Below, in pieces: positions 1 through 64,000 of a stretch of 64,000 nt of DNA. Made by a program: the position numbers and the translations under genes. The notes beneath the pieces were generated by a model. The model ran no database searches. It saw nothing but the letters and a program-made list of their open reading frames with translations, and was not told the DNA's origin. This stretch comes from Sinorhizobium sojae CCBAU 05684 (GTDB taxonomy: Bacteria > Pseudomonadota > Alphaproteobacteria > Rhizobiales > Rhizobiaceae): positions 1,364,001 to 1,428,000 of the forward strand of contig NZ_CP023067.1 in NCBI RefSeq assembly GCF_002288525.1, given 5' to 3'. How positions within the stretch are numbered: position 1 is the first letter of the stretch; every line of letters starts with the position of its first letter.

Positions 1-81
1 AAGCGGGACACAAGCCGCTTCTCACGCCGAAATCGGCCCCGTCTTGCGGCGGGGCGCCTTCTACCCGTTAGGAACCTTGCT

Positions 82-1401
82 ATGGCAGATGCCCTCAAAA
101 TCGGCATTGCGGGCTTGGGCACGGTCGGTGCCTCGCTCGTCCGGATTGTCCAGGAACGCCAAGAGATGCTGGCAACCACGTGCGGAAGGGCGATTGAAAT
201 TGTTGCCGTTGCCGCGAGGGATCGCAACAGGGACCGCGGGGTCGATCTTTCGAAGGCTGCCTGGTACGACAACGCCGTCGCGCTCGCCTCCGAAGCCGAC
301 ATCGATGTTTTCGTCGAGCTGATGGGGGGCGCCGGGGGCCCGGCCCATGCGTCGGTCAAGTCGGCGCTAAACCGCGGCATCCATGTCGTAACCGCCAACA
401 AGGCGCTTCTTTCGGCTCACGGCATAGAACTTGCCGGCATTGCGGAGGAGCGCGGGGCGCTGCTCAATTACGAAGCTGCCGTTGCCGGGGGCATTCCGGT
501 GATCAAGGCCCTGCGCGAGTCGATGACAGGCAACTCGATCTCGCGCGTCTACGGGATCATGAACGGAACCTGCAACTATATCCTGACGCAGATGGAGAAG
601 GAGGGGCTTTCCTTCGAGGACTGCCTCAAGGAGGCCCAGCGTCTTGGCTATGCGGAGGCGGACCCGGCCTTCGACATCGAGGGCAATGACACCGCGCACA
701 AGCTGTCGATCCTGACGAGCCTTGCATTCGGCACGGCGATTGCCGCCGACGACATCTATCTCGAAGGCATCACCAATATCTCGATCGAGGACATTCATGC
801 GGCTGCCGATCTCGGCTACCGCATCAAGCTCCTGGGCGTCGCGCAGCGGACCGAAAGCGGCATCGAACAGCGCGTCCATCCGACGATGGTGCCCTATGAG
901 TCCGTCATCGCTCAGGTCGATGGCGTCACGAACGCAGTCGCGATCGAATCCGACATTCTCGGCGAGCTCTTGATGGTCGGTCCCGGGGCCGGCGGCAATG
1001 CCACCGCCTCGGCGGTGCTGGGCGATATCGCCGATATCGCCAAGAGCCGTCCGGGTGCGCAGCACGTGCCTGCTTTCGGGCGCCCGGCTGCGGCACTGCT
1101 TCCCTACAAACGCGCGCGCATGCGCAGCCACGAAGGCGGCTATTTCATCCGGCTGAAGGTTCTCGATCGAACGGGCGTGTTTGCAAGCATCGCCGCGCAC
1201 ATGGCCGAGAACGACATCTCGCTCGAATCGATCATGCAGCACTCCAAACATTACATGGATGCTGCCGAGCCGAAGACGATCATCCTGGTCACGCATGCGA
1301 CCTTCGAGGCATCCGTGCGCGAGGCGATCTCCTCGATCAAGGGTGAGGGTTATCTCGTCGGCGAGCCCCAAGTGATCCGAATCGAGCGCCCGAAGCCGTA
1401 A
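82..1401 (+). CDS. hom: Homoserine dehydrogenase
   Basis: Reduces aspartate semialdehyde to homoserine with NAD(P)H, the branch point to threonine and methionine; cytosolic. The 439-residue protein opens with a Rossmann glycine motif (GLGTVGAS, residues 11-18). It has ANKALL at 105-110 and the family signature around 188-211 (LGYAEADPAFDIEGNDTAHK), and a C-terminal ACT domain from about residue 355 (FIRLKVLDRTGVFASIAAHM) that usually senses threonine. Length is normal for the family. The ATG follows a TTAGGAAC ribosome site. The stop codon touches the left arm of an inverted repeat. Very secure. Confidence 0.97.
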   Translation: MADALKIGIAGLGTVGASLVRIVQERQEMLATTCGRAIEIVAVAARDRNRDRGVDLSKAAWYDNAVALASEADIDVFVELMGGAGGPAHASVKSALNRGIHVVTANKALLSAHGIELAGIAEERGALLNYEAAVAGGIPVIKALRESMTGNSISRVYGIMNGTCNYILTQMEKEGLSFEDCLKEAQRLGYAEADPAFDIEGNDTAHKLSILTSLAFGTAIAADDIYLEGITNISIEDIHAAADLGYRIKLLGVAQRTESGIEQRVHPTMVPYESVIAQVDGVTNAVAIESDILGELLMVGPGAGGNATASAVLGDIADIAKSRPGAQHVPAFGRPAAALLPYKRARMRSHEGGYFIRLKVLDRTGVFASIAAHMAENDISLESIMQHSKHYMDAAEPKTIILVTHATFEASVREAISSIKGEGYLVGEPQVIRIERPKP

Positions 1402-1577
1402 TACCAACCTGCACCGATATCGACCGAAAGCGCCCGACCCTTCGGATGGGCCGTCTGTCGGCCGCCGGCCGCATCGCAATCCTCGACCGATGCATGAGCA
1501 TCGCTCTGCGGTGTGTACCTCACGGGACACCGGCAATCGGTCCCACGCAATCGGTCAATATCGGTGCAGGTTGGCAT
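1401..1577. repeat. 177-bp element with 25-bp terminal inverted repeats
   Basis: The gap between hom and recJ is bounded by arms at 1401-1425 and 1553-1577 that are reverse complements with two mismatches (core CCAACCTGCACCGATAT). The left arm starts on the last base of the hom stop codon. The interior has no open reading frame of note and ends about 136 bp before recJ. It could be a MITE-like element, a large hairpin acting as terminator, or a rhizobial intergenic palindrome family. No transposase is visible. The rest of the gap, 1578-1713, shows nothing recognisable apart from the recJ ribosome site. Confidence 0.6.
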
Positions 1578-1713
1578 AAGAGGCGTGCCTCGGCATCAAA
1601 ACTGTTGAGAAACCGCTAAAGGATGTGTCTTCCGGGGCATGGCCGCTGGCCGGCCGGTTTTTCCCTGCCGAAATCTTGGTTAAGAACGGGGGAAATTCGC
1701 ACGGGTAGGCAAG

Positions 1714-3516
1714 ATGGACGTATTGGCGGATCCCATCCAACGGGCGTTTCTCGGCGTCGAGCAATCGGTCAGCGGTCAGCGTTGGGTCGCGCGCCTGGAT
1801 CAGGCGGGGCAGAACCGCGCATTGGCAATCAGTCAGGTCCACGGCCACTCCGAGCTCATTGCCCGCGTTCTGGCGGGTCGCGGCGTGAGCCTTGATGACG
1901 CGGCGGCTTTTCTCGATCCGACGCTCCGCGCACTGATGCCGGATCCGGACGTCCTGACCGATTGCCGCAAGGCTGCGGAGCGGCTGGCACAGGCGATCCG
2001 GCGCGGCGAGAAGGTGGTGGTCTTCGGCGACTACGACGTCGATGGCGCGGCGTCATCCGCGCTCATGCAGCGTTTCCTGTACCATTTCGGTGTGAAGGCC
2101 GAGATCTATATTCCTGACCGCATCTTCGAAGGCTATGGTCCGAACCCGCAGGCGATCGAGCAACTGATCGACAATGGCGCCGACCTCATCGTCACGGTCG
2201 ATTGCGGCTCGACCAGCCACGAGTCGCTCGCCATTGCCGCCGAGCGCGGAGCAGACGTCGTCGTCATCGATCACCACCAGGTCGGCACCGCCCTTCCGTC
2301 CTGCCATGCACTGGTCAACCCGAATCGCGAGGACGATCTGTCAGGGCAGGGGCATCTCTCAGCCGCCGGCGTCGTCTATCTGGTGCTCGTCAACACGTTG
2401 CGCGTCCTGCGCCTCAGGGGCGACGCGCGGGCCGCTTCGTTCGACCTGCTGGCGCAGCTTGACCTCGTCGCGCTTTCCACGGTTTGCGATGTCGTGCCGC
2501 TCAAGGGCCTGAACCGCGCCTATGTGGTCAAAGGGCTGATCGCTGCGCGGCATATGGGCAATCCGGGTCTTGCGGCCCTCCTGCGCAAGGCGGCGATCGG
2601 CGGGCCGGTGACGCCCTATCATCTCGGTTTCCTGATCGGACCGCGCATCAATGCCGGCGGGCGCATCGGCGACGCCGCGCTTGGCAGCCGTCTCCTGACG
2701 CTCGACGATGCTTCGGCCGCTGAAACCATTGCCGGCCAGCTTGACGACCTCAACCGCGAGCGTCAGGCCATGGAAGCGGCCATGCTCGCCGAAGCCGAGG
2801 CGGAAGTGCTGGCGGAGTACGGAACGGGCGAGGGTGCCTCGGTGATCGTCACCGCGCGGGAAAACTGGCATCCCGGCATCGTCGGGCTCATCGCGGCGCG
2901 CATCAAGGAGAAATTCCGGCGGCCGGCCTTTGCCATCGCCTTCGATCCGAGCGGCAGGGGAACCGGGTCCGGCCGCTCGATCAATGGCTTCGACATGGGC
3001 AGGCTCGTCCGCGCCGCGGTCGAGAACGGTTTGCTCGTGAAGGGCGGCGGCCATGCGATGGCGGCCGGGCTGACGGTCGAGCGCGGCAAACTCGGCAAGC
3101 TTCGCAGGTTCTTTGAGGAACACGCCGAGAGCATTGTGCGCGATCTGGTCGCCGTCCAGACGCTCAAGATCGACGGTGCGCTTGCAGCCGCCGGCGCGAC
3201 GATCGAACTCGTCGACCTTCTCGAGCAGGCGGGCCCCTATGGCTCCGGCCATCCGCAGCCCCTGTTCGCCTTCCCTCAGCACCGTTTGCGCGACAGCCGG
3301 CAGGTCGGCGCCAACCACGTGAAGGTGACGCTCGAGGGGCAGGACGGCAGCCGGATCGACGGCATCGCCTTCCGGGCGGCGGAAACGCCGCTTGGAGACT
3401 TCCTGCTCGCCGGCCGGGGTTCAATGGTTCATGTTGCCGGATCCGTCTCCGCTGACCTCTGGCAGGGAACGCGACGTGTCCAGGTGCGGGTGACCGACGC
3501 GGCCAAGGTCGGATGA
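1714..3516 (+). CDS. recJ: Single-stranded-DNA-specific exonuclease RecJ
   Basis: A 5'-3' exonuclease on single-stranded DNA for recombinational repair and mismatch repair. The 600-residue protein has the DHH phosphoesterase motifs in order: FGDYDVDGA (residues 104-112), TVDCG (161-165) and VVIDHHQ (about 183-189, the DHH). The DHHA1 motif KGGGHAMAAG lies near 445, followed by a C-terminal OB-type domain. All metal-binding aspartates and histidines expected for RecJ appear present. The ATG at 1714 follows a GGTAGGCAAG ribosome site. In several related rhizobia glpX sits between hom and recJ (recalled, not checked); here the gap is non-coding. Confidence 0.96.
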   Translation: MDVLADPIQRAFLGVEQSVSGQRWVARLDQAGQNRALAISQVHGHSELIARVLAGRGVSLDDAAAFLDPTLRALMPDPDVLTDCRKAAERLAQAIRRGEKVVVFGDYDVDGAASSALMQRFLYHFGVKAEIYIPDRIFEGYGPNPQAIEQLIDNGADLIVTVDCGSTSHESLAIAAERGADVVVIDHHQVGTALPSCHALVNPNREDDLSGQGHLSAAGVVYLVLVNTLRVLRLRGDARAASFDLLAQLDLVALSTVCDVVPLKGLNRAYVVKGLIAARHMGNPGLAALLRKAAIGGPVTPYHLGFLIGPRINAGGRIGDAALGSRLLTLDDASAAETIAGQLDDLNRERQAMEAAMLAEAEAEVLAEYGTGEGASVIVTARENWHPGIVGLIAARIKEKFRRPAFAIAFDPSGRGTGSGRSINGFDMGRLVRAAVENGLLVKGGGHAMAAGLTVERGKLGKLRRFFEEHAESIVRDLVAVQTLKIDGALAAAGATIELVDLLEQAGPYGSGHPQPLFAFPQHRLRDSRQVGANHVKVTLEGQDGSRIDGIAFRAAETPLGDFLLAGRGSMVHVAGSVSADLWQGTRRVQVRVTDAAKVG

Positions 3517-3584
3517 CTCTCGACATGAAGCCGTCGAATCAGGGCTTTAGGAGGCTTTCCTGGAGATACCTGTGAGGAAGGAAA

Positions 3585-3660
3585 TGGCACGCCCAACGGG
3601 ACTCGAACCCGTGTTTCCGCCGTGAAAGGGCGGCGTCCTAGACCGCTAGACGATGGGCGC
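3585..3660 (-). tRNA. tRNA-Glu (TTC)
   Basis: A 76-nt cloverleaf with acceptor GCGCCCA/TGGGCGT, discriminator G and encoded CCA. The anticodon loop CTTTCAC gives TTC. It is the promoter-distal member of a minus-strand cluster of four tRNA-Glu genes, with its own promoter at 3724-3753. Confidence 0.96.
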
Positions 3661-3723
3661 GCATTAAAGCGTTGCAGCGTCCTTGTGCACCGGATTGATG
3701 CGCAACACTGCAAGACGAGGTGG

Positions 3724-3753
3724 CTTATAGAGACGCCTTCGGATTCCCGCAAG
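3724..3753 (-). promoter_or_regulatory. tRNA-Glu promoter, copy 1
   Basis: On the minus strand CTTGCG and CTATAA are separated by 17 bases, a vegetative rhizobial promoter layout. The same CTTGCGGGAATCCGA block recurs before two further tRNA-Glu(TTC) genes. Between promoter and mature tRNA lies a RIME-like palindrome (GTTGCAGCG...CACTGCAAG on the plus strand). Confidence 0.7.
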
Positions 3754-3851
3754 GGACCAGATGCCGGCCTGGACGATTTTTTCTGTATAACGGCTCGGAA
3801 AACGCAGGCAGGTTGAGTGGCAACCGAAGCGGCCGCTTCTACCTGACGACT

Positions 3852-3926
3852 TGGTACGCCCAACGGGACTCGAACCCGTGTTACCGCCGTGAGAGGGCGG
3901 CGTCCTGACCGCTAGACGATGGGCGC
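3852..3926 (-). tRNA. tRNA-Glu (CTC)
   Basis: A 75-nt cloverleaf closely related to its neighbours but with anticodon loop CTCTCAC, giving CTC, and encoded CCA. No copy of the CTTGCG/CTATAA promoter precedes it. It starts 81 bases after the TTC gene at 4008-4083 and is probably cotranscribed with that gene. Confidence 0.95.
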
Positions 3927-4007
3927 CTACCAAGCCGGCCAAGCCGCAATCATGGCAGCCGGAAGCCGACACGATAATGGAAAGAGAGAGAATATGGAAG
4001 CAGGGAA

Positions 4008-4083
4008 TGGCACGCCCAACGGGACTCGAACCCGTGTTTCCGCCGTGAAAGGGCGGCGTCCTAGACCGCTAGACGATGGGCGC
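4008..4083 (-). tRNA. tRNA-Glu (TTC)
   Basis: Identical over its 76 nt, as far as read, to the TTC gene at 3585-3660, with encoded CCA. Its promoter is at 4146-4175, with a palindromic leader in between. Confidence 0.96.
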
Positions 4084-4145
4084 GCATTTAAGCGTTACGG
4101 CGCTTTGTGCATCTGAAAGAGGCGCAACGCCGTAAGACGAGGTGG

Positions 4146-4175
4146 CTTATAGAGGGGCGTTCGGATTCCCGCAAG
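4146..4175 (-). promoter_or_regulatory. tRNA-Glu promoter, copy 2
   Basis: CTTGCG, 17 bases, CTATAA on the minus strand, nearly identical to the copies at 3724 and 4440. Probably drives the TTC gene at 4008 and the CTC gene behind it. Confidence 0.7.
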
Positions 4176-4296
4176 TGAGCAGAAGCGATTATTTTGATTT
4201 TTCTGCGCATATTTTAGGATCATCGCGTAGGGCCCTCAGCAAAGCCTGGCGCGCAAGTGCGACTCTGAAGTATCCGTAAGTATAGGAATGGTAGAG

Positions 4297-4372
4297 TGGC
4301 ACGCCCAACGGGACTCGAACCCGTGTTTCCGCCGTGAAAGGGCGGCGTCCTAGACCGCTAGACGATGGGCGC
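4297..4372 (-). tRNA. tRNA-Glu (TTC)
   Basis: Third TTC copy, 76 nt with encoded CCA, identical to the other two TTC genes as far as read. It is the promoter-proximal member of the cluster, with a promoter at 4440-4469. Confidence 0.96.
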
Positions 4373-4439
4373 CTGCTTTGATGTGATGCAGCGATCTTTG
4401 CGTGTCTGAAAAGACGTGCGGCGCTGCAAGACGAGGCGG

Positions 4440-4469
4440 CTTATAGAGAGCGCGTCGGATTCCCGCAAG
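4440..4469 (-). promoter_or_regulatory. tRNA-Glu promoter, copy 3
   Basis: CTTGCG, 17 bases, CTATAA on the minus strand. The leader between it and the tRNA again contains a GCAGCG...CGCTGC palindrome, closest of the three to the RIME tail sequence. Confidence 0.7.
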
Positions 4470-4522
4470 TGGAAAATCTAATTTTTTTCAGAAAAATGAG
4501 GACCGGAACGGGAGCATGTCGA

Positions 4523-5848
4523 TCAGCCCTTGCGGCGGCGGCATCGCCAGTTCCAGTCCCGTTGCGGGCCGATGTCGATATGCACGGATTTCGTATGGCA
4601 ATAGGTGCCGACGCCGCCGCGGCCGGGCAAGCTGCGCAGGTAATCGGCCAGCTCCCATTTGCTGACGCCCTTCACCTGAATATCCGCCGCCTCGCAGCGC
4701 GTGTGCAGGGATTGGCGTTCCCGGTTGACCTTTATCGGACGAAGCCCCGATGTCACCATGACCCTTTGGCCGTAGCGCTGCTCCACCATCTTCAAGAGCT
4801 GCAGAAGTTCGGGCTTGAAGCAGCCCGTTTCCACTTTCTCCGTCTGCAGGATGAGTCCGCTCGGCGCCAGTCGGGCAAGCCCGGAGAGATTGGCGACTTC
4901 GACCGGCTCGTCTTCCTCGGCCACATGTTCCGCATGTTCCATACTGAAGAGCGGCTTCACGTTGACGCCCGGCAGCGAATTGTAGGCGAGGGAGGCGACC
5001 TGCGGCTCCGGCGCATTATTGGCTGTGATCGTCTTCTTTTCTGGCGCCTGCGCATTGCGGGTGCCGCCGTTGCGGGGCTTCTCCTTGCGCTTGGGCGCAA
5101 AGAGGCTTGCGAAGGTCCAGGCCTTGGAGGTCCCTTCCGTTCCCCGTTCGCTCTTGCCAAAGTCGTTCGCCTGGACGGCGGGCGTCCCGGGCAGGAGAAC
5201 CTGGTCGGCCGAAGCGACCTCTACCGGATGAAGCGGCGCTGAGACTTCTCCGGCGAGCGCAGCTCCTGCGCTTAGCGGCAAAGGAACCGTGGCGGGCAGG
5301 TCATCTTCGGCGGCTGCCGCCGAAGCCGCTACTGTTTCGGCTGCGGTCGGGGCTGTCGCCGGCGGTTCGTTGCTGGCGCCCTCTTGCGGCAGGATCGCTG
5401 GCTGTGCCGCGGGCTGCCCTGCACCGAAGAGACTGTTGGTCGTCGCATTGATAGCCGGCCGGGGGGCGGGAGCGCCCTGGTCGGCCGGGACGGGCGCGGT
5501 CGCCGCCGATTGTCCGTAGATGCTCGACGAAGCGGCGCGCAAGGCGGTGCTCTGCATCGTCAATCCCTGTTGCAGGGCCGTGTCGGGACCGGTTGCCGGT
5601 ACGTCCTCGGCCTGCAGCGGAGGGGTCCCATCATCGCCGAGCGCAGCAATACCACCATCGGGCGTGCCGGATTCGTTTTCCACAGGAACGGTTTGCGAGG
5701 CGGCCCCATGGATCTCTTGCGCATCCATGCCGTCGCTTTCGGCAATCGCCGAGACGCAGCCGGTGAGCGCGAACAGCGATACGGACAGTGCCGTGGCGCG
5801 CCCGATCGAAAGGAGCGCGCATTTTGAGCCTACCTGCTGCAATGTCAT
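4523..5848 (-). CDS. Lipoprotein with C-terminal peptidase M15/YcbK-like domain
   Basis: From the ATG at 5848 the product has 441 residues. The N-terminus ends in a lipobox (LFALTGC, Cys31), so it is probably a lipidated envelope protein. The middle (about 40-330) is low-complexity, rich in Ala and Pro, and probably a disordered linker. The last 110 residues form an M15-type zinc-peptidase fold: TSGLRP, then SLHTRCEAADI (His and Asp ligands) and SVHIDIGPQRDW (last His). Relatives act on peptidoglycan or its cross-links. An upstream ATG at 5893 would add 15 residues in front of an already complete signal peptide and has no better ribosome site, so 5848 is preferred. Exact substrate unknown. 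Confidence 0.8.
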   Translation of the reverse strand: MTLQQVGSKCALLSIGRATALSVSLFALTGCVSAIAESDGMDAQEIHGAASQTVPVENESGTPDGGIAALGDDGTPPLQAEDVPATGPDTALQQGLTMQSTALRAASSSIYGQSAATAPVPADQGAPAPRPAINATTNSLFGAGQPAAQPAILPQEGASNEPPATAPTAAETVAASAAAAEDDLPATVPLPLSAGAALAGEVSAPLHPVEVASADQVLLPGTPAVQANDFGKSERGTEGTSKAWTFASLFAPKRKEKPRNGGTRNAQAPEKKTITANNAPEPQVASLAYNSLPGVNVKPLFSMEHAEHVAEEDEPVEVANLSGLARLAPSGLILQTEKVETGCFKPELLQLLKMVEQRYGQRVMVTSGLRPIKVNRERQSLHTRCEAADIQVKGVSKWELADYLRSLPGRGGVGTYCHTKSVHIDIGPQRDWNWRCRRRKG

Positions 5849-6109
5849 TGTCCCCGCACTACTCGCATCCCTCCGCGCTTTCGAGCACGGCATGCATCAA
5901 GTCTCGGCTCCGCCCTTGGCCGGAGCAGGCAACTCTCCTCCCGCGGCGAAAAAACGAACCGCCACACGAAAGTTCAGGTTGAGTCAGGAGGCTCGCCGCA
6001 CAGCTTGCCTCGCGATCGTAACACCCGTTTGACGTGTGACGCGGCAAATTGAAGGGCATTTCCCGATCGTAAATCTCCACTAACCTTTACCACCCCGACG
6101 GTACTCATG

Positions 6110-6137
6110 AGAAAGCCCGGCGATCGGGCCGGGCTTC
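6110..6137 (-). terminator. Terminator after gloA
   Basis: AAGCCCGGC/GCCGGGCTT stem with a short loop, followed on the minus strand by TTTCTC. It lies about 60 bases downstream of the gloA stop codon. Confidence 0.65.
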
Positions 6138-6198
6138 AATGAACCAGCACATTGCCGCTCTCATGTCCTGATGATGGGCGGCTCGGGTTGTGCGAGGC

Positions 6199-6639
6199 TT
6201 ACCAGGTTCCGGTGTTGGACATGGAAGCCCAGGGTTCCTCGGCCGGCAGGTGTCCACCCTTCTGCAGGATCTCGATTGAGATGCCGTCGGGCGAGCGGAC
6301 GAAGGCCATATGTCCGTCGCGCGGCGGGCGGTTGATCGTGACGCCGTTGTCCATCAACTGCTTGCAAAAGGCGTAGATGTCATCAACCTCATAGGCGAGG
6401 TGACCGAAATTGCGCCCGCCGGTATAGTCCTCCGGGTCCCAGTTGTATGTAAGTTCGAGGCAAGGGGAGGCTTCGGCTTTGGCGCGCTCGAGATCACCGG
6501 GGGCGGCAAGGAAGACGAGCGTGAAACGGCCTTTCTCGTTTTCGATTCGACGAATTTCCTGAAGGCCGAACAGCGTACAATAGAAGTGGAGAGCCTGGTC
6601 CAGATCTTTTACGCGAACCATCGTGTGCAGATATCGCAT
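6199..6639 (-). CDS. gloA: Lactoylglutathione lyase (glyoxalase I)
   Basis: Converts the methylglyoxal-glutathione hemithioacetal to S-lactoylglutathione. The 146-residue protein has the four expected metal ligands: His5 (YLHTMVRV), Glu62 (CLELTYNW), His80 (NFGHLAYEV) and Glu123 (ISIEIL). Spacing matches the Ni/Co-dependent bacterial type. The start at 6639 places His5 correctly and is preceded by AGGGACA; the longer open frame to 6729 adds 30 residues with no family counterpart. A terminator follows. Confidence 0.93.
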
Positions 6640-6833
6640 CGGATTGTCCCTGTTTTGCGGAAGATGGCGTATACTTAAGCGTCGGCAAGCCAGAGGCAAG
6701 GCTGTGCCGCCATAAACGGTCCCGGCCAAAATATGTCGAGGGACTTGCGCATGCGCGGCGTGACGATGTTATTCTGGTCCATAAGAATCAGTTAACCGTA
6801 TTACAGAGTCGCGCGTAACGAGGGGCTGGGAGA

Positions 6834-7409
6834 ATGGCGGACAGAACATCCAAAGGCGTCATCGAGAATGACGACTTTGCCAATGACGCTCTTGATCTGA
6901 TCGAGATTACCGGCGTGATCAAGTGGTTCGACGTCGCGAAGGGTTTCGGCTTCATCGTTCCCGACAACGGCATGCAGGATGTGCTCCTGCATGTGACCTG
7001 CCTCAGGCGCGACGGGTACCAGACGGTCCTGGAAGGCGCGCGCGTCGTCGCTCTTGTCCAGAAACGGGACCGCGGCTACCAGGCCTTCCGCATTCTTTCG
7101 ATGGATCAATCGACCGCCGTGCACCCCTCGCAATTGCCGCCGGTGCGCACCCATGTTCAAGTCACCCCGACGAGCGGGCTGGAGCGGGTTCTCGTCAAGT
7201 GGTTCAATCGCACCAAGGGCTTCGGCTTTCTGACGCGCGGCGAGGGGACCGAGGATATCTTCGTCCACATGGAGACCTTGCGGCGATTCGGCCTTACGGA
7301 ACTGCGCCCGGGCCAAGTGGTGCTCTGCCGCTTCGGCGACGGCGAAAAGGGGCTGATGGCGGCGGAGATTCACCCGGACGGCCCCACGCCCAACAACCGG
7401 TCGCATTGA
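6834..7409 (+). CDS. Double cold-shock-domain protein
   Basis: The 191-residue protein has two cold-shock domains, residues about 25-89 (GVIKWFDVAKGFGFIVPD) and about 117-180 (VKWFNRTKGFGFLTRGEGTEDIFVH). Both keep the RNP1-like GFGF core and the second also keeps the RNP2-like DIFVH; in the first, RNP2 is altered to DVLLHV, suggesting the domains differ in binding. Such proteins bind single-stranded RNA or DNA and melt secondary structure. The start follows GGGAG. The stop overlaps the next gene by one base, so the DUF192 protein is translationally coupled. Confidence 0.92.
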   Translation: MADRTSKGVIENDDFANDALDLIEITGVIKWFDVAKGFGFIVPDNGMQDVLLHVTCLRRDGYQTVLEGARVVALVQKRDRGYQAFRILSMDQSTAVHPSQLPPVRTHVQVTPTSGLERVLVKWFNRTKGFGFLTRGEGTEDIFVHMETLRRFGLTELRPGQVVLCRFGDGEKGLMAAEIHPDGPTPNNRSH

Positions 7410-7900
7410 TGTCGGAATTTCTCAAGACATTCGGAAGAAGCGCCTTGTCGGCGCTTTTTTTGTTTTCGCTGGTCGCACTCTCGGCTGCCGCGAATGTCTC
7501 CTTTGAGAAAGAGCGGCTGAAACTGGAGACCAGCGAAGGCCGGACGCACAGCTTCACGGTCGAACTGGCGGTCGACCCGGACCAGCGCGCGCAGGGGCTG
7601 ATGTATCGTCGCCAGATGGCGCCGGACCATGGCATGCTGTTCGATTTCGGCGAGACGCGGCGCGTGATGATGTGGATGAAAAACACTTACCTCCCGCTGG
7701 ATATGCTTTTCGCCGCGGCCGACGGCACGGTGCGCCATATCCACGAGAATGCGGTTCCCCTTTCGGAAACCATCATCGATTCGAGGGAGCCGGTGGTGTT
7801 CGTGCTCGAGCTCAATGCCGGCACGGTGAAGCGACTCGGGATCAAGCCGGGTGACCGGCTTTCAGGCGCCGGGATCGTGCCTGCAAACGGGGTACAGTAA
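7409..7900 (+). CDS. DUF192 family exported protein
   Basis: A 163-residue protein whose ATG shares one base with the cold-shock gene stop (TGATG). It begins with an export signal (hydrophobic stretch at about residues 11-27, ending LSAAANVSF). The DUF192 core includes QGLMYRRQMAPDHGMLF and WMKNTYLPLDMLF. The family is small, periplasmic and of unknown biochemical function. Coupling to a cold-shock protein is conserved in rhizobia as far as I recall. Confidence 0.88.
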   Translation: MSEFLKTFGRSALSALFLFSLVALSAAANVSFEKERLKLETSEGRTHSFTVELAVDPDQRAQGLMYRRQMAPDHGMLFDFGETRRVMMWMKNTYLPLDMLFAAADGTVRHIHENAVPLSETIIDSREPVVFVLELNAGTVKRLGIKPGDRLSGAGIVPANGVQ

Positions 7901-8046
7901 TCGCCGGCTGGCACGTATAGAGCTGCGACGATTGGCGATGCTTTGACGCCGTTCGTCTGCCAAGCCGCACGCCGCCGCCGGTCTCGTCCCGCACAAATTT
8001 CATCTTGCAGGCGCCGGACGAAGCGTGTATCTCCGCCTCGATGGTG

Positions 8047-8123
<77 letters not shown>

Positions 8124-8313
8124 CTTAACAGCCTCGTTTCTTTGATGAAAATCAGCCTCCCCAAGATGTGAGCTCGCCCTGTGCTCACGAATGAGGTTGA
8201 GTTTTGCAAAAGTGCCGCGGGCGGAGAGCTGTTTTTTGCGGCGCGCCCAATCGCCTTCGATAACGTATGAAGTATCCGTCGCCAATCCCCGCTTTGCAGG
8301 AAAGGAACGTCTG

Positions 8314-8727
8314 ATGCGCTCGCTGTTTCATCTCGCCTATCACGTCACCGATCTCGATGCCGCCCGCCGCTTCTATGGCGGGGTGCTCGGCTGCAAGGAG
8401 GGGCGCAGCACGGATAGTTGGGTCGACTTCGACTTTTTCGGACACCAGATTTCCCTTCATCTCGGAAAACCCTTCGAGGTTGCCCGCACCGGCAGGGTCG
8501 GCGATCATATGGTCATGATGCCGCATTTCGGCGTCGTGCTGCCGCTCGACGACTGGATGGCGCTGGCCGAGCGTCTTGAGGCCGCGGGCGTCACTTTCGA
8601 CATTCCCCCGGTCGTCCGCTTCAAAGGGCTTCCCGGCGAACAGAGGACGATGTTCTTCTTCGATCCGAGCGGCAATCCGATCGAAGTGAAGGGCTTCAAG
8701 GATTTCGATTCGGTCTTTGCGCAGTGA
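8314..8727 (+). CDS. VOC-superfamily (glyoxalase/dioxygenase-like) protein
   Basis: A 137-residue protein of the vicinal oxygen chelate fold with two beta-alpha-beta-beta-beta modules. Candidate metal ligands are His6 (SLFHLAYHV), His in GDHMVMM or MPHFGVVL, and Glu in GNPIEVKGF. It resembles glyoxalase-like dioxygenases annotated only as VOC proteins; substrate unknown. The start follows AGGAAAGGAAC; the longer open frame to 8191 adds residues that do not fit the family. It stands between tRNA-Pro and the NDUFS4-type gene with no obvious partner. Confidence 0.85.
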   Translation: MRSLFHLAYHVTDLDAARRFYGGVLGCKEGRSTDSWVDFDFFGHQISLHLGKPFEVARTGRVGDHMVMMPHFGVVLPLDDWMALAERLEAAGVTFDIPPVVRFKGLPGEQRTMFFFDPSGNPIEVKGFKDFDSVFAQ

Positions 8728-8972
8728 CGCGCGGTGACGGTATCCGCTCGAAAAAGCTGCATTTCCCTGTCGGAAGTCATTCCGTTTTAATTCATTCTGC
8801 GCTAAGGGAGTGACGCAGACCGGGGCGGAAGCCGCCTCGGGGGGCGTGGTTGTCGCGGGGCAGATGCTGTTCCCGAAACGAGACCATGCCGCGATCCAAG
8901 TCATTCAAGCGACTTCACGCACCGGGGCGGGTGCGGAGGCGTCGGGTGGAAAAACGGGAGCCGTTCGAAACT

Positions 8973-9278
8973 ATGTCCGCGAAGATCTATCGTCCCGCCA
9001 AGACAGCCATGCAGTCCGGCAAGGCCAAGACGCATCTGTGGGTGCTGGAGTTCGATCAGGAAGTTGCGCGCACGATCGATCCCATCATGGGCTATACGAG
9101 TTCGCGCGATACCCGGCAGCAATTGCGCCTGACCTTCGAAACCGCCGAGCAGGCCATCGCCTATGCCGAGCGCAACGGCATCGAATACCGCGTGATAGCG
9201 CCGAAGGACTCGACGCGCAAGAATGTGTCCTATTCGGACAATTTCCGTTTCAACCGGATGCAGCCCTGGACCCATTGA
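8973..9278 (+). CDS. NADH dehydrogenase accessory subunit, NDUFS4 type (ETC complex I subunit)
   Basis: The 101-residue protein begins SAKIYRPAKTAMQSGKAKTH and contains WVLEFDQE, MGYTSSRDTRQQLRLTF and a C-terminal NFRFNRMQPWTH, the pattern of the alphaproteobacterial homologue of the 18-kDa mitochondrial subunit NDUFS4. In mitochondria this stabilises the NADH-binding module of complex I. The gene stands apart from any nuo operon, as usual. The longer open frame (from 8850) is Arg-rich and not family-like, so the ATG at 8973 is chosen. Confidence 0.9.
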   Translation: MSAKIYRPAKTAMQSGKAKTHLWVLEFDQEVARTIDPIMGYTSSRDTRQQLRLTFETAEQAIAYAERNGIEYRVIAPKDSTRKNVSYSDNFRFNRMQPWTH

Positions 9279-9313
9279 GGTCCTACGGCCAATCCGGCGG
9301 GCGCTTGCCCAAC

Positions 9314-9390
<77 letters not shown>

Positions 9391-9456
9391 AACACTTCAG
9401 GCACTTAGCAGACGTTTTAACCTGCTAGACCCCGTTTACAGCATTTCCGATGCCGT

Positions 9457-9830
9457 TTACAGAATCCATTCCCTAGATGTTCTTTTCATCCGCAAAATAA
9501 CCGCATCGCTGGTCTGCTGATCGGTCGCCAAATAGTGCTTCTCAAGCACTCTTCCCACCTCGGCAATCGAGTGCCCGGTGATCGATCCGATTTGCTCTGT
9601 CGTCGATCCTTCCCGGCGCCGCTCGGTAATGAACGTCCCGCGCAGACCGTGGAACGTCACGCCCCCGATATTCAATTTGGCGCATTCTTTCCCCCACGAT
9701 GTTTTGAACCCGTCCTTCGTCCACGGCCGGCCGTCTTCGGGCCGCCGCGCCAGGCATAATAGTGCACGCGAACCTCTCCGTTCGCCAGCCGGCGCTTGAC
9801 CTTATGAATCCCTTTGACCTTCACGAGCAC
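9457..9830 (-). pseudogene. Tyrosine recombinase (integrase) remnant with internal deletion
   Basis: Two family segments survive. From a GTG at 9830 the frame reads KVKGIHKVKRRLANGEVRVH then YYAWRGGP, a typical rhizobial phage-integrase N-terminus. It then runs directly, in another frame, into the catalytic C-terminus: DGRPWTKDGFKTSWGKECAK, FHGLRGTFITERR (the HxLR box), TGHS and KHYLA with the nucleophile Tyr, to a TAA at 9457. About 130 of the usual 350-400 residues remain, so most of the core-binding and catalytic N-terminal part is deleted and the junction is out of frame. It cannot be active. Confidence 0.8.
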
Positions 9831-10004
9831 GTTCCCGATCTCTCCACGACTGCCATTCGGCCAATGACGTGAAGTCTTCCGGTTTCAGGTCAACCGTTGC
9901 CGGCTTGTGGGATATTTTGGATATCGGGCGAAACCCCGACGCGCCGGCCGTTGATTTCGATCCAGACCGTGCCTCCCTTGGCTTTGGCGACATCTGCCAT
10001 GCGC
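9802..10004 (-). pseudogene. Frameshifted small ORF partnered with the integrase
   Basis: From an ATG at 10004 the frame reads MADVAKAKGGTVWIEINGRR then VGVSPDI and stops early near 9895. A second frame carries on ISHKPATVDLKPEDF, SLAEWQSWRDRERAREGQRD to a TAA at 9802. Together they would make a hydrophilic protein of about 66 residues overlapping the integrase start, the place of an accessory (possibly excisionase-like) gene. The shift lies in the region of repeated ATATCC at about 9915. The function is a positional inference only. Confidence 0.5.
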
Positions 10005-10026
10005 TAGGTCCGCGGCTTTTACAAGA

Positions 10027-10395
10027 GTGGGCGCCGTCATCCTTCACCTCGCGTTGCGGCTTCTCGCTCCATCATCATTGCTTTTCCGATCGCCAGCAGG
10101 ATTTCGATATGCTCATCGGCCTCGGGAGTTTCCCGACGAGAGATTCAGCGGTGGCACGGACATCGTCCGGGAGGGCGTACTACTCGCATGTGGCATCGCC
10201 CTCGCGGCGCCGACGGCCTACGACACCGAGTGCCTCCAATCCGCAAAGCTCCTCCATCAACTGTCGGCCGGCCAGTGCTGCTGGCCTCTCAACAATGGCG
10301 GTCCGTACCTGTTCTGTGCGGCGGAAACGACGGGCCGCTACTGCCGTAGCCACCATGCAAGATCATTGCTGAAGACGAACGAGGTGCAAGGATGA
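10027..10395 (+). pseudogene. GcrA-like C-terminal remnant upstream of the NusG-like gene
   Basis: The open frame ends QLSAGQCCWPLNNGGPYLFC then ETTGRYCRSHHA. This is the zinc-type Cys/His pattern (C-WP-...-FC...YC..HH) seen at the C-terminus of GcrA cell-cycle regulators and their phage relatives. The N-terminal half does not resemble the GcrA helix-turn-helix and lacks a good ribosome site, so the gene looks truncated or rearranged. Its TGA overlaps the ATG of the next gene (ATGA), so the reading frame at the end is original. An adjacent frame near 10060 reads SIIIAFPIASR, reminiscent of the DUF6074 start. Confidence 0.45.
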
Positions 10396-10928
10396 GAAGA
10401 TCACGTTGGTATGCGATCAGGGTGGCCCCTGGCTATCAGCGTATGGCGGCCGCGGACGATCGCCTGCCTGAGAGCCGGCAGATGGAATCAATCGTCGAGC
10501 GCAACTGCCGCAAGGACGGTTTCGACATCTTCATGCCGTCGTTCTACACCGAGTTGAGGCATCACCGGACGAAACAGATCGTCCAGAAGCGTTTCCCGTT
10601 CCTGGTCGGCTATGCCTTCGTGAATCTGCCCAGGTTGAACTTCGAGGAGCCGTGTCGACGGTGTCGTCTGATTCCTCCGCGGCGGCGCAAATTACGGACC
10701 GCTCGAGTTCCCGGATGCGACCATCGAAGCCTTTACTTCGCCACTTCGCCGAGCATGAGCGCCGGCAGGCCTTCCTCTATGAGCGGCACTGCCGAAAGGA
10801 GAACGAGCGGCACGAGCAAATCCACCACCTGCGCGGCCAGTTCCGCAAGATCCTGCCGAAGGGCAGGAAAGCGCGCGTCTCGATGGTCGGCCAGGTGGAA
10901 AAAAGCGATAGATTCTCTATGCCCTTAG
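10392..10928 (+). pseudogene. NusG N-terminal-like (RfaH/LoaP-type) antitermination protein, frameshifted
   Basis: Residues 1-84 read well as the NGN domain of rhizobial NusG-like proteins (SRWYAIRVAPGYQRMAAADD, HHRTKQIVQKRFPFLVGYAF). After FEEP the frame is lost. Continuing family sequence appears in other frames: GGANYGPLEFPDATIEAF preceded by an in-frame TGA, then FAEHERRQAFLYERHCRKEN up to KGRKARVSMVGQVEK. The end returns to the first frame (KKAIDSLCP) at an A-run near 10901. At least three indels and one stop codon make it non-functional. Intact relatives modulate transcription elongation in phages and mobile elements. Confidence 0.7.
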
Positions 10929-11090
10929 ATCAAAGATCGGGTGCAGAAAATCCTTTTTTCCTGCAGGGATTTGCGGTTGTTCAGTTGCGGACCTCAAGTA
11001 GGGAACACGCGCCGGACCGCTGCCGAAGATTCACACTCGGCGCATAGGAGAAATGCGCCGTTTTTTCAATAGCTCTAAGCTGATCAGCCT

Positions 11091-11267
11091 TTATCGCACC
11101 TGGGTCTGCGCGGCAGGCAAGTAGACCTTGGTAGCGACATGCTGCCCACTGGATCTGCCGGCCGCCAAGTAGGCCGATATCGCTAGAACCGAGAGCAACA
11201 GAATGCTCACCGGCAGAAGCGCTGAACCGTGATGATCAGGTTCCTGAAAATGTTTTCGAGCCGTCAT
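11091..11267 (-). CDS. Small single-pass membrane protein
   Basis: A 58-residue product from the ATG at 11267, chosen because GGAG lies seven bases before it; an ATG four codons upstream has none. One hydrophobic helix (ALLPVSILLLSVLAISAYLA, about residues 17-36) is flanked by a polar N-terminus and a basic tail. No family is recognised. It stands alone after the NusG-like remnant. Confidence 0.45.
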   Translation of the reverse strand: MTARKHFQEPDHHGSALLPVSILLLSVLAISAYLAAGRSSGQHVATKVYLPAAQTQVR

Positions 11268-11607
11268 GGCCAACTCCATGTACACATGGACCACGAGCAC
11301 CCCTGCGGACCGGCGCCCGCAAGGCGGTCTGGCTGTTAAAATGAATTGTGTTTTGCAATGAGTTGGCATTGTACCATGATCAACGGCGCATTGCGCGAGA
11401 CCGTAGGTGGTACGGTAGCTATCCGCCACACTGCGTTCGGTGTCCGTTCGTAGCTATTTCAGGCAGTCACCCGTCACTTCCGCAGGCAGGGCAACTGGTA
11501 AGCCCCCTGGCACACAAAGACCGGGTGCGCGTCAAGCGCGGTGGGCGAACTCCGACCGGCCAAATGCAGATAGACCCTGCTGGGCAAGCGCAACCACCCG
11601 ATGACCG
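11268..11607. other. Stretch without a recognised gene
   Basis: Contains the likely promoter side of the small membrane protein. No convincing open frame, EcfG promoter, tRNA or repeat was seen; the overlapping plus-strand frames have neither ribosome sites nor protein-like composition. Confidence 0.4.
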
Positions 11608-11940
11608 TCATCTATGCGGAGGGGGATCGCCTTCAGGCTTGGTCGGCTTCACAAGCGAAATGACCCGCGGCTTAGATGGCGCGTCTAGCCATTCGATCCA
11701 CTTGTCCCTTTCCTCGATCGTGTCGAAGAACCGCCAAAGCTTGTACTCTTCTTCGGTGGTCTCCAGCATCTCGCCGATGGACACGAGCTCTAGAGGTAGA
11801 GTCACCTCGTTGCCGTCGAAGCGAACGAAATAGAGCCCTTCGGCAGCGAGACGGATCACTTGACCGGTGGCATAACTTCCGTCGGGGTCGTCGACCGTGA
11901 AGTACATGCCGGTCAAAGTTTCAAAAACGTTGTGGTTCAT
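11608..11940 (-). CDS. Hypothetical protein, acidic, 110 residues
   Basis: From the ATG at 11940 the product begins MNHNVFETLTGMYFTVDDPD and contains GQVIRLAAEGLYFVRFDGNE and EEYKLWRFFDTIEERDKWIE. It is soluble, with an SH3-like beta pattern in the first half and a charged helix in the second. No signal peptide or membrane segment. An ATG seven codons upstream (11961) is an alternative; neither has a strong ribosome site. I do not recognise the family, but composition and codon use look real. Confidence 0.6.
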   Translation of the reverse strand: MNHNVFETLTGMYFTVDDPDGSYATGQVIRLAAEGLYFVRFDGNEVTLPLELVSIGEMLETTEEEYKLWRFFDTIEERDKWIEWLDAPSKPRVISLVKPTKPEGDPPPHR

Positions 11941-11961
11941 CGATTTCGAATGCCATTTCAA

Positions 11962-12352
11962 GAATACAGGGCATGAGGTTTACGCAAGCGTTGCCCAAAG
12001 GCAAGGCGATTAATGATGCCATTTCGTGCAGGCAACGCCGCGAGATTCTTACGATCGGCTTCTGATCTTCTCTCTCAGTGCCGGCGTAGAGCAGCCCGAT
12101 AGCTCTCCAGCCTCAAAGACCACCCGATAAACCGCCGTCTACGCGTTAGGTTGGTCGCCTTCATAACTAGCCGCGAGTGCACAAGCCTATCAGTTTCATT
12201 GAGATTTGTTCCGGCGTTCCAGCGAGAGGCATGGCTTCGCCCAGAATCCGGTAGCAAGTTTCAAGATCATTCTCCTTTGAGTGCACCGCAGCGCTGAGGA
12301 CGATGAACCCCACTAAAATCGAGGCGGCCAAGATCCGTCGTTTGTTGCACGG
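11962..12352. other. Stretch without a recognised gene
   Basis: No convincing gene. A short minus-strand frame (12075-12257) is Arg-rich with no ribosome site. Two GGAAC motifs on the minus strand (12208-12220) lack a CGTT partner at the EcfG spacing. Confidence 0.35.
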
Positions 12353-12524
12353 TCATTTATATTGTTGTCCGTTTACGCGGCCAACTTCTTTAAGCCAGAA
12401 CGCGTCGGCTTCGGCTTGGCTGCGAAAAGGACTCTCTTGCCGAGGAATGCCATCGGCATTCAATGTGACCACCACCCAATACTCGCCGCGCTGTTCGTTC
12501 CCCCCAGACGGCTTGGGCTCCGAA
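12353..12524 (-). pseudogene. Small protein remnant without a start codon
   Basis: The minus strand reads NEQRGEYWVVVTLNADGIPR, then QESPFRSQAEADAFWLKEVG to a TGA at 12353, a protein-like mix with a beta-hairpin and a helix. The frame is closed upstream by a TGA at about 12522 and contains no ATG. The first possible starts are the GTG codons in the VVV run, without a ribosome site. It looks like the tail of a small gene that lost its 5' end, or a product starting at an unusual codon. Confidence 0.35.
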
Positions 12525-12713
12525 CTCGCTCACTCTTCCTCCATAAGTTGGCTATCCCCATAGGGGAGATCTATCACAAATCGGAAACTTTTCCCTCTGT
12601 TCGCTTGCCGTAGCCTCTCCAGGGGCCGCACTGATGGGCCGGGGAATCAGGGCGTCTGACGCGGCGGGTCAGGCGGCTTGCATCTGTCCCAAGTGGTCGA
12701 TGTGGCGAGCACC

Positions 12714-12738
12714 GGAACTTTGCAGCCGCAACCTCGTT
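12714..12738 (+). promoter_or_regulatory. EcfG-type stress promoter
   Basis: GGAAC, 16 bases, CGTT: an exact match to the alphaproteobacterial EcfG (RpoE2) consensus, ending 26 bases before the ATG of the 77-residue protein gene at 12765. Confidence 0.75.
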
Positions 12739-12764
12739 AAATCCGCCGTCGGGAGGATTTGCGC

Positions 12765-12998
12765 ATGCCGCCGCCGAAAGAGATGGCTTACGTCTTGACG
12801 ACTCTGCCCTTGAGGACAGGCACCTACGTGCCTGATGATCTCCTTGAGGATTGGTTTGCGCCGGGCGCGGGGATGGACCCGCCTTCGCAAGCAGCTCTGG
12901 CCGAAGCCACTTCCTACGGGCAGCAGTTCGAGTGCGAATTCAAGCACTACCCCGAGCGCAAGGAAGGCGTTTTCTGGAAGTGGGTGCCGGCGATCTGA
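12765..12998 (+). CDS. Hypothetical stress-promoter protein, 77 residues
   Basis: Starts at an ATG preceded by GGGAGGA at seven bases. The product (PPPKEMAYVLTTLPLRTGTY, VPDDLLEDWFAPGAGMDPPS, KHYPERKEGVFWKWVPAI) is soluble with aromatic residues near the C-terminus. No family is recognised. It has an exact EcfG promoter, so induction in general stress or stationary phase is likely. Confidence 0.75.
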   Translation: MPPPKEMAYVLTTLPLRTGTYVPDDLLEDWFAPGAGMDPPSQAALAEATSYGQQFECEFKHYPERKEGVFWKWVPAI

Positions 12999-13043
12999 AT
13001 GGACGCGAAAGTTCCCGCTGTATGATGCCCGCACCCAATCGCC

Positions 13044-13226
13044 TCACATTGGCACTCCGGTGACCGGATTGACCTCGGGCTTTTCGCTACTGTCCTTGGC
13101 GTGAGGAGGCTGCACGACCGGAGGCGCGATCGAACGCTTGTCGGCATCCTTCCTTCGGTCCGCCGGCGGATGGACGTCCTTGGGGCTCGCCTGCTCGGGG
13201 CCGGCATTGGTGTTTTTCGTGGCCAT
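13044..13226 (-). CDS. Small hydrophilic protein, 60 residues
   Basis: The ATG at 13226 follows AAGGAG at seven bases, a strong site. The product (ATKNTNAGPEQASPKDVHPP, ending SSEKPEVNPVTGVPM) is rich in Lys, Pro and Asp and probably disordered, without a signal or membrane segment. Function unknown. No EcfG motif was found upstream. Confidence 0.65.
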   Translation of the reverse strand: MATKNTNAGPEQASPKDVHPPADRRKDADKRSIAPPVVQPPHAKDSSEKPEVNPVTGVPM

Positions 13227-13329
13227 TCTCGTTCTCCTTCCGAAGTAGAACGAGAAAGGGCACCTGTATGTTTCGCCGATTTGATGAACATGCAGCGATG
13301 CGCCCTCGGGGCAGGCGGGCGCTGCAAGG

Positions 13330-13602
13330 TCACTCCTCTTGCTCCTTCCTGGAAGGTGACCGGCGCTCGAGCAATTGTCGGAAGATGTCCGCCTGCTTCT
13401 CGGCGGCGATGCGGATCGCGGCCAGGTGGTCGAGCATCGCGCCGAAGGCGACCAGAAGCAGACCGCCGGCGATTGCCGGAACGACCCAGGGGAGGATTGC
13501 GATGAGGTTGCCGGCATCGGGCGCGGGGACCAGCGTCATCGCCATGAGCAGAATCGTGCCGATCGTGATCGCACCGCCCAGGAACTCGAGAAATTTGCCC
13601 AT
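13330..13602 (-). CDS. Small membrane protein with two helices, 90 residues
   Basis: Two hydrophobic segments, about residues 8-26 (LGGAITIGTILLMAMTLV) and 33-54 (NLIAILPWVVPAIAGGLLLV), are followed by a charged C-terminal helix (IRIAAEKQADIFRQLLERR). GGAGG lies directly before the ATG, which is unusually close. Family unknown. Confidence 0.6.
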   Translation of the reverse strand: MGKFLEFLGGAITIGTILLMAMTLVPAPDAGNLIAILPWVVPAIAGGLLLVAFGAMLDHLAAIRIAAEKQADIFRQLLERRSPSRKEQEE

Positions 13603-13663
13603 CCTCCATCCCCTTGATCAAGCTAAACTACTGCAAGTCGCGCAAACAGTGCGACGCGCTTAC

Positions 13664-13803
13664 CGCATCGGCCCGAACATCGTACCCGATTCTCGGAAAG
13701 CTCGATGCGCAGAGTCAAAGAGTTACAGCGGCCTTTGTGCGTCTGAACAGGTGCGCGGCGCTGTAGCGTCCCTTGTGCTTCCTGAAGGACGCACGGCGAC
13801 GTA
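13664..13803 (+). repeat. RIME-like intergenic element with doubled tail
   Basis: The head CGCATCGGCCCGAACATCG...CTCGATGCG (13664-13709) is a palindrome around GATT. It is followed by a tail palindrome GTTACAGCGGCC...GGCGCTGTA (about 13722-13765) and a second tail copy (13762-13803). Same family as elements at 13953, 44158, 48272, 53091, 57552 and 60970. With no coding sequence it accounts for most of the 350-bp gap between 13603 and 13952. Confidence 0.7.
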
Positions 13804-13952
13804 GTCCGATCCAAAGATAGGAACATGGCGCAATCGACAGCGCTCAGCAATCTTGGGCGCTGACATTTCGCGTGACGCTCCAGGGCGGCGATCGTTTGCA
13901 GGTGGGAGCCCCGGCATTGGCCGGAGTTTGGGAGCGAAAGCGCCAGTCGCGG

Positions 13953-14035
13953 TTACAGCGCCGCGCGTCTTTTCAGACGCGCGTAGGTCGCTGTAGCGTC
14001 GAGCTTTCCGAATATCGGCTTTGGGCCGATGCGCT
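13953..14035 (-). repeat. RIME-like element, inverted copy
   Basis: Tail palindrome TTACAGCGCCGCGCGTC...GTCGCTGTA followed by the head half GAGCTTTCCGAATATCGG...CCGATGCGC, in reverse orientation to the copy at 13664. It touches the stop codon of the outer membrane protein gene and may act as its terminator or 3' stabiliser. Confidence 0.65.
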
Positions 14036-14681
14036 AGAACCTCACACCGACACCGACCGTGAACTGGTGCTGGTCGAGATCGACGTCGAAGCCGCCGATA
14101 TCCTTTTCGCCATAGTCGTTGTAGCGATACTCTGCGCGGCCGAACATGCTGTCGGTGAAGGTGTAGTCTATGCCGCCGCCGATGGTCCAGCCGTTGAAGG
14201 TCTCCTTCTCCTTCGGTGCCCCGTCAACGTCGACAAAGCCGCGCGTCACGGCCCAGCCGCCGGTCGCATAGAGAAGAGCCCTGTCGTTGAACGCGTAGCC
14301 GACCCGCCCGCGCACCGATCCGGAGACATCGGTGCCGGCCTCGGCGCTCGTGCCGAATAGGGTAAAGCTCTCATCGTTCCAATTGTAGCTGACGTCTCCC
14401 TCGACGCCGACGACCCAATCGCCCATCTGGTGGTTGTAGCCGGCAAAGGCACCGAAAATGCCGCCATTGAAATCTTCCGAAACGCTGTCGCCGGGAACGC
14501 TGAGATCGCCGTCGAGCCATCCGCCCCCGCCCTGAAGACCGACATAACCCCCCGTCCAGACGAAGGTTGGCACCGTCTCGACGACCGGAGCAGGCGCTGG
14601 CGTTTCTATGATATCCGCCGCATGAGACGTGCCCGCGACAACAGCAGCGCCAAACATGGCAACAAGCACATTTCTGATCAT
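14034..14681 (-). CDS. Outer membrane beta-barrel protein (Omp25/Omp31-like)
   Basis: From the ATG at 14681 (AGGAGAC at eight bases) the product has 215 residues. A Sec signal peptide ends GTSHAADI (about residue 22), followed by a Pro-rich linker and an eight-strand-type barrel: TFVWTGGYVGLQGGGGWLDG, GGIFGAFAGYNHQMGDWVVG, GWTIGGGIDYTFTDSMFGRA, and C-terminal QFTVGVGVRF ending in Phe as outer membrane proteins do. Omp25/Omp31 relatives are abundant surface porin-like proteins in Rhizobiales. The longer open frame to 14753 is rejected because it puts residues before the signal peptide. Confidence 0.9.
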   Translation of the reverse strand: MIRNVLVAMFGAAVVAGTSHAADIIETPAPAPVVETVPTFVWTGGYVGLQGGGGWLDGDLSVPGDSVSEDFNGGIFGAFAGYNHQMGDWVVGVEGDVSYNWNDESFTLFGTSAEAGTDVSGSVRGRVGYAFNDRALLYATGGWAVTRGFVDVDGAPKEKETFNGWTIGGGIDYTFTDSMFGRAEYRYNDYGEKDIGGFDVDLDQHQFTVGVGVRF

Positions 14682-14777
14682 CACAGATGTCTCCTGTCGT
14701 CCGGCTCCGAAGAATAACAACTGTAGAACGGCGAGTCTGCCAAAAACCGTCACCGGGGCGAATCACTTGTCTTCGCA

Positions 14778-14815
14778 TTAAAAAAATCGGGCCGGCTAAT
14801 GGGATGGCCGGCCCG
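14778..14815 (-). terminator. Strong minus-strand terminator with no minus-strand gene before it
   Basis: Stem CGGGCCGGC/GCCGGCCCG with an approximately 10-base loop, followed on the minus strand by seven T residues (plus-strand A-run 14780-14786). The only gene close upstream on that strand would have to lie between 14816 and the divergent regulator at 14946, where no protein gene is visible. Confidence 0.65.
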
Positions 14816-14890
14816 TCCCGGCAGATGTGCGGAGAGGGGAACGTCTCTCGGCAGGCCGAATGGCCCGCGAAGGAGATCGATTGCCCACCG
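14778..14890 (-). ncRNA. Candidate small RNA ending at the orphan terminator
   Basis: Between the regulator gene and the terminator the minus strand can fold into two further short hairpins (GGCC-ATTC-GGCC, and GAGA...TCTC with a CGTTCCCC loop). A weak TTGAAA/TATCGG pair lies just upstream (about 14884-14912). The start is estimated, not seen. Alternatively the terminator belongs to a lost gene. Confidence 0.25.
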
Positions 14891-14914
14891 ATAATGCCCT
14901 AAGAGCGCTTTTCA

Positions 14915-14946
14915 AGTTGACATAACCCGTAAGCAATTTGACATTA
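14915..14946 (+). promoter_or_regulatory. Direct repeat before the GlxA-type regulator, likely operator
   Basis: AGTTGACATAA (14915-14925) and ATTTGACATTA (14936-14946) match at 9 of 11 positions and are 21 bases apart, two helical turns, the geometry of AraC-family operators. The second copy runs onto the first ATG, so binding would block transcription or initiation there. Confidence 0.45.
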
Positions 14947-15941
14947 TGCGCATGGCTGCAAAAGCGGAAAGGGCATCTGCCATCGAGATCGTGGTGGTCA
15001 TTCTGCCCGAATCCTCGATCATGTCGCTCGCCTCCGTCCTGGATCCGATGCGCGCCGCCAATCGCGTGGCCGGCCGCCAGGTCTTCAGGTGGCGCCTCTT
15101 GTCCGGCGATGGTCAGGCGGCGATGCTCACCTGCGGCCTTCCGGTTGCCGTCGACGGTCGTTTCTCCCCTCCGCTCGCAGGCGACGTTCTTCTGGTGATT
15201 GGCGGCTTCAACCTTGAAAGGCATACAGGAAAGCGTTTCTTCGCGACCTTGCAGGAATGTGCCCGCCATTTCGATGTGGTCGCCGGCATCGAGTCCGGCT
15301 GCTGGCTGCTCGGCCGCTCCGGCCTGCTCAACGGCCGCAGGGCGACAGCGCATTGGGAGGAGCTCGAGGACTTCGGCCAGGCCTTTCCGGCGCTGACGGT
15401 GATCGGCGACCGCTTCGTTACGGACGGCAAATATTGGACCTCGGGCGGAGCATCGCCCACTTTCGACATGATGCTGCACCTGATCACCGAAAGGTTGGGG
15501 CCGGCGCTGGCACTCGATGTCGCCAGCATCTTCGTCTACGATCAGATGCACAGCCCGACCGACGTCCAGCCTTTCGTTTCGCTCGGGCGGATCGAGGTGC
15601 GCGACCCTGAACTGGCGGGCGCCATCCGGCTGATGGAACGCACGCTCGAGCGGCCGATGACGGTTGCGGCGCTGGCGCGCCGGCTCGCCATTTCGCAACG
15701 CAAGCTCGAACAGGTCTTCGCGCGCGGGCTTTCGACCAGCCCCGGCGCCTATTATCTGCGGCTGAGATTACAGGTCGCCCACCGCTTGGTGCGGGATTCC
15801 GGCATTCCAATGCGAGATATTGCGCTGCGTTGCGGCTTCGACAGCCTCTCCGCATTCTCGCGGGCCTACCGGCGCGAATATGGCGAAAGCCCGCTCAAGA
15901 TGCGAAGTGCGAACCGCGCCGCGAGCCTTGCGGCGGGGTAG
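14946..15941 (+). CDS. GlxA-family transcriptional regulator (DJ-1/PfpI plus AraC domains)
   Basis: The 331-residue protein has an N-terminal glutamine-amidotransferase-like sensor domain (IEIVVVILPESSIMSLASVL to about residue 190, with GIESGCWLLGRSGLL). A C-terminal AraC/XylS DNA-binding domain has two helix-turn-helix motifs (MTVAALARRLAISQRKLEQV and MRDIALRCGFDSLSAFSRAY). Relatives control catabolism of small nitrogen compounds such as glycine betaine, carnitine or arginine; the ligand here cannot be named. No Shine-Dalgarno is seen at ATG 14946 or 14952. Probably autoregulated through the direct repeat overlapping the start. Confidence 0.88.
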   Translation: MRMAAKAERASAIEIVVVILPESSIMSLASVLDPMRAANRVAGRQVFRWRLLSGDGQAAMLTCGLPVAVDGRFSPPLAGDVLLVIGGFNLERHTGKRFFATLQECARHFDVVAGIESGCWLLGRSGLLNGRRATAHWEELEDFGQAFPALTVIGDRFVTDGKYWTSGGASPTFDMMLHLITERLGPALALDVASIFVYDQMHSPTDVQPFVSLGRIEVRDPELAGAIRLMERTLERPMTVAALARRLAISQRKLEQVFARGLSTSPGAYYLRLRLQVAHRLVRDSGIPMRDIALRCGFDSLSAFSRAYRREYGESPLKMRSANRAASLAAG

Positions 15942-15965
15942 CTGCCGACATTCATAAATCCCCGG

Positions 15966-16271
15966 TCACTTCCGCGCGTGCGACCCGGCATTACCGGCGA
16001 TTGCGCACGCCTCTTCGAATTCCCTTACGGTTTCCTCGGTGTTGTCCTCGGGCAGCACCGCATCGGCCACGTCCTCCGCCGCCGCGGCTTGGCCCTCGTA
16101 GACATAGGACTGGATGTAATAGGCCAGTTCCCCCTTCCACACCTTGCGCCCCTCGATCTGGCGGCAGGCGACCGCAGCTTCGAAATCCGCCTGCAATTCC
16201 TCCATCGTAACCGTTGTCGGAACGACATCCGAAGGTGCCACCAGCGTGGCGATCAGCAGGGCGGTAAACAT
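15966..16271 (-). CDS. Small exported hypothetical protein, 101 residues
   Basis: From the ATG at 16271, preceded by GGAGGAGTCGCA. A hydrophobic start (FTALLIATLVAPSDVVP) suggests export. The mature part is acidic and helical (EELQADFEAAVACRQIEGRK, VADAVLPEDNTEETVREFEE) with two Cys that could form a disulfide. No family is known to me. An exact EcfG promoter precedes it, so it is probably a stress-induced periplasmic protein. Confidence 0.7.
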   Translation of the reverse strand: MFTALLIATLVAPSDVVPTTVTMEELQADFEAAVACRQIEGRKVWKGELAYYIQSYVYEGQAAAAEDVADAVLPEDNTEETVREFEEACAIAGNAGSHARK

Positions 16272-16299
16272 TGCGACTCCTCCGGGGCGACCACCAGGA

Positions 16300-16325
16300 A
16301 ACGGGCGAGCGGTTTCGCTGGTTCC
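16300..16325 (-). promoter_or_regulatory. EcfG-type stress promoter
   Basis: GGAAC (16321-16325 on the minus strand), 17 bases, CGTT (16300-16303), ending 28 bases before the ATG of the 101-residue exported protein. Confidence 0.75.
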
Positions 16326-16470
16326 TAACATAGAGGATGGAATCTCGCTCGGACGGAAGCAGGGATTCGCGATCGGTCGAATTTTGTCGGACGCCGATGT
16401 GTATAGGCCACACTGCAACGGAAAGGGGGCCCCTCGCGAGGCGAAGGGCCCTTATTCTCACGCGTAGTGG

Positions 16471-16875
16471 TTACTGTACAACCTGGACGACCGTGTAGGT
16501 CTCCGGGTCGACGATCACGCGCTTCTGATTGACAACCGCATAGGCGTAAGTGGGGTTTTCAGGAACCGGCGTCAACATCACCGTCCGCGGCAGGGGTTTG
16601 CCGACGACGATCGGCTGTTCGATCGTGATCGTCTCAGCCGGAATCGGCTGCTGCTCCACGTAGGTCACGACCGGTTTCGGCGGCGGAGAGAGGACCGCGC
16701 CAGCGGCCAGACCCACTGCGCCGCCGATGGCCGCTCCAACCGGCCCGCCGATGATCGCGCCGGTGGCGGCTCCGCCCGCGGCGCCGGTCACGGCAGCGTC
16801 ATTATCACCTGCAAGTGCGGGCGCGGCAAAGATACCGGCCGCGATCACAGAAGTTACAAAGATCTTGGCTTTCAT
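16471..16875 (-). CDS. Glycine-zipper DUF1236-like exported protein
   Basis: The 134-residue product starts at 16875 after GGGAG. A signal peptide (KAKIFVTSVIAAGIFAAPAL, cleavage near ALAGD) precedes a glycine-zipper membrane segment (GGAATGAIIGGPVGAAIGGA, about residues 34-62). A C-terminal DUF1236-like domain reads IVVGKPLPRTVMLTPVPENP and VNQKRVIVDPETYTVVQVVQ. A clear paralogue lies at 20926-21327. Probably envelope-associated; biochemical role unknown. Has an EcfG-like promoter. Confidence 0.85.
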   Translation of the reverse strand: MKAKIFVTSVIAAGIFAAPALAGDNDAAVTGAAGGAATGAIIGGPVGAAIGGAVGLAAGAVLSPPPKPVVTYVEQQPIPAETITIEQPIVVGKPLPRTVMLTPVPENPTYAYAVVNQKRVIVDPETYTVVQVVQ

Positions 16876-16907
16876 CTGTCGTACTCCCTTGCTATTCACG
16901 CCAGTAA

Positions 16908-16932
16908 AACTCTGATGGATTTCATTTGTTCC
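16908..16932 (-). promoter_or_regulatory. EcfG-like stress promoter (one mismatch)
   Basis: GGAAC, 16 bases, AGTT on the minus strand, ending 32 bases before the DUF1236-like gene. Fits the Sinorhizobium RpoE2 form GGAAC-N18-TT. Confidence 0.55.
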
Positions 16933-17196
16933 TTTATTTTGCTTTCGCGATGGAAAGCATGTAATAGTAACTTGCTGTTACTTGGTGGAATAAACTGTGA
17001 ATACGAGCATATTTGAGGCTGCCATTCTGTGGTGGCAACGTGGGGGTTCCGGTCCACCAGTGAACGCCATGCGGATGCCCTTCCGGCCATGCGCCTCTCC
17101 ACGGCACAATCCCCCACACGCGGGGCACCGCACTCGCGCCGCCCCTGCGAAGACCTATAAATTCGAAGCGCTATATTTTTTCGGCCGCAGCCGAAC

Positions 17197-17271
17197 TCAG
17201 CCCAGGCCGAAGAACGACAAGATAGCGATCACGATCACGATCAGGCCCACGAGATAAATGATCTGGTTCAT
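17197..17271 (-). CDS. 24-residue single-helix membrane peptide
   Basis: ATG at 17271 preceded by AAAGGAGGCAAC, a near-perfect ribosome site, and an exact EcfG promoter 23 bases upstream. The peptide NQIIYLVGLIVIVIAILSFF, ending GLG, is one continuous transmembrane helix. Very short, but promoter, ribosome site and hydrophobic pattern agree. Similar tiny membrane peptides occur in other rhizobia as I recall. Role unknown. Confidence 0.75.
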   Translation of the reverse strand: MNQIIYLVGLIVIVIAILSFFGLG

Positions 17272-17294
17272 GTTGCCTCCTTTCATGGCACATG

Positions 17295-17320
17295 AACGGG
17301 CGGCGCCACGGGTAGGTTCC
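17295..17320 (-). promoter_or_regulatory. EcfG-type stress promoter
   Basis: GGAAC (17316-17320), 17 bases, CGTT (17295-17298) on the minus strand, directly upstream of the 24-residue membrane peptide. Confidence 0.75.
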
Positions 17321-17486
17321 AAGAAACGGCTGTCAGGGCGGTTGTGTAGGGAGCGTGGCCCTAAGAGCTCAATCGATAATCAAACAAGGAAATGCACCCG
17401 ATGAGAGCTTTTCGAGCTTTTCGAGCCTATGCTCGCAATAGTGCACGTAAGTGTCGTGTCGTGCTTGGCCGCGCCTTGCGCGTCGC

Positions 17487-17717
17487 TCACCTCGTCACCT
17501 CATCTTGGCGCTCTTGGCAGGGTGCCCAGCCTCTGGTGAAGCCGACGCTCATCGCAATCTGAGCCAGCGCCAATTGCTCGCGCAGATGCTTGCAGTCGGC
17601 GAGGAGTGTCCGGATTGTCGCTTCCGCGTCACCGCCGTGCCAGGCAAGTGCTGACGCGACCTCATCCATCCATGCGTCGAATTCCTCGATCTCGGAAGTT
17701 TGCTTCTCAGCAGACAT
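17487..17717 (-). CDS. Small hypothetical protein, 76 residues
   Basis: The ATG at 17717 follows GAAGGAGACGTC. The product is soluble and mostly helical (SEIEEFDAWMDEVASALAWH, TIRTLLADCKHLREQLALAQ). No family recognised. It lies 107 bases after the last gene of the ku operon in the same direction and could be cotranscribed. Confidence 0.6.
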   Translation of the reverse strand: MSAEKQTSEIEEFDAWMDEVASALAWHGGDAEATIRTLLADCKHLREQLALAQIAMSVGFTRGWAPCQERQDEVTR

Positions 17718-17824
17718 GACGTCTCCTTCTCCGCGCTCGCACGAAGTCCTTTGCCCCGCAGATTCTCAGATTGGCGATTGCACCGCCGATGCATGTTCTT
17801 ATTATGTTCTCATCGTCGCTGGAG

Positions 17825-18088
17825 TCAATGCGGCGCCCAATACTGCTTTTCTCTTTCCAACAGCCCAACAGCTTGCGCTTGCATGTCGAGGCACAAACTC
17901 TCGTACCAAGGAATATAGGCTTCTCGGGCGGGATCTTTGCGCAGCTCCTCGATCTTCATCGCCGCAACCGCATACGACTCGAAAAGCCGGTCTAGCTCGG
18001 GGCTTTTTACCGAGCGAAGTTGCTCTTGATGAAGGGGCAGAGCCAGAGCCAAGCGGGCTCTGCCGTTGCGCATTAATGACATTCCCAT
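17825..18088 (-). CDS. Hypothetical third gene of the ku operon, 87 residues
   Basis: The open frame overlaps the end of the downstream ku gene; a TTG at 18103 shares bases with the ku stop, and ATGs lie at 18088, 18082 and 18073. The start is uncertain; 18088 is given. The product is helical (SPELDRLFESYAVAAMKIEE, REAYIPWYESLCLDMQAQAV). No known domain. The overlap argues for translational coupling with ku and possibly a role in the same process. Confidence 0.5.
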   Translation of the reverse strand: MGMSLMRNGRARLALALPLHQEQLRSVKSPELDRLFESYAVAAMKIEELRKDPAREAYIPWYESLCLDMQAQAVGLLEREKQYWAPH

Positions 18089-18099
18089 CACTGTTGCGG

Positions 18100-18918
18100 T
18101 CAAGAGGCCTTGCGGCCCGGCTTCTTGCCTTCGAGGCTTTGCTTTAGAGCCGACATCAGGTCAATGATGTTTCCTCTCTCTGCCGGTTCTGCGCCGCCTT
18201 TGGGCTTGGCGGCCTTGACGGGCTTCGTCGCCTTCCGCTTCTTCTCGATGATCTCGAGTAGTTTTTCCTGGACAGGGTCGCGGACCATGTTGGTCGTCCA
18301 CGGTTTCCGCTGTTGCTCGATGAGCTTGACGATCAGCGGCAGCATCTCCGGGTCGGCCTTCTCGTCAATGTCCTCGAAATAGGCTTCCTCCTTGCGAACC
18401 TCGTCGCCGTACCGGAGTGTCCACACAACGATGCCCCTGCCGCATGGCTCCAGCATCACGGCTCGCTCTCGGCGACCGATCACCAGCCGCGATATGCCGA
18501 CGACTTTCTCCGCTACCATGGCATCGCGGATCACGCTGAATGCTTCGTGGCCGACCTCGTCCGAGGGCGACAGGTAATGCGGCTTCTCAAGCCAGATCCA
18601 TTCGATGCTGTCGCGCGGAACGAACTTTTCGATGTCAATGGTCCTGACACTTTCGAGCGCCACACTTTTCAACTCCTCATCCTCGATCACAAGGAAGTCG
18701 TTCTCGCCGCGTTCATAGCCTTTTGCCTCGTCGTCGTCGTCCACGTCCTTACCGGTGACGGAGTCCACATACTTTGAGACGATCCGGTGGTTTGTCTTTC
18801 GGTTCAGGGTGTGGAAGCGGACCTTCTCTGACTCGCTGGTCGCAGGCATCATCGAAACCGGGCAGGTGACGAGCGAAAGTTTCAGGTAGCCTTTCCAGTA
18901 AGAACGTGGGGGCGCCAT
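18100..18918 (-). CDS. ku: Non-homologous end joining protein Ku (second of pair)
   Basis: A 272-residue bacterial Ku. The core beta-barrel runs from YWKGYLKLSLVTCPVSM through FHTLNRKTNHRIVSKYVDS and GYERGENDFLVIEDEELKSV to MLEPCGRGIVVWTLRYGDEV. A basic tail (about 225-270, Lys/Arg/Pro-rich) may bind DNA or recruit LigD. Ku rings clamp double-strand ends and recruit the ligase-polymerase. It starts 13 bases after the upstream ku stop, with GGGAGGTGAATC inside the end of that gene. No ligD is in the window. Two non-identical Ku proteins suggest a heterodimer, as described for Sinorhizobium. Confidence 0.93.
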   Translation of the reverse strand: MAPPRSYWKGYLKLSLVTCPVSMMPATSESEKVRFHTLNRKTNHRIVSKYVDSVTGKDVDDDDEAKGYERGENDFLVIEDEELKSVALESVRTIDIEKFVPRDSIEWIWLEKPHYLSPSDEVGHEAFSVIRDAMVAEKVVGISRLVIGRRERAVMLEPCGRGIVVWTLRYGDEVRKEEAYFEDIDEKADPEMLPLIVKLIEQQRKPWTTNMVRDPVQEKLLEIIEKKRKATKPVKAAKPKGGAEPAERGNIIDLMSALKQSLEGKKPGRKAS

Positions 18919-18930
18919 GATTCACCTCCC

Positions 18931-19848
18931 TCAGCTTGCGCGGCGATGCGGAGTGGACGCTCGCTTCGCCTTCGCTGCTGTCTTCGCTTTTGCTGCGGTC
19001 GAGCGGGCAGTCTTCGCTCTGCCCTTGGCCGCACCTGCCTTCGCGGTTCGCCGCTTCGGCTCGGACGCTGCCTTTATGCCGGCGCTCTGGCGCAGAGCCT
19101 CGAGCAGTTCGTTGGGTTTAGAGACCTTCGGCGGCGCGCGTGTCGGCAGGGCCTTGCCTTCGAGCTTAGCCTTGACCAGTTCGGCGAGCGCAGCCTCGTA
19201 CCGGTCGTCGAACTCCTCGGCCGAGTACGTGCCCTTCTTCATGCCGATGATGTGCTTTGCAAGGTCAAGCATCTCGCCTTCGATCTTCATCTCCGGAATT
19301 TCCTTGAAGGCGTCTTTCGCGCTTCGCACCTCGTATTCGAAGTTCAGCGTGGTGGCGATCAGCCCTTTCCCGTGCGGCCGCACAAGGACGGTGCGCACGC
19401 GCCGGAAAAGGACCGCTTGCGCAATTCCGGCGACCTGCGTCTTCCGCATGCCGTCGCGCAGAAGAGTGAAGGCCTCAGCACCCATCTTGTCCGGCGTCAA
19501 ATAATAAGGCTTGTCGAAGTAGACCTTGTCGATTTCGTCACAGGTGATGAAAGCCTGGACGCGCAGTGTCTTGTCGCTCTCCGGGACCGCCGACTTCACT
19601 TCCTCGGGATCAAGAACGACATATCTGTCCTTGTCGATTTCGTAGCCCTTGACCTGGTCGTCTTTCTCCACCGTATTGCCGGTTTCGCTGTCGACAAATT
19701 CGCGCTTCACCCGGTTTCCGGTGGCTCGGTTGACGGTGTGGAAGGAGATCCGCTCTGAGGTCGAGGTGGCTGTGTAGAGCGCCACCGGCGCGGTCACCTC
19801 ACCAAATTTGAGATAGCCCTTCCATTGGGCGCGTGCCGCGGCTGCCAT
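18931..19848 (-). CDS. ku: Non-homologous end joining protein Ku (first of pair)
   Basis: A 305-residue Ku: QWKGYLKFGEVTAPVALYTA, FHTVNRATGNRVKREFVDSE, GYEIDKDRYVVLDPEEVKSA, VLVRPHGKGLIATTLNFEYE. It has an unusually long Ala/Lys C-terminal tail (about 250-305, KAKTAAKAKRAS) like the DNA-binding lysine-rich extensions of some mycobacterial Ku proteins. The ATG follows CAGGAG. First gene of an operon with the second ku and an 87-residue hypothetical, behind an EcfG-like promoter, so end joining is probably raised in starvation or general stress. Confidence 0.93.
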   Translation of the reverse strand: MAAAARAQWKGYLKFGEVTAPVALYTATSTSERISFHTVNRATGNRVKREFVDSETGNTVEKDDQVKGYEIDKDRYVVLDPEEVKSAVPESDKTLRVQAFITCDEIDKVYFDKPYYLTPDKMGAEAFTLLRDGMRKTQVAGIAQAVLFRRVRTVLVRPHGKGLIATTLNFEYEVRSAKDAFKEIPEMKIEGEMLDLAKHIIGMKKGTYSAEEFDDRYEAALAELVKAKLEGKALPTRAPPKVSKPNELLEALRQSAGIKAASEPKRRTAKAGAAKGRAKTARSTAAKAKTAAKAKRASTPHRRAS

Positions 19849-19886
19849 GACTCACTCCTGACGCAATTGCGTGAACTGAGCGAGTC

Positions 19887-19912
19887 AACCGAATCACTTT
19901 CGCCTTTGTTCC
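19887..19912 (-). promoter_or_regulatory. EcfG-like stress promoter of the ku operon (one mismatch)
   Basis: GGAAC (19908-19912), 17 bases, GGTT on the minus strand, ending 38 bases before the first ku ATG. Fits GGAAC-N19-TT, a form accepted for Sinorhizobium RpoE2. Confidence 0.6.
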
Positions 19913-19932
19913 GATTTGAGAAACGAATATTT

Positions 19933-20124
19933 TCAAGGATATTCTAAATTATCCTCAAGGCGGATGGACGCGGTCTCGCTACCTTCGTCCGGCTCATGGA
20001 AGGGCAGAAAGCCGTATTGCTCGAGCCACTCGCGAACGAAGAGGCGGATTGCCTCGTCTCGCGTTATCTGAAGTTGTTCGCAGGCGACAGCGAGCGCCGC
20101 CTCAATGGTCTCGTCAAAGGTCAT
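19933..20124 (-). CDS. Small helical protein, 63 residues, possibly ribbon-helix-helix-like
   Basis: The ATG at 20124 follows TAGGAAAAACGA. The product (TFDETIEAALAVACEQLQIT, RDEAIRLFVREWLEQYGFLP) has two predicted helices with an acidic C-terminus. The helix-turn-helix spacing recalls antitoxin-like proteins, but no beta strand or toxin neighbour is visible. Family not recognised. Confidence 0.55.
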   Translation of the reverse strand: MTFDETIEAALAVACEQLQITRDEAIRLFVREWLEQYGFLPFHEPDEGSETASIRLEDNLEYP

Positions 20125-20366
20125 TCGTTTTTCCTACGCACTACAAAGCACCAGCCGAGCCCCAGAGCTTGCCCAGTGGGATGCGGGGGCGATGGCTCTG
20201 GGGCCGCTGGCCCACGCCGGAGGGGGACTCTGCCGACGCGGATTCTTATGGATTGAGGGTCTCACAGAGCACGCCACGGTCAAGGATTAGGGGTATCACT
20301 CAAACGGAGTATTTGATTTCATTGGTCTTTCCGCCATTCTGGGACCAGCCGAGGAGGGGCAGGTGG
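20125..20366. other. Stretch without a recognised gene
   Basis: No EcfG motif, palindromic repeat, tRNA or protein-like frame with a ribosome site was seen here. It precedes a doubtful small membrane protein frame. Confidence 0.3.
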
Positions 20367-20606
20367 GTGATATTCGATCAGGAGACGGTTCTCGGTCTGT
20401 TAGCTGGCATCGTCGTTGGATTGCCGGCCTACTTTGCGGCGTCAGCCTTTACTCGCCGTGGTCGACCTGCACATGCGCCGCAGAGATTGCCGCTGCGCAG
20501 GAAGCATAGAGTTCGATTCCCAGCGTCGCCGTTGCCGCGGCAATTGCTGTGGTTCTGCTCAGAGGACGTGGCGCGGGAAGCCGGATGGCGGAACGCGTAT
20601 CGCTGA
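20367..20606 (+). CDS. Possible small membrane protein with GTG start, 79 residues
   Basis: A GTG at 20367 is preceded by GAGGAGGGGCAGG. The frame reads IFDQETVLGLLAGIVVGLPA then YFAASAFTRRG, one convincing transmembrane helix, followed by a very basic tail that looks less natural. It may be a short peptide with a decayed C-terminus, or chance. No family. Confidence 0.3.
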   Translation: MIFDQETVLGLLAGIVVGLPAYFAASAFTRRGRPAHAPQRLPLRRKHRVRFPASPLPRQLLWFCSEDVAREAGWRNAYR

Positions 20607-20925
20607 GGCTCTGCCGACCTGAGCGTTAATGCTCATGGCACGCGCTTCATCGAAGAAACCGCCCGATGAACCGCCCGATGAACCGCCCGATTCCAGCGCC
20701 GCCCGTCGACCCGTGCCGACGCTCGTCGACAAACCGCCGAACGGGGCGGAATGGGAGCGCGATTCACTTTCCCATTCCCAGCGTTCTCAAGAATTTTGGG
20801 AGCCGCCTAAGTTATTGAAAATGAAGGTATTCCCACGTTCACAGCGATTGCCCCTACTACGTAGGGGGAGGCGTCTGGGAACGCCATCCCCCGATAGAGA
20901 AGGAGTAGAACGTGATCAGACGCCG
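20607..20925 (+). other. Low-information stretch with a doubtful frame and a 12-bp tandem repeat
   Basis: A plus-strand frame from ATG 20635 (ARASSKKPPDEPPDEPPDSS) lacks a ribosome site and runs into the antisense of the next gene. Its PPDE repeat comes from 2.9 copies of AACCGCCCGATG at 20657-20691. A CCCCTACTACGTAGGGG palindrome lies near 20850. Nothing else is supported. Confidence 0.3.
20657..20691 (+). repeat. 12-bp tandem repeat, 2.9 copies
   Basis: The unit AACCGCCCGATG is repeated without mismatch. If translated it gives Pro-Pro-Asp-Glu repeats. Confidence 0.7.
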
Positions 20926-21327
20926 TCAGTTAATGACCTGCACAACCGTACGCGACTTCGGCTCCACAATAACCCGCTGCTCGTTAACGACAGCAAATGA
21001 ATATTCCGGCGCCTCGGGAATGGGCGTCAGAACGACTGTTTCCGGAATCGGTTTTCCGACCACTACCCGTTCCTGAACCACAACAGACGAAGGCGCAGGC
21101 ATTTGTTCTACCCGGGTGACTACCTCTGGCGGAGGCGGGGTAAGGGCTCCACCGAGCGTGGCGCCAACCACTGCGCCTACGCCGGCGCCAATCGGGCCGC
21201 CGAGAATGGCGCCCGTTGCTGCTCCACCCACCATGCCTGTAGTTGCGTTTTTGCCATCGCTCTGCTGAGCGAAAGCAGTTCCCGCCACAAGCGTGGCTGC
21301 TGCAGTAACAATCATAAGCTTCTTCAT
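20926..21327 (-). CDS. Glycine-zipper DUF1236-like exported protein, paralogue
   Basis: A 133-residue protein laid out like the one at 16471: signal peptide (KKLMIVTAAATLVAGTAFAQ), glycine zipper (GGAATGAILGGPIGAGVGAV), then VVVGKPIPETVVLTPIPEAP and NEQRVIVEPKSRTVVQVIN. The shared order and C-terminus show duplication followed by divergence. The ATG follows AAAGGATAG. An exact EcfG promoter lies 30 bases upstream. Confidence 0.85.
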   Translation of the reverse strand: MKKLMIVTAAATLVAGTAFAQQSDGKNATTGMVGGAATGAILGGPIGAGVGAVVGATLGGALTPPPPEVVTRVEQMPAPSSVVVQERVVVGKPIPETVVLTPIPEAPEYSFAVVNEQRVIVEPKSRTVVQVIN

Positions 21328-21357
21328 AGTTCTATCCTTTCGTTGAAGTCGCCCGTT

Positions 21358-21382
21358 AACGATAGGGTGCCGAAACAGTTCC
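21358..21382 (-). promoter_or_regulatory. EcfG-type stress promoter
   Basis: GGAAC (21378-21382), 16 bases, CGTT (21358-21361) on the minus strand, upstream of the second glycine-zipper gene. Confidence 0.75.
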
Positions 21383-21497
21383 AGTATTCAGACTTAGGTC
21401 CGACGGAATAACGGCGAAAGACGCAATCACAGTGAGACGTATGGCCTCGCAGTATTTCGGTATCCACCGGATGCTTCGAAATTGAAGGAGAAAATAC

Positions 21498-21713
21498 TTG
21501 ATTAGAAAATCGCATCGCACCCAAGGCGGGCCATTCCCGGGCCGCGGAGCCGCACCCGAGATGAAGCACGACTTCCATCTGCCTCGCGGTCAGCGGGCCG
21601 GTTTTGAGAAGCTGAACGAACTCGCAGCGATGCGGCCGACGGTCGTGGATGCCGGCTCGCTCGTCGCTGCGAACGATAATCGCGCAGGGAAAAAAGAGGA
21701 GAACGCTGCTTGA
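21498..21713 (+). CDS. Hypothetical protein with ANDNR tail, TTG start
   Basis: TTG at 21498 is preceded by AAGGAG at seven bases, and no in-frame ATG lies nearby upstream. The 71-residue product is basic and disordered in the first third and ends SLVAANDNRAGKKEENAA. The ANDNR motif is common in short rhizobial proteins of unknown role. Its TGA overlaps the TTG of the next gene. Confidence 0.5.
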   Translation: MIRKSHRTQGGPFPGRGAAPEMKHDFHLPRGQRAGFEKLNELAAMRPTVVDAGSLVAANDNRAGKKEENAA

Positions 21714-22213
21714 CCAGATCCACCGCAGAACACCGCGCAGCTGTAGAAGCCTGGCGTGCCACAGCACCAAAGCACGACCATCAGATATTTGGCAGGAAGC
21801 TGAAGGCCGAGAAGCCCAGACACCGAGGCCTATCAGAACTGTCAGCGCTGCCTGCAATGCGGAGCCGGCCGAACGGTGTCGCCGAAGGTGTGCCGGCAGA
21901 GCCGGATACGCAGATATCAAGCAACTGGCGCTTGACGCCGGCGAACGACAACAGGCTGCCGGAAGACGGCTTTGGGAATGAGCGCGCCGTGGAGATCATC
22001 CCATCCGAACAAGAACTAGAAAATTCGTTAGCCGAACTCAGCATGAGGTATCGCCAGCAGCCGATGATGCCAGCCGGTGGTCGGCATGAGGCGCAGCGGG
22101 CGAGCAAGGAGATCCATGCTATTCCAGTTGAGGGTGACTTCGTCTACGGCACACACGTCGATGAAGACGGTAACTCCCATAAGGTTATTACCCGCACCCC
22201 TTCACCTTCATAG
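21710..22213 (+). CDS. Hypothetical protein with internal ANDNR motif, TTG start
   Basis: A 167-residue product whose TTG overlaps the previous stop (TTGA), with GAGGAG ten bases before. It contains STAEHRAAVEAWRATAPKHD, then PANDNRLPEDG, and a C-terminal acidic segment with EGDFVYGTHVDEDGNSHKVI. It shares the ANDNR motif with its neighbour, hinting at a common origin or partner. Soluble, no known family. Confidence 0.5.
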   Translation: MTRSTAEHRAAVEAWRATAPKHDHQIFGRKLKAEKPRHRGLSELSALPAMRSRPNGVAEGVPAEPDTQISSNWRLTPANDNRLPEDGFGNERAVEIIPSEQELENSLAELSMRYRQQPMMPAGGRHEAQRASKEIHAIPVEGDFVYGTHVDEDGNSHKVITRTPSPS

Positions 22214-22524
22214 GGTTACGACTTGCGAGAAACTTCCCGCTTCTCCGGTTCGACGCCGTATTCGGCCAACGCCATTTCAGGCAGCATAGCTGTCGCCCCA
22301 CCACCTTCCGGGCGCACAGACTAGTTGCGACGGACGCTCGGCCAGCGATGAGCCGGGCGAAACTATCTGCGAGTTATCCATGGTTCCTCATGGGCATCTT
22401 CGCCGGGATTGGCCACCTGCCACATAGGCAGCGTACCGTCTGCAGCGGTCGGCCATCCCACCTATCGTACCCACCTACGCCTCTCTACGATGCGCACCCT
22501 TGGTGGTCACTTATCAGCCCAACT
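22214..22524. other. Stretch without a recognised gene
   Basis: Only short frames without ribosome sites or protein-like composition. No tRNA, repeat or EcfG promoter seen. Confidence 0.4.
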
Positions 22525-22713
22525 CTAATACCGCCACCTGGGCGGCCGTTTTGCATTATGCTGCAGCTCGGAAGCTGTGGCGAACCGGCCGAATAGCCGA
22601 CGAAGTCGGACCTCTTCTTGTTCACCCAATTGATGTTGTTGGCAAAATTCTCGGACGTTCCAAACCTTGGTAACGGTGTGCTTCGAAAGCTTTTCGGCTT
22701 CGACATGCTCCAT
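22525..22713 (-). CDS. Small hypothetical protein, 62 residues
   Basis: The ATG at 22713 follows GGGAGGAGCAAG, a strong site. The product (SKHTVTKVWNVREFCQQHQL, EEVRLRRLFGRFATASELQH) is basic and helical, ending RPPRWRY, and could bind nucleic acid. No family recognised. The longer frame to 22839 lacks support. A TATAAT-like box lies about 35 bases upstream. Confidence 0.65.
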   Translation of the reverse strand: MEHVEAEKLSKHTVTKVWNVREFCQQHQLGEQEEVRLRRLFGRFATASELQHNAKRPPRWRY

Positions 22714-22887
22714 CTTGCTCCTCCCAGGCAGGTGGACGGTCAGACTATTATACCAAAGTCTAATGAAGCAAGGTCTAAAGTATAACCGATCGCCTTTTTT
22801 CCAATTGCCTGGCGCCACCCTCCTCTTGGCGACGGGCAATCATCGGCAGGTCGAGCGGCTACTCCCTGCCGCTTCTTGTTTCGACTC

Positions 22888-22922
22888 TGAGAAGAAAAGC
22901 CTGCCGCTGAGGACGGCAGGCT
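22888..22922 (-). terminator. Minus-strand rho-independent terminator
   Basis: AGCCTGCCG/CGGCAGGCT stem with a seven-base loop, followed on the minus strand by TTTTCTTCTC. It ends either the DUF3606 transcript, 160 bases downstream of its stop, or a separate small RNA. Confidence 0.7.
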
Positions 22923-22980
22923 AGATCGGGGACGCGTTACCCTGCGATGCGTGGGAGGAAATCGCATCGACTGTTTCTTG
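22888..22980 (-). ncRNA. Candidate small RNA with anti-Shine-Dalgarno loop
   Basis: Upstream of the terminator a CGATGCG/CGCATCG hairpin (22945-22969) presents the loop ATTTCCTCCCA, complementary to ribosome binding sites. A TATAAT box lies at 22986-22991, putting a start near 22979 and giving an RNA of about 90 nt; no good -35 was found at 17 bases. C/U-rich loops of this kind are known in several alphaproteobacterial sRNAs. It could instead be the 3' part of the DUF3606 mRNA. Confidence 0.4.
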
Positions 22981-23082
22981 TATATATTATACGTGCCTAA
23001 AAATAAAGCATTTTCGCAAATGCCTGTCTAGGCGGCACAGCCAAACTGTCAGGTCCGCAATTGGTCGACCTAGTCGCTTACA

Positions 23083-23265
23083 TTAACCGTTCAGACGACT
23101 GGCCGCTTTATCGGCAGCGTCGCGGTCGTTGCCATGCTGCTTGATGATGCGGCGTGCGTCCGCAGCAGTAATGCCGTGCTTCTTTGCGAAATAGGCAACC
23201 TCGTACTTCTGAGTACCTGAGACGAGGCGGCGGTCTGCTGCGGTTTTCGTTTTGTCGTCTGCCAT
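23083..23265 (-). CDS. DUF3606 domain protein
   Basis: A 60-residue protein with the ATG at 23265 after AAAGGAGGCCTTAG. The sequence (VSGTQKYEVAYFAKKHGITA, ADARRIIKQHGNDRDAADKA) matches the DUF3606 pattern, a short helical domain found in rhizobial stress proteins. Function unknown. An exact EcfG promoter lies 29 bases upstream. Confidence 0.85.
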   Translation of the reverse strand: MADDKTKTAADRRLVSGTQKYEVAYFAKKHGITAADARRIIKQHGNDRDAADKAASRLNG

Positions 23266-23294
23266 CTAAGGCCTCCTTTCATTGACTAACGAAC

Positions 23295-23319
23295 AACGCG
23301 GACGGGAATCGCAGGTTCC
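23295..23319 (-). promoter_or_regulatory. EcfG-type stress promoter
   Basis: GGAAC (23315-23319), 16 bases, CGTT (23295-23298) on the minus strand, upstream of the DUF3606 gene. Confidence 0.78.
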
Positions 23320-23524
23320 GTATACAGCCAGAACTGCATGGCACCGCCTCTATGACACTCCAAGATAATGCTAATGGCCGGCTGAAGAGAGCGCGCCGAA
23401 ACTACCACGAGGATTGGATGAAAAGTTCGGGGTCGAACCACCAGCCTTGAGTTAACCGAAGTTCCCGTGGCGACTCGATGCTCCGGCAAAACGCCAAATT
23501 CTTCGCTAAGTGCTTGAAATCTTT

Positions 23525-23600
23525 TGGTGAGCGCGCAGGGATTCGAACCCTGGACCTACTGATTAAAAGTCAGTTGCTCTACCGGCTGAGCTACGCGCTC
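23525..23600 (-). tRNA. tRNA-Lys (TTT)
   Basis: A 76-nt cloverleaf with acceptor GAGCGCG/CGCGCTC, anticodon loop CTTTTAA (TTT) and encoded CCA. Marks the right edge of the accessory stretch. Confidence 0.96.
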
Positions 23601-23887
23601 CCGTCGCCCGAGCTTCAAGCTCGGCGGAAGTGGGCGGACATATGCACGCGCCCCCCGTGCCGGTCAACCCAAAAAATTACAGGAAAGCACGAATATAGGC
23701 ACGCGTTTCCGGGCAACATGGGCGTTGGTGAATCCATTTGCGCCGGCGGGCGCGAGTGGGCCAATTGGCTGTAATTTTGCCCGGTGGGGCCGGCGCGTGC
23801 GGCAATATGGTCGCCAAAAGGTGATTGGTTTCGCATTACATATGCGGGTAAGAAGGCGGCGAGCCCGAGTGCCGGAGTATCTGAACT

Positions 23888-24634
23888 TTGTCGATTGCCG
23901 ATATATCCATCTGGACCGCGATCCTCGCGGGCGCTCTGTCCTTTCTCTCGCCTTGCGTCCTGCCGCTCGTTCCCCCCTATCTCTGCTATATGGCGGGCGT
24001 TTCCGTCGATCAGTTCCGTGGCGGCGACGCGGCGGCGGTCGGCAACCCGCGCAGGGCCGTGATGCCGGCGGCGCTCCTCTTCACGCTCGGCTTCGCGACC
24101 GTGTTCGTCGCGCTCGGGGCAGGGGCATCGTCGATCGGTCTGCTGCTGCGGCAACATATGGACGTGCTGTCTCGCGTCGGCGGCATTATCATCATCGTCA
24201 TGGGGCTGCATTTTCTCGGCGTCTTCCGCATCGGCCTGCTTGCCCGCGAGGCGCGCTTTCACGGCGGGGGCAAGCCGGCGACGCTGTCGGGCGCCTATAT
24301 AATGGGGCTGGCCTTCGCCTTCGGATGGACGCCCTGCATTGGGCCGGTGCTCGGCACGATTCTCGGCGTTGCCGCCGCGCGCGACACCGTTGGCGACGGT
24401 GCCCTGCTGCTTGCGATCTATTCGCTCGGTCTTGCGGTTCCCTTCTGGGTGGCTGCCGGCTTCTCGGGGGCGTTCATGCGCTTCCTTTCGCGCTTTCGGC
24501 GCCATCTCGGCCTGGTCGAGAAGCTGATGGGCGTCCTGCTGGTTGCGGCGGGTCTCGCCTTCCTCTTCGGCTTTGTCAGTACCGTGGCGATCTGGTTCCA
24601 GCAAACCTTCCCGGTGCTCTCGCAAATCGGCTGA
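23888..24634 (+). CDS. ccdA: Cytochrome c biogenesis protein CcdA
   Basis: A membrane thiol-disulfide carrier that moves electrons from cytosolic thioredoxin to periplasmic partners for heme c attachment. 248 residues with about six transmembrane helices. The signature LSFLSPCVLPLVPPYLCYMA near residue 20 carries the first active Cys; the second is in FGWTPCIGPVLGTILG near residue 148. The only start is TTG at 23888, because a TGA lies three codons upstream in the same frame. Stands alone. Confidence 0.94.
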   Translation: MSIADISIWTAILAGALSFLSPCVLPLVPPYLCYMAGVSVDQFRGGDAAAVGNPRRAVMPAALLFTLGFATVFVALGAGASSIGLLLRQHMDVLSRVGGIIIIVMGLHFLGVFRIGLLAREARFHGGGKPATLSGAYIMGLAFAFGWTPCIGPVLGTILGVAAARDTVGDGALLLAIYSLGLAVPFWVAAGFSGAFMRFLSRFRRHLGLVEKLMGVLLVAAGLAFLFGFVSTVAIWFQQTFPVLSQIG

Positions 24635-24656
24635 TCTGCCGAATTGAGCGGGCCGA

Positions 24657-25868
24657 TCAGGCACTCTTCCGGGTGAATGTCTCCCGCAGGCTCTCCCTGA
24701 TCGATTGCAGCGCGCTCCCGGGATGGATGCCTTCGCGCATCAGGAGGCCCCGCAGCGGCCCGGCGGAGGAAAGAAGCTGCAGACCGACGGCGCGCATCGC
24801 CTGGACGGGCAGGAAGCTCGAGAGCAGAGACCGGTTGAGCAGGTCGACGCTCGCCGTCCGGCTGAGGATGTCCATCCGGCGCTCGCGGTCGAAACGGTCG
24901 CCGGCATCGGCCGGCAAGCGGCCGACGGTGGGCGGTCCGACGAGCTCGACGACCGTCATGACGTCGCGAAGGCTAAGGTTCAATCCTTGCGCTCCGATCG
25001 GCGGGAAGGCATGCGCAGCCTCGCCGACGAGCATCACGCGGCCCCTGCCGAAGCGCTGGGCGGTCATGCCGGAGAGCGGGAAGGACTGCGGTTTGCCTTC
25101 GGCGGTCACCTTGCCGAGGATCGAGTGCAGCCGCTCCTCGATGGTGCGCGACAGGACCTCTGTCGGCAATTTCAGCGTTTCCTCCGCATCACGCGGCTTC
25201 TGGACCCAGACCAGGCTCGAGCGGTTGCCGGGAAGCGGCACCTGCGTGAATGGGCCGCTTGGCGTATGGAGTTCCGTCGAGACCTCCTGGTGCGGCAGTT
25301 CGTGCCCGAAATTCAGGACGACGGCGGCCTGTGGATAGGACCAGGTGAGCGTGTCGATATCCGCCGCTTCCCGGACGGCCGAGCGCCGGCCATCGGCGCC
25401 GACGATGAGATCGGCGGTGAGCATGCGGCCGTCCTCGAGGCCGACGCGCACTTGGACATCGCCAAAATCGAAGACCTCCGCCGCCACGGCTATGCGCTCC
25501 AGCGTCGGCAGATTAGCCTGGTGTCTTTCGAGGATCTCGAGGAACGGCGCATTGGGGATATTGTAGCCAAACGCCTCGAGGCCGACCTCGGCCGCGCGGA
25601 AGTTGACGGGCGGCGCGCGCAACAGCCGCTTGGTATCGTCAATGATGTGGATGGCGACGAGCGGTGCCGTCAGCGGCGCGACCTCGCTCCAGAGTTCGAG
25701 CTGCTTCAGATATTCAATCGATTGGTCCATCAGGGCCGTCGTGCGCCCGTCCGCAATCGCCGGTCGCGGACCGACCAGCGCGACGCGGTGGCCCTCGCGG
25801 GCAAGCGCGATCGCGGCGAGCGACCCGGCAAGCCCGGCACCGATGATGACGACGTCGTAGTGATCCAT
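24657..25868 (-). CDS. UbiH/UbiF/COQ6-family FAD-dependent hydroxylase
   Basis: A 403-residue aromatic-ring monooxygenase for ubiquinone synthesis. The FAD-binding GxGxxG motif is at the N-terminus (YDVVIIGAGLAGSLAAIALA), the middle DG motif is LIVGADGRRSAVRE, and the second FAD motif is RVMLVGEAAHAFPPIGAQGL. Which ring carbon it hydroxylates cannot be told; alphaproteobacteria use UbiL- and UbiM-type enzymes of this family. The start at 25868 puts the Rossmann motif at residue 9; the longer frame to 25919 adds 17 unlikely residues. Confidence 0.9.
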   Translation of the reverse strand: MDHYDVVIIGAGLAGSLAAIALAREGHRVALVGPRPAIADGRTTALMDQSIEYLKQLELWSEVAPLTAPLVAIHIIDDTKRLLRAPPVNFRAAEVGLEAFGYNIPNAPFLEILERHQANLPTLERIAVAAEVFDFGDVQVRVGLEDGRMLTADLIVGADGRRSAVREAADIDTLTWSYPQAAVVLNFGHELPHQEVSTELHTPSGPFTQVPLPGNRSSLVWVQKPRDAEETLKLPTEVLSRTIEERLHSILGKVTAEGKPQSFPLSGMTAQRFGRGRVMLVGEAAHAFPPIGAQGLNLSLRDVMTVVELVGPPTVGRLPADAGDRFDRERRMDILSRTASVDLLNRSLLSSFLPVQAMRAVGLQLLSSAGPLRGLLMREGIHPGSALQSIRESLRETFTRKSA

Positions 25869-26127
25869 GGCCGACGAGACCTCTTTGTCCGAGCGGTTGC
25901 CCGCCCCAATTCTCCACAACGGGTTTGTTCTACTCCGTTAGCCTATTGAAATAAATGGGCTCAATTGGCGCAGACCGGTTTCTCGCATGTCCACAGGACA
26001 ATTCCCTCCCCGGGCTTGACTCCGTTTAATTTTGCTGGCGGCGCCCCGCAAAGGGTGCATATTACCGCCTGTCGGGCAGCGACGGCTCCGGCAAGGGTCG
26101 AAATGAGGGACTGGGCGGCATTCACAA

Positions 26128-26853
26128 ATGAAATTCTTCAACTACAGACGCGTTCCCTACGCCGAAATCCGGGCCTTCTCCGTGCATATCCTGACGGCGT
26201 CCGGATCGTTCCTGGCTTTTCTCGGCGTCGTGGCGGCGGCCGAGCATCGCTTTATCGACATGTTCTGGTGGCTCGGCCTGGCCCTGCTCGTCGACGGCAT
26301 CGATGGCCCCATTGCGCGCAAGGTACAGGTCAAGGAAGTCCTGCCGAACTGGTCGGGCGACACGCTCGACAATGTCATCGATTACGTGACCTACGTCCTG
26401 CTGCCGGCCTTCGCGCTCTACCAGAGCGGCATGATCGGCGAGCCCTGGTCCTTTGTCGCGGCCGGAGCCATCGTGGTTTCGAGTGCCATCTACTACGCCG
26501 ACATGGGCATGAAGACGGATGAATATTTCTTCTCCGGATTCCCCGTCGTCTGGAACATGGTCGTCTTCACCCTGTTTGTGATCCAGGCTAGCGAAATAAC
26601 TGCATCCATTGTTGTTTTCCTGTCTGTAGTGCTGACCTTCCTGCCGGTCAATTTCCTGCATCCGGTGCGGGTGCAAAGGCTGAGGCCGCTCAATCTCGGC
26701 GTCTTCCTCGTCTGGTCGGTGCTCGGCATGTATGCGCTGCTGCTGCATTTCGAAACGCCGCCCTGGGTGGTCGTCGGAGTGGTGGCGACCGGCATCTATC
26801 TCTACGTCATCGGTTTCATTCTGCAGCTGTTCCCTAATCTTGGGCGTGTTTAG
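26128..26853 (+). CDS. pcs: Phosphatidylcholine synthase
   Basis: Condenses choline with CDP-diacylglycerol to make phosphatidylcholine in one step, a hallmark of rhizobia and other host-associated alphaproteobacteria. The 241-residue protein has about eight hydrophobic segments and the CDP-alcohol phosphotransferase motif modified as in Pcs: DGIDGPIARKVQ, then NWSGDTLDNVIDYVTYVLLP. The ATG is preceded by a weak site. A quinone oxidoreductase gene follows after nine bases, so the two may be cotranscribed. Confidence 0.95.
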   Translation: MKFFNYRRVPYAEIRAFSVHILTASGSFLAFLGVVAAAEHRFIDMFWWLGLALLVDGIDGPIARKVQVKEVLPNWSGDTLDNVIDYVTYVLLPAFALYQSGMIGEPWSFVAAGAIVVSSAIYYADMGMKTDEYFFSGFPVVWNMVVFTLFVIQASEITASIVVFLSVVLTFLPVNFLHPVRVQRLRPLNLGVFLVWSVLGMYALLLHFETPPWVVVGVVATGIYLYVIGFILQLFPNLGRV

Positions 26854-26862
26854 GAGTTGGTC

Positions 26863-27840
26863 ATGGCACAGGCGATCGTAGTCCGCGAGCTCGGCGGACC
26901 GGAAGTTCTGAAGATGGAAGGCGTGACGCTGGCGCCGCCCGGGCCGGGAGAGGTGCAGATCCGCCAGGTGGCGATCGGCCTGAACTTCATCGATGTCTAT
27001 TTCCGCACCGGGCTCTACAAGTCGGCCACGGGTCTGCCTTTTGTTCCGGGCAAGGAGGGCGCCGGGATCATCACGGCCGTCGGCGACGGCGTCAGGCTCT
27101 TTGCGGTCGGCGACCGGGTGGCCTACGCCTCCGCGGATGGCGCCTATGCAAGTGAACGCAACGTCGAGGCTTCGCAACTCGTCAAGGTTCCAGACGGCAT
27201 CAGCCTGGAGACAGCCGCCGCGATGATGCTCAAGGGCATGACCGCGCAATATCTCCTGAACCAGACCTTCCAGGTCGGTCCGGAGACGGCACTGCTCTTT
27301 CACGCGGCCGCCGGCGGCGTCGGCCTGATTGCCGGCCAATGGGCGAAAGCGCTCGGTGCGATCGTGATCGGTACGGCGGGATCGCAGGAGAAGATCGAGC
27401 TGGCGCTCGCCCACGGTTACGACCATGTCATCAACTACAATACCGAGAATTTCGTCGAACGCGTGAGGGAGCTGACGGGGGGCCGGGGCGTCGACGTCGT
27501 GTACGACTCGGTCGGCCGCGATACCTTTCCGGCCTCGCTCGACTGTATCAAGCCGCGCGGCATGTGGGTCAGCTTCGGCAATTCCTCCGGGCCGGTGGAT
27601 GCGTTCAATATCGGCATCCTGGCGCAGAAGGGATCGCTCTTTGCCACCCGGCCGACCCTCTTCGGCTACATCGCGACGAGGCCCGCGCTGGAGGCATGTG
27701 CAAATTCCCTGTTTGATGTTGTGCAAAGCAACAAAGTGCGTATCAATATCAATCAGACCTATCCGCTCGCCGAGGCTGGCCGTGCGCATACGGATCTCGA
27801 ATCAAGAAGAACGAGTGGAACGACATTGCTGATTCCCTGA
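26863..27840 (+). CDS. NADPH:quinone oxidoreductase (zeta-crystallin type)
   Basis: A 325-residue zinc-free medium-chain dehydrogenase. N-terminal GroES-like domain with GLNFIDVYFRTGLY and VPGKEGAGIITAVGDGV; NADPH Rossmann motif AAAGGVGLIAGQWAKALGA near residues 145-160; GRGVDVVYDSVG. No structural or catalytic zinc cysteines are seen. Reduces quinones to semiquinones or hydroquinones. AGGAG lies six bases before the ATG at 26863; an in-frame TTG at 26857 is less likely. Confidence 0.92.
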   Translation: MAQAIVVRELGGPEVLKMEGVTLAPPGPGEVQIRQVAIGLNFIDVYFRTGLYKSATGLPFVPGKEGAGIITAVGDGVRLFAVGDRVAYASADGAYASERNVEASQLVKVPDGISLETAAAMMLKGMTAQYLLNQTFQVGPETALLFHAAAGGVGLIAGQWAKALGAIVIGTAGSQEKIELALAHGYDHVINYNTENFVERVRELTGGRGVDVVYDSVGRDTFPASLDCIKPRGMWVSFGNSSGPVDAFNIGILAQKGSLFATRPTLFGYIATRPALEACANSLFDVVQSNKVRININQTYPLAEAGRAHTDLESRRTSGTTLLIP

Positions 27841-27883
27841 GCGTTGCCAAAACGGGCCGGGAGTTGAGGGGAAAGAGGGCAGA

Positions 27884-29458
27884 GTGCCTGTAAAGGGAGC
27901 AAATGCGAGCGGCCCGTTGCTGGCCGTGCGCAACCTGACGAAATTCTTCGGCTCGTTCGCCGCCTGCAGCGCGATCGATCTGCAGATAGAACCCGGAGAA
28001 ATTCACGCCCTCCTCGGCGAGAACGGGGCAGGGAAGTCGACCCTGGTGAAGATGCTGTTCGGCGTGTTGGCGCCGACGGCGGGCGAGATCCGGTGGAGGG
28101 GCGAGGCCGTCCGCATTTCGAGCCCCGGTGACGCGCGCAAGCTCGGCATCGGCATGGTGTTCCAGCACTTTTCCCTTTTCGAGGCGCTGACGGTCGCGGA
28201 GAACATCGCACTGTCTATGGACAGGAATGTTTCGCTGGCTCGGGTCGCCGAGGAAGCCTCGCGGCTTTCGCATGCCTACGGCCTGCCGCTCGACCCGAAG
28301 GCGCATGTGGCCGACCTTTCCGTCGGCGAAAGGCAGCGCATCGAGATCGTCCGGGCGCTTCTGCAGAACCCGCAACTGATCATCCTTGACGAGCCGACTT
28401 CGGTCCTGACGCCGCAGGAGGCCGATCGGCTGTTCGAGACGCTGCGCAAGCTGAAATCGGAAGGTCGATCCGTCCTTTATATCAGCCACCGGCTGGAGGA
28501 GGTGCAGCGCCTCTGCGACCGTGCCACGGTCTTGCGGCACGGGAGGGTAACCGGCGCCTGCGACCCGCGTGCGGAGACGCCGGCCTCGCTCGCCCGCATG
28601 ATGGTCGGCAGCGACGTCGCAACGGTCAGCCCGGAGGGAACGAGCACCAAGGGCGACGTACTACTGGAGGCGAGCGACCTCTCGGTCCCCGCGCGCACGC
28701 CCTTCGCGGTCTCGCTGAAGAATCTCTGCCTCAAGGTGCGGGCGGGCGAAGTCCTGGCGATCGCAGGGGTCGCCGGCAACGGCCAGAGCGAGCTTTTCGA
28801 TGCGCTTTCGGGCGAATACCCCGTGGCTGATAACAATGCCGTCCAGATCCGGCAAAAGCCGGTCGGAACGAAGAACATCAATGCGCGCCGCCTGATGGGC
28901 GCCGGTTTCGTGCCGGAGGAGCGACACGGGCATGCAGCGGTCCCGGCGCTCGCGCTCTCCGACAATCTCGTTCTCGCCCGCAATCAGTCCGACCGGCGCG
29001 CTTTTCTCGGCGGCGGCTTCCTGAAGATCATCCGGCAGAACGCCATCAAGGCGGCGACCAAGCGGATTTCCGAGGCGATGGACGTTCGCAAGAGCGGCGA
29101 GGATCCGCCGGCCGGCTCCCTTTCGGGCGGCAATCTGCAAAAATTCATCGTTGGGCGCGAGCTCGACCGGCAGCCCGCCGTGCTCGTCGTCAACCAGCCC
29201 ACCTGGGGCGTCGATGCGGGCGCCGCAAGCCGGATCCGGCAGGCGCTGGTCGATCTCGCGAAGGCGGGCTCCGCAGTGCTGGTGATCAGCCAGGATCTCG
29301 ACGAGATTTTCGAGGTGGCGACGGAAATCGCGGTGATCAGCGAGGGGCGCATTTCCGACGCCTATCCGGCCCGCGAACTTTCGCGCGAAAAGATCGGCCT
29401 TCTCATGGGCGGCATTCATGGCCAGACGGAAGGTGCGGGGGCGGCACATGCGCATTGA
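27884..29458 (+). CDS. BMP-type (nucleoside/simple sugar) ABC transporter, double ATPase
   Basis: A 524-residue fused ATPase with two nucleotide-binding domains. First: Walker A GENGAGKST, signature LSVGERQRIEIVRAL, Walker B LIILDEPTS. Second: degenerate P-loop GVAGNGQSELFDAL, signature LSGGNLQKFIVGRELD. This is the YufO/RbsA-type layout, with likely one hydrolytically weak site. GTG start at 27884 after AGAGGGCAGA. The first permease ATG lies inside its last codons, so they are coupled. With the two permeases and the binding protein it forms a complete importer, probably for nucleosides. Confidence 0.93.
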   Translation: MPVKGANASGPLLAVRNLTKFFGSFAACSAIDLQIEPGEIHALLGENGAGKSTLVKMLFGVLAPTAGEIRWRGEAVRISSPGDARKLGIGMVFQHFSLFEALTVAENIALSMDRNVSLARVAEEASRLSHAYGLPLDPKAHVADLSVGERQRIEIVRALLQNPQLIILDEPTSVLTPQEADRLFETLRKLKSEGRSVLYISHRLEEVQRLCDRATVLRHGRVTGACDPRAETPASLARMMVGSDVATVSPEGTSTKGDVLLEASDLSVPARTPFAVSLKNLCLKVRAGEVLAIAGVAGNGQSELFDALSGEYPVADNNAVQIRQKPVGTKNINARRLMGAGFVPEERHGHAAVPALALSDNLVLARNQSDRRAFLGGGFLKIIRQNAIKAATKRISEAMDVRKSGEDPPAGSLSGGNLQKFIVGRELDRQPAVLVVNQPTWGVDAGAASRIRQALVDLAKAGSAVLVISQDLDEIFEVATEIAVISEGRISDAYPARELSREKIGLLMGGIHGQTEGAGAAHAH

Positions 29459-30542
29459 ACTCGAAAAGCGTGCCAAGGTCTCGACGCTCTATTCAATCCT
29501 GTCGCCGTTCATCGCTTTCGCGCTGACGATCGTCTTCGGCGGCATCATGTTCGCGCTTCTCGGCAAAAACCCGGTGACCGCGCTTTACAGTTATTTCGTC
29601 GAGCCTTTGATCGAGGTGTGGTCGCTGCATGAGCTGGCAATCAAGGCCGCGCCGCTGATGCTGATCGGCGTCGGCCTCTCGGTCTGCTTCCGGTCCAACA
29701 ACTGGAATATCGGCGCCGAAGGCCAGTTCATCATGGGCGCGATCGCCGGTTCGATCCTTCCGGTCGTCTTTCATGAGTGGCACTCGCCCCTGATGCTGCC
29801 GTTGATGCTTCTCTTCGGCATCATCGGCGGCGCTCTCTTCGCTGCGATACCCGCCTTCTTAAAGGCGCATATGAACACCAACGAGATCCTGACGAGCCTG
29901 ATGCTGGTCTATGTCGCCCAGCTCTTTCTCGACTGGCTGGTGCGCGGTCCCTGGCGCAATCCGGAGGGCATGAATTTTCCCGAAACGCGCAGGTTCGCCG
30001 CCGAGGCGATCCTGCCCGAAATGCTCGCCTCTGGGCGCGCCCATTGGGGTTTCGCCTTCGCCATCATTGCGGCGCTGCTCGTGTGGTTCATGATGCGTTA
30101 CACACTGCGCGGCTTCGAGATTACCGTCCTTGGCCAGTCCGAACGGGCCGGGCGCTTCGCCGGCTTTTCCTCCCGCAGGATGATCTGGTTTTCGATGCTT
30201 TTTTCCGGCGCCCTTGCCGGGCTTGCGGGCATTGCGGAAGTGAGCGGCGCAATCCAGCAACTGCGGCCGGTGATCTCGCCCGGCTACGGTTTCACGGCAA
30301 TCATCGTCGCTTTCCTAGGACGCCTCAATCCGCTCGGCATCATCGCCGCCGGGCTCGTGCTTGCGCTCACCTATCTCGGCGGCGAGGCGGCACAGCTTTC
30401 GATCGGCGTTTCGGACAAGGCGACGCGCGTCTTCCAGGGCCTGCTGCTGTTCTTCGTGCTCTCCTGCGATACGCTCATCCATTATCGCATTCGGCTGGTG
30501 TGGGAGAGATTTCCGGCAATCAAGACGGATGAGGCGCACTGA
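29448..30542 (+). CDS. BMP-type ABC transporter permease 1
   Basis: A 364-residue permease of the branched-chain/ribose superfamily (YufP-like) with about nine membrane helices; includes SVCFRSNNWNIGAEGQFIMG and LGQSERAGRFAGFSSRRMIW. The ATG at 29448 overlaps the ATPase end by 11 bases. The stop overlaps the second permease ATG by one base (TGATG). Confidence 0.92.
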   Translation: MRIELEKRAKVSTLYSILSPFIAFALTIVFGGIMFALLGKNPVTALYSYFVEPLIEVWSLHELAIKAAPLMLIGVGLSVCFRSNNWNIGAEGQFIMGAIAGSILPVVFHEWHSPLMLPLMLLFGIIGGALFAAIPAFLKAHMNTNEILTSLMLVYVAQLFLDWLVRGPWRNPEGMNFPETRRFAAEAILPEMLASGRAHWGFAFAIIAALLVWFMMRYTLRGFEITVLGQSERAGRFAGFSSRRMIWFSMLFSGALAGLAGIAEVSGAIQQLRPVISPGYGFTAIIVAFLGRLNPLGIIAAGLVLALTYLGGEAAQLSIGVSDKATRVFQGLLLFFVLSCDTLIHYRIRLVWERFPAIKTDEAH

Positions 30543-31462
30543 TGGGTATCGTCGAAGCAATCCTCTTGAGCGTCATCACCGCGGCAACGCCGCTGGTGCT
30601 TGCCGCTGCCGGCGAGCTCGTCGCAGAGCGGTCCGGCGTGCTCAATCTCGGCGTCGAAGGCATGATGATCATGGGGGCGGTCTGCGCCTTCGCGGCCACC
30701 CAGATCACCGGCTCACCCTATCTCGGGGTTGTCGCCGGCATTGCTGCGGGTGCTTTGTTTTCGCTCCTCTTCGGCGTTCTCACGCTGACGCTCGTTGCCA
30801 ACCAGGTGGCAACGGGGCTGGCGCTGACGCTGCTCGGCCTCGGCGCCTCGGGCATGATCGGCGAGAGCTTCCTCGGCATGCAGGGAACCAAGCTGCAGCC
30901 GATCGCTCTTCCGCTCCTGTCGGAAATCCCCTTCGTCGGGCCGCTCATCTTCCGACAGGATGCGATCTTCTATCTCTCTATCGCGATCGTCGCGGGCATC
31001 CACTGGTTCCTGTTCAGGAGCCGCGCCGGGCTGAAGCTGCGGGCGGTCGGTGACAGCCATGCCTCGGCGCACGCGCTTGGTGTCGACGTCATTCGCACCC
31101 GCTATCTGGCGGTCCTGTTCGGCGGCGCCTGCGCCGGCCTTGCGGGCGCACAGCTCTCGCTGGTCTACACGCCGCAGTGGGTGGAGAACATGTCGGCCGG
31201 CCGCGGCTGGATCGCGCTGGCGCTCGTGGTGTTTTCGTCCTGGAGACCGTGGCGCGTGGTCGCCGGAGGCTATCTCTTCGGGGCCGTCTCGATCAGCCAG
31301 CTTCACGCGCAAGCCTTCGGCATCGGCATCCCTTCGCAATTCCTTTCTTCGCTTCCCTATGTGGCGACAATTGTCGTACTCATACTGATATCGCACAACC
31401 GGCGGATGACCTTGATCAATACGCCGGCATCGCTCGGCAAGCCGTTCGTGCCGGACCGGTGA
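30542..31462 (+). CDS. BMP-type ABC transporter permease 2
   Basis: A 306-residue permease (YufQ-like) with about eight helices, including SGVLNLGVEGMMIMGAVCAF and VGDSHASAHALGVDVIRTRY, the conserved cytosolic loop that meets the ATPase. Pairs with permease 1. Translation is coupled through a one-base overlap. The binding protein follows after 45 bases. Confidence 0.92.
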   Translation: MGIVEAILLSVITAATPLVLAAAGELVAERSGVLNLGVEGMMIMGAVCAFAATQITGSPYLGVVAGIAAGALFSLLFGVLTLTLVANQVATGLALTLLGLGASGMIGESFLGMQGTKLQPIALPLLSEIPFVGPLIFRQDAIFYLSIAIVAGIHWFLFRSRAGLKLRAVGDSHASAHALGVDVIRTRYLAVLFGGACAGLAGAQLSLVYTPQWVENMSAGRGWIALALVVFSSWRPWRVVAGGYLFGAVSISQLHAQAFGIGIPSQFLSSLPYVATIVVLILISHNRRMTLINTPASLGKPFVPDR

Positions 31463-31507
31463 ACCACAAGAACCAGACGGCTATTCTCGAACCACAGAGG
31501 TCAAAAA

Positions 31508-32578
31508 ATGAAAAAACTACTCCTCGCCCTTGCAACCACGACAGCGGTGCTCGGCTTTGCTGCGGCCGCGAGCGCACAGGAAAAGGCCAAGATCTGCTTC
31601 GTCTATGTGGGCTCCAAGACCGACGGCGGCTGGACCCAGGCGCATGACATCGGCCGCCAGCAGGTCGAAAAGGAGCTCGGCGACAAGGTCGAAACGCAGT
31701 TCCTGGAAAACGTGCCGGAAGGACCTGATGCCGAGCGCGCCATCGAGCGCATGGCACGCTCGGGCTGCGGCCTGATCTTCACCACGTCCTTCGGCTTCAT
31801 GGATGCGACGATCAACGTCGCGCAGAAGTTCCCGGACGTGAAGTTCGAACATGCGACCGGCTACAAGACCGCACCGAACGTCGCCACCTATAACAGCCGC
31901 TTCTATGAAGGCCGCTACATCCAGGGCCAGATCGCAGCCAAGATGTCGGAGAAGGGCGTCGCGGGCTACATCGCGTCCTTCCCCATCCCGGAAGTGGTGA
32001 TGGGCATCAACGCCTTCGTCATCGGCGCCCGTTCGGTCGATCCCGACTTCAAGATCAAGGTCATCTGGGCGAACACCTGGTTCGATCCGGGCAAGGAGGC
32101 GGACGCCGCCAAGGCGCTGATCGACCAGGGCGTCGATATCCTCACGCAGCACACCGACACGACCGCGCCGATGCAGGTCGCCGCCGAACGCGGCATCAAG
32201 GCCTTCGGCCAGGCGTCCGACATGATTGCCGCCGGTCCCGAGACGCAGCTGACGGCGATCGTCGACACCTGGGGCGCCTATTACGTGAAGCGCACGCAGG
32301 ACTTCCTCGATGGCAAATGGGAATCGACCTCGAGCTGGGATGGCCTCAAGGACGGCATCCTGACCATGGCGCCCTACACGAACATGCCCGATGACGTGAA
32401 GGCGATGGCCGAGGAAACCGAAGCCAAGATCCGGTCCGGCGAACTGAAGCCGTTCACCGGCCCACTCGACAAGCAGGATGGAACGCCTTGGCTGAAGGAA
32501 GGCGAGACGGCGGACGACGCGACGCTTCTCGGCATGAACTTCTATGTCGAGGGTGTCGACGACAAGCTGCCGCAATAA
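31508..32578 (+). CDS. BMP/PnrA-family periplasmic substrate-binding protein
   Basis: A 356-residue solute receptor. Sec signal peptide KKLLLALATTTAVLGFAAAA with cleavage near ASAQ/EKA. No lipobox Cys, so it is soluble in the periplasm, unlike the BmpA lipoproteins of spirochaetes. The BMP fold shows ICFVYVGSKTDGGWTQAHD, LIFTTSFGFMDATINVAQKF and ANTWFDPGKEADAAKALIDQ. Relatives bind purine nucleosides. Last gene of the transporter operon, with a terminator 33 bases on. Confidence 0.92.
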   Translation: MKKLLLALATTTAVLGFAAAASAQEKAKICFVYVGSKTDGGWTQAHDIGRQQVEKELGDKVETQFLENVPEGPDAERAIERMARSGCGLIFTTSFGFMDATINVAQKFPDVKFEHATGYKTAPNVATYNSRFYEGRYIQGQIAAKMSEKGVAGYIASFPIPEVVMGINAFVIGARSVDPDFKIKVIWANTWFDPGKEADAAKALIDQGVDILTQHTDTTAPMQVAAERGIKAFGQASDMIAAGPETQLTAIVDTWGAYYVKRTQDFLDGKWESTSSWDGLKDGILTMAPYTNMPDDVKAMAEETEAKIRSGELKPFTGPLDKQDGTPWLKEGETADDATLLGMNFYVEGVDDKLPQ

Positions 32579-32610
32579 GCCGCACCCGCCAACCGTGATT
32601 GCCCTGCAGA

Positions 32611-32634
32611 CCCCGCGCTTCAAACGCGGGGTTT
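32611..32634 (+). terminator. Terminator of the BMP transporter operon
   Basis: CCCCGCG/CGCGGGG stem with a short loop, followed by TTTG, 33 bases after the binding-protein stop. Confidence 0.75.
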
Positions 32635-32637
32635 GCT

Positions 32638-32706
32638 ACTGCATCTCTCCTTAAATCGACCTCGGACAAAGACATGCAGCGAGTCGAAGTGCTAAAGCGA
32701 CTGCGG
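32638..32706 (+). repeat. Partial RIME-like mosaic element (second head type)
   Basis: ACTGCATCTCTCCTTAAATCGAC...CAAAGACATGCAGC followed by a truncated tail (GTGCTAAAGCGACTGCGGCGG). The head matches the one at 60970-61020, showing a second head type in the family. Confidence 0.5.
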
Positions 32707-32751
32707 CGGGCGGCAATAATAGCCCCGCTACTGCTCGCGAGACTTTCGGGA

Positions 32752-32782
32752 ATCGTATATTCGATCTAGAGTTATATGCGAT
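32752..32782. promoter_or_regulatory. Dyad before the FCD regulator, possible operator
   Basis: ATCGTATA and TATATGCGAT form an imperfect inverted repeat about 50 bases before the GTG start, the usual position and AT-rich character of a GntR/FadR operator. Confidence 0.3.
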
Positions 32783-32831
32783 CTTTCTGATGGGACGTGG
32801 GGAACTGCGCGCTTGACCGGGAGGAGAGGGG

Positions 32832-33584
32832 GTGAAGAGCTTGCTTGAGACCGTGTTATCCAGGGCGCCGAAACGGACGAGCCATGCACAGGTGGTGGAT
32901 CAACTTGGCAGGGCGATCGTATCGGGGGAGTTTCCGGTCGGGAGCATCTTGCCCGGCGACCCCGAACTGGCGGCCCGCTTCCGAGTGTCGCGCACGGTCC
33001 TCAGGGAAGCGATGAAGACTCTCGCCGCCAAGGGGATGATCGTTCCGCGTGCCCGAATTGGTACGCGTGTCACGCCCCGGAAAGAATGGAACCTCTTCGA
33101 CGCGGAGATCCTGACTTGGCATTTTGCCTGCGGGGTGGACGAGGAGTTTCTCCAGCATCTCAGCGAAGTGCGCCTTGCCTTCGAGACCCATGCCGCCGCA
33201 CTTGCGGCGCGAAACGCATCCGATGCGGAAATCGCCACGATGATGCGCCTCGCGGTCGCGATGAGCCATGCGAACCATACTGCGGAGACTCTCGCCGAGG
33301 CGGATCTCAGGTTCCATCTTTCGGTCCTCGACGCATCCGGAAATCCGTTTCTTAGGACCGTCGGCAGCCTGATCGAGGCCGCTCTCGTCGGTATTTTCCG
33401 GCTGAGTTCGCCAACGGACGATGTAGGCGGCATCGACGAAGTTGCCCAAAATCACATCCGTATCGTCGAGGAGATCGGCAAGAGGGACGAGGCCGGCGCG
33501 CGGCAGGCGATGGAATATGTGATCCGATACGGGCGCGATCGCATCCATCAGGCATTGCAGACCGAAACAGGCGAGGGAGCGTGA
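32832..33584 (+). CDS. FadR/GntR-family transcriptional regulator (FCD domain)
   Basis: The 250-residue protein has a winged helix-turn-helix (IVSGEFPVGSILPGDPELAA, FRVSRTVLREAMKTLAAKGM, about residues 30-80) and an all-helical FCD ligand domain (about 100-235) with candidate metal ligands in ADLRFHLSVLDASGNPFL and NHIRIVEEI. GTG start at 32832 after GGGAGGAGAGG. Such regulators respond to sugar acids and other carboxylates. Whether it controls the transporter upstream or a distant operon is unknown. A dyad upstream may be an autoregulatory site. Confidence 0.9.
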   Translation: MKSLLETVLSRAPKRTSHAQVVDQLGRAIVSGEFPVGSILPGDPELAARFRVSRTVLREAMKTLAAKGMIVPRARIGTRVTPRKEWNLFDAEILTWHFACGVDEEFLQHLSEVRLAFETHAAALAARNASDAEIATMMRLAVAMSHANHTAETLAEADLRFHLSVLDASGNPFLRTVGSLIEAALVGIFRLSSPTDDVGGIDEVAQNHIRIVEEIGKRDEAGARQAMEYVIRYGRDRIHQALQTETGEGA

Positions 33585-33688
33585 GAGGCTCCATCATCAT
33601 TGATCTTGCCCTTACCCGCATCCCGGCCTATCTGGAGAGAGTAGCCGCTCGGGATCGGGCTGGCTTTCCTCAACGGTAAAGCGGGGCC

Positions 33689-34984
33689 ATGTACGAGTTC
33701 TTCGTGATCTTTCTGCTCCTCCTGATCAACGCCTTCTTTGCCCTCTCGGAATTGGCAGTCGTTTCGGCAAGCAAACCGTTGCTGCGCCAGATGGTGAAGC
33801 AGGGGAACCGGCGTGCGGAAAGCGCGCTGAAGCTTGCCGAAGATCCCGGAAAGTTCCTGTCCACAGTTCAGGTCGGAATTACGCTTGTCGGCATTCTGGC
33901 AGGTGCCTATGGCGGCGCGACCATAGCCGCAAAGTTTGCGCCGGCGCTCGACCAGGTGGCCTGGATCAACCCCTATGGGAATACGGTCGCGGTGGCACTC
34001 GTCGTCACGCTCATCACTTTCCTGTCGGTCGTCATCGGTGAACTCATTCCCAAGCAGCTCGCGCTTCGCAATCCCGAAGGGCTGGCGATGTTCGTCGCGA
34101 CACCGATGACCTGGCTTTCGCGAATCACGGCGCCGGTCGTGTATATTTTCGAGACTACGGCCGCTCTCGCGATCCGCCTGATGGGCATGCGGCCGAACGA
34201 CCTTGATCGCGTGACGGAAGAGGAAGTGCAGGCGATCATGGCGGAGGGCGTGGAAAGCGGCGCAATCGAGAAGAGCGAGCATGAAATGCTGCGGCGCATC
34301 ATCCGCCTCGGTGATCGCAGCGTCAAATCGATCATGACCCACCGGACAGAGGTGAGCTTTATCGATGTCAAGGACGATCCGGCGACGATCGGCCGCAAGA
34401 TCCGCGACTTCGGCCACTCGCGCTATCCCGTGGTCGAAGGTCCGTCCGGCGAAGTGATCGGAGCGGTCCTTGCCAAGGAGATATTGAATGCGCCTTTGGC
34501 ACCGCCCTTCAACCTGCGCACTTATATCCGCGAGATTCTGACGCTTCCGGAGACTATTTCCTGTCTGAAGGCGCTCGAGGCGTTCAAGACTTCGCCCATC
34601 GATATGGCGATGATCGTCGACGAATATGGCAGCATGGAAGGGATCATCACCACAGCCGACGTACTGGAGGCTATCGTCGGCGTGATGCCGTCGAACTACG
34701 ACGATGCCGAGCACGCGCAGATCCGGACGCGCGAAGATGGCAGCTATCTTGTCGATGGCCGGACGTCGATCGATGAAATTCATCTGCAAATCGGTATCGA
34801 GGGCATCGATCCGGACGCCGATTTCGAGACCATTGCCGGCTTTCTCGTCCACGAACTGCGCAAGACCCCGGAAGAGGGCGATTGCGCTGAGGCCTACGGC
34901 TACCGCTTCGAGGTCGTCGACATGGACGGCCGGCGCATCGACAAGATTCTTGTCAGCCGCAGCACGGGAGAGAGCCCGGTGTGA
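33689..34984 (+). CDS. CNNM/CorC-type transporter (DUF21-CBS-CorC)
   Basis: The 431-residue protein has an N-terminal DUF21 domain with three or four membrane helices (about 1-190, FFVIFLLLLINAFFALSELA, STVQVGITLVGILAGAYGG, VIGELIPKQLALRNPEG). A CBS pair follows (about 205-330, VKSIMTHRTEVSFIDVKDDP, MAMIVDEYGSMEGIITTADV), then a C-terminal CorC_HlyC domain (about 345-425). The family exports Mg2+ or Co2+, or adapts to metal stress; the old name hemolysin is misleading. Converges on moeA with 38 bases between stops. Confidence 0.9.
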   Translation: MYEFFVIFLLLLINAFFALSELAVVSASKPLLRQMVKQGNRRAESALKLAEDPGKFLSTVQVGITLVGILAGAYGGATIAAKFAPALDQVAWINPYGNTVAVALVVTLITFLSVVIGELIPKQLALRNPEGLAMFVATPMTWLSRITAPVVYIFETTAALAIRLMGMRPNDLDRVTEEEVQAIMAEGVESGAIEKSEHEMLRRIIRLGDRSVKSIMTHRTEVSFIDVKDDPATIGRKIRDFGHSRYPVVEGPSGEVIGAVLAKEILNAPLAPPFNLRTYIREILTLPETISCLKALEAFKTSPIDMAMIVDEYGSMEGIITTADVLEAIVGVMPSNYDDAEHAQIRTREDGSYLVDGRTSIDEIHLQIGIEGIDPDADFETIAGFLVHELRKTPEEGDCAEAYGYRFEVVDMDGRRIDKILVSRSTGESPV

Positions 34985-35022
34985 CCGGGTAACAGGTAAG
35001 GGCGAACGGGCCGCGCTCGCCC

Positions 35023-36243
35023 TCAGGCCGGTTCCCGCAGTTTCAGCACCGGACATATTTCTCCGGGCGCGGCTGCCGGCGATTGCGGTGGACGAACGAT
35101 CAACCCATCCGATTGCGCAAAGACCCTGGTCATGGAGGAATCCTGGCGCGAGAACGGTTCCGCCAGGAACGAGCCATCCGGTTCGACGGAGAGGCGCGCG
35201 CGAATGTAGTCCTGGCGGCGGTCGTTGGCGGGCAGAGGGACGGCGAGGCGGGCAGTGACCAGGCGGGAGCGCGGAGGAAGATGCGCGAGCTTGCGGGTCA
35301 AGGGCTCTAGGAACAGCAGGGCGCAGACAAGGCTCGAGACCGGATTGCCGGGAAGGCCGAGCACAATCATACCTTCGAGTTCCCCCACCATCAGCGGCTT
35401 TCCGGGGCGCATGGCGATCCGCCAGAAGTCCAGCGTCATGCCGCAGCCAAGAAGCGTTGACTGGACGAGATCATGATCGCCGACGGAGGCGCCGCCCAGC
35501 GTAACCAGCACATCCGCCTTAACCGACTGCGCCGCGGCGACGGCCGCTGCGATAGCTGTTCGGTCGTCGGGGACGATGCCGAGATCCAGGATTTCCGCGC
35601 CGTTTTCCCGTGCGATCGCGGCAACGCCGAATGTGTTCGAAGCGATGATCTGGTCGGGCCCGGGTGTGCTGCCGGGTGGCAGCAATTCGTCGCCGGTCGC
35701 GAGAAAGGCGATCTTCGGACGCGCAAACACCGGCAGGCTTTCGTGGTTCATGCTGGCGGCAAGCGTCAGCCGTCCGGCGTCCAGCAGGCTACCGCCGGCA
35801 AGTGCCACTTCTCCGGCATTGAAATCCTGGCCGCGCAAGCGGATATGGCGCCCCTTCGCGGGCGTAAAGAGCGTGCGAACGCGCTCGCCTTCCACCGCCT
35901 GCGTGTCTTCCTGCAGGACGACGGTATCCGCCCCCGCTGGAAGCGGTGCACCGGTAAAGATACGAACGGCCTCGCCGCGTCCTACCGTGCCGCGAAATCC
36001 GCGTCCGGCGGCGGACTGGCCGATAACGGTGAGTTCGGCACCGATGTCGGCGATATCCTCGTGACGGACCGCATAGCCGTCCATGGCCGAATTGTCGAAG
36101 GCGGGGTGGGTGAGGCGTGCGGCGGTGTCCGCGGCAAGAACGCGGCCGAGGCAGTCTTGCAATGCAAGCCGTTCCGTTTCGTCGCGCGGCCGGGCCTTCG
36201 CAAGGACCCTTGCCTGGGCCTCGTCGACCGGAAGCAGCGACAT
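35023..36243 (-). CDS. moeA: Molybdopterin molybdenumtransferase MoeA
   Basis: Inserts molybdate into adenylated molybdopterin, the last step of molybdenum cofactor synthesis. 406 residues, family length. Motifs: DNSAMDGYAVRHEDI, GAPLPAGADTVVLQED, FLATGDELLPPG, VLVTLGGASVGDHDLV, AMRPGKPLMVGELEG and GLPGNPVSSLVC. Its ATG shares one base with the moaC stop, so translation is coupled. Last gene of the ppiD-trpD-trpC-moaC-moeA run. In some relatives lexA follows moeA (from memory); here it does not. Confidence 0.96.
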   Translation of the reverse strand: MSLLPVDEAQARVLAKARPRDETERLALQDCLGRVLAADTAARLTHPAFDNSAMDGYAVRHEDIADIGAELTVIGQSAAGRGFRGTVGRGEAVRIFTGAPLPAGADTVVLQEDTQAVEGERVRTLFTPAKGRHIRLRGQDFNAGEVALAGGSLLDAGRLTLAASMNHESLPVFARPKIAFLATGDELLPPGSTPGPDQIIASNTFGVAAIARENGAEILDLGIVPDDRTAIAAAVAAAQSVKADVLVTLGGASVGDHDLVQSTLLGCGMTLDFWRIAMRPGKPLMVGELEGMIVLGLPGNPVSSLVCALLFLEPLTRKLAHLPPRSRLVTARLAVPLPANDRRQDYIRARLSVEPDGSFLAEPFSRQDSSMTRVFAQSDGLIVRPPQSPAAAPGEICPVLKLREPA

Positions 36244-36737
36244 CAGCGGTTTTCTCCGTCGCGGCGGTAGTCGCCCGAGCGGCCGCCCGACTTGCTGACG
36301 AGGCGGATGCCGCCGATCTCCATCTCACGATCCGCGGCCTTGGCCATGTCGTAGACCGTCAGACAGGCGACGCTGACGGCAGTCAGCGCTTCCATCTCGA
36401 CGCCCGTGCGCCCCGTGAGCTTCGCCATCGCCTCCACCCGCAGGCCCGGCAGTGCCGCGTCCGGAACGATGTCCACCGACACTTTGGTGAGCATAAGCGG
36501 GTGGCAGAGCGGTATCAGGTTCGCCGTCTGCTTGGCCGCCATGATCCCGGCAAGCCGGGCGGTGCCGATGACGTCGCCCTTCTTGGCATCGCCTTCGAGG
36601 ATCAAGGCGAGCGTTTCCGGCCGCATTCGAACGAAGCCTGCGGCGACGGCAACGCGAACGGTTTCCGCCTTGTCGCCGACATCGACCATATTGGCTTCGC
36701 CGGTGCTGTCGATATGGCTGAGGCGAGGTTCGCTCAT
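36243..36737 (-). CDS. moaC: Cyclic pyranopterin monophosphate synthase MoaC
   Basis: Rearranges 3',8-cyclo-GTP to cyclic pyranopterin monophosphate with MoaA (not in the window). 164 residues with [34 protein letters not shown] and [20 protein letters not shown] followed by AKA, including the catalytic Asp and Lys. Starts inside the trpC stop (ATGA) and overlaps moeA by one base. Confidence 0.96.
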
Positions 36738-37549
36738 TCTGCTGCCAGAGCGTTGTCCGCGCCGGTCAACAGCGCGCGCGTCGCCGCCTCCACGTCATGC
36801 TTTCGCATCAGGCTTTCGCCGACGAGGAAGGTGGTGATTCCACTCTCTTCCAGGCGCCGGCAGTCCGCATGCGTGAAGATGCCGCTTTCGCCGACGAGCA
36901 GCCGATCGGCCGGAACCATCGGCGACAGGACTTCGGAAACGGCAATATCGACCTCGAAGGTCCTGAGATTGCGATTGTTGATGCCGACGAGCGGAGAGGA
37001 GAGCCGAAGCGCCCTTTCCATTTCTTCTTCGTCATGCACCTCGATGAGGACGTCCATGCCGATTCCGAAGGCGGCGTCTTCTAGGCGTCGCGCGTCGTCG
37101 TCGCCGAGCGACGCCATGATCAAGAGGATGCAGTCAGCGCCCCAGGCACGGGCTTCGAAGACCTGATAGCTGTCGAACATGAAGTCCTTGCGGAGCGCCG
37201 GAAGCGACGAGGCAGCGCGTGCCGCCGCCAGGTATTCCGGCGCACCCTGGAAGCTCGGCGTATCGGTAAGGACCGAAAGGCAGGCCGCCCCACCCGCAGC
37301 ATAGGCTTTGGCGAGCGCCGGCGGGTCGAAGTCCGGACGGATCAGCCCTTTCGAAGGGCTCGCCTTCTTGATCTCGGCGATGAGACCGAATTCGCCCTTT
37401 TGGCGTCGCGCAGCAAGGGCTGCGTGAAAGCCGCGCGGAGCCGATTGGTCGGCGATCCGCGCCTTCAATTCTTCGAGCGGAATGCGTGATTTCGCGGCGG
37501 CGATCTCCTCGCGCTTGTAGGCTTCGATCTTGCGCAGAATATCCGTCAT
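36734..37549 (-). CDS. trpC: Indole-3-glycerol phosphate synthase
   Basis: Converts carboxyphenylamino-deoxyribulose phosphate to indoleglycerol phosphate in tryptophan synthesis. 271-residue TIM barrel with [75 protein letters not shown] and [20 protein letters not shown]. Not fused to TrpF. Nine bases after trpD, and it overlaps moaC by four bases. Confidence 0.96.
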
Positions 37550-37558
37550 ATCCTCTCC

Positions 37559-38572
37559 TCAAGCGGCATTGGAGACGGTGATCAGGCGCTGCAGGGCGGT
37601 TTTGGCATTACCGCTCGAAAGCGATTGACGTGCAATCGCCATGCCCTCCGCGAGATCCTTGGCGCGTCCCGCTATCATCAACGAAGCGGCGGCATTCGCA
37701 AGCGAAATGTCCCGATAGGCGTTTTCCTCGCCATCGAGCACCGCCTGCAGGGCCGCCGCATTATGCGCTCCGTCGCCGCCTTTCAATGCGCTGAGGCCGA
37801 CCGTCGCGAGGCCGAAATCGGCGGGTGTCAGTTCGAAGCTCCTGATCTTGCCGTCCTCGAGCGCCGCGACCTTGGTCACTCCTGTCGTGGTGATCTCGTC
37901 GAGGCCTTCGCCATGGACGACCCAGACGCTTTCCGAGCCGAGATCGCGCAAGACCTCCGCAATCGGATCGACCCATTGCGGCGCAAAGACGCCAACGAGC
38001 TGCCGTTTGACGCCCGCCGGATTGGAGAGAGGACCGAGCAGGTTGAAGATCGTCCTCGTGCCGAGTTCGACGCGGGTCGGGCCGACATGGCGCATGGCCG
38101 AATGATGCTGCTGGGCAAACATGAAGCCGACGCTGGCCTCGCGGACGCAGCGGGCAATCGCTTCGGGGCCGATGTCGAGCTTGACGCCGAGGCAGGAGAG
38201 CGCGTCCGCCGTGCCGGATTTCGAGCTCAGCGCCCGGTTACCGTGCTTTGCGACAGGCACGCCGGCTCCGGCGACGATGAGCGATGCCAGCGTCGAAATA
38301 TTGTAGGTGCCCGCGCCGTCGCCGCCGGTCCCGACGATGTCGATCGCGTCTTCCGGCGCTTCGACCGGCAGCATCCGCGCGCGCATGGCGCCGACGGCGC
38401 CGACAATCTCGTCGACGGTTTCGCCGCGGACCCGGAGCGCCATGAGGAAGCCGCCGATTTGCGAGGGTGTCGCTGCCCCGGACATGATGATCTCGAAGGC
38501 GGCGCGCGCATCGTCCCGGCTGAGGGACTCACGCGCCGCGACCTTCGCAACGAACGGCTTCAAATCACTCAT
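37559..38572 (-). CDS. trpD: Anthranilate phosphoribosyltransferase
   Basis: Transfers phosphoribose from PRPP to anthranilate. 337 residues with [20 protein letters not shown] (PRPP-binding glycine loop), [20 protein letters not shown] and [20 protein letters not shown]. The ATG at 38572 gives the standard length; the longer frame to 38749 reads into the ppiD end and is not family-like. 16 bases separate it from ppiD upstream. Confidence 0.96.
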
Positions 38573-38588
38573 GCGTCGTCCTCGCCCC

Positions 38589-40481
38589 TCACTGCTGCGC
38601 CAATGCCTGCTCGGCCAGCGTCTGGTTGATCGATACGCCGTAGGCCGCCTGCAATGTGAACACCATCTGGTCGAGAATGTCGTCTCCGCTGGCGCGGGCG
38701 ATCGCCTCGATCTGGCGGCTGTCGTCGTCGAGGGCATTGGCCGGCGCACTCTCGTTTACCGCCGTCACCTGAAGCAGGATCTGGCCTTCGCCGCCGGTAC
38801 CCGGTGCATTGGCGACGTGCCCGTTCGGGCCGCCGAATGCTGCCATTATCGCCGCTTGGCTGAGCGCCGGATCCTGGGTCGAGCGCTTCAGTCCAGCCTT
38901 GCTTTCGACTGTCAGGCCGAGCTCGGTTGCGATGTCGGCAAGCGTCTCACCCTTCTTTATCCGCTCCTTGAGTTCGGCCGCCTTGGCAGCCAGAGCCGAG
39001 CGCTGCTGTTCCGCGGTCCAGCCGGCGGCCACTTCGTCGCGCACCTCGTCGAGTGTCCGGTCGCGGGCGGGGATCACCTCTTCGAGGTCGAACCAGAGGT
39101 ATCCGTCGCGTCCGATGGGAACCGCGAGCGTATCGAGACCGACCTCGGCCTTGAAGACCTCCTCGAGCAGTTCGCGCTGCTCCGGCAATCCGGTGACGTC
39201 GTCGCCGTTCTGGTCCTTGCCGGTGGCATCGATCGCATCGACGGTAACGAGCTTCAAATTCAGCTGTTCGGCCACTTCCTTGACGGGCACGCCGGCGGCG
39301 CGTTCGTCCTCGATCTTGGCGTGGAGACCGATCAACTGGTCGCGCGCGGCGTCAAGGGCGATCTCCTTGCGCAACTCGTCCTTCACTTCGTCGTAGGTGC
39401 GGACGGTTTCGGGACGAATGTTGGTGACGCGCAGGATGACGGGGCCGAATGCGCCTTCGACGACCGGCGTCACGCCGCCATCGGTGGTGACCGCGAAGGC
39501 GGCATCGGCAACCTTGGGATCCGGCATGCTCTCCTTGGTGAAATCGCCGAGAAGAACGTCGCCGGTGCTCTTGCCTTCGGCCTTGATCAGATCGTCGAAG
39601 GAGGTGCCGGCGACGAGCTTTGCCGCGGCGGCGTCGGCCGCTTCGCGCGAGGGGAAGGAGAGCTGCTCGATGGTTCTCGTCCCCGCTGTGCGGAACCGTT
39701 CCTTGCGCTGCTCGTAGTCGGCGCGCACTTCCTCCTCGGAAATGGTCTCGGGAGCGGCGAGATCTGCCGGCTCGAGCTTGATATAGCTGAACTTGCGATA
39801 CTCCGGCGCGCGATAGTTCGCCTTGTGGCTTTCGAACCAGGGCGCAAGCACGTCGTCGCCCGGAGCCTTGACTGCATCGATATTCGCGTTCGAGAGCATC
39901 AGATAGTCGATACTGCGGGTCTCGTGGCGATATTTGCCGATCGCCTCGGCAAGCACGTCGGGAGCCTTGTATCCGTCTGTGATCGCATCGACGACCTGTG
40001 AGCGCACCGCCACCTGGGCGCGGTTGCGGATGTAGTCCTTTTCGGTGAGGCCAGCATTTCGCAGCACACTCGAAAATGTCAGTCGGTCGAATTGGCCGTT
40101 AGCGCTGTGAAAGGCCGGGTCTTCGCCGATGAGCCTTGCGAGCCGATCCTCGGAGAGGCCGAGATTCATGTCCTCGGCGAGTTGGTCGAGAGCTGCGCCG
40201 GCAACGAGCTGCGAATAGACCTGCGCCTCGACCCCGAAGGCGCGCGCCTGCTGCCGCGTCAGCGGCATGCCGAGCTGCCGCGACAGGAGGCTGCGCTGGC
40301 GCTCATAGGCAAGGCGGAAGTCGCTGGCGGATACCTTGACATCGCCGACTGTAACCACAGCGTCGGACGCACCCGTCACCATCATCGTCTGTCCACCCCA
40401 AACCATGAATGAGAGGATGAGAATGGCCAGGAAGCCTTTGACGACCCGCGTCCGGGCGGCGTTTCTCAGGGAGTCGAGCAT
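38589..40481 (-). CDS. ppiD: Peptidylprolyl isomerase/chaperone PpiD (SurA-like, membrane-anchored)
   Basis: A periplasmic folding chaperone tethered to the inner membrane. 630 residues from the ATG at 40481. One N-terminal anchor ([20 protein letters not shown], about 13-32), a SurA_N-like domain, a parvulin PPIase domain (about 240-380, [40 protein letters not shown]), and a second parvulin-like region towards the end. Alphaproteobacteria keep it just before trpD, as here. The longer open frame to 40688 is rejected because it puts 69 residues before the anchor. Confidence 0.92.
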
Positions 40482-40836
40482 GGGGGCAGAAAACCTCGTT
40501 GCAGTACAGCGGCATAGAGCCGAATGAGTTCGTTCCTTAGAACAAACCGGACGGGAATTGAAGGGCGCTGTGCTGCAAATTGCATGATCCGTGGCCGACT
40601 TGAGCGCTCGACCGTCTCGGTCACGCGAATTCGGTCGCCCTATGGCTGCCGGCGCCTTGCGAAGCACCGGCCGGAGAAACCGGCGCAAACAGGAAAGAGA
40701 GTGTCGAATTCGTTAGCCGGCAACCGAAATCGATCTGTAGAATTATCCACTTTCCCTTATAGCAATTGGTCGGGAATCGTGTCTTCGATAGGGCTCAAGC
40801 AATCCCGTTCTTCGTGGCCGTTACGGAACTGATGCC
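40482..40836. other. Divergent intergenic region
   Basis: Separates ppiD (minus) from the Na/Pi cotransporter (plus) and must hold both promoters. Frames here are short and lack ribosome sites. No repeat of the RIME family was recognised. Confidence 0.4.
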
Positions 40837-42483
40837 ATGCAATCCACAATCGTGATGGTCAATCTCTTCGGCGCCGTTGCGCTGCTGCTGTTCGGCCTTT
40901 CGCTCGTCAGGGAAGGGGTGACGCGCGCGTTCGGAGCGCGGTTGCGGACCGGCCTCGCGCAAGGGACCGGCGGTCCCCTGCGGGCATTCGCTACGGGCCT
41001 CGTTGCGACGCTTGCGCTTCAGAGTTCGACCGCCACGGCCCTGATGACCGCGTCCTTCGTGGAGAAGGGCCTGGTGCGCTCGCGCATGGCGCAGATTGTG
41101 CTGCTCGGCGCCAATATCGGCACTGCCATGACGGCCTGGATCGTCGCGCTCGGGATAGGATGGCTATCGCCGCTGCTCGTGCTTGCGGGGGTCGTCACGC
41201 ACAGGATGAGCCGGTCGAGCGCGCGCCAGGGCGGCGGTTATGCCCTCGTCGGCATAGGCTTGATGCTCTTGTCCCTCGACCTCCTGGGAGCGGCAACGAA
41301 GCCGATGCGCGAATCGGAGGCTCTCGCGGCGTTTCTTGGTCTGCTCGACGGCGCATGGCCCGTCGCGACCTTGATCTCGGCGGGTCTCGCATTCGCCTCG
41401 TCTTCAAGCCTCGCCGTCGTCATGCTGGTGCTGTCTCTATCCTCCGCCGGCGTGCTTACGGCAGGCCTGACCGTCGCCCTGGTGCTTGGCGCGAATATCG
41501 GTGGTGCCATACCCCCCGTACTCGCTACGCTCGGCTCCGCGCCGGCCGCGCGACGGGTGACGCTTGGGAACCTCGTGGTGCGCAGCATTGGCTGTTTGAT
41601 CGCGCTTCCGCTCGTCGGCATAAACGTGGAATTCCTGCAGCGGCTGCCTCTGCAGGCCGAGAACCTGCCCGTCGATGTGCATCTGGCCTTCAATGTGGTC
41701 GTGGCGCTCGTCGCATGGCCCTTCGCGGGCATGCTCGCGCGCGCCATGGCCCACTTCGTTCCCGATGAGGAGGCAAGCGAACTGGGACCGCGTTACCTCG
41801 ACGAGGCATCGCTCGACACGCCGGCCATGGCGCTCTCCGGCGCGACGCGAGAAGTCCTGCGGGTCGGAGACCTGATCGAGTCGATGCTCATGCGTGCCTC
41901 GACCGCATTCCAGAACAACGACCTGAGCGAGCTCAACGACGTGGCTCGGATGGAAAGGCAGGTGGATCTCCTGCAGCAGGAAGTGAAGATCTTCCTGTCG
42001 CGGCTCGGGCGCGGCGAGTCGGACGAGGAGCACGGCCGCCGCTCGATCGTAATCATCGACTATGCGATCAACCTCGAACACATGGGCGATATCATTGAAA
42101 AAGGTCTTTGCGAGCAGATCCGCAAGAAGATCACCAACGGCCTCAAATTCTCCGAAGACGGCTATCAGGAACTGAAGAGCCTCTTCGAGCTGACGATCGA
42201 CAATCTTCGCATCGCCCAATCGATCTTCGTGACGCGAAACGCCGATCTGGCGCGGCATTTGATCGAGGTGAAGGTCGACGTCCGGCACATGGAGAAGCGG
42301 TCCGCGGAGCGGCACCTTGAACGGCTGCGCGATGGTCTCGCCGAAAGCCTACAGACGAGTTCGCTGCACCTCGACATGCTTCGGGATCTGAAGCGCGTCA
42401 ACGCCCATATCGCGTCAGTCGCCTATCCGATCGTCGAGGAAAGCGGACTTCTGACGGAGAGCAGGTTGCGGCCGCGGGCTTGA
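40837..42483 (+). CDS. Na/Pi cotransporter family protein with C-terminal PhoU domain
   Basis: The 548-residue protein has an N-terminal pair of Na/Pi-cotransporter repeats (helices through about residue 310) with the family motif QSSTATALMTASF near 62-74 and its second-repeat counterpart ASSSSLAVVMLVLSLSSAGV near 190. A C-terminal PhoU-like helical domain (about 345-540, GDLIESMLMRASTAFQNNDL, IIDYAINLEHMGDIIEKGLC) follows. Comparable NptA/YjbB proteins move phosphate, mainly outward in bacteria. No pho operon genes are adjacent. Confidence 0.9.
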   Translation: MQSTIVMVNLFGAVALLLFGLSLVREGVTRAFGARLRTGLAQGTGGPLRAFATGLVATLALQSSTATALMTASFVEKGLVRSRMAQIVLLGANIGTAMTAWIVALGIGWLSPLLVLAGVVTHRMSRSSARQGGGYALVGIGLMLLSLDLLGAATKPMRESEALAAFLGLLDGAWPVATLISAGLAFASSSSLAVVMLVLSLSSAGVLTAGLTVALVLGANIGGAIPPVLATLGSAPAARRVTLGNLVVRSIGCLIALPLVGINVEFLQRLPLQAENLPVDVHLAFNVVVALVAWPFAGMLARAMAHFVPDEEASELGPRYLDEASLDTPAMALSGATREVLRVGDLIESMLMRASTAFQNNDLSELNDVARMERQVDLLQQEVKIFLSRLGRGESDEEHGRRSIVIIDYAINLEHMGDIIEKGLCEQIRKKITNGLKFSEDGYQELKSLFELTIDNLRIAQSIFVTRNADLARHLIEVKVDVRHMEKRSAERHLERLRDGLAESLQTSSLHLDMLRDLKRVNAHIASVAYPIVEESGLLTESRLRPRA

Positions 42484-42645
42484 CGCCTCCGCAGGCGACA
42501 TGGTGTGCGTCTCGCGCGTCATTGCGTTTTAACCGGATTAATGCGACGTGATTGGCTGACTGCGCCTTGCCGCAATATCTTGCCGGCAGACGTCGAATCG
42601 GGCTGACGGGGCGCTGTAGAAGAATACCTCAAGGAGAAGAAGAGC

Positions 42646-44016
42646 ATGGAACGGACTTGCCTGGCGATCATCCTGGCGGCTGGCGAAAGCACTCGGATGA
42701 AATCGGCAATGTCGAAGGTGCTGCACCCCGTTGCGGGCCGGCCCATGATCGCGCATGTCGTCGACGCGCTGGCAAGCGCTTCCATTTCCGACGTGGCCCT
42801 GGTCGTGGGGCGCGACGCCGAGGCGGTGACAGCCGCGGCCGCGAGTGGTGCCGTTACCGTCACCTCGTTCCTGCAGAAAGAACGGCTCGGCACGGCGCAT
42901 GCGGTGCTTGCCGCGCGGCAGGCGATCGAAAGGGGGTATGACGATGTCCTCGTGGTCTTCGGCGACACGCCGCTGATCACCGCCGCTCCGCTCAAGGCCG
43001 CGCGTGAGCGCCTGGCCGAAGGCAACGACGTCGTCGTCATCGGTTTCGAGACGGCGGATCCAACGGCCTACGGCCGCCTGATCGTCGAGGATGGAGAACT
43101 TCGGGCGATTCGGGAGCACAAGGACGCCTCGGAGGAGGAGCGACGTATCACCTACTGCAATGGCGGGCTGATGGCGATCCACGGCCGCAAGGCACTCGAC
43201 CTTCTCGCCCGGATCGGCAACGGGAATGCCAAGGGCGAGTACTATCTTACCGATCTCGTCGAGATTGTTCGCTCGCTCGGCGGCCGCGCGATTGCCGTGA
43301 AAGCGCCGGAGGAAGAACTGACCGGCTGCAACACGCGGGCCGAACTCGCCTATATCGAGAGGCTCTGGCAGCAGCGTCGCCGGCACGAACTGATGCTGGC
43401 CGGCGTCTCGATGATCGCGCCGGAAACCGTCTTCCTCGCCTGGGATACGAAGCTTGCGCAGGATGTGCTGGTCGAGCCGAACGTCGTCTTCGGTCCGGGC
43501 GTGCGCGTCGAAAGCGGTGCGGTCATTCACGCCTTCTCGCATGTCGAAGGGGCGCATATTCGCGCCGGCGCGACCGTCGGTCCCTTTGCCCGTCTGAGGC
43601 CTGGCGCCGATCTCGGGCCGAATTCGAAGGTCGGCAATTTCTGCGAGGTCAAGAAGGCGGCGATTGGCCCCGGGGCGAAGGTCAACCATCTGACCTATAT
43701 CGGCGACGCCTTTGTCGGTGCCGGGTCGAATATCGGCGCCGGCACGATCACCTGCAATTATGACGGCGTGAACAAGCATGTGACCCGCATCGGCGAGAAT
43801 GCCTTCATCGGCTCGAATTCAGCGCTTGTGGCGCCTGTGACGATCGGCGACGGAGCGCTCGTCGGTTCCGGCAGCGTGATAACCGAGGACGTTCCGGCGG
43901 ACGCGGTCGCGTTCGGTCGGGCGCGTCAGGAGGTGAAGCCCGGCCGGGCGCCGATACTGCGCGAGCGCTACGAGGCGGAAAAGGCAGCCAGAAAAAAGGC
44001 GAAGGCCGCCGAATAA
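42646..44016 (+). CDS. glmU: Bifunctional UDP-GlcNAc pyrophosphorylase/GlcN-1-P acetyltransferase
   Basis: Makes UDP-GlcNAc from glucosamine-1-phosphate, acetyl-CoA and UTP for peptidoglycan and LPS. 456 residues. N-terminal uridyltransferase with [20 protein letters not shown] and [10 protein letters not shown]-terminal left-handed beta helix with [20 protein letters not shown] and [20 protein letters not shown] then NYDG. AAGGAG precedes the ATG. Followed by glmS after about 340 bases, so two steps of the same pathway are neighbours. Confidence 0.97.
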
Positions 44017-44157
44017 TCTCGTTAAATGTTGAAACTGAAAGTGAAATCGAAGCGGATTGTCTCACGCGATAATTTCAGTACGAAGGCTTCGAGGAGGCGG
44101 CGTGCCTGACTGTCATGAGTGCAGCGGGCGGCTCGATCTCTGTGACGTGATCTTTGT

Positions 44158-44258
44158 GCATCGGCCCGAAAATCGGACCCGACTTTTGGAAAGCACGATG
44201 CGAAGATTCAATTACTTGCAGCGTCCTTGTGCGTCCTGAAGGACAAAGGACGCTTTAA
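44158..44258 (+). repeat. RIME-like intergenic element
   Basis: Head GCATCGGCCCGAAAATCGG...GCACGATGCG and tail TTGCAGCGTCC...GGACGCTTTAA, both palindromic. Occupies much of the gap 44017-44357 between glmU and glmS; the rest shows no gene. Confidence 0.7.
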
Positions 44259-44357
44259 TGGACTGGCGCGGCGAGGGGCGGTGATCCGCGCGTATTCTCG
44301 TCTTGCCTGGGTGACCTGTAGCGCCGCGTCGGCGTGAATAAGAATGCGGAGTTTCAA

Positions 44358-46184
44358 ATGTGCGGGATTGTGGGCATCGTGGGGGATCAACCGGTTTCGG
44401 AGCGGCTTGTCGACGCATTGAAGCGCCTGGAATATCGGGGCTACGATTCGGCGGGTGTGGCGACGATCAATGGCGGTGAGCTGCATCGCCGGCGCGCCGA
44501 AGGCAAGCTCGTCAATCTCGAGACAAGGCTGAAAGAGGAGCCGCTGGCCGGTACGATCGGCATTGCCCACACGCGCTGGGCCACTCATGGCGCGCCGACC
44601 GAACGCAATGCCCACCCGCATTTCACCGAGGGCGTTGCTGTCGTCCATAATGGCATCATCGAAAATTTTGCCGAGCTGAAGAGCGAACTCACTGCCGCAG
44701 GCGCCGAGTTCCAGACGGAAACGGACACCGAAGTCGTCGCCCAACTTCTGGCAAGTTTCCGCCGTGAGGGCATGGGACGACGCGAGGCGATGCACGCGAT
44801 GCTGAAGCGCGTCAGCGGTGCCTATGCCTTGGCCGTCCTGTTCGAGGACGATCCCTCCACCATCATGGCGGCCCGCAACGGCCCGCCGCTGGCGATCGGC
44901 CATGGCGAGGGTGAAATGTTCCTCGGCTCGGATGCCATTGCGCTCGCACCGTTCACCAATGAGATCACCTATCTGATCGATGGCGACTGGGCCGTCATCG
45001 GCAGGACCGGCGTGCATATTTTCGACATCGACGGCAGTCCGGTCACTCGCCCCCGGCAGGTCTCGATGGCCGCCGCCTACATGATCGACAAGGGCAATCA
45101 CCGCCATTTCATGGAGAAGGAGATCTATGAGCAGCCGGAGGTGATCTCCCATGCGCTCGGCCATTACGTCAATTTCATCGACAACCGCGTGCTCCCGGTC
45201 TCGGAGGTGATCGACTTCGCCGAGGTGCCGAGCCTTGCGATCTCCGCCTGCGGCACGGCCTATCTGGCCGGGCTGGTCGGCAAATACTGGTTCGAGCGCT
45301 ATGCGCGCCTGCCGGTCGAAATCGACGTCGCTTCCGAATTCCGCTACCGCGAGATTCCGCTCACGCCGCAATCGGCGGCGCTCTTCATCTCGCAATCGGG
45401 CGAGACCGCCGATACGCTCGCGTCGCTGCGCTATTGCAAGGAGCATGGCCTGAAGATCGGCGCCGTCGTCAACACGCGCGAATCCACCATCGCGCGGGAG
45501 TCGGACGCCGTCTTCCCGATCTTTGCAGGCCCCGAGATCGGCGTCGCCTCGACCAAGGCCTTCACCTGCCAACTCGCGGTCCTTGCCGCCCTTGCCATCG
45601 CCGCCGGCAAGGCGCGCGGCACGATCAGCGATGCGGAAGAGCAGGCGATGGTCCGGAGTCTCGCCGAAATGCCGCGCCTCATGGGCCAGGTGCTGAACAG
45701 TATTCAGCCGAAGATCGAGTTCCTGTCGCGGGAACTCTCCAAGTGCCGCGATGTCCTCTATCTCGGCCGCGGCACGAGCTTCCCGCTCGCGATGGAAGGC
45801 GCGCTGAAGCTCAAGGAGATTTCCTACATCCATGCCGAAGGCTATGCCGCCGGCGAATTGAAGCACGGGCCGATCGCCCTCATCGACGAGAACATGCCGG
45901 TCATCGTCATCGCCCCGCATGACCGCTTCTTCGATAAGACGGTCTCGAACATGCAGGAGGTGGCCGCCCGCGGCGGAAGGATCATCCTGATCACCGACGA
46001 GAAGGGCGCTGCCGCCTCGACGCTCGATACGATGCACACGCTGGTGCTGCCGAGCGTCGACGAGATCGTTGCGCCGATGATCTTCTCCCTGCCGGTCCAG
46101 CTTCTCGCCTATCACACGGCAGTCCACATGGGCACCGATGTGGACCAGCCACGCAACCTCGCAAAATCGGTGACCGTCGAATGA
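44358..46184 (+). CDS. glmS: Glutamine-fructose-6-phosphate aminotransferase
   Basis: First step of amino-sugar synthesis. 608 residues. Start fixed at 44358 because Cys2 (MCGIVGIVGD) is the N-terminal nucleophile after Met removal; GGAG lies before it. The earlier ATG at 44334 would destroy this. Glutaminase domain with AHTRWATHGAPTERNAHPH; two SIS domains with SACGTAYLAGLVGKYW, ISQSGETADTL and FLGRGTSFPLAMEGALKLKE-type sequence; C-terminal NLAKSVTVE. The stop overlaps the GNAT gene (ATGA). Confidence 0.97.
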   Translation: MCGIVGIVGDQPVSERLVDALKRLEYRGYDSAGVATINGGELHRRRAEGKLVNLETRLKEEPLAGTIGIAHTRWATHGAPTERNAHPHFTEGVAVVHNGIIENFAELKSELTAAGAEFQTETDTEVVAQLLASFRREGMGRREAMHAMLKRVSGAYALAVLFEDDPSTIMAARNGPPLAIGHGEGEMFLGSDAIALAPFTNEITYLIDGDWAVIGRTGVHIFDIDGSPVTRPRQVSMAAAYMIDKGNHRHFMEKEIYEQPEVISHALGHYVNFIDNRVLPVSEVIDFAEVPSLAISACGTAYLAGLVGKYWFERYARLPVEIDVASEFRYREIPLTPQSAALFISQSGETADTLASLRYCKEHGLKIGAVVNTRESTIARESDAVFPIFAGPEIGVASTKAFTCQLAVLAALAIAAGKARGTISDAEEQAMVRSLAEMPRLMGQVLNSIQPKIEFLSRELSKCRDVLYLGRGTSFPLAMEGALKLKEISYIHAEGYAAGELKHGPIALIDENMPVIVIAPHDRFFDKTVSNMQEVAARGGRIILITDEKGAAASTLDTMHTLVLPSVDEIVAPMIFSLPVQLLAYHTAVHMGTDVDQPRNLAKSVTVE

Positions 46185-46678
46185 TCATCCGGCCGGAGAG
46201 GGAGGGGGACGTCGTGGCGATCGGCGCCGTCACCGCCGCTGCCTTCGCCGGCCACCCGCATAGCGACCAGACGGAAGCGCTGATCATCGAGCGCTTGCGT
46301 GCCGAGAACGCGCTGAGCGTCTCCCTCGTTGCGGAAGAAGCAGGTGAGGTGATCGGCCACATCGCATTTTCGCCGGTGACGATCACGCCCGCCGATGACG
46401 GCTGGTACGGGCTCGGTCCCGTTTCCGTGAGGCCGGACAGGCAGGGCCGTGGCGTCGGCAGTGACCTCATCCGGCAAGGCGTTGAAAGGCTGAAAAATAT
46501 GGGCGCGGCCGGCTGCGTCGTGGTTGGGGAACCGGCATTCTACGGCAGGTTCGGATTCCGCGATGAGCCAGCTCTTGTCTTTCCCGGTGTTGCGCCGCAA
46601 TATTTCATGGCGCTGGGCCTGTCGGGAGCAATGGTTTCCGGCACGGTCGTTTACCATTCGGCCTTCGGGCCGGGCTGA
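46181..46678 (+). CDS. GNAT-family N-acetyltransferase
   Basis: The 165-residue protein has the GNAT acetyl-CoA motif in YGLGPVSVRPDRQGRGVGSD (about residues 75-95) and the YGRFGFRD motif near 125, as in YhbS-type enzymes. The start codon overlaps the glmS stop, so it is translated with glmS. Substrate unknown; the pairing suggests but does not prove an amino-sugar or cell-wall role. Confidence 0.88.
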   Translation: MIIRPEREGDVVAIGAVTAAAFAGHPHSDQTEALIIERLRAENALSVSLVAEEAGEVIGHIAFSPVTITPADDGWYGLGPVSVRPDRQGRGVGSDLIRQGVERLKNMGAAGCVVVGEPAFYGRFGFRDEPALVFPGVAPQYFMALGLSGAMVSGTVVYHSAFGPG

Positions 46679-46695
46679 GGGGTGATGGTAGAGGC

Positions 46696-47385
46696 ATGAC
46701 GGACGGTTCCAAAGGCGGCATGATTGCGTCCCGGCTGCGCAACTATTTCCTCACGGGGCTGATCATCTGCGCGCCCGTGGCGATTACCGTGTGGCTGGTT
46801 CGGTCCTTCATCGAATGGGCGGATAGCTGGGTGAAGCCCTATCTGCCGAGCTTCTACAATCCGGACAATTATCTCCCGGTGGCCATTCCGGGATTCGGCC
46901 TGCTGGTGGCCATCGTCGTCATCACGCTTGTCGGCTTTCTGACCGCCAATCTCGTTGGGCGAACGATCGTCAATTTCGGCGAGTCGCTGCTCAACCGGAC
47001 GCCGCTCGTGCGGACGATCTATAAGTCCTTGAAGCAAATTTTTCAGACTGTGCTGCAGGACCAATCGTCATCCTTCAAGACGGCGGGGCTGATCGAGTAT
47101 CCGAGCCCCGGCCTCTGGTCGCTGGTCTTCATCGCCACCGACGCCAAGGGCGAGATCGCGGCCAAATTCGACGAGCGCGGCCTCGACATGGTCGCCGTTT
47201 TCCTGCCGCCGACACCACTCCCGACCGCCGGCTTCCTGCTTTTCGTACCGCGGGAAAAGATCGTTCCGCTGCAGATGAGCGCGGAGGACGCGGCCAAACT
47301 ACTGATTTCCGGCGGCCTTGTCGCGCCGGATTACAAGCCGCTGGCGAATGCGCCGCCACGGGCGGTTGTGCAGGAGCCTGCTTGA
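46696..47385 (+). CDS. DUF502 family membrane protein
   Basis: The 229-residue protein has two N-terminal membrane helices (YFLTGLIICAPVAITVWLVR and GFGLLVAIVVITLVGFLTAN). The DUF502 core PLVRTIYKSLKQIFQTVL, YPSPGLWSLVFIATDAKGEI and FLPPTPLPTAGFLLFVPREK follows. Function unknown across bacteria. Follows the GNAT gene by 17 bases, so it is in the same transcription unit. Confidence 0.9.
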   Translation: MTDGSKGGMIASRLRNYFLTGLIICAPVAITVWLVRSFIEWADSWVKPYLPSFYNPDNYLPVAIPGFGLLVAIVVITLVGFLTANLVGRTIVNFGESLLNRTPLVRTIYKSLKQIFQTVLQDQSSSFKTAGLIEYPSPGLWSLVFIATDAKGEIAAKFDERGLDMVAVFLPPTPLPTAGFLLFVPREKIVPLQMSAEDAAKLLISGGLVAPDYKPLANAPPRAVVQEPA

Positions 47386-47418
47386 GGGTCTGGCGGAGTT
47401 GTGAGGTCGTCGGCCCGC

Positions 47419-48099
47419 TTATTCCGGCAGCGGCAAAACGTCGGCGTGCTCGAGCGGCGCCTCCTTGATCCATGCCTGCGCACCCTCGGGGCCCATGTCA
47501 GCCTGCAGTGGCTGGCCTGCGGGAAGCCGTCCCCAGCTTTGCGGCTCCAGTTGCTCGCCGCGAACCGTAAGGCTGCCGGACAGCACGAGGAATTCGAGGC
47601 CGCGGCGATTTTCCACCGTTATCCTCGAACCCGGACGCCAGTGCTCGATAGAGACGCGTTCCTGACCGTCGTCGAACAGCACGCGTGCGGCGTCGGCCCC
47701 GTCGCGCAATGGTGCTGCCTCACCCTCGCCAGGCTGGCGAACGACCTGCGTGTCGTCGCCCTCGCGATACTGCCAGAGACGCACAAAGATCGTGCAGCCG
47801 TCTTTCGACGCCGGCACATGCGAGGTGCCGGGCGGGTTGCGGAAATAGCACCCGGCCGGATAGTCGCCATGCTCGTCCTGGAACGTGCCCTCGAGCACGA
47901 GGATTTCCTCACCTCCGGAATGGACATGGCGGGGGAATGCACTACCCGGCGCGTAGCGCACGATCGACGTCGCGCGCGCCACTTCGCCACCGACGCGATA
48001 GAGCATGCGGCGGTCCACACCGGCAGAGGGACTGGGAACCCAGTCGAGCCTGGCCGAATGGACGATCACCGGTTTTGTCAGGTCGTCGTTGATGCGCAT
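47419..48099 (-). CDS. Bicupin protein (ChrR-like cupin)
   Basis: A 226-residue protein with two cupin modules. The first has FPRHVHSGGEEILVLEGTFQ and YFRNPPGTSHVP, which contains the His/Glu metal ligands. The second (RVSIEHWRPGSRITVENRRG, LEFLVLSGSLTVRGEQ) lacks most of them. The pattern fits the ChrR/anti-sigma-factor cupin or quercetinase-like families, but no sigma-factor gene is adjacent. GGGAGACC precedes the ATG. Confidence 0.82.
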   Translation of the reverse strand: MRINDDLTKPVIVHSARLDWVPSPSAGVDRRMLYRVGGEVARATSIVRYAPGSAFPRHVHSGGEEILVLEGTFQDEHGDYPAGCYFRNPPGTSHVPASKDGCTIFVRLWQYREGDDTQVVRQPGEGEAAPLRDGADAARVLFDDGQERVSIEHWRPGSRITVENRRGLEFLVLSGSLTVRGEQLEPQSWGRLPAGQPLQADMGPEGAQAWIKEAPLEHADVLPLPE

Positions 48100-48271
48100 T
48101 GGTCTGGTCTCCCATCATGAGCACGATCCGGAACGCGTCACCGGATCTCATCTTTTAAACAGCCTCCGGGGCTCGTGACAGTGTCACGGTTTCGATCATC
48201 GGCCGCACGCCCTTCACGCAGAAATCCAAGTTTCCTCGTTCTCGACCGCGGAGCCGGTGATTGAACCACCA

Positions 48272-48324
48272 TTCAAAGAGTTACGCTGACCTTTGCGCCT
48301 CTGAAAAGGCGCGGGGTGCTGGAA
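48272..48324 (+). repeat. Partial RIME-like element (tail only)
   Basis: TTCAAAGAGTTACGCTGACC...GAAAAGGCGCGGGGTGCTGG, the tail palindrome with several mismatches. The rest of the gap 48100-48464 shows no gene. Confidence 0.55.
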
Positions 48325-48464
48325 CGGCGGCCGGATCGCCGCCGTGGCCAGAAACGCCTTTGCACCGCTCAGAGGTTAAGCACATCGGCGGCGTTTTCAC
48401 TATCGGAAGCGGCGACCGAGCTCCTTTCCTTCCCAACTCTGCGTCCGCATCGGAAGAACTGGCG

Positions 48465-48914
48465 TCAATTGAAGGTATGCAGCTTGATTTTCAAACTGCC
48501 GTCGGCTTGGCGCTCGAAGACATGTGTGGCAATTCCTCCCCACGGTTGGTCTTTGCCCTGAGCATCCTTGCCCTTGGCAGACCATTTCGCGGCACCGTAG
48601 ACCAATTTTCCGTCGCCACCGACCTTGATCACTTCGAGTGTGTGATCGGTTGCGCCCGCGCCGAACAGGTCGCTGAAAAACTTCTCAACGCCAGCAGGTC
48701 CTTCAATCAAATTATGACTGGGAGGGAGAAGTAGTGCATCCTCAGCATAGAGGGTGGCGACCGCCTTGGCGTCCTTCTTCTGAAATGCCGCGTCCCACGC
48801 TGAGTAGGCGGCCTTGACGTCGTCTTCAAGGGGACCGGCCCGGACCTGCGTCGAGGCGATGGAAATGGAGCATGCTGCAAGCACGATCAAACATCCAAGG
48901 CGCGTCTTTGACAT
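48465..48914 (-). CDS. Exported SnoaL-like/DUF4440 protein
   Basis: A 149-residue protein with a signal peptide (LGCLIVLAACSISIASTQVR, cleavage near VRAG) and a SnoaL-type alpha+beta cone: VKAAYSAWDAAFQKKDAKAV, ATLYAEDALLLPPSHNLIEG, WSAKGKDAQGKDQPWGGIAT. Related proteins are annotated as SgcJ/EcaC or DUF4440 with no assigned reaction. GAAGGAGGAAGGCT precedes the ATG. A GGAAC motif upstream has the wrong spacing for EcfG. Confidence 0.83.
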   Translation of the reverse strand: MSKTRLGCLIVLAACSISIASTQVRAGPLEDDVKAAYSAWDAAFQKKDAKAVATLYAEDALLLPPSHNLIEGPAGVEKFFSDLFGAGATDHTLEVIKVGGDGKLVYGAAKWSAKGKDAQGKDQPWGGIATHVFERQADGSLKIKLHTFN

Positions 48915-49148
48915 AGCCTTCCTCCTTCATGGCCGTTGTGCCCCATGCCAGTCGGCAGTATATCACGCATCGCTTAAGAGGCCGCCAATCAGCGGCACGT
49001 ATCACAGGGCACGCGGGTGTGCCGATAGTTGCAAACGAGATCTCTCGGGCGTTCCGGTTGCCACCTCGACAGCCGGCGGCCATTTCGCACCTCCGCTGAT
49101 CCGCCGCCAATGCTTGCCTGCAGCAGACGCCCCGCTACATAAAGTAGC

Positions 49149-50426
49149 ATGGACATCGAGGAGAACGCAGCTTCGACGAGTAGGGGAAGCCCGTCCGCAC
49201 AGATTCAGCTTCGGACGGAGGATACGGCCACCATGGCTGAAGTCGCGCGCCTTCTCGCGGGCCGCACGCGTGACATTCGTCTCAAAGGTAACCTGTGCCG
49301 CCTGTTTCGAGAGCGGTCCTGGCCCCGAACGGCCAAGATCATCCGTGCCTGGATGACGTGGGTGGCGTTGCTGGATGTGTTGACCCTGGCCCTCAACGCC
49401 ATACTGCTCCCGAAGCCGATCGTGATGGCGATGCTCGCGCCAGCCTGCATTCTTCCACCCGCGGCCCTGACGACCGCCTTTGTCTGGCGAAAACCGCGCG
49501 CCTATTGGCTCCAAAGGATCTCCATCATCGCTGGCATGCTCCTCATCCTCCTGTCGGTCGCTCTGGTGGGGGTGAGTGCAGGGGGCGAGTTCTACGAACG
49601 CCATTTGAACATCATGCTCTTCGTGGCGATTACCGCCATCATCATCTTCGGCGTTCCGCTGGCCTGGACTATGACAGTCGCTGCCATTGCCCTTGCTCTC
49701 TACCTCTCTTTCCAGTTGCTGAACCCAAACTTGGAGCCGGGGAATGCCGTGGCTGCGACGCTTTTCTTTGCGAGCGGCATCGTCGCCACTGTCGTTGCGC
49801 GGCGCACCATGACGATTCTGGCCCAGAAGACTTTCCTTCTCGAGCTCAGAGACCGAAGCCGGGTCGCGGAACTTGCCGACGCGAATGCCCGGCTCGAGCG
49901 CCTTGCGAGAACCGATCCATTGACCGGCATCGCCAATCGGCGCTGGATGATGGAAACGCTCAATCGTCTGTGGAGCGGAGGCTTGAATTGCCGCGGCTGC
50001 GCCATGCTGATGTGCGACATCGACGAGTTCAAGAAGCTGAACGATCACCTGGGGCATGCTGAGGGCGATCGCTGTCTGGTGAAGGTTGCCGGCATCATTC
50101 AGAGCAGTGTGAACGGCGAGCGCGATCATGTTGCCCGCTATGGCGGCGAGGAGTTTCTTGTGGTGCTGCCGGGTGCAGACGAGCGAGAAGCCATCGCTAC
50201 GGCCGAACGAATCCGGAAGAGTGTCGAAGCCGCCTCGCTTCCGAACCCTGCCTCGCGCGTTGGGCCTTACGTCACCCTCAGTATCGGAGTTGCGAACCAG
50301 CCGCCCGACAAGGAATTCATTTCGCCGGAGCAGCTTCAGAACGCAGCCGATGCGGCCCTTTATCTTGCCAAGCAGGCAGGTCGCAATTGCGTGTCGCTCC
50401 ATCAGCCCGGTGAGGCGGGAACTTAG
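49149..50426 (+). CDS. Membrane-bound diguanylate cyclase (GGDEF)
   Basis: The 425-residue protein has about six helices between residues 70 and 220 (WVALLDVLTLALNAILLP, ISIIAGMLLILLSVALVGVS, LFVAITAIIIFGVPLAW) and a C-terminal GGDEF domain: RTDPLTGIANRRWMMETLNR, MLMCDIDEFKKLNDHLGHAE, ARYGGEEFLVVLPGADE. The GGEEF core and metal Asp are intact, so it should make c-di-GMP. The allosteric RxxD site is not present (GERD at that position). The membrane part is not a named sensor domain. Confidence 0.9.
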   Translation: MDIEENAASTSRGSPSAQIQLRTEDTATMAEVARLLAGRTRDIRLKGNLCRLFRERSWPRTAKIIRAWMTWVALLDVLTLALNAILLPKPIVMAMLAPACILPPAALTTAFVWRKPRAYWLQRISIIAGMLLILLSVALVGVSAGGEFYERHLNIMLFVAITAIIIFGVPLAWTMTVAAIALALYLSFQLLNPNLEPGNAVAATLFFASGIVATVVARRTMTILAQKTFLLELRDRSRVAELADANARLERLARTDPLTGIANRRWMMETLNRLWSGGLNCRGCAMLMCDIDEFKKLNDHLGHAEGDRCLVKVAGIIQSSVNGERDHVARYGGEEFLVVLPGADEREAIATAERIRKSVEAASLPNPASRVGPYVTLSIGVANQPPDKEFISPEQLQNAADAALYLAKQAGRNCVSLHQPGEAGT

Positions 50427-50572
50427 AGCCTTTCGTGGTTAAATGGAAACATTCTGCCGGAGCAGATTTTCGTCGGGCAGAGGCGATCGCCCCTGATCCT
50501 GGCGGAAAGATGCCCGGCCCTTCGGGTTGGCTGAAGCGGGCGGCCTGTTTACCCGGCTGGCTTGGCCGTATG

Positions 50573-52678
50573 CTATCCCGCCCGCAAGAACCGGATCGCC
50601 TCATCACGCCGATAAAGATAGAGCAGCGTCCTCAACGCTTCTCCACGCTCCGACGTCAGATCCGGGTCCTGCTCGATGACATAGGTCGCGTCCTTTCGCG
50701 CGATCTCCAGAAGGTCGGCGTGCGCCTCGAGGCTGGCGATGCGGAAGCCGGGAGTGCCGGATTGACGGGTGCCGAGAAGCTCGCCTTCGCCGCGGAGCTT
50801 CAGGTCCTCCTCGGCGATGATAAAGCCGTCTTCCGTTTCGCGCAGAATCGAAAGGCGCGCGTGGCCCGCTACGCTGAGCGGCCCTTTATAGAGCAGGATG
50901 CAGGTGGAGGCCTCGTCGCCCCGGCCGACGCGGCCGCGCAGCTGGTGCAATTGCGCCAGGCCGAAGCGCTCGGCATGCTCGATTACCATGATCGTCGCAT
51001 CGGCGACGTCGACGCCGACTTCCACTACCGTCGTTGCCACAAGCACGCGGATATCGCCGTTCTTGAAGGCGAGCATGACGGCATCCTTCTCCGGCCCTGT
51101 CATGCGGCCGTGCACCAGTCCGACTACGTTGCCGAAGCGGCTGACGAGAGTTTGATAGCGTTCGTCGGCGGACATCACGTCCGTCTCTTCCGACTCCTCC
51201 ACGAGCGGGCAGATCCAATAGGCCTTCTTTCCTTGCCGAAGGGCGGAATCGAGCCTGTCGATGATCTCGTCGGTGCGCTCTGCCGGAATGGTCACGGTCT
51301 GGATCGGTTTGCGGCCCTGAGGCTTCTCCGTGAGCTTGGAGACGTCCATGTCGCCGAAGGCCGCCAGCACGAGCGTGCGCGGGATCGGCGTTGCGGTCAT
51401 CACGAGCATGTGCGGGGAGACGCCCTTGGCGGTTAGCCGCAGCCTTTGATGGACGCCGAAGCGATGCTGCTCGTCGACGACGGCGAGGGCGAGCTGACGG
51501 TAAGTCACGGCGTCCTGGAAAAGCGCATGCGTGCCGATGACCATCTTCGTCTCGCCGCTCATTATTCGTTCGAGGATCGCGTCGCGCTCCTTGCCCTTTG
51601 TGCGGCCTGTCAAGACGTCGATGGCGATGCCCGCCGGCGCTGCCATCCTGGACAGCGTGGCGTGGTGTTGGCGGGCGAGGATCTCCGTCGGTGCCATCAG
51701 CACCGCCTGACCACCGGATTCGACGGCGGCGAGCATCGCCATCAGTGCCACCGCCGTCTTGCCGGAACCGACGTCGCCCTGTAGCAGGCGCAGCATTCGG
51801 TCTGTTCCGGACATGTCGGCCAGGATGTCCCTTACGGCCGCCGACTGGCTCGCCGTCAGGGAGAAGGGCAGGGCGGCGAGTACCGGACCGCTTAGGTGTC
51901 CCGTCGCGTGGACCGGCGCGCCGGCGACCTTGCGCAGCCGCTGGCGCACCAGCGCGAGCGAAAGCTGCCCCGCCAGGAACTCGTCATAGGCGAGGCGCCG
52001 GCGCGCCGGCGCCTGGTTGTCGATATCGGTTTCGTCACGCGGCTCGTGCAGGCGATGAAAACTCTCCTTGGCGTTTCGGAAGCCCTGCTGGCCAAGGAGC
52101 GCGTCGTCGAGCCATTCGGGTAAATCGGGGACGCGTGCCACCGCCGCCTCGATGGTCTTGCGGAGCGCCCTCGGGGCGAGACCGGCCGTGAGTCCATAGA
52201 CGGGCTCGACCAATGGCAGGCTCTCCGCTTCGGCCGCACGGACCATATGGTCCGGATGGACCATCGATGCGCGACCGTTGAACCAGTCCACCTTGCCGCT
52301 GACGGTCACGCTTTCGTCGATCGGCAGCGCCTTCTCCAGCCAGTTTCCCTTGACGCGGAAGAAGGTGAGCGCCAGTTCGCCGGTATCGTCGTGCAGGAAG
52401 ACGCGATAGGGCACATTGGGCCGGCCGCGCGGCGATGGCTGGTGCCGGTCGACGCGCCCGGTGATGGTGACGATCGCGCCCTGCGGCGCATGGGCGATGC
52501 CCGGTTGCCGGCGCCGGTCGATCAGGGAGTGCGGGGCGTGAAACAGGAGGTCGACCACGCGGCAATCGTCGATCGTTTCGCGCCCGAGCAGCCGCGCGTA
52601 AAGCTCGCCTGTTTTCGGGCCGATGCCGGGCAGGGTGTCGAGAGGCGAAAACAGCGGATCGAGCAGGGCAGGGCGCAT
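50573..52678 (-). CDS. recG: ATP-dependent DNA helicase RecG
   Basis: Reverses stalled forks and migrates Holliday junctions. 701 residues: N-terminal wedge/OB domain (VTITGRVDRHQPSPRGRPNV), Walker A GDVGSGKT (301-308), DEQH box VVDEQHRFGVHQR, TATPIPRTL, and helicase C motifs VEVGVDVADATIMVIEHAER and QLRGRVGRGDEASTC. Divergent from sdhE. No anomaly. Confidence 0.97.
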   Translation of the reverse strand: MRPALLDPLFSPLDTLPGIGPKTGELYARLLGRETIDDCRVVDLLFHAPHSLIDRRRQPGIAHAPQGAIVTITGRVDRHQPSPRGRPNVPYRVFLHDDTGELALTFFRVKGNWLEKALPIDESVTVSGKVDWFNGRASMVHPDHMVRAAEAESLPLVEPVYGLTAGLAPRALRKTIEAAVARVPDLPEWLDDALLGQQGFRNAKESFHRLHEPRDETDIDNQAPARRRLAYDEFLAGQLSLALVRQRLRKVAGAPVHATGHLSGPVLAALPFSLTASQSAAVRDILADMSGTDRMLRLLQGDVGSGKTAVALMAMLAAVESGGQAVLMAPTEILARQHHATLSRMAAPAGIAIDVLTGRTKGKERDAILERIMSGETKMVIGTHALFQDAVTYRQLALAVVDEQHRFGVHQRLRLTAKGVSPHMLVMTATPIPRTLVLAAFGDMDVSKLTEKPQGRKPIQTVTIPAERTDEIIDRLDSALRQGKKAYWICPLVEESEETDVMSADERYQTLVSRFGNVVGLVHGRMTGPEKDAVMLAFKNGDIRVLVATTVVEVGVDVADATIMVIEHAERFGLAQLHQLRGRVGRGDEASTCILLYKGPLSVAGHARLSILRETEDGFIIAEEDLKLRGEGELLGTRQSGTPGFRIASLEAHADLLEIARKDATYVIEQDPDLTSERGEALRTLLYLYRRDEAIRFLRAG

Positions 52679-52796
52679 GGAGTGAAAATGGGATCATAAT
52701 TCCGCCTTTGGCAAGGCTGACAACCTGCTTTCCAGCGTTTATAGAGCCCTGTTCATGGGATCCGCCGCGAAAGGCGGATGGCAAAAAGGACGTTTC

Positions 52797-53090
52797 ATGA
52801 CCGGCATATCGCGCACGAGCGCCGATCTCGACCCGCGTCGGCGCCGGATACTCTTTCGCGCCTGGCACCGCGGCATTCGTGAGATGGATCTGATCCTCGG
52901 GCAATTCGCCGAAGCCGAGATTGCGAGCCTCACCGATGCCGAGCTCGACGAGCTCGAAGCGATCATGCGCGAGGAGGACAACGATCTCGTGCGCTGGATT
53001 ACGGGAGAAAAGCCGTTGCCCGAGCGCCATGCGACGGCGCTATTCGCGCGCATCGCCGCCTATCGCCCGGATTTCGATCCCGTTCGCTAG
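52797..53090 (+). CDS. sdhE: Succinate dehydrogenase assembly factor SdhE (FAD assembly factor)
   Basis: A 97-residue protein that helps attach FAD to SdhA. The signature RRRRILFRAWHRGIREMDLI contains the RGxxE motif (RGIRE). The helical bundle continues EDNDLVRWITGEKPLPERH. The ATG at 52797 is preceded by AAAAAGGAC. Its stop codon touches a RIME-like element before mfd. Confidence 0.93.
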   Translation: MTGISRTSADLDPRRRRILFRAWHRGIREMDLILGQFAEAEIASLTDAELDELEAIMREEDNDLVRWITGEKPLPERHATALFARIAAYRPDFDPVR

Positions 53091-53192
53091 CGCATCGGCC
53101 CGGAAAGTCGGACCCGATTTTCGGAAAGCTCGATGCGCGGATTCAAAGTTGCAGCGACCTTTGCGCGTCTGAAAAGACGCGCGGCGCTGTAA
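53091..53192 (+). repeat. RIME-like intergenic element, complete copy
   Basis: Head CGCATCGGCCCGGAAAGTCG...CTCGATGCGCGG (53091-53140) and tail TTGCAGCGACCTTTGCGCGTC...GACGCGCGGCGCTGTAA (53149-53192). The best preserved copy in the window, filling nearly the whole sdhE-mfd gap. Confidence 0.75.
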
Positions 53193-53212
53193 GGAAACGG
53201 AATGACACTACG

Positions 53213-56200
53213 ATGATACCTGGCCTCGACGCGAAGAGGATTGTGGCGGCAACACGGGAAGTGACGATCGGGCCGGTGCCCTCCGGCGCCGAGGCGCTGA
53301 TCCTTGCGGACCTGGCGCGGGCCGGAACGCCCGTCGCCTATTTCCTTTCCGACGGCCAGCGCATCGCCGATCTCGAGCAGGTCCTCGGCTTCGTGGCGCC
53401 CGACATCCCCGTCCTGACGCTGCCGGGCTGGGACTGCCTGCCTTACGACCGCGTGTCGCCGAGTGCCGATATCTCGGCGCGGAGGCTCGCGGCGCTGAGC
53501 GCGCTCATCGCGCATCGGGAAAAGCCGCATCCGGCGATCGTGCTCGTCACCGTCAACGCCGCGCTTCAGAAGATTTCGCCGCGGCAGGTGATCGAGGGTC
53601 TCGCCTTTTCGGCGCGGCCGGGCAACCAGGTGCGCATGGACGATCTCGCCGCGCGGCTGGAGCGAAACGGATTCGAGCGCGTTCCGACCGTGCGCGAGGT
53701 TGGCGAGTTTGCCGTGCGGGGCGGCATTCTCGACGTCTACGTGCCCGGCGGCGGCGAGCCGCTGCGTCTCGATTTCTTCGGTGACACGCTGGAAACGATC
53801 CGCTCCTTCGATCCGGTCAGCCAGCGCACGACGGGGCAGGTGCGTTCCCTCGATCTCAATCCAATGAGCGAAGTGTCGCTGACGCCGGAGACCATCAGCC
53901 ATTTCCGCAAGCAGTATCTCTCGCTCTTCGGCGCGGCGACGCGCGATGATGCGCTTTACCAGGCCGTCTCCGAAGGGCGCCGCTATGCCGGCATGGAGCA
54001 TTGGCTGCCGCTCTTCTACGATCGCCTGGAAACGGTTTTCGATTACCTCGACGGCTTCCGTATCGTCACGGATCACCTGGCCCGCGAAGCGGCCGCGGAA
54101 CGCGCGAAGCTGATCCTCGACTACTATGACGCGCGGCTCGTATCCGCATCTCCGGGCAAGACGCAGCTCTCCCAGGGCACGCCCTACAAGCCCGTGCCGG
54201 CGGAACTTCTCTATCTCGGCGCCGACGGGTTTGGCGCGGCATTGACCGAGCGAAGCGCCGTGCGCCTCTCGCCCTTCACCGAACATGAGGGGGAGGCGCG
54301 CCAGTTCGTTACCGTCGAAGCGCGTCAGGGCCTGCGCTGGGCCAAGGCTGTAGGGGAGGAGAGTGACGGCGAACGCGCCAACGTCTTCGACCAGGCGGTC
54401 AAGCATATCGCCGAAAAGCGGGCGAAGGGGGCGAAGGTCGTCATTTCCGGTTGGACGGAAGGATCGCTCGACCGGCTCATCCAGGTTCTTGCCGAGCATG
54501 GCCTTGCCAGGATACGTCCGATCAAGGCGCTGTCAGATCTCGGCTCGCTGAAGCCGGGCGAGGCGGCGTCCGCGGTCCTCAGCCTCGAAGCGGGTTTCGA
54601 AGCCGGCGATCTCGTGATCATCGGCGAGCAGGACATTCTCGGCGACCGCCTGGTACGCCGGTCGAAGCGCCGCAAGCGCGGCGCCGATTTCATTGCCGAG
54701 GTGACCGGCCTCGACGAGGGCAGCTATGTCGTGCATGCGGAACACGGCATCGGCCGCTTTGTCGGCCTGCGCACGATCGAGGCCGCCGGCGCGCCGCATG
54801 ACTGCCTCGAGCTCCTCTATGCCGACAACGCCAAGCTCTTCCTGCCGGTGGAAAATATCGAGCTTCTGTCGCGCTACGGCTCGGAAGGCACCGACGCCAT
54901 CCTCGACAAGCTCGGCGGCGTCGCCTGGCAGGCCCGCAAGGCCAAGCTCAAGAAGCGGCTGCTCGACATGGCCGGCGGCCTTATCCGCATTGCCGCCGAA
55001 CGGCACACGCGTCACGCCCCGGTTCTCGTGGCGCATGACGGGGTCTATGACGAATTCGCAGCGCGCTTCCCCTATGACGAGACCGAGGACCAGTTGAACT
55101 CGATCGATGCGGTTCGCGACGACCTCGGCAGCGGCCGGCCGATGGACCGCCTGGTCTGCGGCGATGTCGGATTCGGCAAGACGGAGGTGGCGCTGCGCGC
55201 CGCCTTCATTGCGGCAATGAACGGCGTTCAGGTTGCCGTCGTCGTGCCGACGACCTTGCTGGCGCGGCAGCATTTCAAGACCTTCGCCGAGCGTTTCCGC
55301 GGTCTGCCGGTGCGCATCCAGCAGGCGTCCCGGCTTGTCGGCTCGAAGGAGCTTGCGCTGACCAAGAAGGAAGTCGGGGACGGTAAGACCGACATTGTCA
55401 TCGGCACCCATGCGCTGCTCGGTTCTTCGATCAAGTTCGCCAATCTCGGCCTGCTCATCATCGACGAAGAGCAGCATTTCGGCGTCAAGCACAAGGAGCG
55501 GCTCAAGGAGCTGAAGACCGACATCCATGTGCTGACGTTATCGGCGACGCCGATTCCGCGCACGCTGCAGTTGGCATTGACCGGCGTTCGCGAATTGTCG
55601 CTGATCACCACGCCGCCGGTCGATCGCATGGCGGTGCGCACCTTCATCTCGCCCTTCGATGCGCTGGTGATCCGCGAGACCCTCATGCGCGAGCACTACC
55701 GCGGCGGCCAGAGCTTTTACGTCTGCCCCCGGGTGAGCGACCTCTCCGATGTTCACGAATTCCTGAAATCCGACGTGCCCGAATTGAAGGTCGCGGTGGC
55801 GCACGGCCAGATGCCGGCAACCGAACTCGAGGACATCATGAACGCCTTCTATGAGGGCCTCTATGACGTGCTTCTCTCGACGACGATCGTCGAATCGGGT
55901 CTCGACGTGCCGACCGCCAACACGTTGATCGTCCACCGCGCAGACATGTTCGGCCTTGCCCAGCTCTACCAGCTGCGCGGCCGGGTCGGGCGTTCGAAGG
56001 TGCGCGCCTTCGCGCTCTTCACGCTGCCCGTCAACAAGACGCTGACGGGGCCGGCGGAGCGCAGACTGAAGGTGCTGCAGTCGCTCGACACGCTCGGTGC
56101 CGGCTTCCAGCTTGCGAGCCACGACCTCGACATTCGCGGCGCGGGCAATCTGCTCGGCGAAGAGCAGTCCGGCCATATCAAGGAGGTCGGCTTCGAGCTT

Positions 56201-56719
56201 TACCAGCAGATGCTCGAGGAGGCGGTCGCCGAACTCAAGGGCGAGGAGGAGATCCTCGATACCGGCTGGTCGCCGCAGATCTCGGTCGGGACGCCGGTGA
56301 TGATCCCGGAAGAATATGTGCCCGATCTCAATCTCCGCCTCGGCCTCTATCGGCGTCTCGGCGAACTGACGGACCTCAAGGAAATCGACGGCTTCGGCGC
56401 CGAATTGATCGACCGCTTCGGCCCGCTGCCGATTGAGGTCCAGCACCTCCTGAAGATCGTCTATATCAAGTCGCTGTGCCGCACGGCCAATGTCGAAAAG
56501 CTCGATGCCGGGCCTAAGGGCGTCGTCGTCCAGTTCCGCAACAAGGAGTTCCCCAACCCGGCTGCCCTCGTCGGCTATATCGCCAAGCAGGGGACGGTCG
56601 CCAAGATCCGGCCGGATCAGAGCATTTTCTTCCAGCGTGAGCTTGCAACGCCGGAGAAGCGGCTTTCGGGCGCCGCCATGGTGATGACCCAGCTTGCCGG
56701 GCTTGCCAAGGCGGGCTGA
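53213..56719 (+). CDS. mfd: Transcription-repair coupling factor Mfd
   Basis: Removes RNA polymerase stalled at lesions and recruits UvrA. 1168 residues, normal length. N-terminal UvrB-like domain (DCLPYDRVSPSADISARRLA, RGGILDVYVPGGGEPLRLDF); RNA polymerase interaction domain with AEHGIGRFVGL near 510; Walker A GDVGFGKT near 649; DEEQHFGV; SATPIPRTLQLAL; C-terminal TRCF domain from about 1010. The ATG at 53213 is 21 bases after a RIME element. A strong terminator follows. Confidence 0.97.
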   Translation: MIPGLDAKRIVAATREVTIGPVPSGAEALILADLARAGTPVAYFLSDGQRIADLEQVLGFVAPDIPVLTLPGWDCLPYDRVSPSADISARRLAALSALIAHREKPHPAIVLVTVNAALQKISPRQVIEGLAFSARPGNQVRMDDLAARLERNGFERVPTVREVGEFAVRGGILDVYVPGGGEPLRLDFFGDTLETIRSFDPVSQRTTGQVRSLDLNPMSEVSLTPETISHFRKQYLSLFGAATRDDALYQAVSEGRRYAGMEHWLPLFYDRLETVFDYLDGFRIVTDHLAREAAAERAKLILDYYDARLVSASPGKTQLSQGTPYKPVPAELLYLGADGFGAALTERSAVRLSPFTEHEGEARQFVTVEARQGLRWAKAVGEESDGERANVFDQAVKHIAEKRAKGAKVVISGWTEGSLDRLIQVLAEHGLARIRPIKALSDLGSLKPGEAASAVLSLEAGFEAGDLVIIGEQDILGDRLVRRSKRRKRGADFIAEVTGLDEGSYVVHAEHGIGRFVGLRTIEAAGAPHDCLELLYADNAKLFLPVENIELLSRYGSEGTDAILDKLGGVAWQARKAKLKKRLLDMAGGLIRIAAERHTRHAPVLVAHDGVYDEFAARFPYDETEDQLNSIDAVRDDLGSGRPMDRLVCGDVGFGKTEVALRAAFIAAMNGVQVAVVVPTTLLARQHFKTFAERFRGLPVRIQQASRLVGSKELALTKKEVGDGKTDIVIGTHALLGSSIKFANLGLLIIDEEQHFGVKHKERLKELKTDIHVLTLSATPIPRTLQLALTGVRELSLITTPPVDRMAVRTFISPFDALVIRETLMREHYRGGQSFYVCPRVSDLSDVHEFLKSDVPELKVAVAHGQMPATELEDIMNAFYEGLYDVLLSTTIVESGLDVPTANTLIVHRADMFGLAQLYQLRGRVGRSKVRAFALFTLPVNKTLTGPAERRLKVLQSLDTLGAGFQLASHDLDIRGAGNLLGEEQSGHIKEVGFELYQQMLEEAVAELKGEEEILDTGWSPQISVGTPVMIPEEYVPDLNLRLGLYRRLGELTDLKEIDGFGAELIDRFGPLPIEVQHLLKIVYIKSLCRTANVEKLDAGPKGVVVQFRNKEFPNPAALVGYIAKQGTVAKIRPDQSIFFQRELATPEKRLSGAAMVMTQLAGLAKAG

Positions 56720-56792
56720 GAGGGCGACGGGGTGGTGCGGTGCGGCCTCGACGCAGGCGGAAACTCTCTCCAATTCAATTCCCGGTCTGCCG

Positions 56793-56843
56793 AAAGACCC
56801 CTCCCCAACCACAAGCGGGAGGGGTTGGGGAGGGTCTTTTTCC
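56793..56843. terminator. Bidirectional terminator between mfd and the DsbA-family gene
   Basis: AAAGACCC(C)TCCCCAACC / GGTTGGGGAGGGTCTTT stem with T-runs on both strands, between two convergent genes. Confidence 0.8.
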
Positions 56844-56853
56844 CCTGTAACCG

Positions 56854-57519
56854 TCAATGCGCCGGGTGGGCGGCTTTCATCGCCGCGAGTTCGCGCAGGG
56901 CGTTGGTCAGCACATCGACCGACTGCGCACCCATCACCGCATATTGCTGATCGAGGATGAAGCAGGGCACGCCGGTCACACCCATGTCGCGCGCCATATC
57001 GATCTCCTGCTTGACGGCGTCCTTGTCGGCGTCGGAGGAGAGGAGGGCGCCGATGACGGGGCGGTCGAGGCCGGCCTCTTCCGCAATGTCGAGCAGGACC
57101 GTATGATCGCCGACATTCTTGCCGTCCTCGAAATTCGCCTTGAAGAGCAGGCGCACGGTCTCGGCCTGTGCGGCGGGGCCGCTGGTGGCAGCCCAGCGGA
57201 TAAGGCGGTGGGCGTCGAGCGTGTTCGGGCTGATCTTCACCGCATCGAAGTCAAAGGCGATGCCGGCTTCGCGGCCGAGTCCTTCGAGCATTTCATGCGC
57301 GCGGTCGACGGCAGCCTGGCCGCCCAGCTTTGCCGCCAGGTGGCGCTTGTGGTCGACGCCCTCCGGTGGCAGATCGGGGTTGAGCTGATAGGGGCGCCAT
57401 TGGATTGCGACCTGCACCTCTCCGGCCACATTGGCGATCGCCTGGTCGAGGCGATTCTTGCCGAGATAGCACCACGGGCAGACGACGTCGGAGACGATAT
57501 CGATACTGACGGTTTCCAT
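56854..57519 (-). CDS. DsbA-family thiol oxidoreductase (FrnE-like)
   Basis: The 221-residue protein has the thioredoxin-fold active site CPWC at 14-17 (DVVCPWCYLGKNRLDQA), a long helical insertion (ISPNTLDAHRLIRWAATSGP), and cis-Pro region GVTGVPCFILDQQYAVMGAQ. No signal peptide, so cytosolic, as for FrnE and 2-hydroxychromene-2-carboxylate isomerase relatives. Probably a disulfide isomerase or oxidative-stress protein. Confidence 0.9.
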   Translation of the reverse strand: METVSIDIVSDVVCPWCYLGKNRLDQAIANVAGEVQVAIQWRPYQLNPDLPPEGVDHKRHLAAKLGGQAAVDRAHEMLEGLGREAGIAFDFDAVKISPNTLDAHRLIRWAATSGPAAQAETVRLLFKANFEDGKNVGDHTVLLDIAEEAGLDRPVIGALLSSDADKDAVKQEIDMARDMGVTGVPCFILDQQYAVMGAQSVDVLTNALRELAAMKAAHPAH

Positions 57520-57551
57520 GGTGCGGCCTTTCCCGTTTCGCTTGCGCTGCC

Positions 57552-57598
57552 AAAGAGTTACAGCGACATTGGCGTCTTAAAAGACGCGCGTCGCTTCG
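57552..57598 (+). repeat. Partial RIME-like element (tail only)
   Basis: AAAGAGTTACAGCGACATTGGCGTC...AAGACGCGCGTCGC; the tail palindrome, with a diverged right end. Confidence 0.55.
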
Positions 57599-57726
57599 GC
57601 GACGCGATTCTCGTTCTATGCATGACGTTGCCCGAACAGCTTCGCAAGCCTGGGCAACAACGCATCAAGGCTGCGACATAGGCCGGTGCGCTGCCTCTTT
57701 CAATGCGTTACCGAATGGATACCAGC

Positions 57727-59544
57727 TTACTGCGCACGCTCGTCCCACCAGGTCGGCAGCTGGTAGCCATAGAGGGGAACTTCTGCCGGCCGGCGGATAT
57801 GCTTCCAGCGGGCGATCCATTGTTCATCGAGATGGTAGAGCGGCACGACGTAGGAATTGTTGACCAGCAGCCGGTCATGCGCGCGCACGGCGGCGGTGAA
57901 ATCCTCGAGCGTTTGTGCCTGCAGGATATTGTTGATCAGCTTGTCGACGTCCTTGTTCGCAACTCCGGCGAAGTTCTCGCTGCCCGGCCTGTCGCGCGAC
58001 TGGGAGCCCCAACGGCCGACCTGTTCGACCCCCGGTGACAGCGACGACGGATAGGACTTGATGATCACGTCATAGTCGAAGGACTGGCTGCGCAGCTGGT
58101 ACTGGGAATCGTCAACCGTCCGCACCGTCGCGACGATCCCGAGCGGCGCCAGGAAGCGCTGATAGGCCAGCGCGATCTTCTCCTGGCCCGCATTCTGGCT
58201 CATGATCTCGAAGGTGAGCGGAGTGCCCGTCTTCTCATCGACCATCTTGCCGTCTTTGATGACATAGCCGGCTTCCCGAAGCAGCGTCACCGCTTCCCTC
58301 AGCACATTGCGGTCGCGGCCGGATCCGTCGGTGACGGGAAGACGGTAGGTTCCGTCGAGGATCGCCGGATTGATCCGCTCCCGGACATCCCCCATCAGTT
58401 CGAGCTCGCGGTCGTCGGCGGCGACGCCCAGGAAGGAAAGCGACGAGTTCTGCCAGTAGCTCTGCGTCCGCGTATAGGCTCCGTCGAAGAGGTTCTTGTT
58501 CACCCACTCGAAGTCGAAGACAAGCGCGAGGCCCTGGCGAAGCTTGATGTTGTCGAACATCGGCCTGCGGCTGTTGAAGACGAATCCGAGCATGCCCGAG
58601 GGGGTCTTGGGCTTGAAGCTTTCCTTGACCACATTGCCGGACTGAACCGCCGGGAAAACGTAGGCGCGCGCCCATTTGGTCGCGCTGCCCTCCGGGTAGA
58701 CGTCGACCTCGCCCTTCTTGAAGGCCTCGAACAGGGTGTTTTCCTGGAGGAAATACTCGACGGAAATTTCATCGTAATTGTCGACGCCGATCTTCGAGGG
58801 CAGCTCCTTGCCCCAATAATCGGGATTGCGCCGGTAGACGATCCGCTCGCCCGGTCTCACCTCGCCAACGCGATAGGGGCCGGAACCGAGCGGCGGCTCG
58901 AGCGTCGTCCTGTCGAACGTCTCGACATTGACGGCATGCTTCGGCAGTACCGGCGAAAGGGCGAGCAGCAGCGGGAATTCGCGATCCGCTTCCTCCGTGA
59001 AGGAGAAGCGCACGCTGCGCTCTCCAACCTTTTCCAGCTTCTCCACCTTCGACAGGCGATTGCTGAAGGGCGCGCGTCCCTTGTCGCGCAGCAGTTCGAA
59101 GGTAAAGATGACATCCTCGGCGGTCACCGGCCGGCCGTCGGCCCAGCGCGCCTTGGGGTTCAGGTTGAACTGGATGAAGGTGCGATCCTCGTCCCACTCG
59201 ACAGTCTCGGCAAGCAGCCCATACATGGTGAAGGGCTCATCCTGGGAGCGCTGCATCAGCGACTCGTAGACCAGATTGCCGAATGCCGGGTCCCACATGC
59301 CGCGCGCGGTGGTGCGCATGCTCTTCAGGATGAAGGGATTGAGGCTGTCGAAGGTGCCGACGACGCCATACGCGATCTTGCCCCCCTTCTTCACATCCGG
59401 ATTGACGTAGGGGAAGTGCTTGAAATCGGCCGGCAGGGCAGGCTCGCCATGCATCGCGATGGCGTGCACCGGTTCCGCGGCGGCTTGATGGGCCGCCAGG
59501 CCGGATGCCAGGAGCATGACCAGGCCGGAAAGAATTGCGCGCAA
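57727..59544 (-). CDS. ABC transporter substrate-binding protein, peptide/YejA type
   Basis: A periplasmic family 5 solute-binding protein of 605 residues from a TTG at 59544, preceded by GGGAGG at five bases. Signal peptide SGLVMLLASGLAAHQAAAEP. Core: YVNPDVKKGGKIAYGVVGTF, LNPKARWADGRPVTAEDVIF, YRVGEVRPGERIVYRRNPDY and DEQWIARWKHIRRPAEVPLY. The open frame extends to 59742 but that part contains a second hydrophobic run and no family sequence. No permease or ATPase genes are adjacent, so it must use a transporter elsewhere. Confidence 0.88.
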   Translation of the reverse strand: MRAILSGLVMLLASGLAAHQAAAEPVHAIAMHGEPALPADFKHFPYVNPDVKKGGKIAYGVVGTFDSLNPFILKSMRTTARGMWDPAFGNLVYESLMQRSQDEPFTMYGLLAETVEWDEDRTFIQFNLNPKARWADGRPVTAEDVIFTFELLRDKGRAPFSNRLSKVEKLEKVGERSVRFSFTEEADREFPLLLALSPVLPKHAVNVETFDRTTLEPPLGSGPYRVGEVRPGERIVYRRNPDYWGKELPSKIGVDNYDEISVEYFLQENTLFEAFKKGEVDVYPEGSATKWARAYVFPAVQSGNVVKESFKPKTPSGMLGFVFNSRRPMFDNIKLRQGLALVFDFEWVNKNLFDGAYTRTQSYWQNSSLSFLGVAADDRELELMGDVRERINPAILDGTYRLPVTDGSGRDRNVLREAVTLLREAGYVIKDGKMVDEKTGTPLTFEIMSQNAGQEKIALAYQRFLAPLGIVATVRTVDDSQYQLRSQSFDYDVIIKSYPSSLSPGVEQVGRWGSQSRDRPGSENFAGVANKDVDKLINNILQAQTLEDFTAAVRAHDRLLVNNSYVVPLYHLDEQWIARWKHIRRPAEVPLYGYQLPTWWDERAQ

Positions 59545-59789
59545 CTTGACCTCCCGTGGGATCCTATCTGTACTGCCGATTCCCGGCACGTTACCAATGC
59601 GCACGCATATTTCCCACAAACTCAAAAAATGCAACGAAACACTGGATAAAAGGCACGAGCCAATGTAACAGGTGTTTCCGGAATCGGGGCCATTCAAAAG
59701 CCTCATTTGGCCAACAGGACAGCGGCGGCTGACGATATTCACCAGCGGAACGGCAGTTTCGTGACCGGATTTCAGGAGACGGAATCACA

Positions 59790-60419
59790 ATGATCTTCAA
59801 GTCGAACTTCACCAAACGCGCGGGTATGGCAGCGCTGGCGCTCACCGTAGCAGCCGCCGGCGTGCCGGGCGTTGCATCCGCGCAGCAGGCGGGGGGCAAG
59901 GCGCCGCGTGGTTGGTTCAAGGTCTGCACAAAGCAGGAGGACAACGACGTCTGCATCGTGCAGAACCTGCTTACCGCCAATAACGGCCAGCTCGTCACTG
60001 CGGTCGGCCTGATCACCGTCTCCGGCAAGGTCAATCGCAAGGCGCTGCAGGTTTCCGTACCGTCCGCGCGCATGATCCCGCCGGGCGTCCAGATGCAGAT
60101 CGACGGCGGCAAGGCCGTCAAGCTCGACTACGCGATCTGCATGCCCGACAAGTGCGTCGCCGAGGCGCCGCTTTCCGACGCAGTGATCGCCAGCCTGAAG
60201 AAGGGCAATGAGGTCGTCTTTACGTCGGTCAATTTCCAGCGCGCTCCCAATCCCATCAAGATGACGCTGGAAGGCTTCACCGGCGTCTTTGACGGCGAGC
60301 CGATCGAACAGTCGCAGCTCGAAGAGCGTCAGCGCCTGCTGCAGGAGGAAATGCAGAAGAAGGCCGAGGACGCGCGCAAGAAGCTGGAAGAGGCGCAGAA
60401 GGCCGCCAAGCAGCAGTAA
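59790..60419 (+). CDS. Invasion-associated locus B (IalB) family protein
   Basis: The 209-residue protein has a signal peptide (GMAALALTVAAAGVPGVASA, cleavage near ASAQQ) and an IalB domain: WFKVCTKQEDNDVCIVQNLL, GLITVSGKVNRKALQVSVPS, YAICMPDKCVAEAPL, with paired Cys suggesting disulfides. The C-terminal 40 residues are a charged coiled coil (LEERQRLLQEEMQKKAEDAR), longer than in Bartonella IalB. Envelope protein of unclear biochemical role. AGGAGACGG precedes the ATG, and a terminator follows. Confidence 0.92.
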   Translation: MIFKSNFTKRAGMAALALTVAAAGVPGVASAQQAGGKAPRGWFKVCTKQEDNDVCIVQNLLTANNGQLVTAVGLITVSGKVNRKALQVSVPSARMIPPGVQMQIDGGKAVKLDYAICMPDKCVAEAPLSDAVIASLKKGNEVVFTSVNFQRAPNPIKMTLEGFTGVFDGEPIEQSQLEERQRLLQEEMQKKAEDARKKLEEAQKAAKQQ

Positions 60420-60449
60420 GCGCGAAGCACCTACGAGCGAGTTCAGAAG

Positions 60450-60473
60450 CGCCCGGCATTGTCCGGGCGTTTC
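60450..60473 (+). terminator. Terminator after ialB
   Basis: CGCCCGG/CCGGGCG stem, six-base loop, followed by TTTCTC, 30 bases after the IalB stop. Confidence 0.7.
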
Positions 60474-60491
60474 TCGTATCGATCGCCGAAA

Positions 60492-60525
60492 AGAAAAAGG
60501 TGCGAGCGGCTTCCCGCTCGCACCT
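60492..60525 (-). terminator. Terminator after hspQ
   Basis: GGTGCGAGCGG/CCGCTCGCACC stem with a four-base loop, followed on the minus strand by TTTTTCTTTTC. Confidence 0.78.
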
Positions 60526-60571
60526 GCTTTGGCTCACGATCTTGTGTCGAATCGACCCAAAATCATCGTGG

Positions 60572-60901
60572 TCAATGCTGGTAGACGGCCTTGGGCCTGT
60601 AGTGGCTATCGTCGGCCTTTTCAAACAGGGCGTCTACCTGAGCGTGCCGGATCGGCTGCCCGGTCTCGTCGGAGACGAGGTTCTGTTCCGAGACGTAGGC
60701 GACATATTCGCTGTCGTCGTTCTCGGCGAACAGGTGATAAAAAGGTTGATCCTTGGTTGGCCGGATCTCCTGCGGAATTGCATTCCACCAATCCTCGGTG
60801 TTTGCATATTCCGGATCGACGTCGAAGATGACGCCCCGAAACGGGAAGTACCGGTGCCGGACCACCTGCCCGATCTCGAATTTCGCGTTTCTCTGTTTCA
60901 T
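60572..60901 (-). CDS. hspQ: Heat shock protein HspQ (hemimethylated-DNA-binding YccV family)
   Basis: The 109-residue protein begins KQRNAKFEIGQVVRHRYFPF then RGVIFDVDP and ends with AYVSEQNLVSD, the HspQ/YccV beta barrel. In enterobacteria HspQ is a Lon enhancer and slows DnaA accumulation. The start at 60901 matches the family N-terminus; an ATG at 60913 adds CCV and abuts its ribosome site. Its own terminator follows. Confidence 0.92.
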   Translation of the reverse strand: MKQRNAKFEIGQVVRHRYFPFRGVIFDVDPEYANTEDWWNAIPQEIRPTKDQPFYHLFAENDDSEYVAYVSEQNLVSDETGQPIRHAQVDALFEKADDSHYRPKAVYQH

Positions 60902-60969
60902 GACGCAACACATCCTTTCAGATCATATCTGGGTTGTCGCGTGTGGAACATCAATAGCTACGCGTGCCT

Positions 60970-61074
60970 ACTGCATGTCTCCTTTGATCGACCTCGATTC
61001 CAAGGACAAAGACATGCAGCAAATTAAAGTGTTACAGCGACCTTTGTGCGTCTGATAAGACGCGCGGCGCTGTA
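60970..61074 (+). repeat. RIME-like mosaic element (second head type, complete tail)
   Basis: Head ACTGCATGTCTCCTTTGATCG...AAAGACATGCAG (60970-61020) differs from the CGCATCGG head, but the tail GTTACAGCGACC...GCGCGGCGCTGTA (61031-61074) is the common one. This shows heads and tails combine as separate modules. Confidence 0.7.
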
Positions 61075-61103
61075 GTGACGACGCGTTAGTACCGTCGCAT
61101 TTG

Positions 61104-61138
61104 AGAAAAGGCGGGCCTCCGAGAGGCCCGCCTTTTCC
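61104..61138. terminator. Terminator after glnA
   Basis: AAAAGGCGGGCCT/AGGCCCGCCTTTT, a long stem flanked by A/T runs on both sides and so likely to work in both directions. Confidence 0.82.
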
Positions 61139-61181
61139 TGTCAAGTCCGGTCCACGCTGGAGCGGGCGGGGTCTGTCCGCA

Positions 61182-62591
61182 TCAGACGGAGTAGTACATG
61201 TCGAACTCGACCGGATGCGGGGTCATTTCGAAGCGCATGACTTCCTGCATCTTGAGTTCGATGAACGAGTCGATCTGGTCGTCGTCGAAGACGCCGCCGG
61301 CGGTCAGGAACTTGCGGTCCTTGTCGAGGCTTTCCAGAGCTTCTCGCAGGCTGCCGCAAACCGTCGGAATCTTCTTCAGTTCCTTGGGCGGCAGATCGTA
61401 GAGATCCTTGTCCATCGCCTTGCCCGGATGGATCTTGTTCTTGATGCCGTCGAGGCCGGCCATCAGCATGGCGGCGAAGGCGAGGTAGGGGTTCGCGCTC
61501 GGGTCGGGGAAGCGGACTTCGACGCGCTTTGCCTTCGGGTTGCTGCCGAAGGGAATGCGGCAGGAGGCCGAGCGGTTGCGGGCGGAATAGGCGAGCAGAA
61601 CCGGTGCTTCATAGCCCGGGACGAGGCGCTTGTAGGAGTTCGTCGACGGGTTGGTGAAGGCGTTGATCGCCTTGGCATGCTTGATGATGCCGCCGATGAA
61701 GTAGAGGCAGGTTTCCGAAAGGCCGGCATACTCGTCGCCGGCGAAGGTCGGCTTACCGTCCTTCCAGATCGACATGTGCACGTGCATGCCCGAACCGTTG
61801 TCGCCGAAGACCGGCTTCGGCATGAAGGTCGCGGTCTTGCCATAGGCATTGGCGACCTGATGCACGACATATTTGTAAATCTGCATCTTATCGGCGTTGC
61901 GGACGAGCGCGTCGAATTTGACGCCGAGCTCGTGCTGGGCGGCGGCCACTTCGTGGTGGTGCTTCTCCACCGTCACACCCATTTCGGCGAGCACCGTCAG
62001 CATCTCGGAGCGCATGTCCTGGCAGCTGTCGACCGGCGGAACCGGGAAGTAACCGCCCTTGACGCGCGGGCGATGGCCGAGGTTGCCCGTTTCGTAGTCG
62101 GAGTCGTCGTTGGAGGGCAGCTCGGTGCAGTCGAGCTTGAAGCCGGTATTGTAGGGATCGGCCTTGTACCGGACGTCGTCGAAGACGAAGAATTCGGCTT
62201 CCGGCCCGACGAAGACGGTGTCGCCGACGCCGGAGGCCTTGAGGTAGGCTTCGGCCTTTTTCGCGGTGCCGCGCGGGTCGCGGTTATAGGCTTCGCCGGA
62301 AACCGGATCGAGGATGTCGCACATGATGACCATGGTGGACTGCGCGAAGAACGGATCCATATGCGCCGTTTCCGGGTCGGGCATCAGCACCATGTCGGAC
62401 TCGTTGATGGCCTTCCAGCCGGCGATCGAGGAGCCGTCGAACATGACGCCGTCGGCGAACATGTCCTCGTCGACGACAACAACATCCATGGTCACATGCT
62501 GCAATTTGCCTTTTGGATCGGTAAAGCGCAGGTCGACGAATTTGACGTCGTTTTCCTGGATCTGCTTCAGAACGTCACTCGCAGTCGTCAT
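61182..62591 (-). CDS. glnA: Glutamine synthetase type I
   Basis: ATP-dependent ammonia assimilation; dodecamer. 469 residues from the ATG at 62591 after AGGGAATT. Motifs: [20 protein letters not shown], the ATP-binding region with [20 protein letters not shown], and the adenylylation site Tyr398 in [11 protein letters not shown], so it is subject to GlnE control. Cotranscribed behind glnB (94 bases), the standard rhizobial nitrogen operon. Confidence 0.98.
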
Positions 62592-62684
62592 TTTTTGTAA
62601 TTCCCTGTGTGAGATAACCAAGGTTTGACAATTCGGGGCCGGACGGCCCCAAGGATCGAACGAGGGTATGAGTAGAATGGGTGA

Positions 62685-63370
<686 letters not shown>

Positions 63371-64000
63371 ATGCGCAAGGCACTTCAGGACATATTGGTG
63401 ACGCCGGCGGAGATGACGGCGGTCGACCAAGACGCGGCCGCCTCGGGCATCGACAGTTTCTCGCTCATGCGCTCGGCGGGTATGGCGGTGTCGGCGGCGG
63501 CCCTGCGGCTCTTTCCATCTGCCACCCGTTTCGTGGTGCTTTGCGGCCCCGGCAACAATGGCGGCGACGGTTATGTGGCGGCAGCCGCACTCGCCGAGAG
63601 TGGCGCGAGCCTCGCCGTCTTCGCTCCGGGCGACGTCGGCAAGCTGAAGGGCGATGCGGCGCGGGCACGCGCGACCTATGCCGGCGAGGTTCACGCGATA
63701 GAAACCTATGAGCCGCGAACCGGAGACGTGGTAATCGATGCTCTGTTCGGAGCGGGGCTCGTCCGCGATTTGCCGAAGGCAGTTCAGGAGGCCATCAGTC
63801 GGGTCGATGACAGGTGCCTACCCGTGATCGCCGTCGATCTCCCCTCCGGCATCGATGGACGGAGCGGCGCGGTACGCGGCGCGAGTTTCACCGCCACGCA
63901 TACGGTGACCTTCATGGCCGCAAAACCTGGCCATCTGCTCCTGCCGGGGCGCACACACTGCGGCTCGCTCGAGGTGTTCGACATCGGTATCCCCGACCGT
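63371..64000 (+). CDS. nnr: NAD(P)H-hydrate epimerase (YjeF N-terminal domain), cut by window end
   Basis: The open frame runs from the ATG at 63371 without a stop to the last base (210 codons). It reads LVTPAEMTAVDQDAAASGID, then VVLCGPGNNGGDGYVAAAAL (the NNGGDG loop), VIDALFGAGL and VDLPSGIDGRSGAV, the NnrE epimerase domain that repairs hydrated NAD(P)H. In most proteobacteria a C-terminal ADP-dependent dehydratase (NnrD) is fused; that part would lie beyond the window. Divergent from glnB. Confidence 0.93.
   Translation, partial: MRKALQDILVTPAEMTAVDQDAAASGIDSFSLMRSAGMAVSAAALRLFPSATRFVVLCGPGNNGGDGYVAAAALAESGASLAVFAPGDVGKLKGDAARARATYAGEVHAIETYEPRTGDVVIDALFGAGLVRDLPKAVQEAISRVDDRCLPVIAVDLPSGIDGRSGAVRGASFTATHTVTFMAAKPGHLLLPGRTHCGSLEVFDIGIPDR

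What the first reader, a model, noticed from the sequence alone, without database searches (positions are those of the whole stretch)
12714..23319. A general-stress-response island: seven EcfG-type promoters within 10.6 kb
GGAAC followed at 16 or 17 bases by CGTT (five exact, two with one mismatch) stands 23-38 bases before the start codons of seven genes: 12765 (+), 16271, 16875, 17271, 19848 (ku), 21327 and 23265 (all -). EcfG/RpoE2 drives the general stress response in Alphaproteobacteria. The targets are small or envelope proteins of unknown role plus DNA end joining. Such density, in the gene-poor accessory stretch between tRNA-Arg and tRNA-Lys, suggests a stress-gene cluster gathered or kept as a block. 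I noticed no motif with this spacing beside the core genes, but I did not scan exhaustively.
Basis: partly seen in the sequence, partly recalled or inferred. Interest (0 to 1): 0.75.

Follow-up and report, generated by a model that had tools for sequence, protein, structure and literature searches.

The report
Stress-response gene island between tRNAs
A 10.6-kb stretch between two tRNA genes of a Sinorhizobium chromosome carries eight neighbouring genes that each have their own switch for the bacterium's general stress programme, about sixty times the normal density, and related species keep or swap stress genes at the same place.

Summary
All five exact GGAAC-N16/17-CGTT sites of the 64-kb window lie in the stated interval, each 23-30 nt before an ATG with a Shine-Dalgarno sequence; the two one-mismatch sites are there too. 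An eighth was missed: GAAAC-N17-CGTT, 22 nt before the gene at 13226(-). The same strict test finds 5 genes in 398 kb of evenly sampled chromosome (0.13 per 10.6 kb), against 8 here. Given the chromosome's 20 promoter-placed exact sites, five within 10.6 kb arose once in 200,000 simulations. Across up to 32 Sinorhizobium genomes the -35/-10 letters before each orthologue barely vary while spacers differ by 19-60%. The genome encodes PhyR-NepR-EcfG behind the same motif. These are very probably general-stress-response promoters.

Two corrections. The stretch is not all accessory: 12.57-17.32 kb is a block kept in most of the genus; 17.32-23.52 kb (ku pair, second DUF1236, DUF3606) is what the nearest relatives lack. 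And the island is not unique: a second EcfG cluster lies near C1:2.01 Mb.

The tRNA-Arg/tRNA-Lys interval is a hotspot (6.4-209 kb) holding different EcfG-driven cargo in different species; ku probably arrived twice. No transcription data were available.

The parts
9314..9390 (+). tRNA-Arg (tct), left border; its 3' end points into the interval
   Evidence: ARAGORN; Rfam; syntenic in genus relatives
12714..12738 (+). EcfG-type promoter, exact, N16
   Evidence: site with >=8/9 letters in 12 of 14 orthologues
12765..12998 (+). 77-aa protein, no Pfam/NCBIfam family
   Evidence: orthologues 80-92% in the genus
13249..13274 (-).
   Evidence: GGAAC in other clades; a GAAAC RpoE2 promoter is published for SMc01509
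13044..13226 (-). 60-aa hydrophilic protein; a paralogue precedes a ligD elsewhere in the genome
13330..13602 (-). 90-aa hydrophobic protein, no EcfG site found
   Evidence: conserved across the genus
14034..14681 (-). outer-membrane beta-barrel protein; no EcfG site here (a weak one in a related clade)
   Evidence: Pfam OMP_b-brl
14946..15941 (+). DJ-1/PfpI + AraC-type regulator (GlxA-like), no EcfG site
16300..16325 (-). EcfG-type promoter, exact, N17
   Evidence: kept in 12 of 20 orthologues, lost in one clade
15966..16271 (-). 101-aa probably exported protein, single copy in 32 of 33 genus genomes
16908..16932 (-). EcfG-type promoter, one mismatch (AGTT); exact in 15 of 18 orthologues
16471..16875 (-). 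DUF1236 protein A with glycine-zipper stretch and probable signal peptide
   Evidence: Pfam
17295..17320 (-). EcfG-type promoter, exact, N17
   Evidence: exact in all 8 orthologues
17197..17271 (-). 24-aa hydrophobic protein MNQIIYLVGLIVIVIAILSFFGLG
   Evidence: a homologue with its own EcfG site in a distant alphaproteobacterium (L069)
17324..23524 (.). segment without counterpart in nearest relative G017 (about 250 nt of it matches G015): ku pair, DUF1236-B, DUF3606
   Evidence: blastn
19887..19912 (-). EcfG-type promoter of ku: GGAAC-N17-GGTT
   Evidence: >=8/9 in 7 of 8 Sinorhizobium kuA; exact CGTT in Rhizobium and other genera
18931..19848 (-). Ku A, end-joining protein
   Evidence: Pfam, NCBIfam TIGR02772
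18100..18918 (-). Ku B, 12 nt behind Ku A, probably the same transcript
17487..18103 (-). two small ORFs (18103 and 17717) that also follow kuB in S. shofinae, E. aridi or S. saheli
21358..21382 (-). EcfG-type promoter, exact, N16; exact in all 8 orthologues
20926..21327 (-). DUF1236 protein B
   Evidence: Pfam
23295..23319 (-). EcfG-type promoter, exact, N16
23083..23265 (-). DUF3606 protein, 60 aa
   Evidence: Pfam; not found at this locus in relatives
23525..23600 (-). tRNA-Lys (ttt), right border; its 3' end points into the interval and is exactly where collinearity with relatives resumes

Best explanation
The interval is a tRNA-bounded cluster of general-stress-response genes in a Sinorhizobium chromosome. 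When stress makes PhyR bind the anti-sigma factor NepR, the freed sigma factor EcfG (RpoE2) directs RNA polymerase to eight separate GGAAC-type promoters, giving eight short transcripts: two DUF1236 proteins, a 24-residue hydrophobic protein, a DUF3606 protein, three other small proteins and the ku pair. Part of the cluster (12.57-17.32 kb) is an old block held under selection in the genus; the rest, including ku, lies in the variable part next to tRNA-Lys, and ku was probably added there already carrying its own EcfG promoter. Ku presumably works with LigD encoded elsewhere. Shown: motif, placement, enrichment, conservation, distribution among species, regulator genes. Inferred: actual EcfG dependence in this strain, envelope role of the small proteins, Ku-LigD cooperation, horizontal arrival.
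For: Eight sites at 22-38 nt from SD-preceded ATGs and none convincing in the rest of the window. Background 0.13 per 10.6 kb; scan simulation 1 in 200,000. 29 exact placed sites in 268 kb of homologous intervals against 0.1 for shuffled motifs. Core letters differ 0-5.6% between distinct orthologous sites, spacers 19-60%. PhyR, NepR and an ECF sigma factor at L099 with exact motifs in the divergent region. Same consensus in R. etli and S. meliloti; Ku EcfG-dependent by reporter assay in Sphingomonas melonis; ku-ligD in the Sphingopyxis regulon; GGTT and TGTT -10 boxes occur in that regulon and point changes in the -10 lower but do not abolish transcription. ku at this locus only in G000 and G037, in distant clades and at different places in the gene order.
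Against: No transcription start or mutant data for this strain. The 77-aa, 60-aa and 101-aa genes have no family and their starts rest on ORF and SD evidence. One clade has lost the site before the 101-aa gene. Another ECF sigma factor (such as the RpoE6 group, whose targets overlap those of RpoE2 in S. meliloti) could share some sites.
Confidence: 0.9

Rival explanations
1. Chance matches of a nine-letter motif in a long gene-poor stretch.
For: The bare motif is at chance level genome-wide (139 against 130 backward), and one-mismatch matches in the window are at chance level.
Against: Placement before genes, shuffled-motif controls and conservation of -35/-10 in up to 18 orthologues.
Confidence: 0.02
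2. The sites are real, but another ECF sigma factor (an ECF26-type RpoE6 or a second EcfG paralogue) is the main user of some of them.
For: RpoE6 and RpoE2 targets overlap in S. meliloti; -10 letters differ between sites (CGTT, AGTT, GGTT).
Against: The published ECF26 consensus is GGAATA/GT, and five sites fit the EcfG consensus exactly.
Confidence: 0.1
3. The clustering is passive: tRNA hotspots collect accessory genes, and many accessory genes of rhizobia are EcfG targets, so no selection for co-location is needed.
For: Interval length varies 6.4-209 kb; both tRNA 3' ends point inward; a second EcfG cluster lies elsewhere; the 20 kb next to tRNA-Lys in G016 and G014 hold no EcfG-driven gene (L131, L133).
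Against: Density is about 60-fold over background, and the core block has stayed together in nearly all sampled species.
Confidence: 0.5

Closest known systems
RpoE2 (EcfG) general stress regulon of Sinorhizobium meliloti (PMC3616915, PMC6180224)
   Same: Same promoter consensus, same PhyR-NepR-EcfG type of control, mostly small proteins of unknown function
   Different: Described as a dispersed regulon of 76-93 directly controlled genes; no tRNA-bounded cluster with eight separate promoters was found in the main texts searched
EcfG-controlled ku in Sphingomonas melonis and ku-ligD in Sphingopyxis granuli (PMC6599016, PMC7083833)
   Same: Ku gene with an EcfG-type promoter
   Different: Here a tandem ku pair without ligD sits inside a cluster of other EcfG targets, with a GGTT -10 box
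Acid fitness island of Escherichia coli (from own knowledge, not tested)
   Same: A compact island of genes for one stress programme under a general stress sigma factor
   Different: No homologous genes shown; different sigma factor; here each gene or operon has its own core promoter, no dedicated local regulator is known, and cargo differs between species

Membership tests
EcfG/RpoE2-dependent promoter | GGAAC -35 and CGTT-like -10 at 16-17 nt | tested here: met
   five exact, three with one mismatch
EcfG/RpoE2-dependent promoter | Located shortly upstream of a gene start and conserved in orthologues | tested here: met
   22-38 nt; conserved in 8 of 8 to 18 of 18 orthologues for the best cases, 12 of 20 for the 101-aa gene; the DUF3606 site could not be compared
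EcfG/RpoE2-dependent promoter | Transcription start just downstream, lost in an ecfG mutant | not testable with these tools
   no expression data held
Alphaproteobacterial general stress response | PhyR, NepR and EcfG encoded in the genome, with motif in front | tested here: met
   L099
Genomic island integrated at a tRNA gene | tRNA border and variable content among relatives | tested here: met
Genomic island integrated at a tRNA gene | Functional integrase and direct att repeats | tested here: not met
   no repeat of a tRNA 3' end found; integrase-like ORF fragments beside tRNA-Arg gave no Pfam match. So the interval is described as a hotspot, not as one intact island
Bacterial NHEJ | Ku plus LigD in the genome | tested here: met
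   two Ku here, a third on C2, three ligase matches over the cut-off elsewhere

The most novel reading that the evidence does not exclude
The tRNA-Arg/tRNA-Lys interval is a regulon-specific docking site: across Sinorhizobium it repeatedly gains and keeps genes that already carry EcfG promoters (ku twice independently; in G004 about 16 genes including DUF892, DUF4142, CsbD and DUF2267 proteins), so that a stress regulon is being assembled in one place by selection rather than by chance insertion.
Probability: 0.4. Interest if true: 0.65.

Novelty: new member of a known kind. Interest (0 to 1): 0.5.

Why it matters
Most EcfG targets in rhizobia have no known function. A compact locus with eight of them, kept or exchanged in the same position across about 32 species, is a natural unit to delete and test for desiccation, salt and DNA-damage survival, and a case for asking whether bacteria assemble stress regulons in hotspots. 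It also links acquisition of Ku-based DNA end joining to the stress programme.

Tried and rejected
Counting the bare motif: uninformative, since genome totals equal those of the backward control. Explaining the cluster by composition: rejected by shuffled-motif controls. One intact mobile element bringing all the genes: rejected, because most genes are old residents of the genus and no att repeats were found. Ku neighbourhoods as carriers of the whole cluster: rejected, since the DUF1236 genes do not accompany ku in the 45 other loci; only single members do (a 60-aa homologue in L034, a 24-aa homologue in L069). The paper on stress-inducible NHEJ in S. meliloti was not held. A first orthologue count contained spurious short matches at locus ends and was redone. 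My simple gene caller misses small genes, so placement was judged by SD + ATG + ORF instead.

Full report
Check of the observation. Each stands 23-38 nt before an ATG preceded by a Shine-Dalgarno sequence. A strict scan adds an eighth, GAAAC-N17-CGTT at 13249-13274(-), 22 nt before the 60-aa gene at 13226; a GAAAC promoter is published for the RpoE2 target SMc01509 (PMC6180224). The rest of the window yields one doubtful hit.

Is it more than chance? The bare motif is not over-represented in the genome, 139 matches against 130 for the backward pattern, so raw counts prove nothing. I fetched all 86 exact sites of the 3.67-Mb chromosome: 20 are promoter-placed against 3.8% of random positions, and five of the 20 are here. 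Simulating 20 random sites gave five within 10.6 kb once in 200,000 trials. An even 398-kb sample of the chromosome contains 5 placed sites with up to one mismatch, or 0.13 per 10.6 kb, against 8 here. Over 268 kb of orthologous intervals (own interval included) the motif has 29 exact placed sites; shuffled motifs have 0.1 on average.

Conservation. The interval between an NDUFS4-like gene with tRNA-Arg and tRNA-Lys with a CcdA-like gene was found in all 16 genus relatives in which both markers were located, at 6.4-209 kb. The 101-aa gene is single copy in 32 of 33 genomes and lies at this locus wherever the region was fetched. For DUF1236-A all 18 copies examined have at least 8/9 letters of the motif; for the 24-aa gene and DUF1236-B all 8 copies have 9/9; for kuA 7 of 8 have 8/9. 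Between distinct sites the core letters differ by 0-5.6% and the spacers by 19-60%. The 101-aa gene has lost its site in a clade of eight, where it lies downstream of DUF1236-A and may be read from that promoter (inference). This is the signature of selection on -35 and -10.

The regulator. L099 (C1:2.467 Mb) encodes an ECF sigma factor, NepR and PhyR, with exact motifs in the region between the divergent units. That this sigma factor is EcfG/RpoE2 rests on those neighbours and on established knowledge of the family.

What is old and what is new. blastn shows this genome collinear with G017 from 12571 to 17323 and again from 23525, the 3' end of tRNA-Lys. The segment 17324-23524, with the ku pair, DUF1236-B and DUF3606, is absent there; about 250 nt of it matches G015. 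DUF1236-B occurs in several other clades, in one of them beside the 24-aa gene, so it may be ancestral and lost in G015 and G017 rather than new here. The ku pair is at this locus only in G000 and G037; a tree of the two conserved core proteins of the locus puts them far apart, with relatives of each lacking ku here, and ku sits on different sides of DUF1236-B in the two. Two independent arrivals is the simplest reading. Most other genus members hold the tandem pair on other contigs, and two small ORFs behind kuB travel with it in S. shofinae, E. aridi and S. saheli.

Other cargo. In G004 the hotspot is 58.5 kb with 16 placed GGAAC sites (controls mean 0.36, maximum 7), mostly with GGTT at -10, before DUF892, DUF4142, CsbD, DUF2267 and other genes. 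A clade including G002, G005, G007, G010 and G034 has here another EcfG-driven DUF1236 protein (about 255 aa) and a 111-aa protein. This genome itself has a second EcfG cluster at C1:2.006-2.016 Mb.

Mechanism. Under stress PhyR binds NepR and frees EcfG, which would transcribe eight units (established for the family; inferred here). EcfG dependence of ku is shown by transcriptomics and reporter assay in Sphingomonas melonis (PMC6599016) and reported for ku-ligD in Sphingopyxis (PMC7083833); the GGTT -10 of kuA fits the -10 flexibility described there. LigD is encoded elsewhere in three copies; one lies just behind a paralogue of the 60-aa gene that has an exact EcfG site, which is consistent with joint induction of Ku and LigD, though not shown.

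Limits. Novelty lies in the arrangement and its evolution, not in the promoters or the gene families. Paper searches found no description of such an island, in a library that lacks most subscription journals.

Noticed in passing
L091:7780-18210 (G000:C1:2005779-2016205): A second group of five exact EcfG sites in 10.4 kb, before a 69-aa protein, a 64-aa lysine-rich protein, a hydrolase, a 199-aa protein and a transporter-like gene: GSR genes cluster elsewhere in this chromosome too.
   Followed up: partly
L132, L153, L178 (genome G004, same hotspot): The EcfG-like promoters of the inserted cargo nearly all have GGTT instead of CGTT at -10, as if the cargo came from one donor lineage or answers a different EcfG paralogue.
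   Followed up: no
L176:2607-2840 and L034:7408-7630: Paralogues of the 60-aa protein at 13226, each with an exact EcfG site, stand next to NHEJ genes: before ligD in this genome, 2.5 kb from kuA in S. saheli. A possible NHEJ-associated small protein.
   Followed up: partly
L069:9070-10774: In a distant alphaproteobacterial MAG a homologue of the 24-aa protein and another small protein, each with an exact EcfG site, lie beside ku.
   Followed up: no
window 22471-22507 (+): Rfam match to abiF RNA (41.7 bits, cut-off 37) with no Abi_2-type gene recognised nearby; possibly chance or a remnant.
   Followed up: no
window 9457-9830 (-): ORF fragments beside tRNA-Arg that read like pieces of a tyrosine integrase (HGLRGTF...GHS...EKHYL); Pfam gave no match at this length.
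   Followed up: partly
window 22525-22839 (-): A small ORF conserved at about 73% DNA identity in G015 and G036 inside the otherwise lineage-specific segment; no Pfam family.
   Followed up: partly
window 13686-14018: Inverted repeats (42 nt, 83%; 23 nt, 87%); similar text occurs intergenically in L091, so this looks like a dispersed repeat.
   Followed up: no
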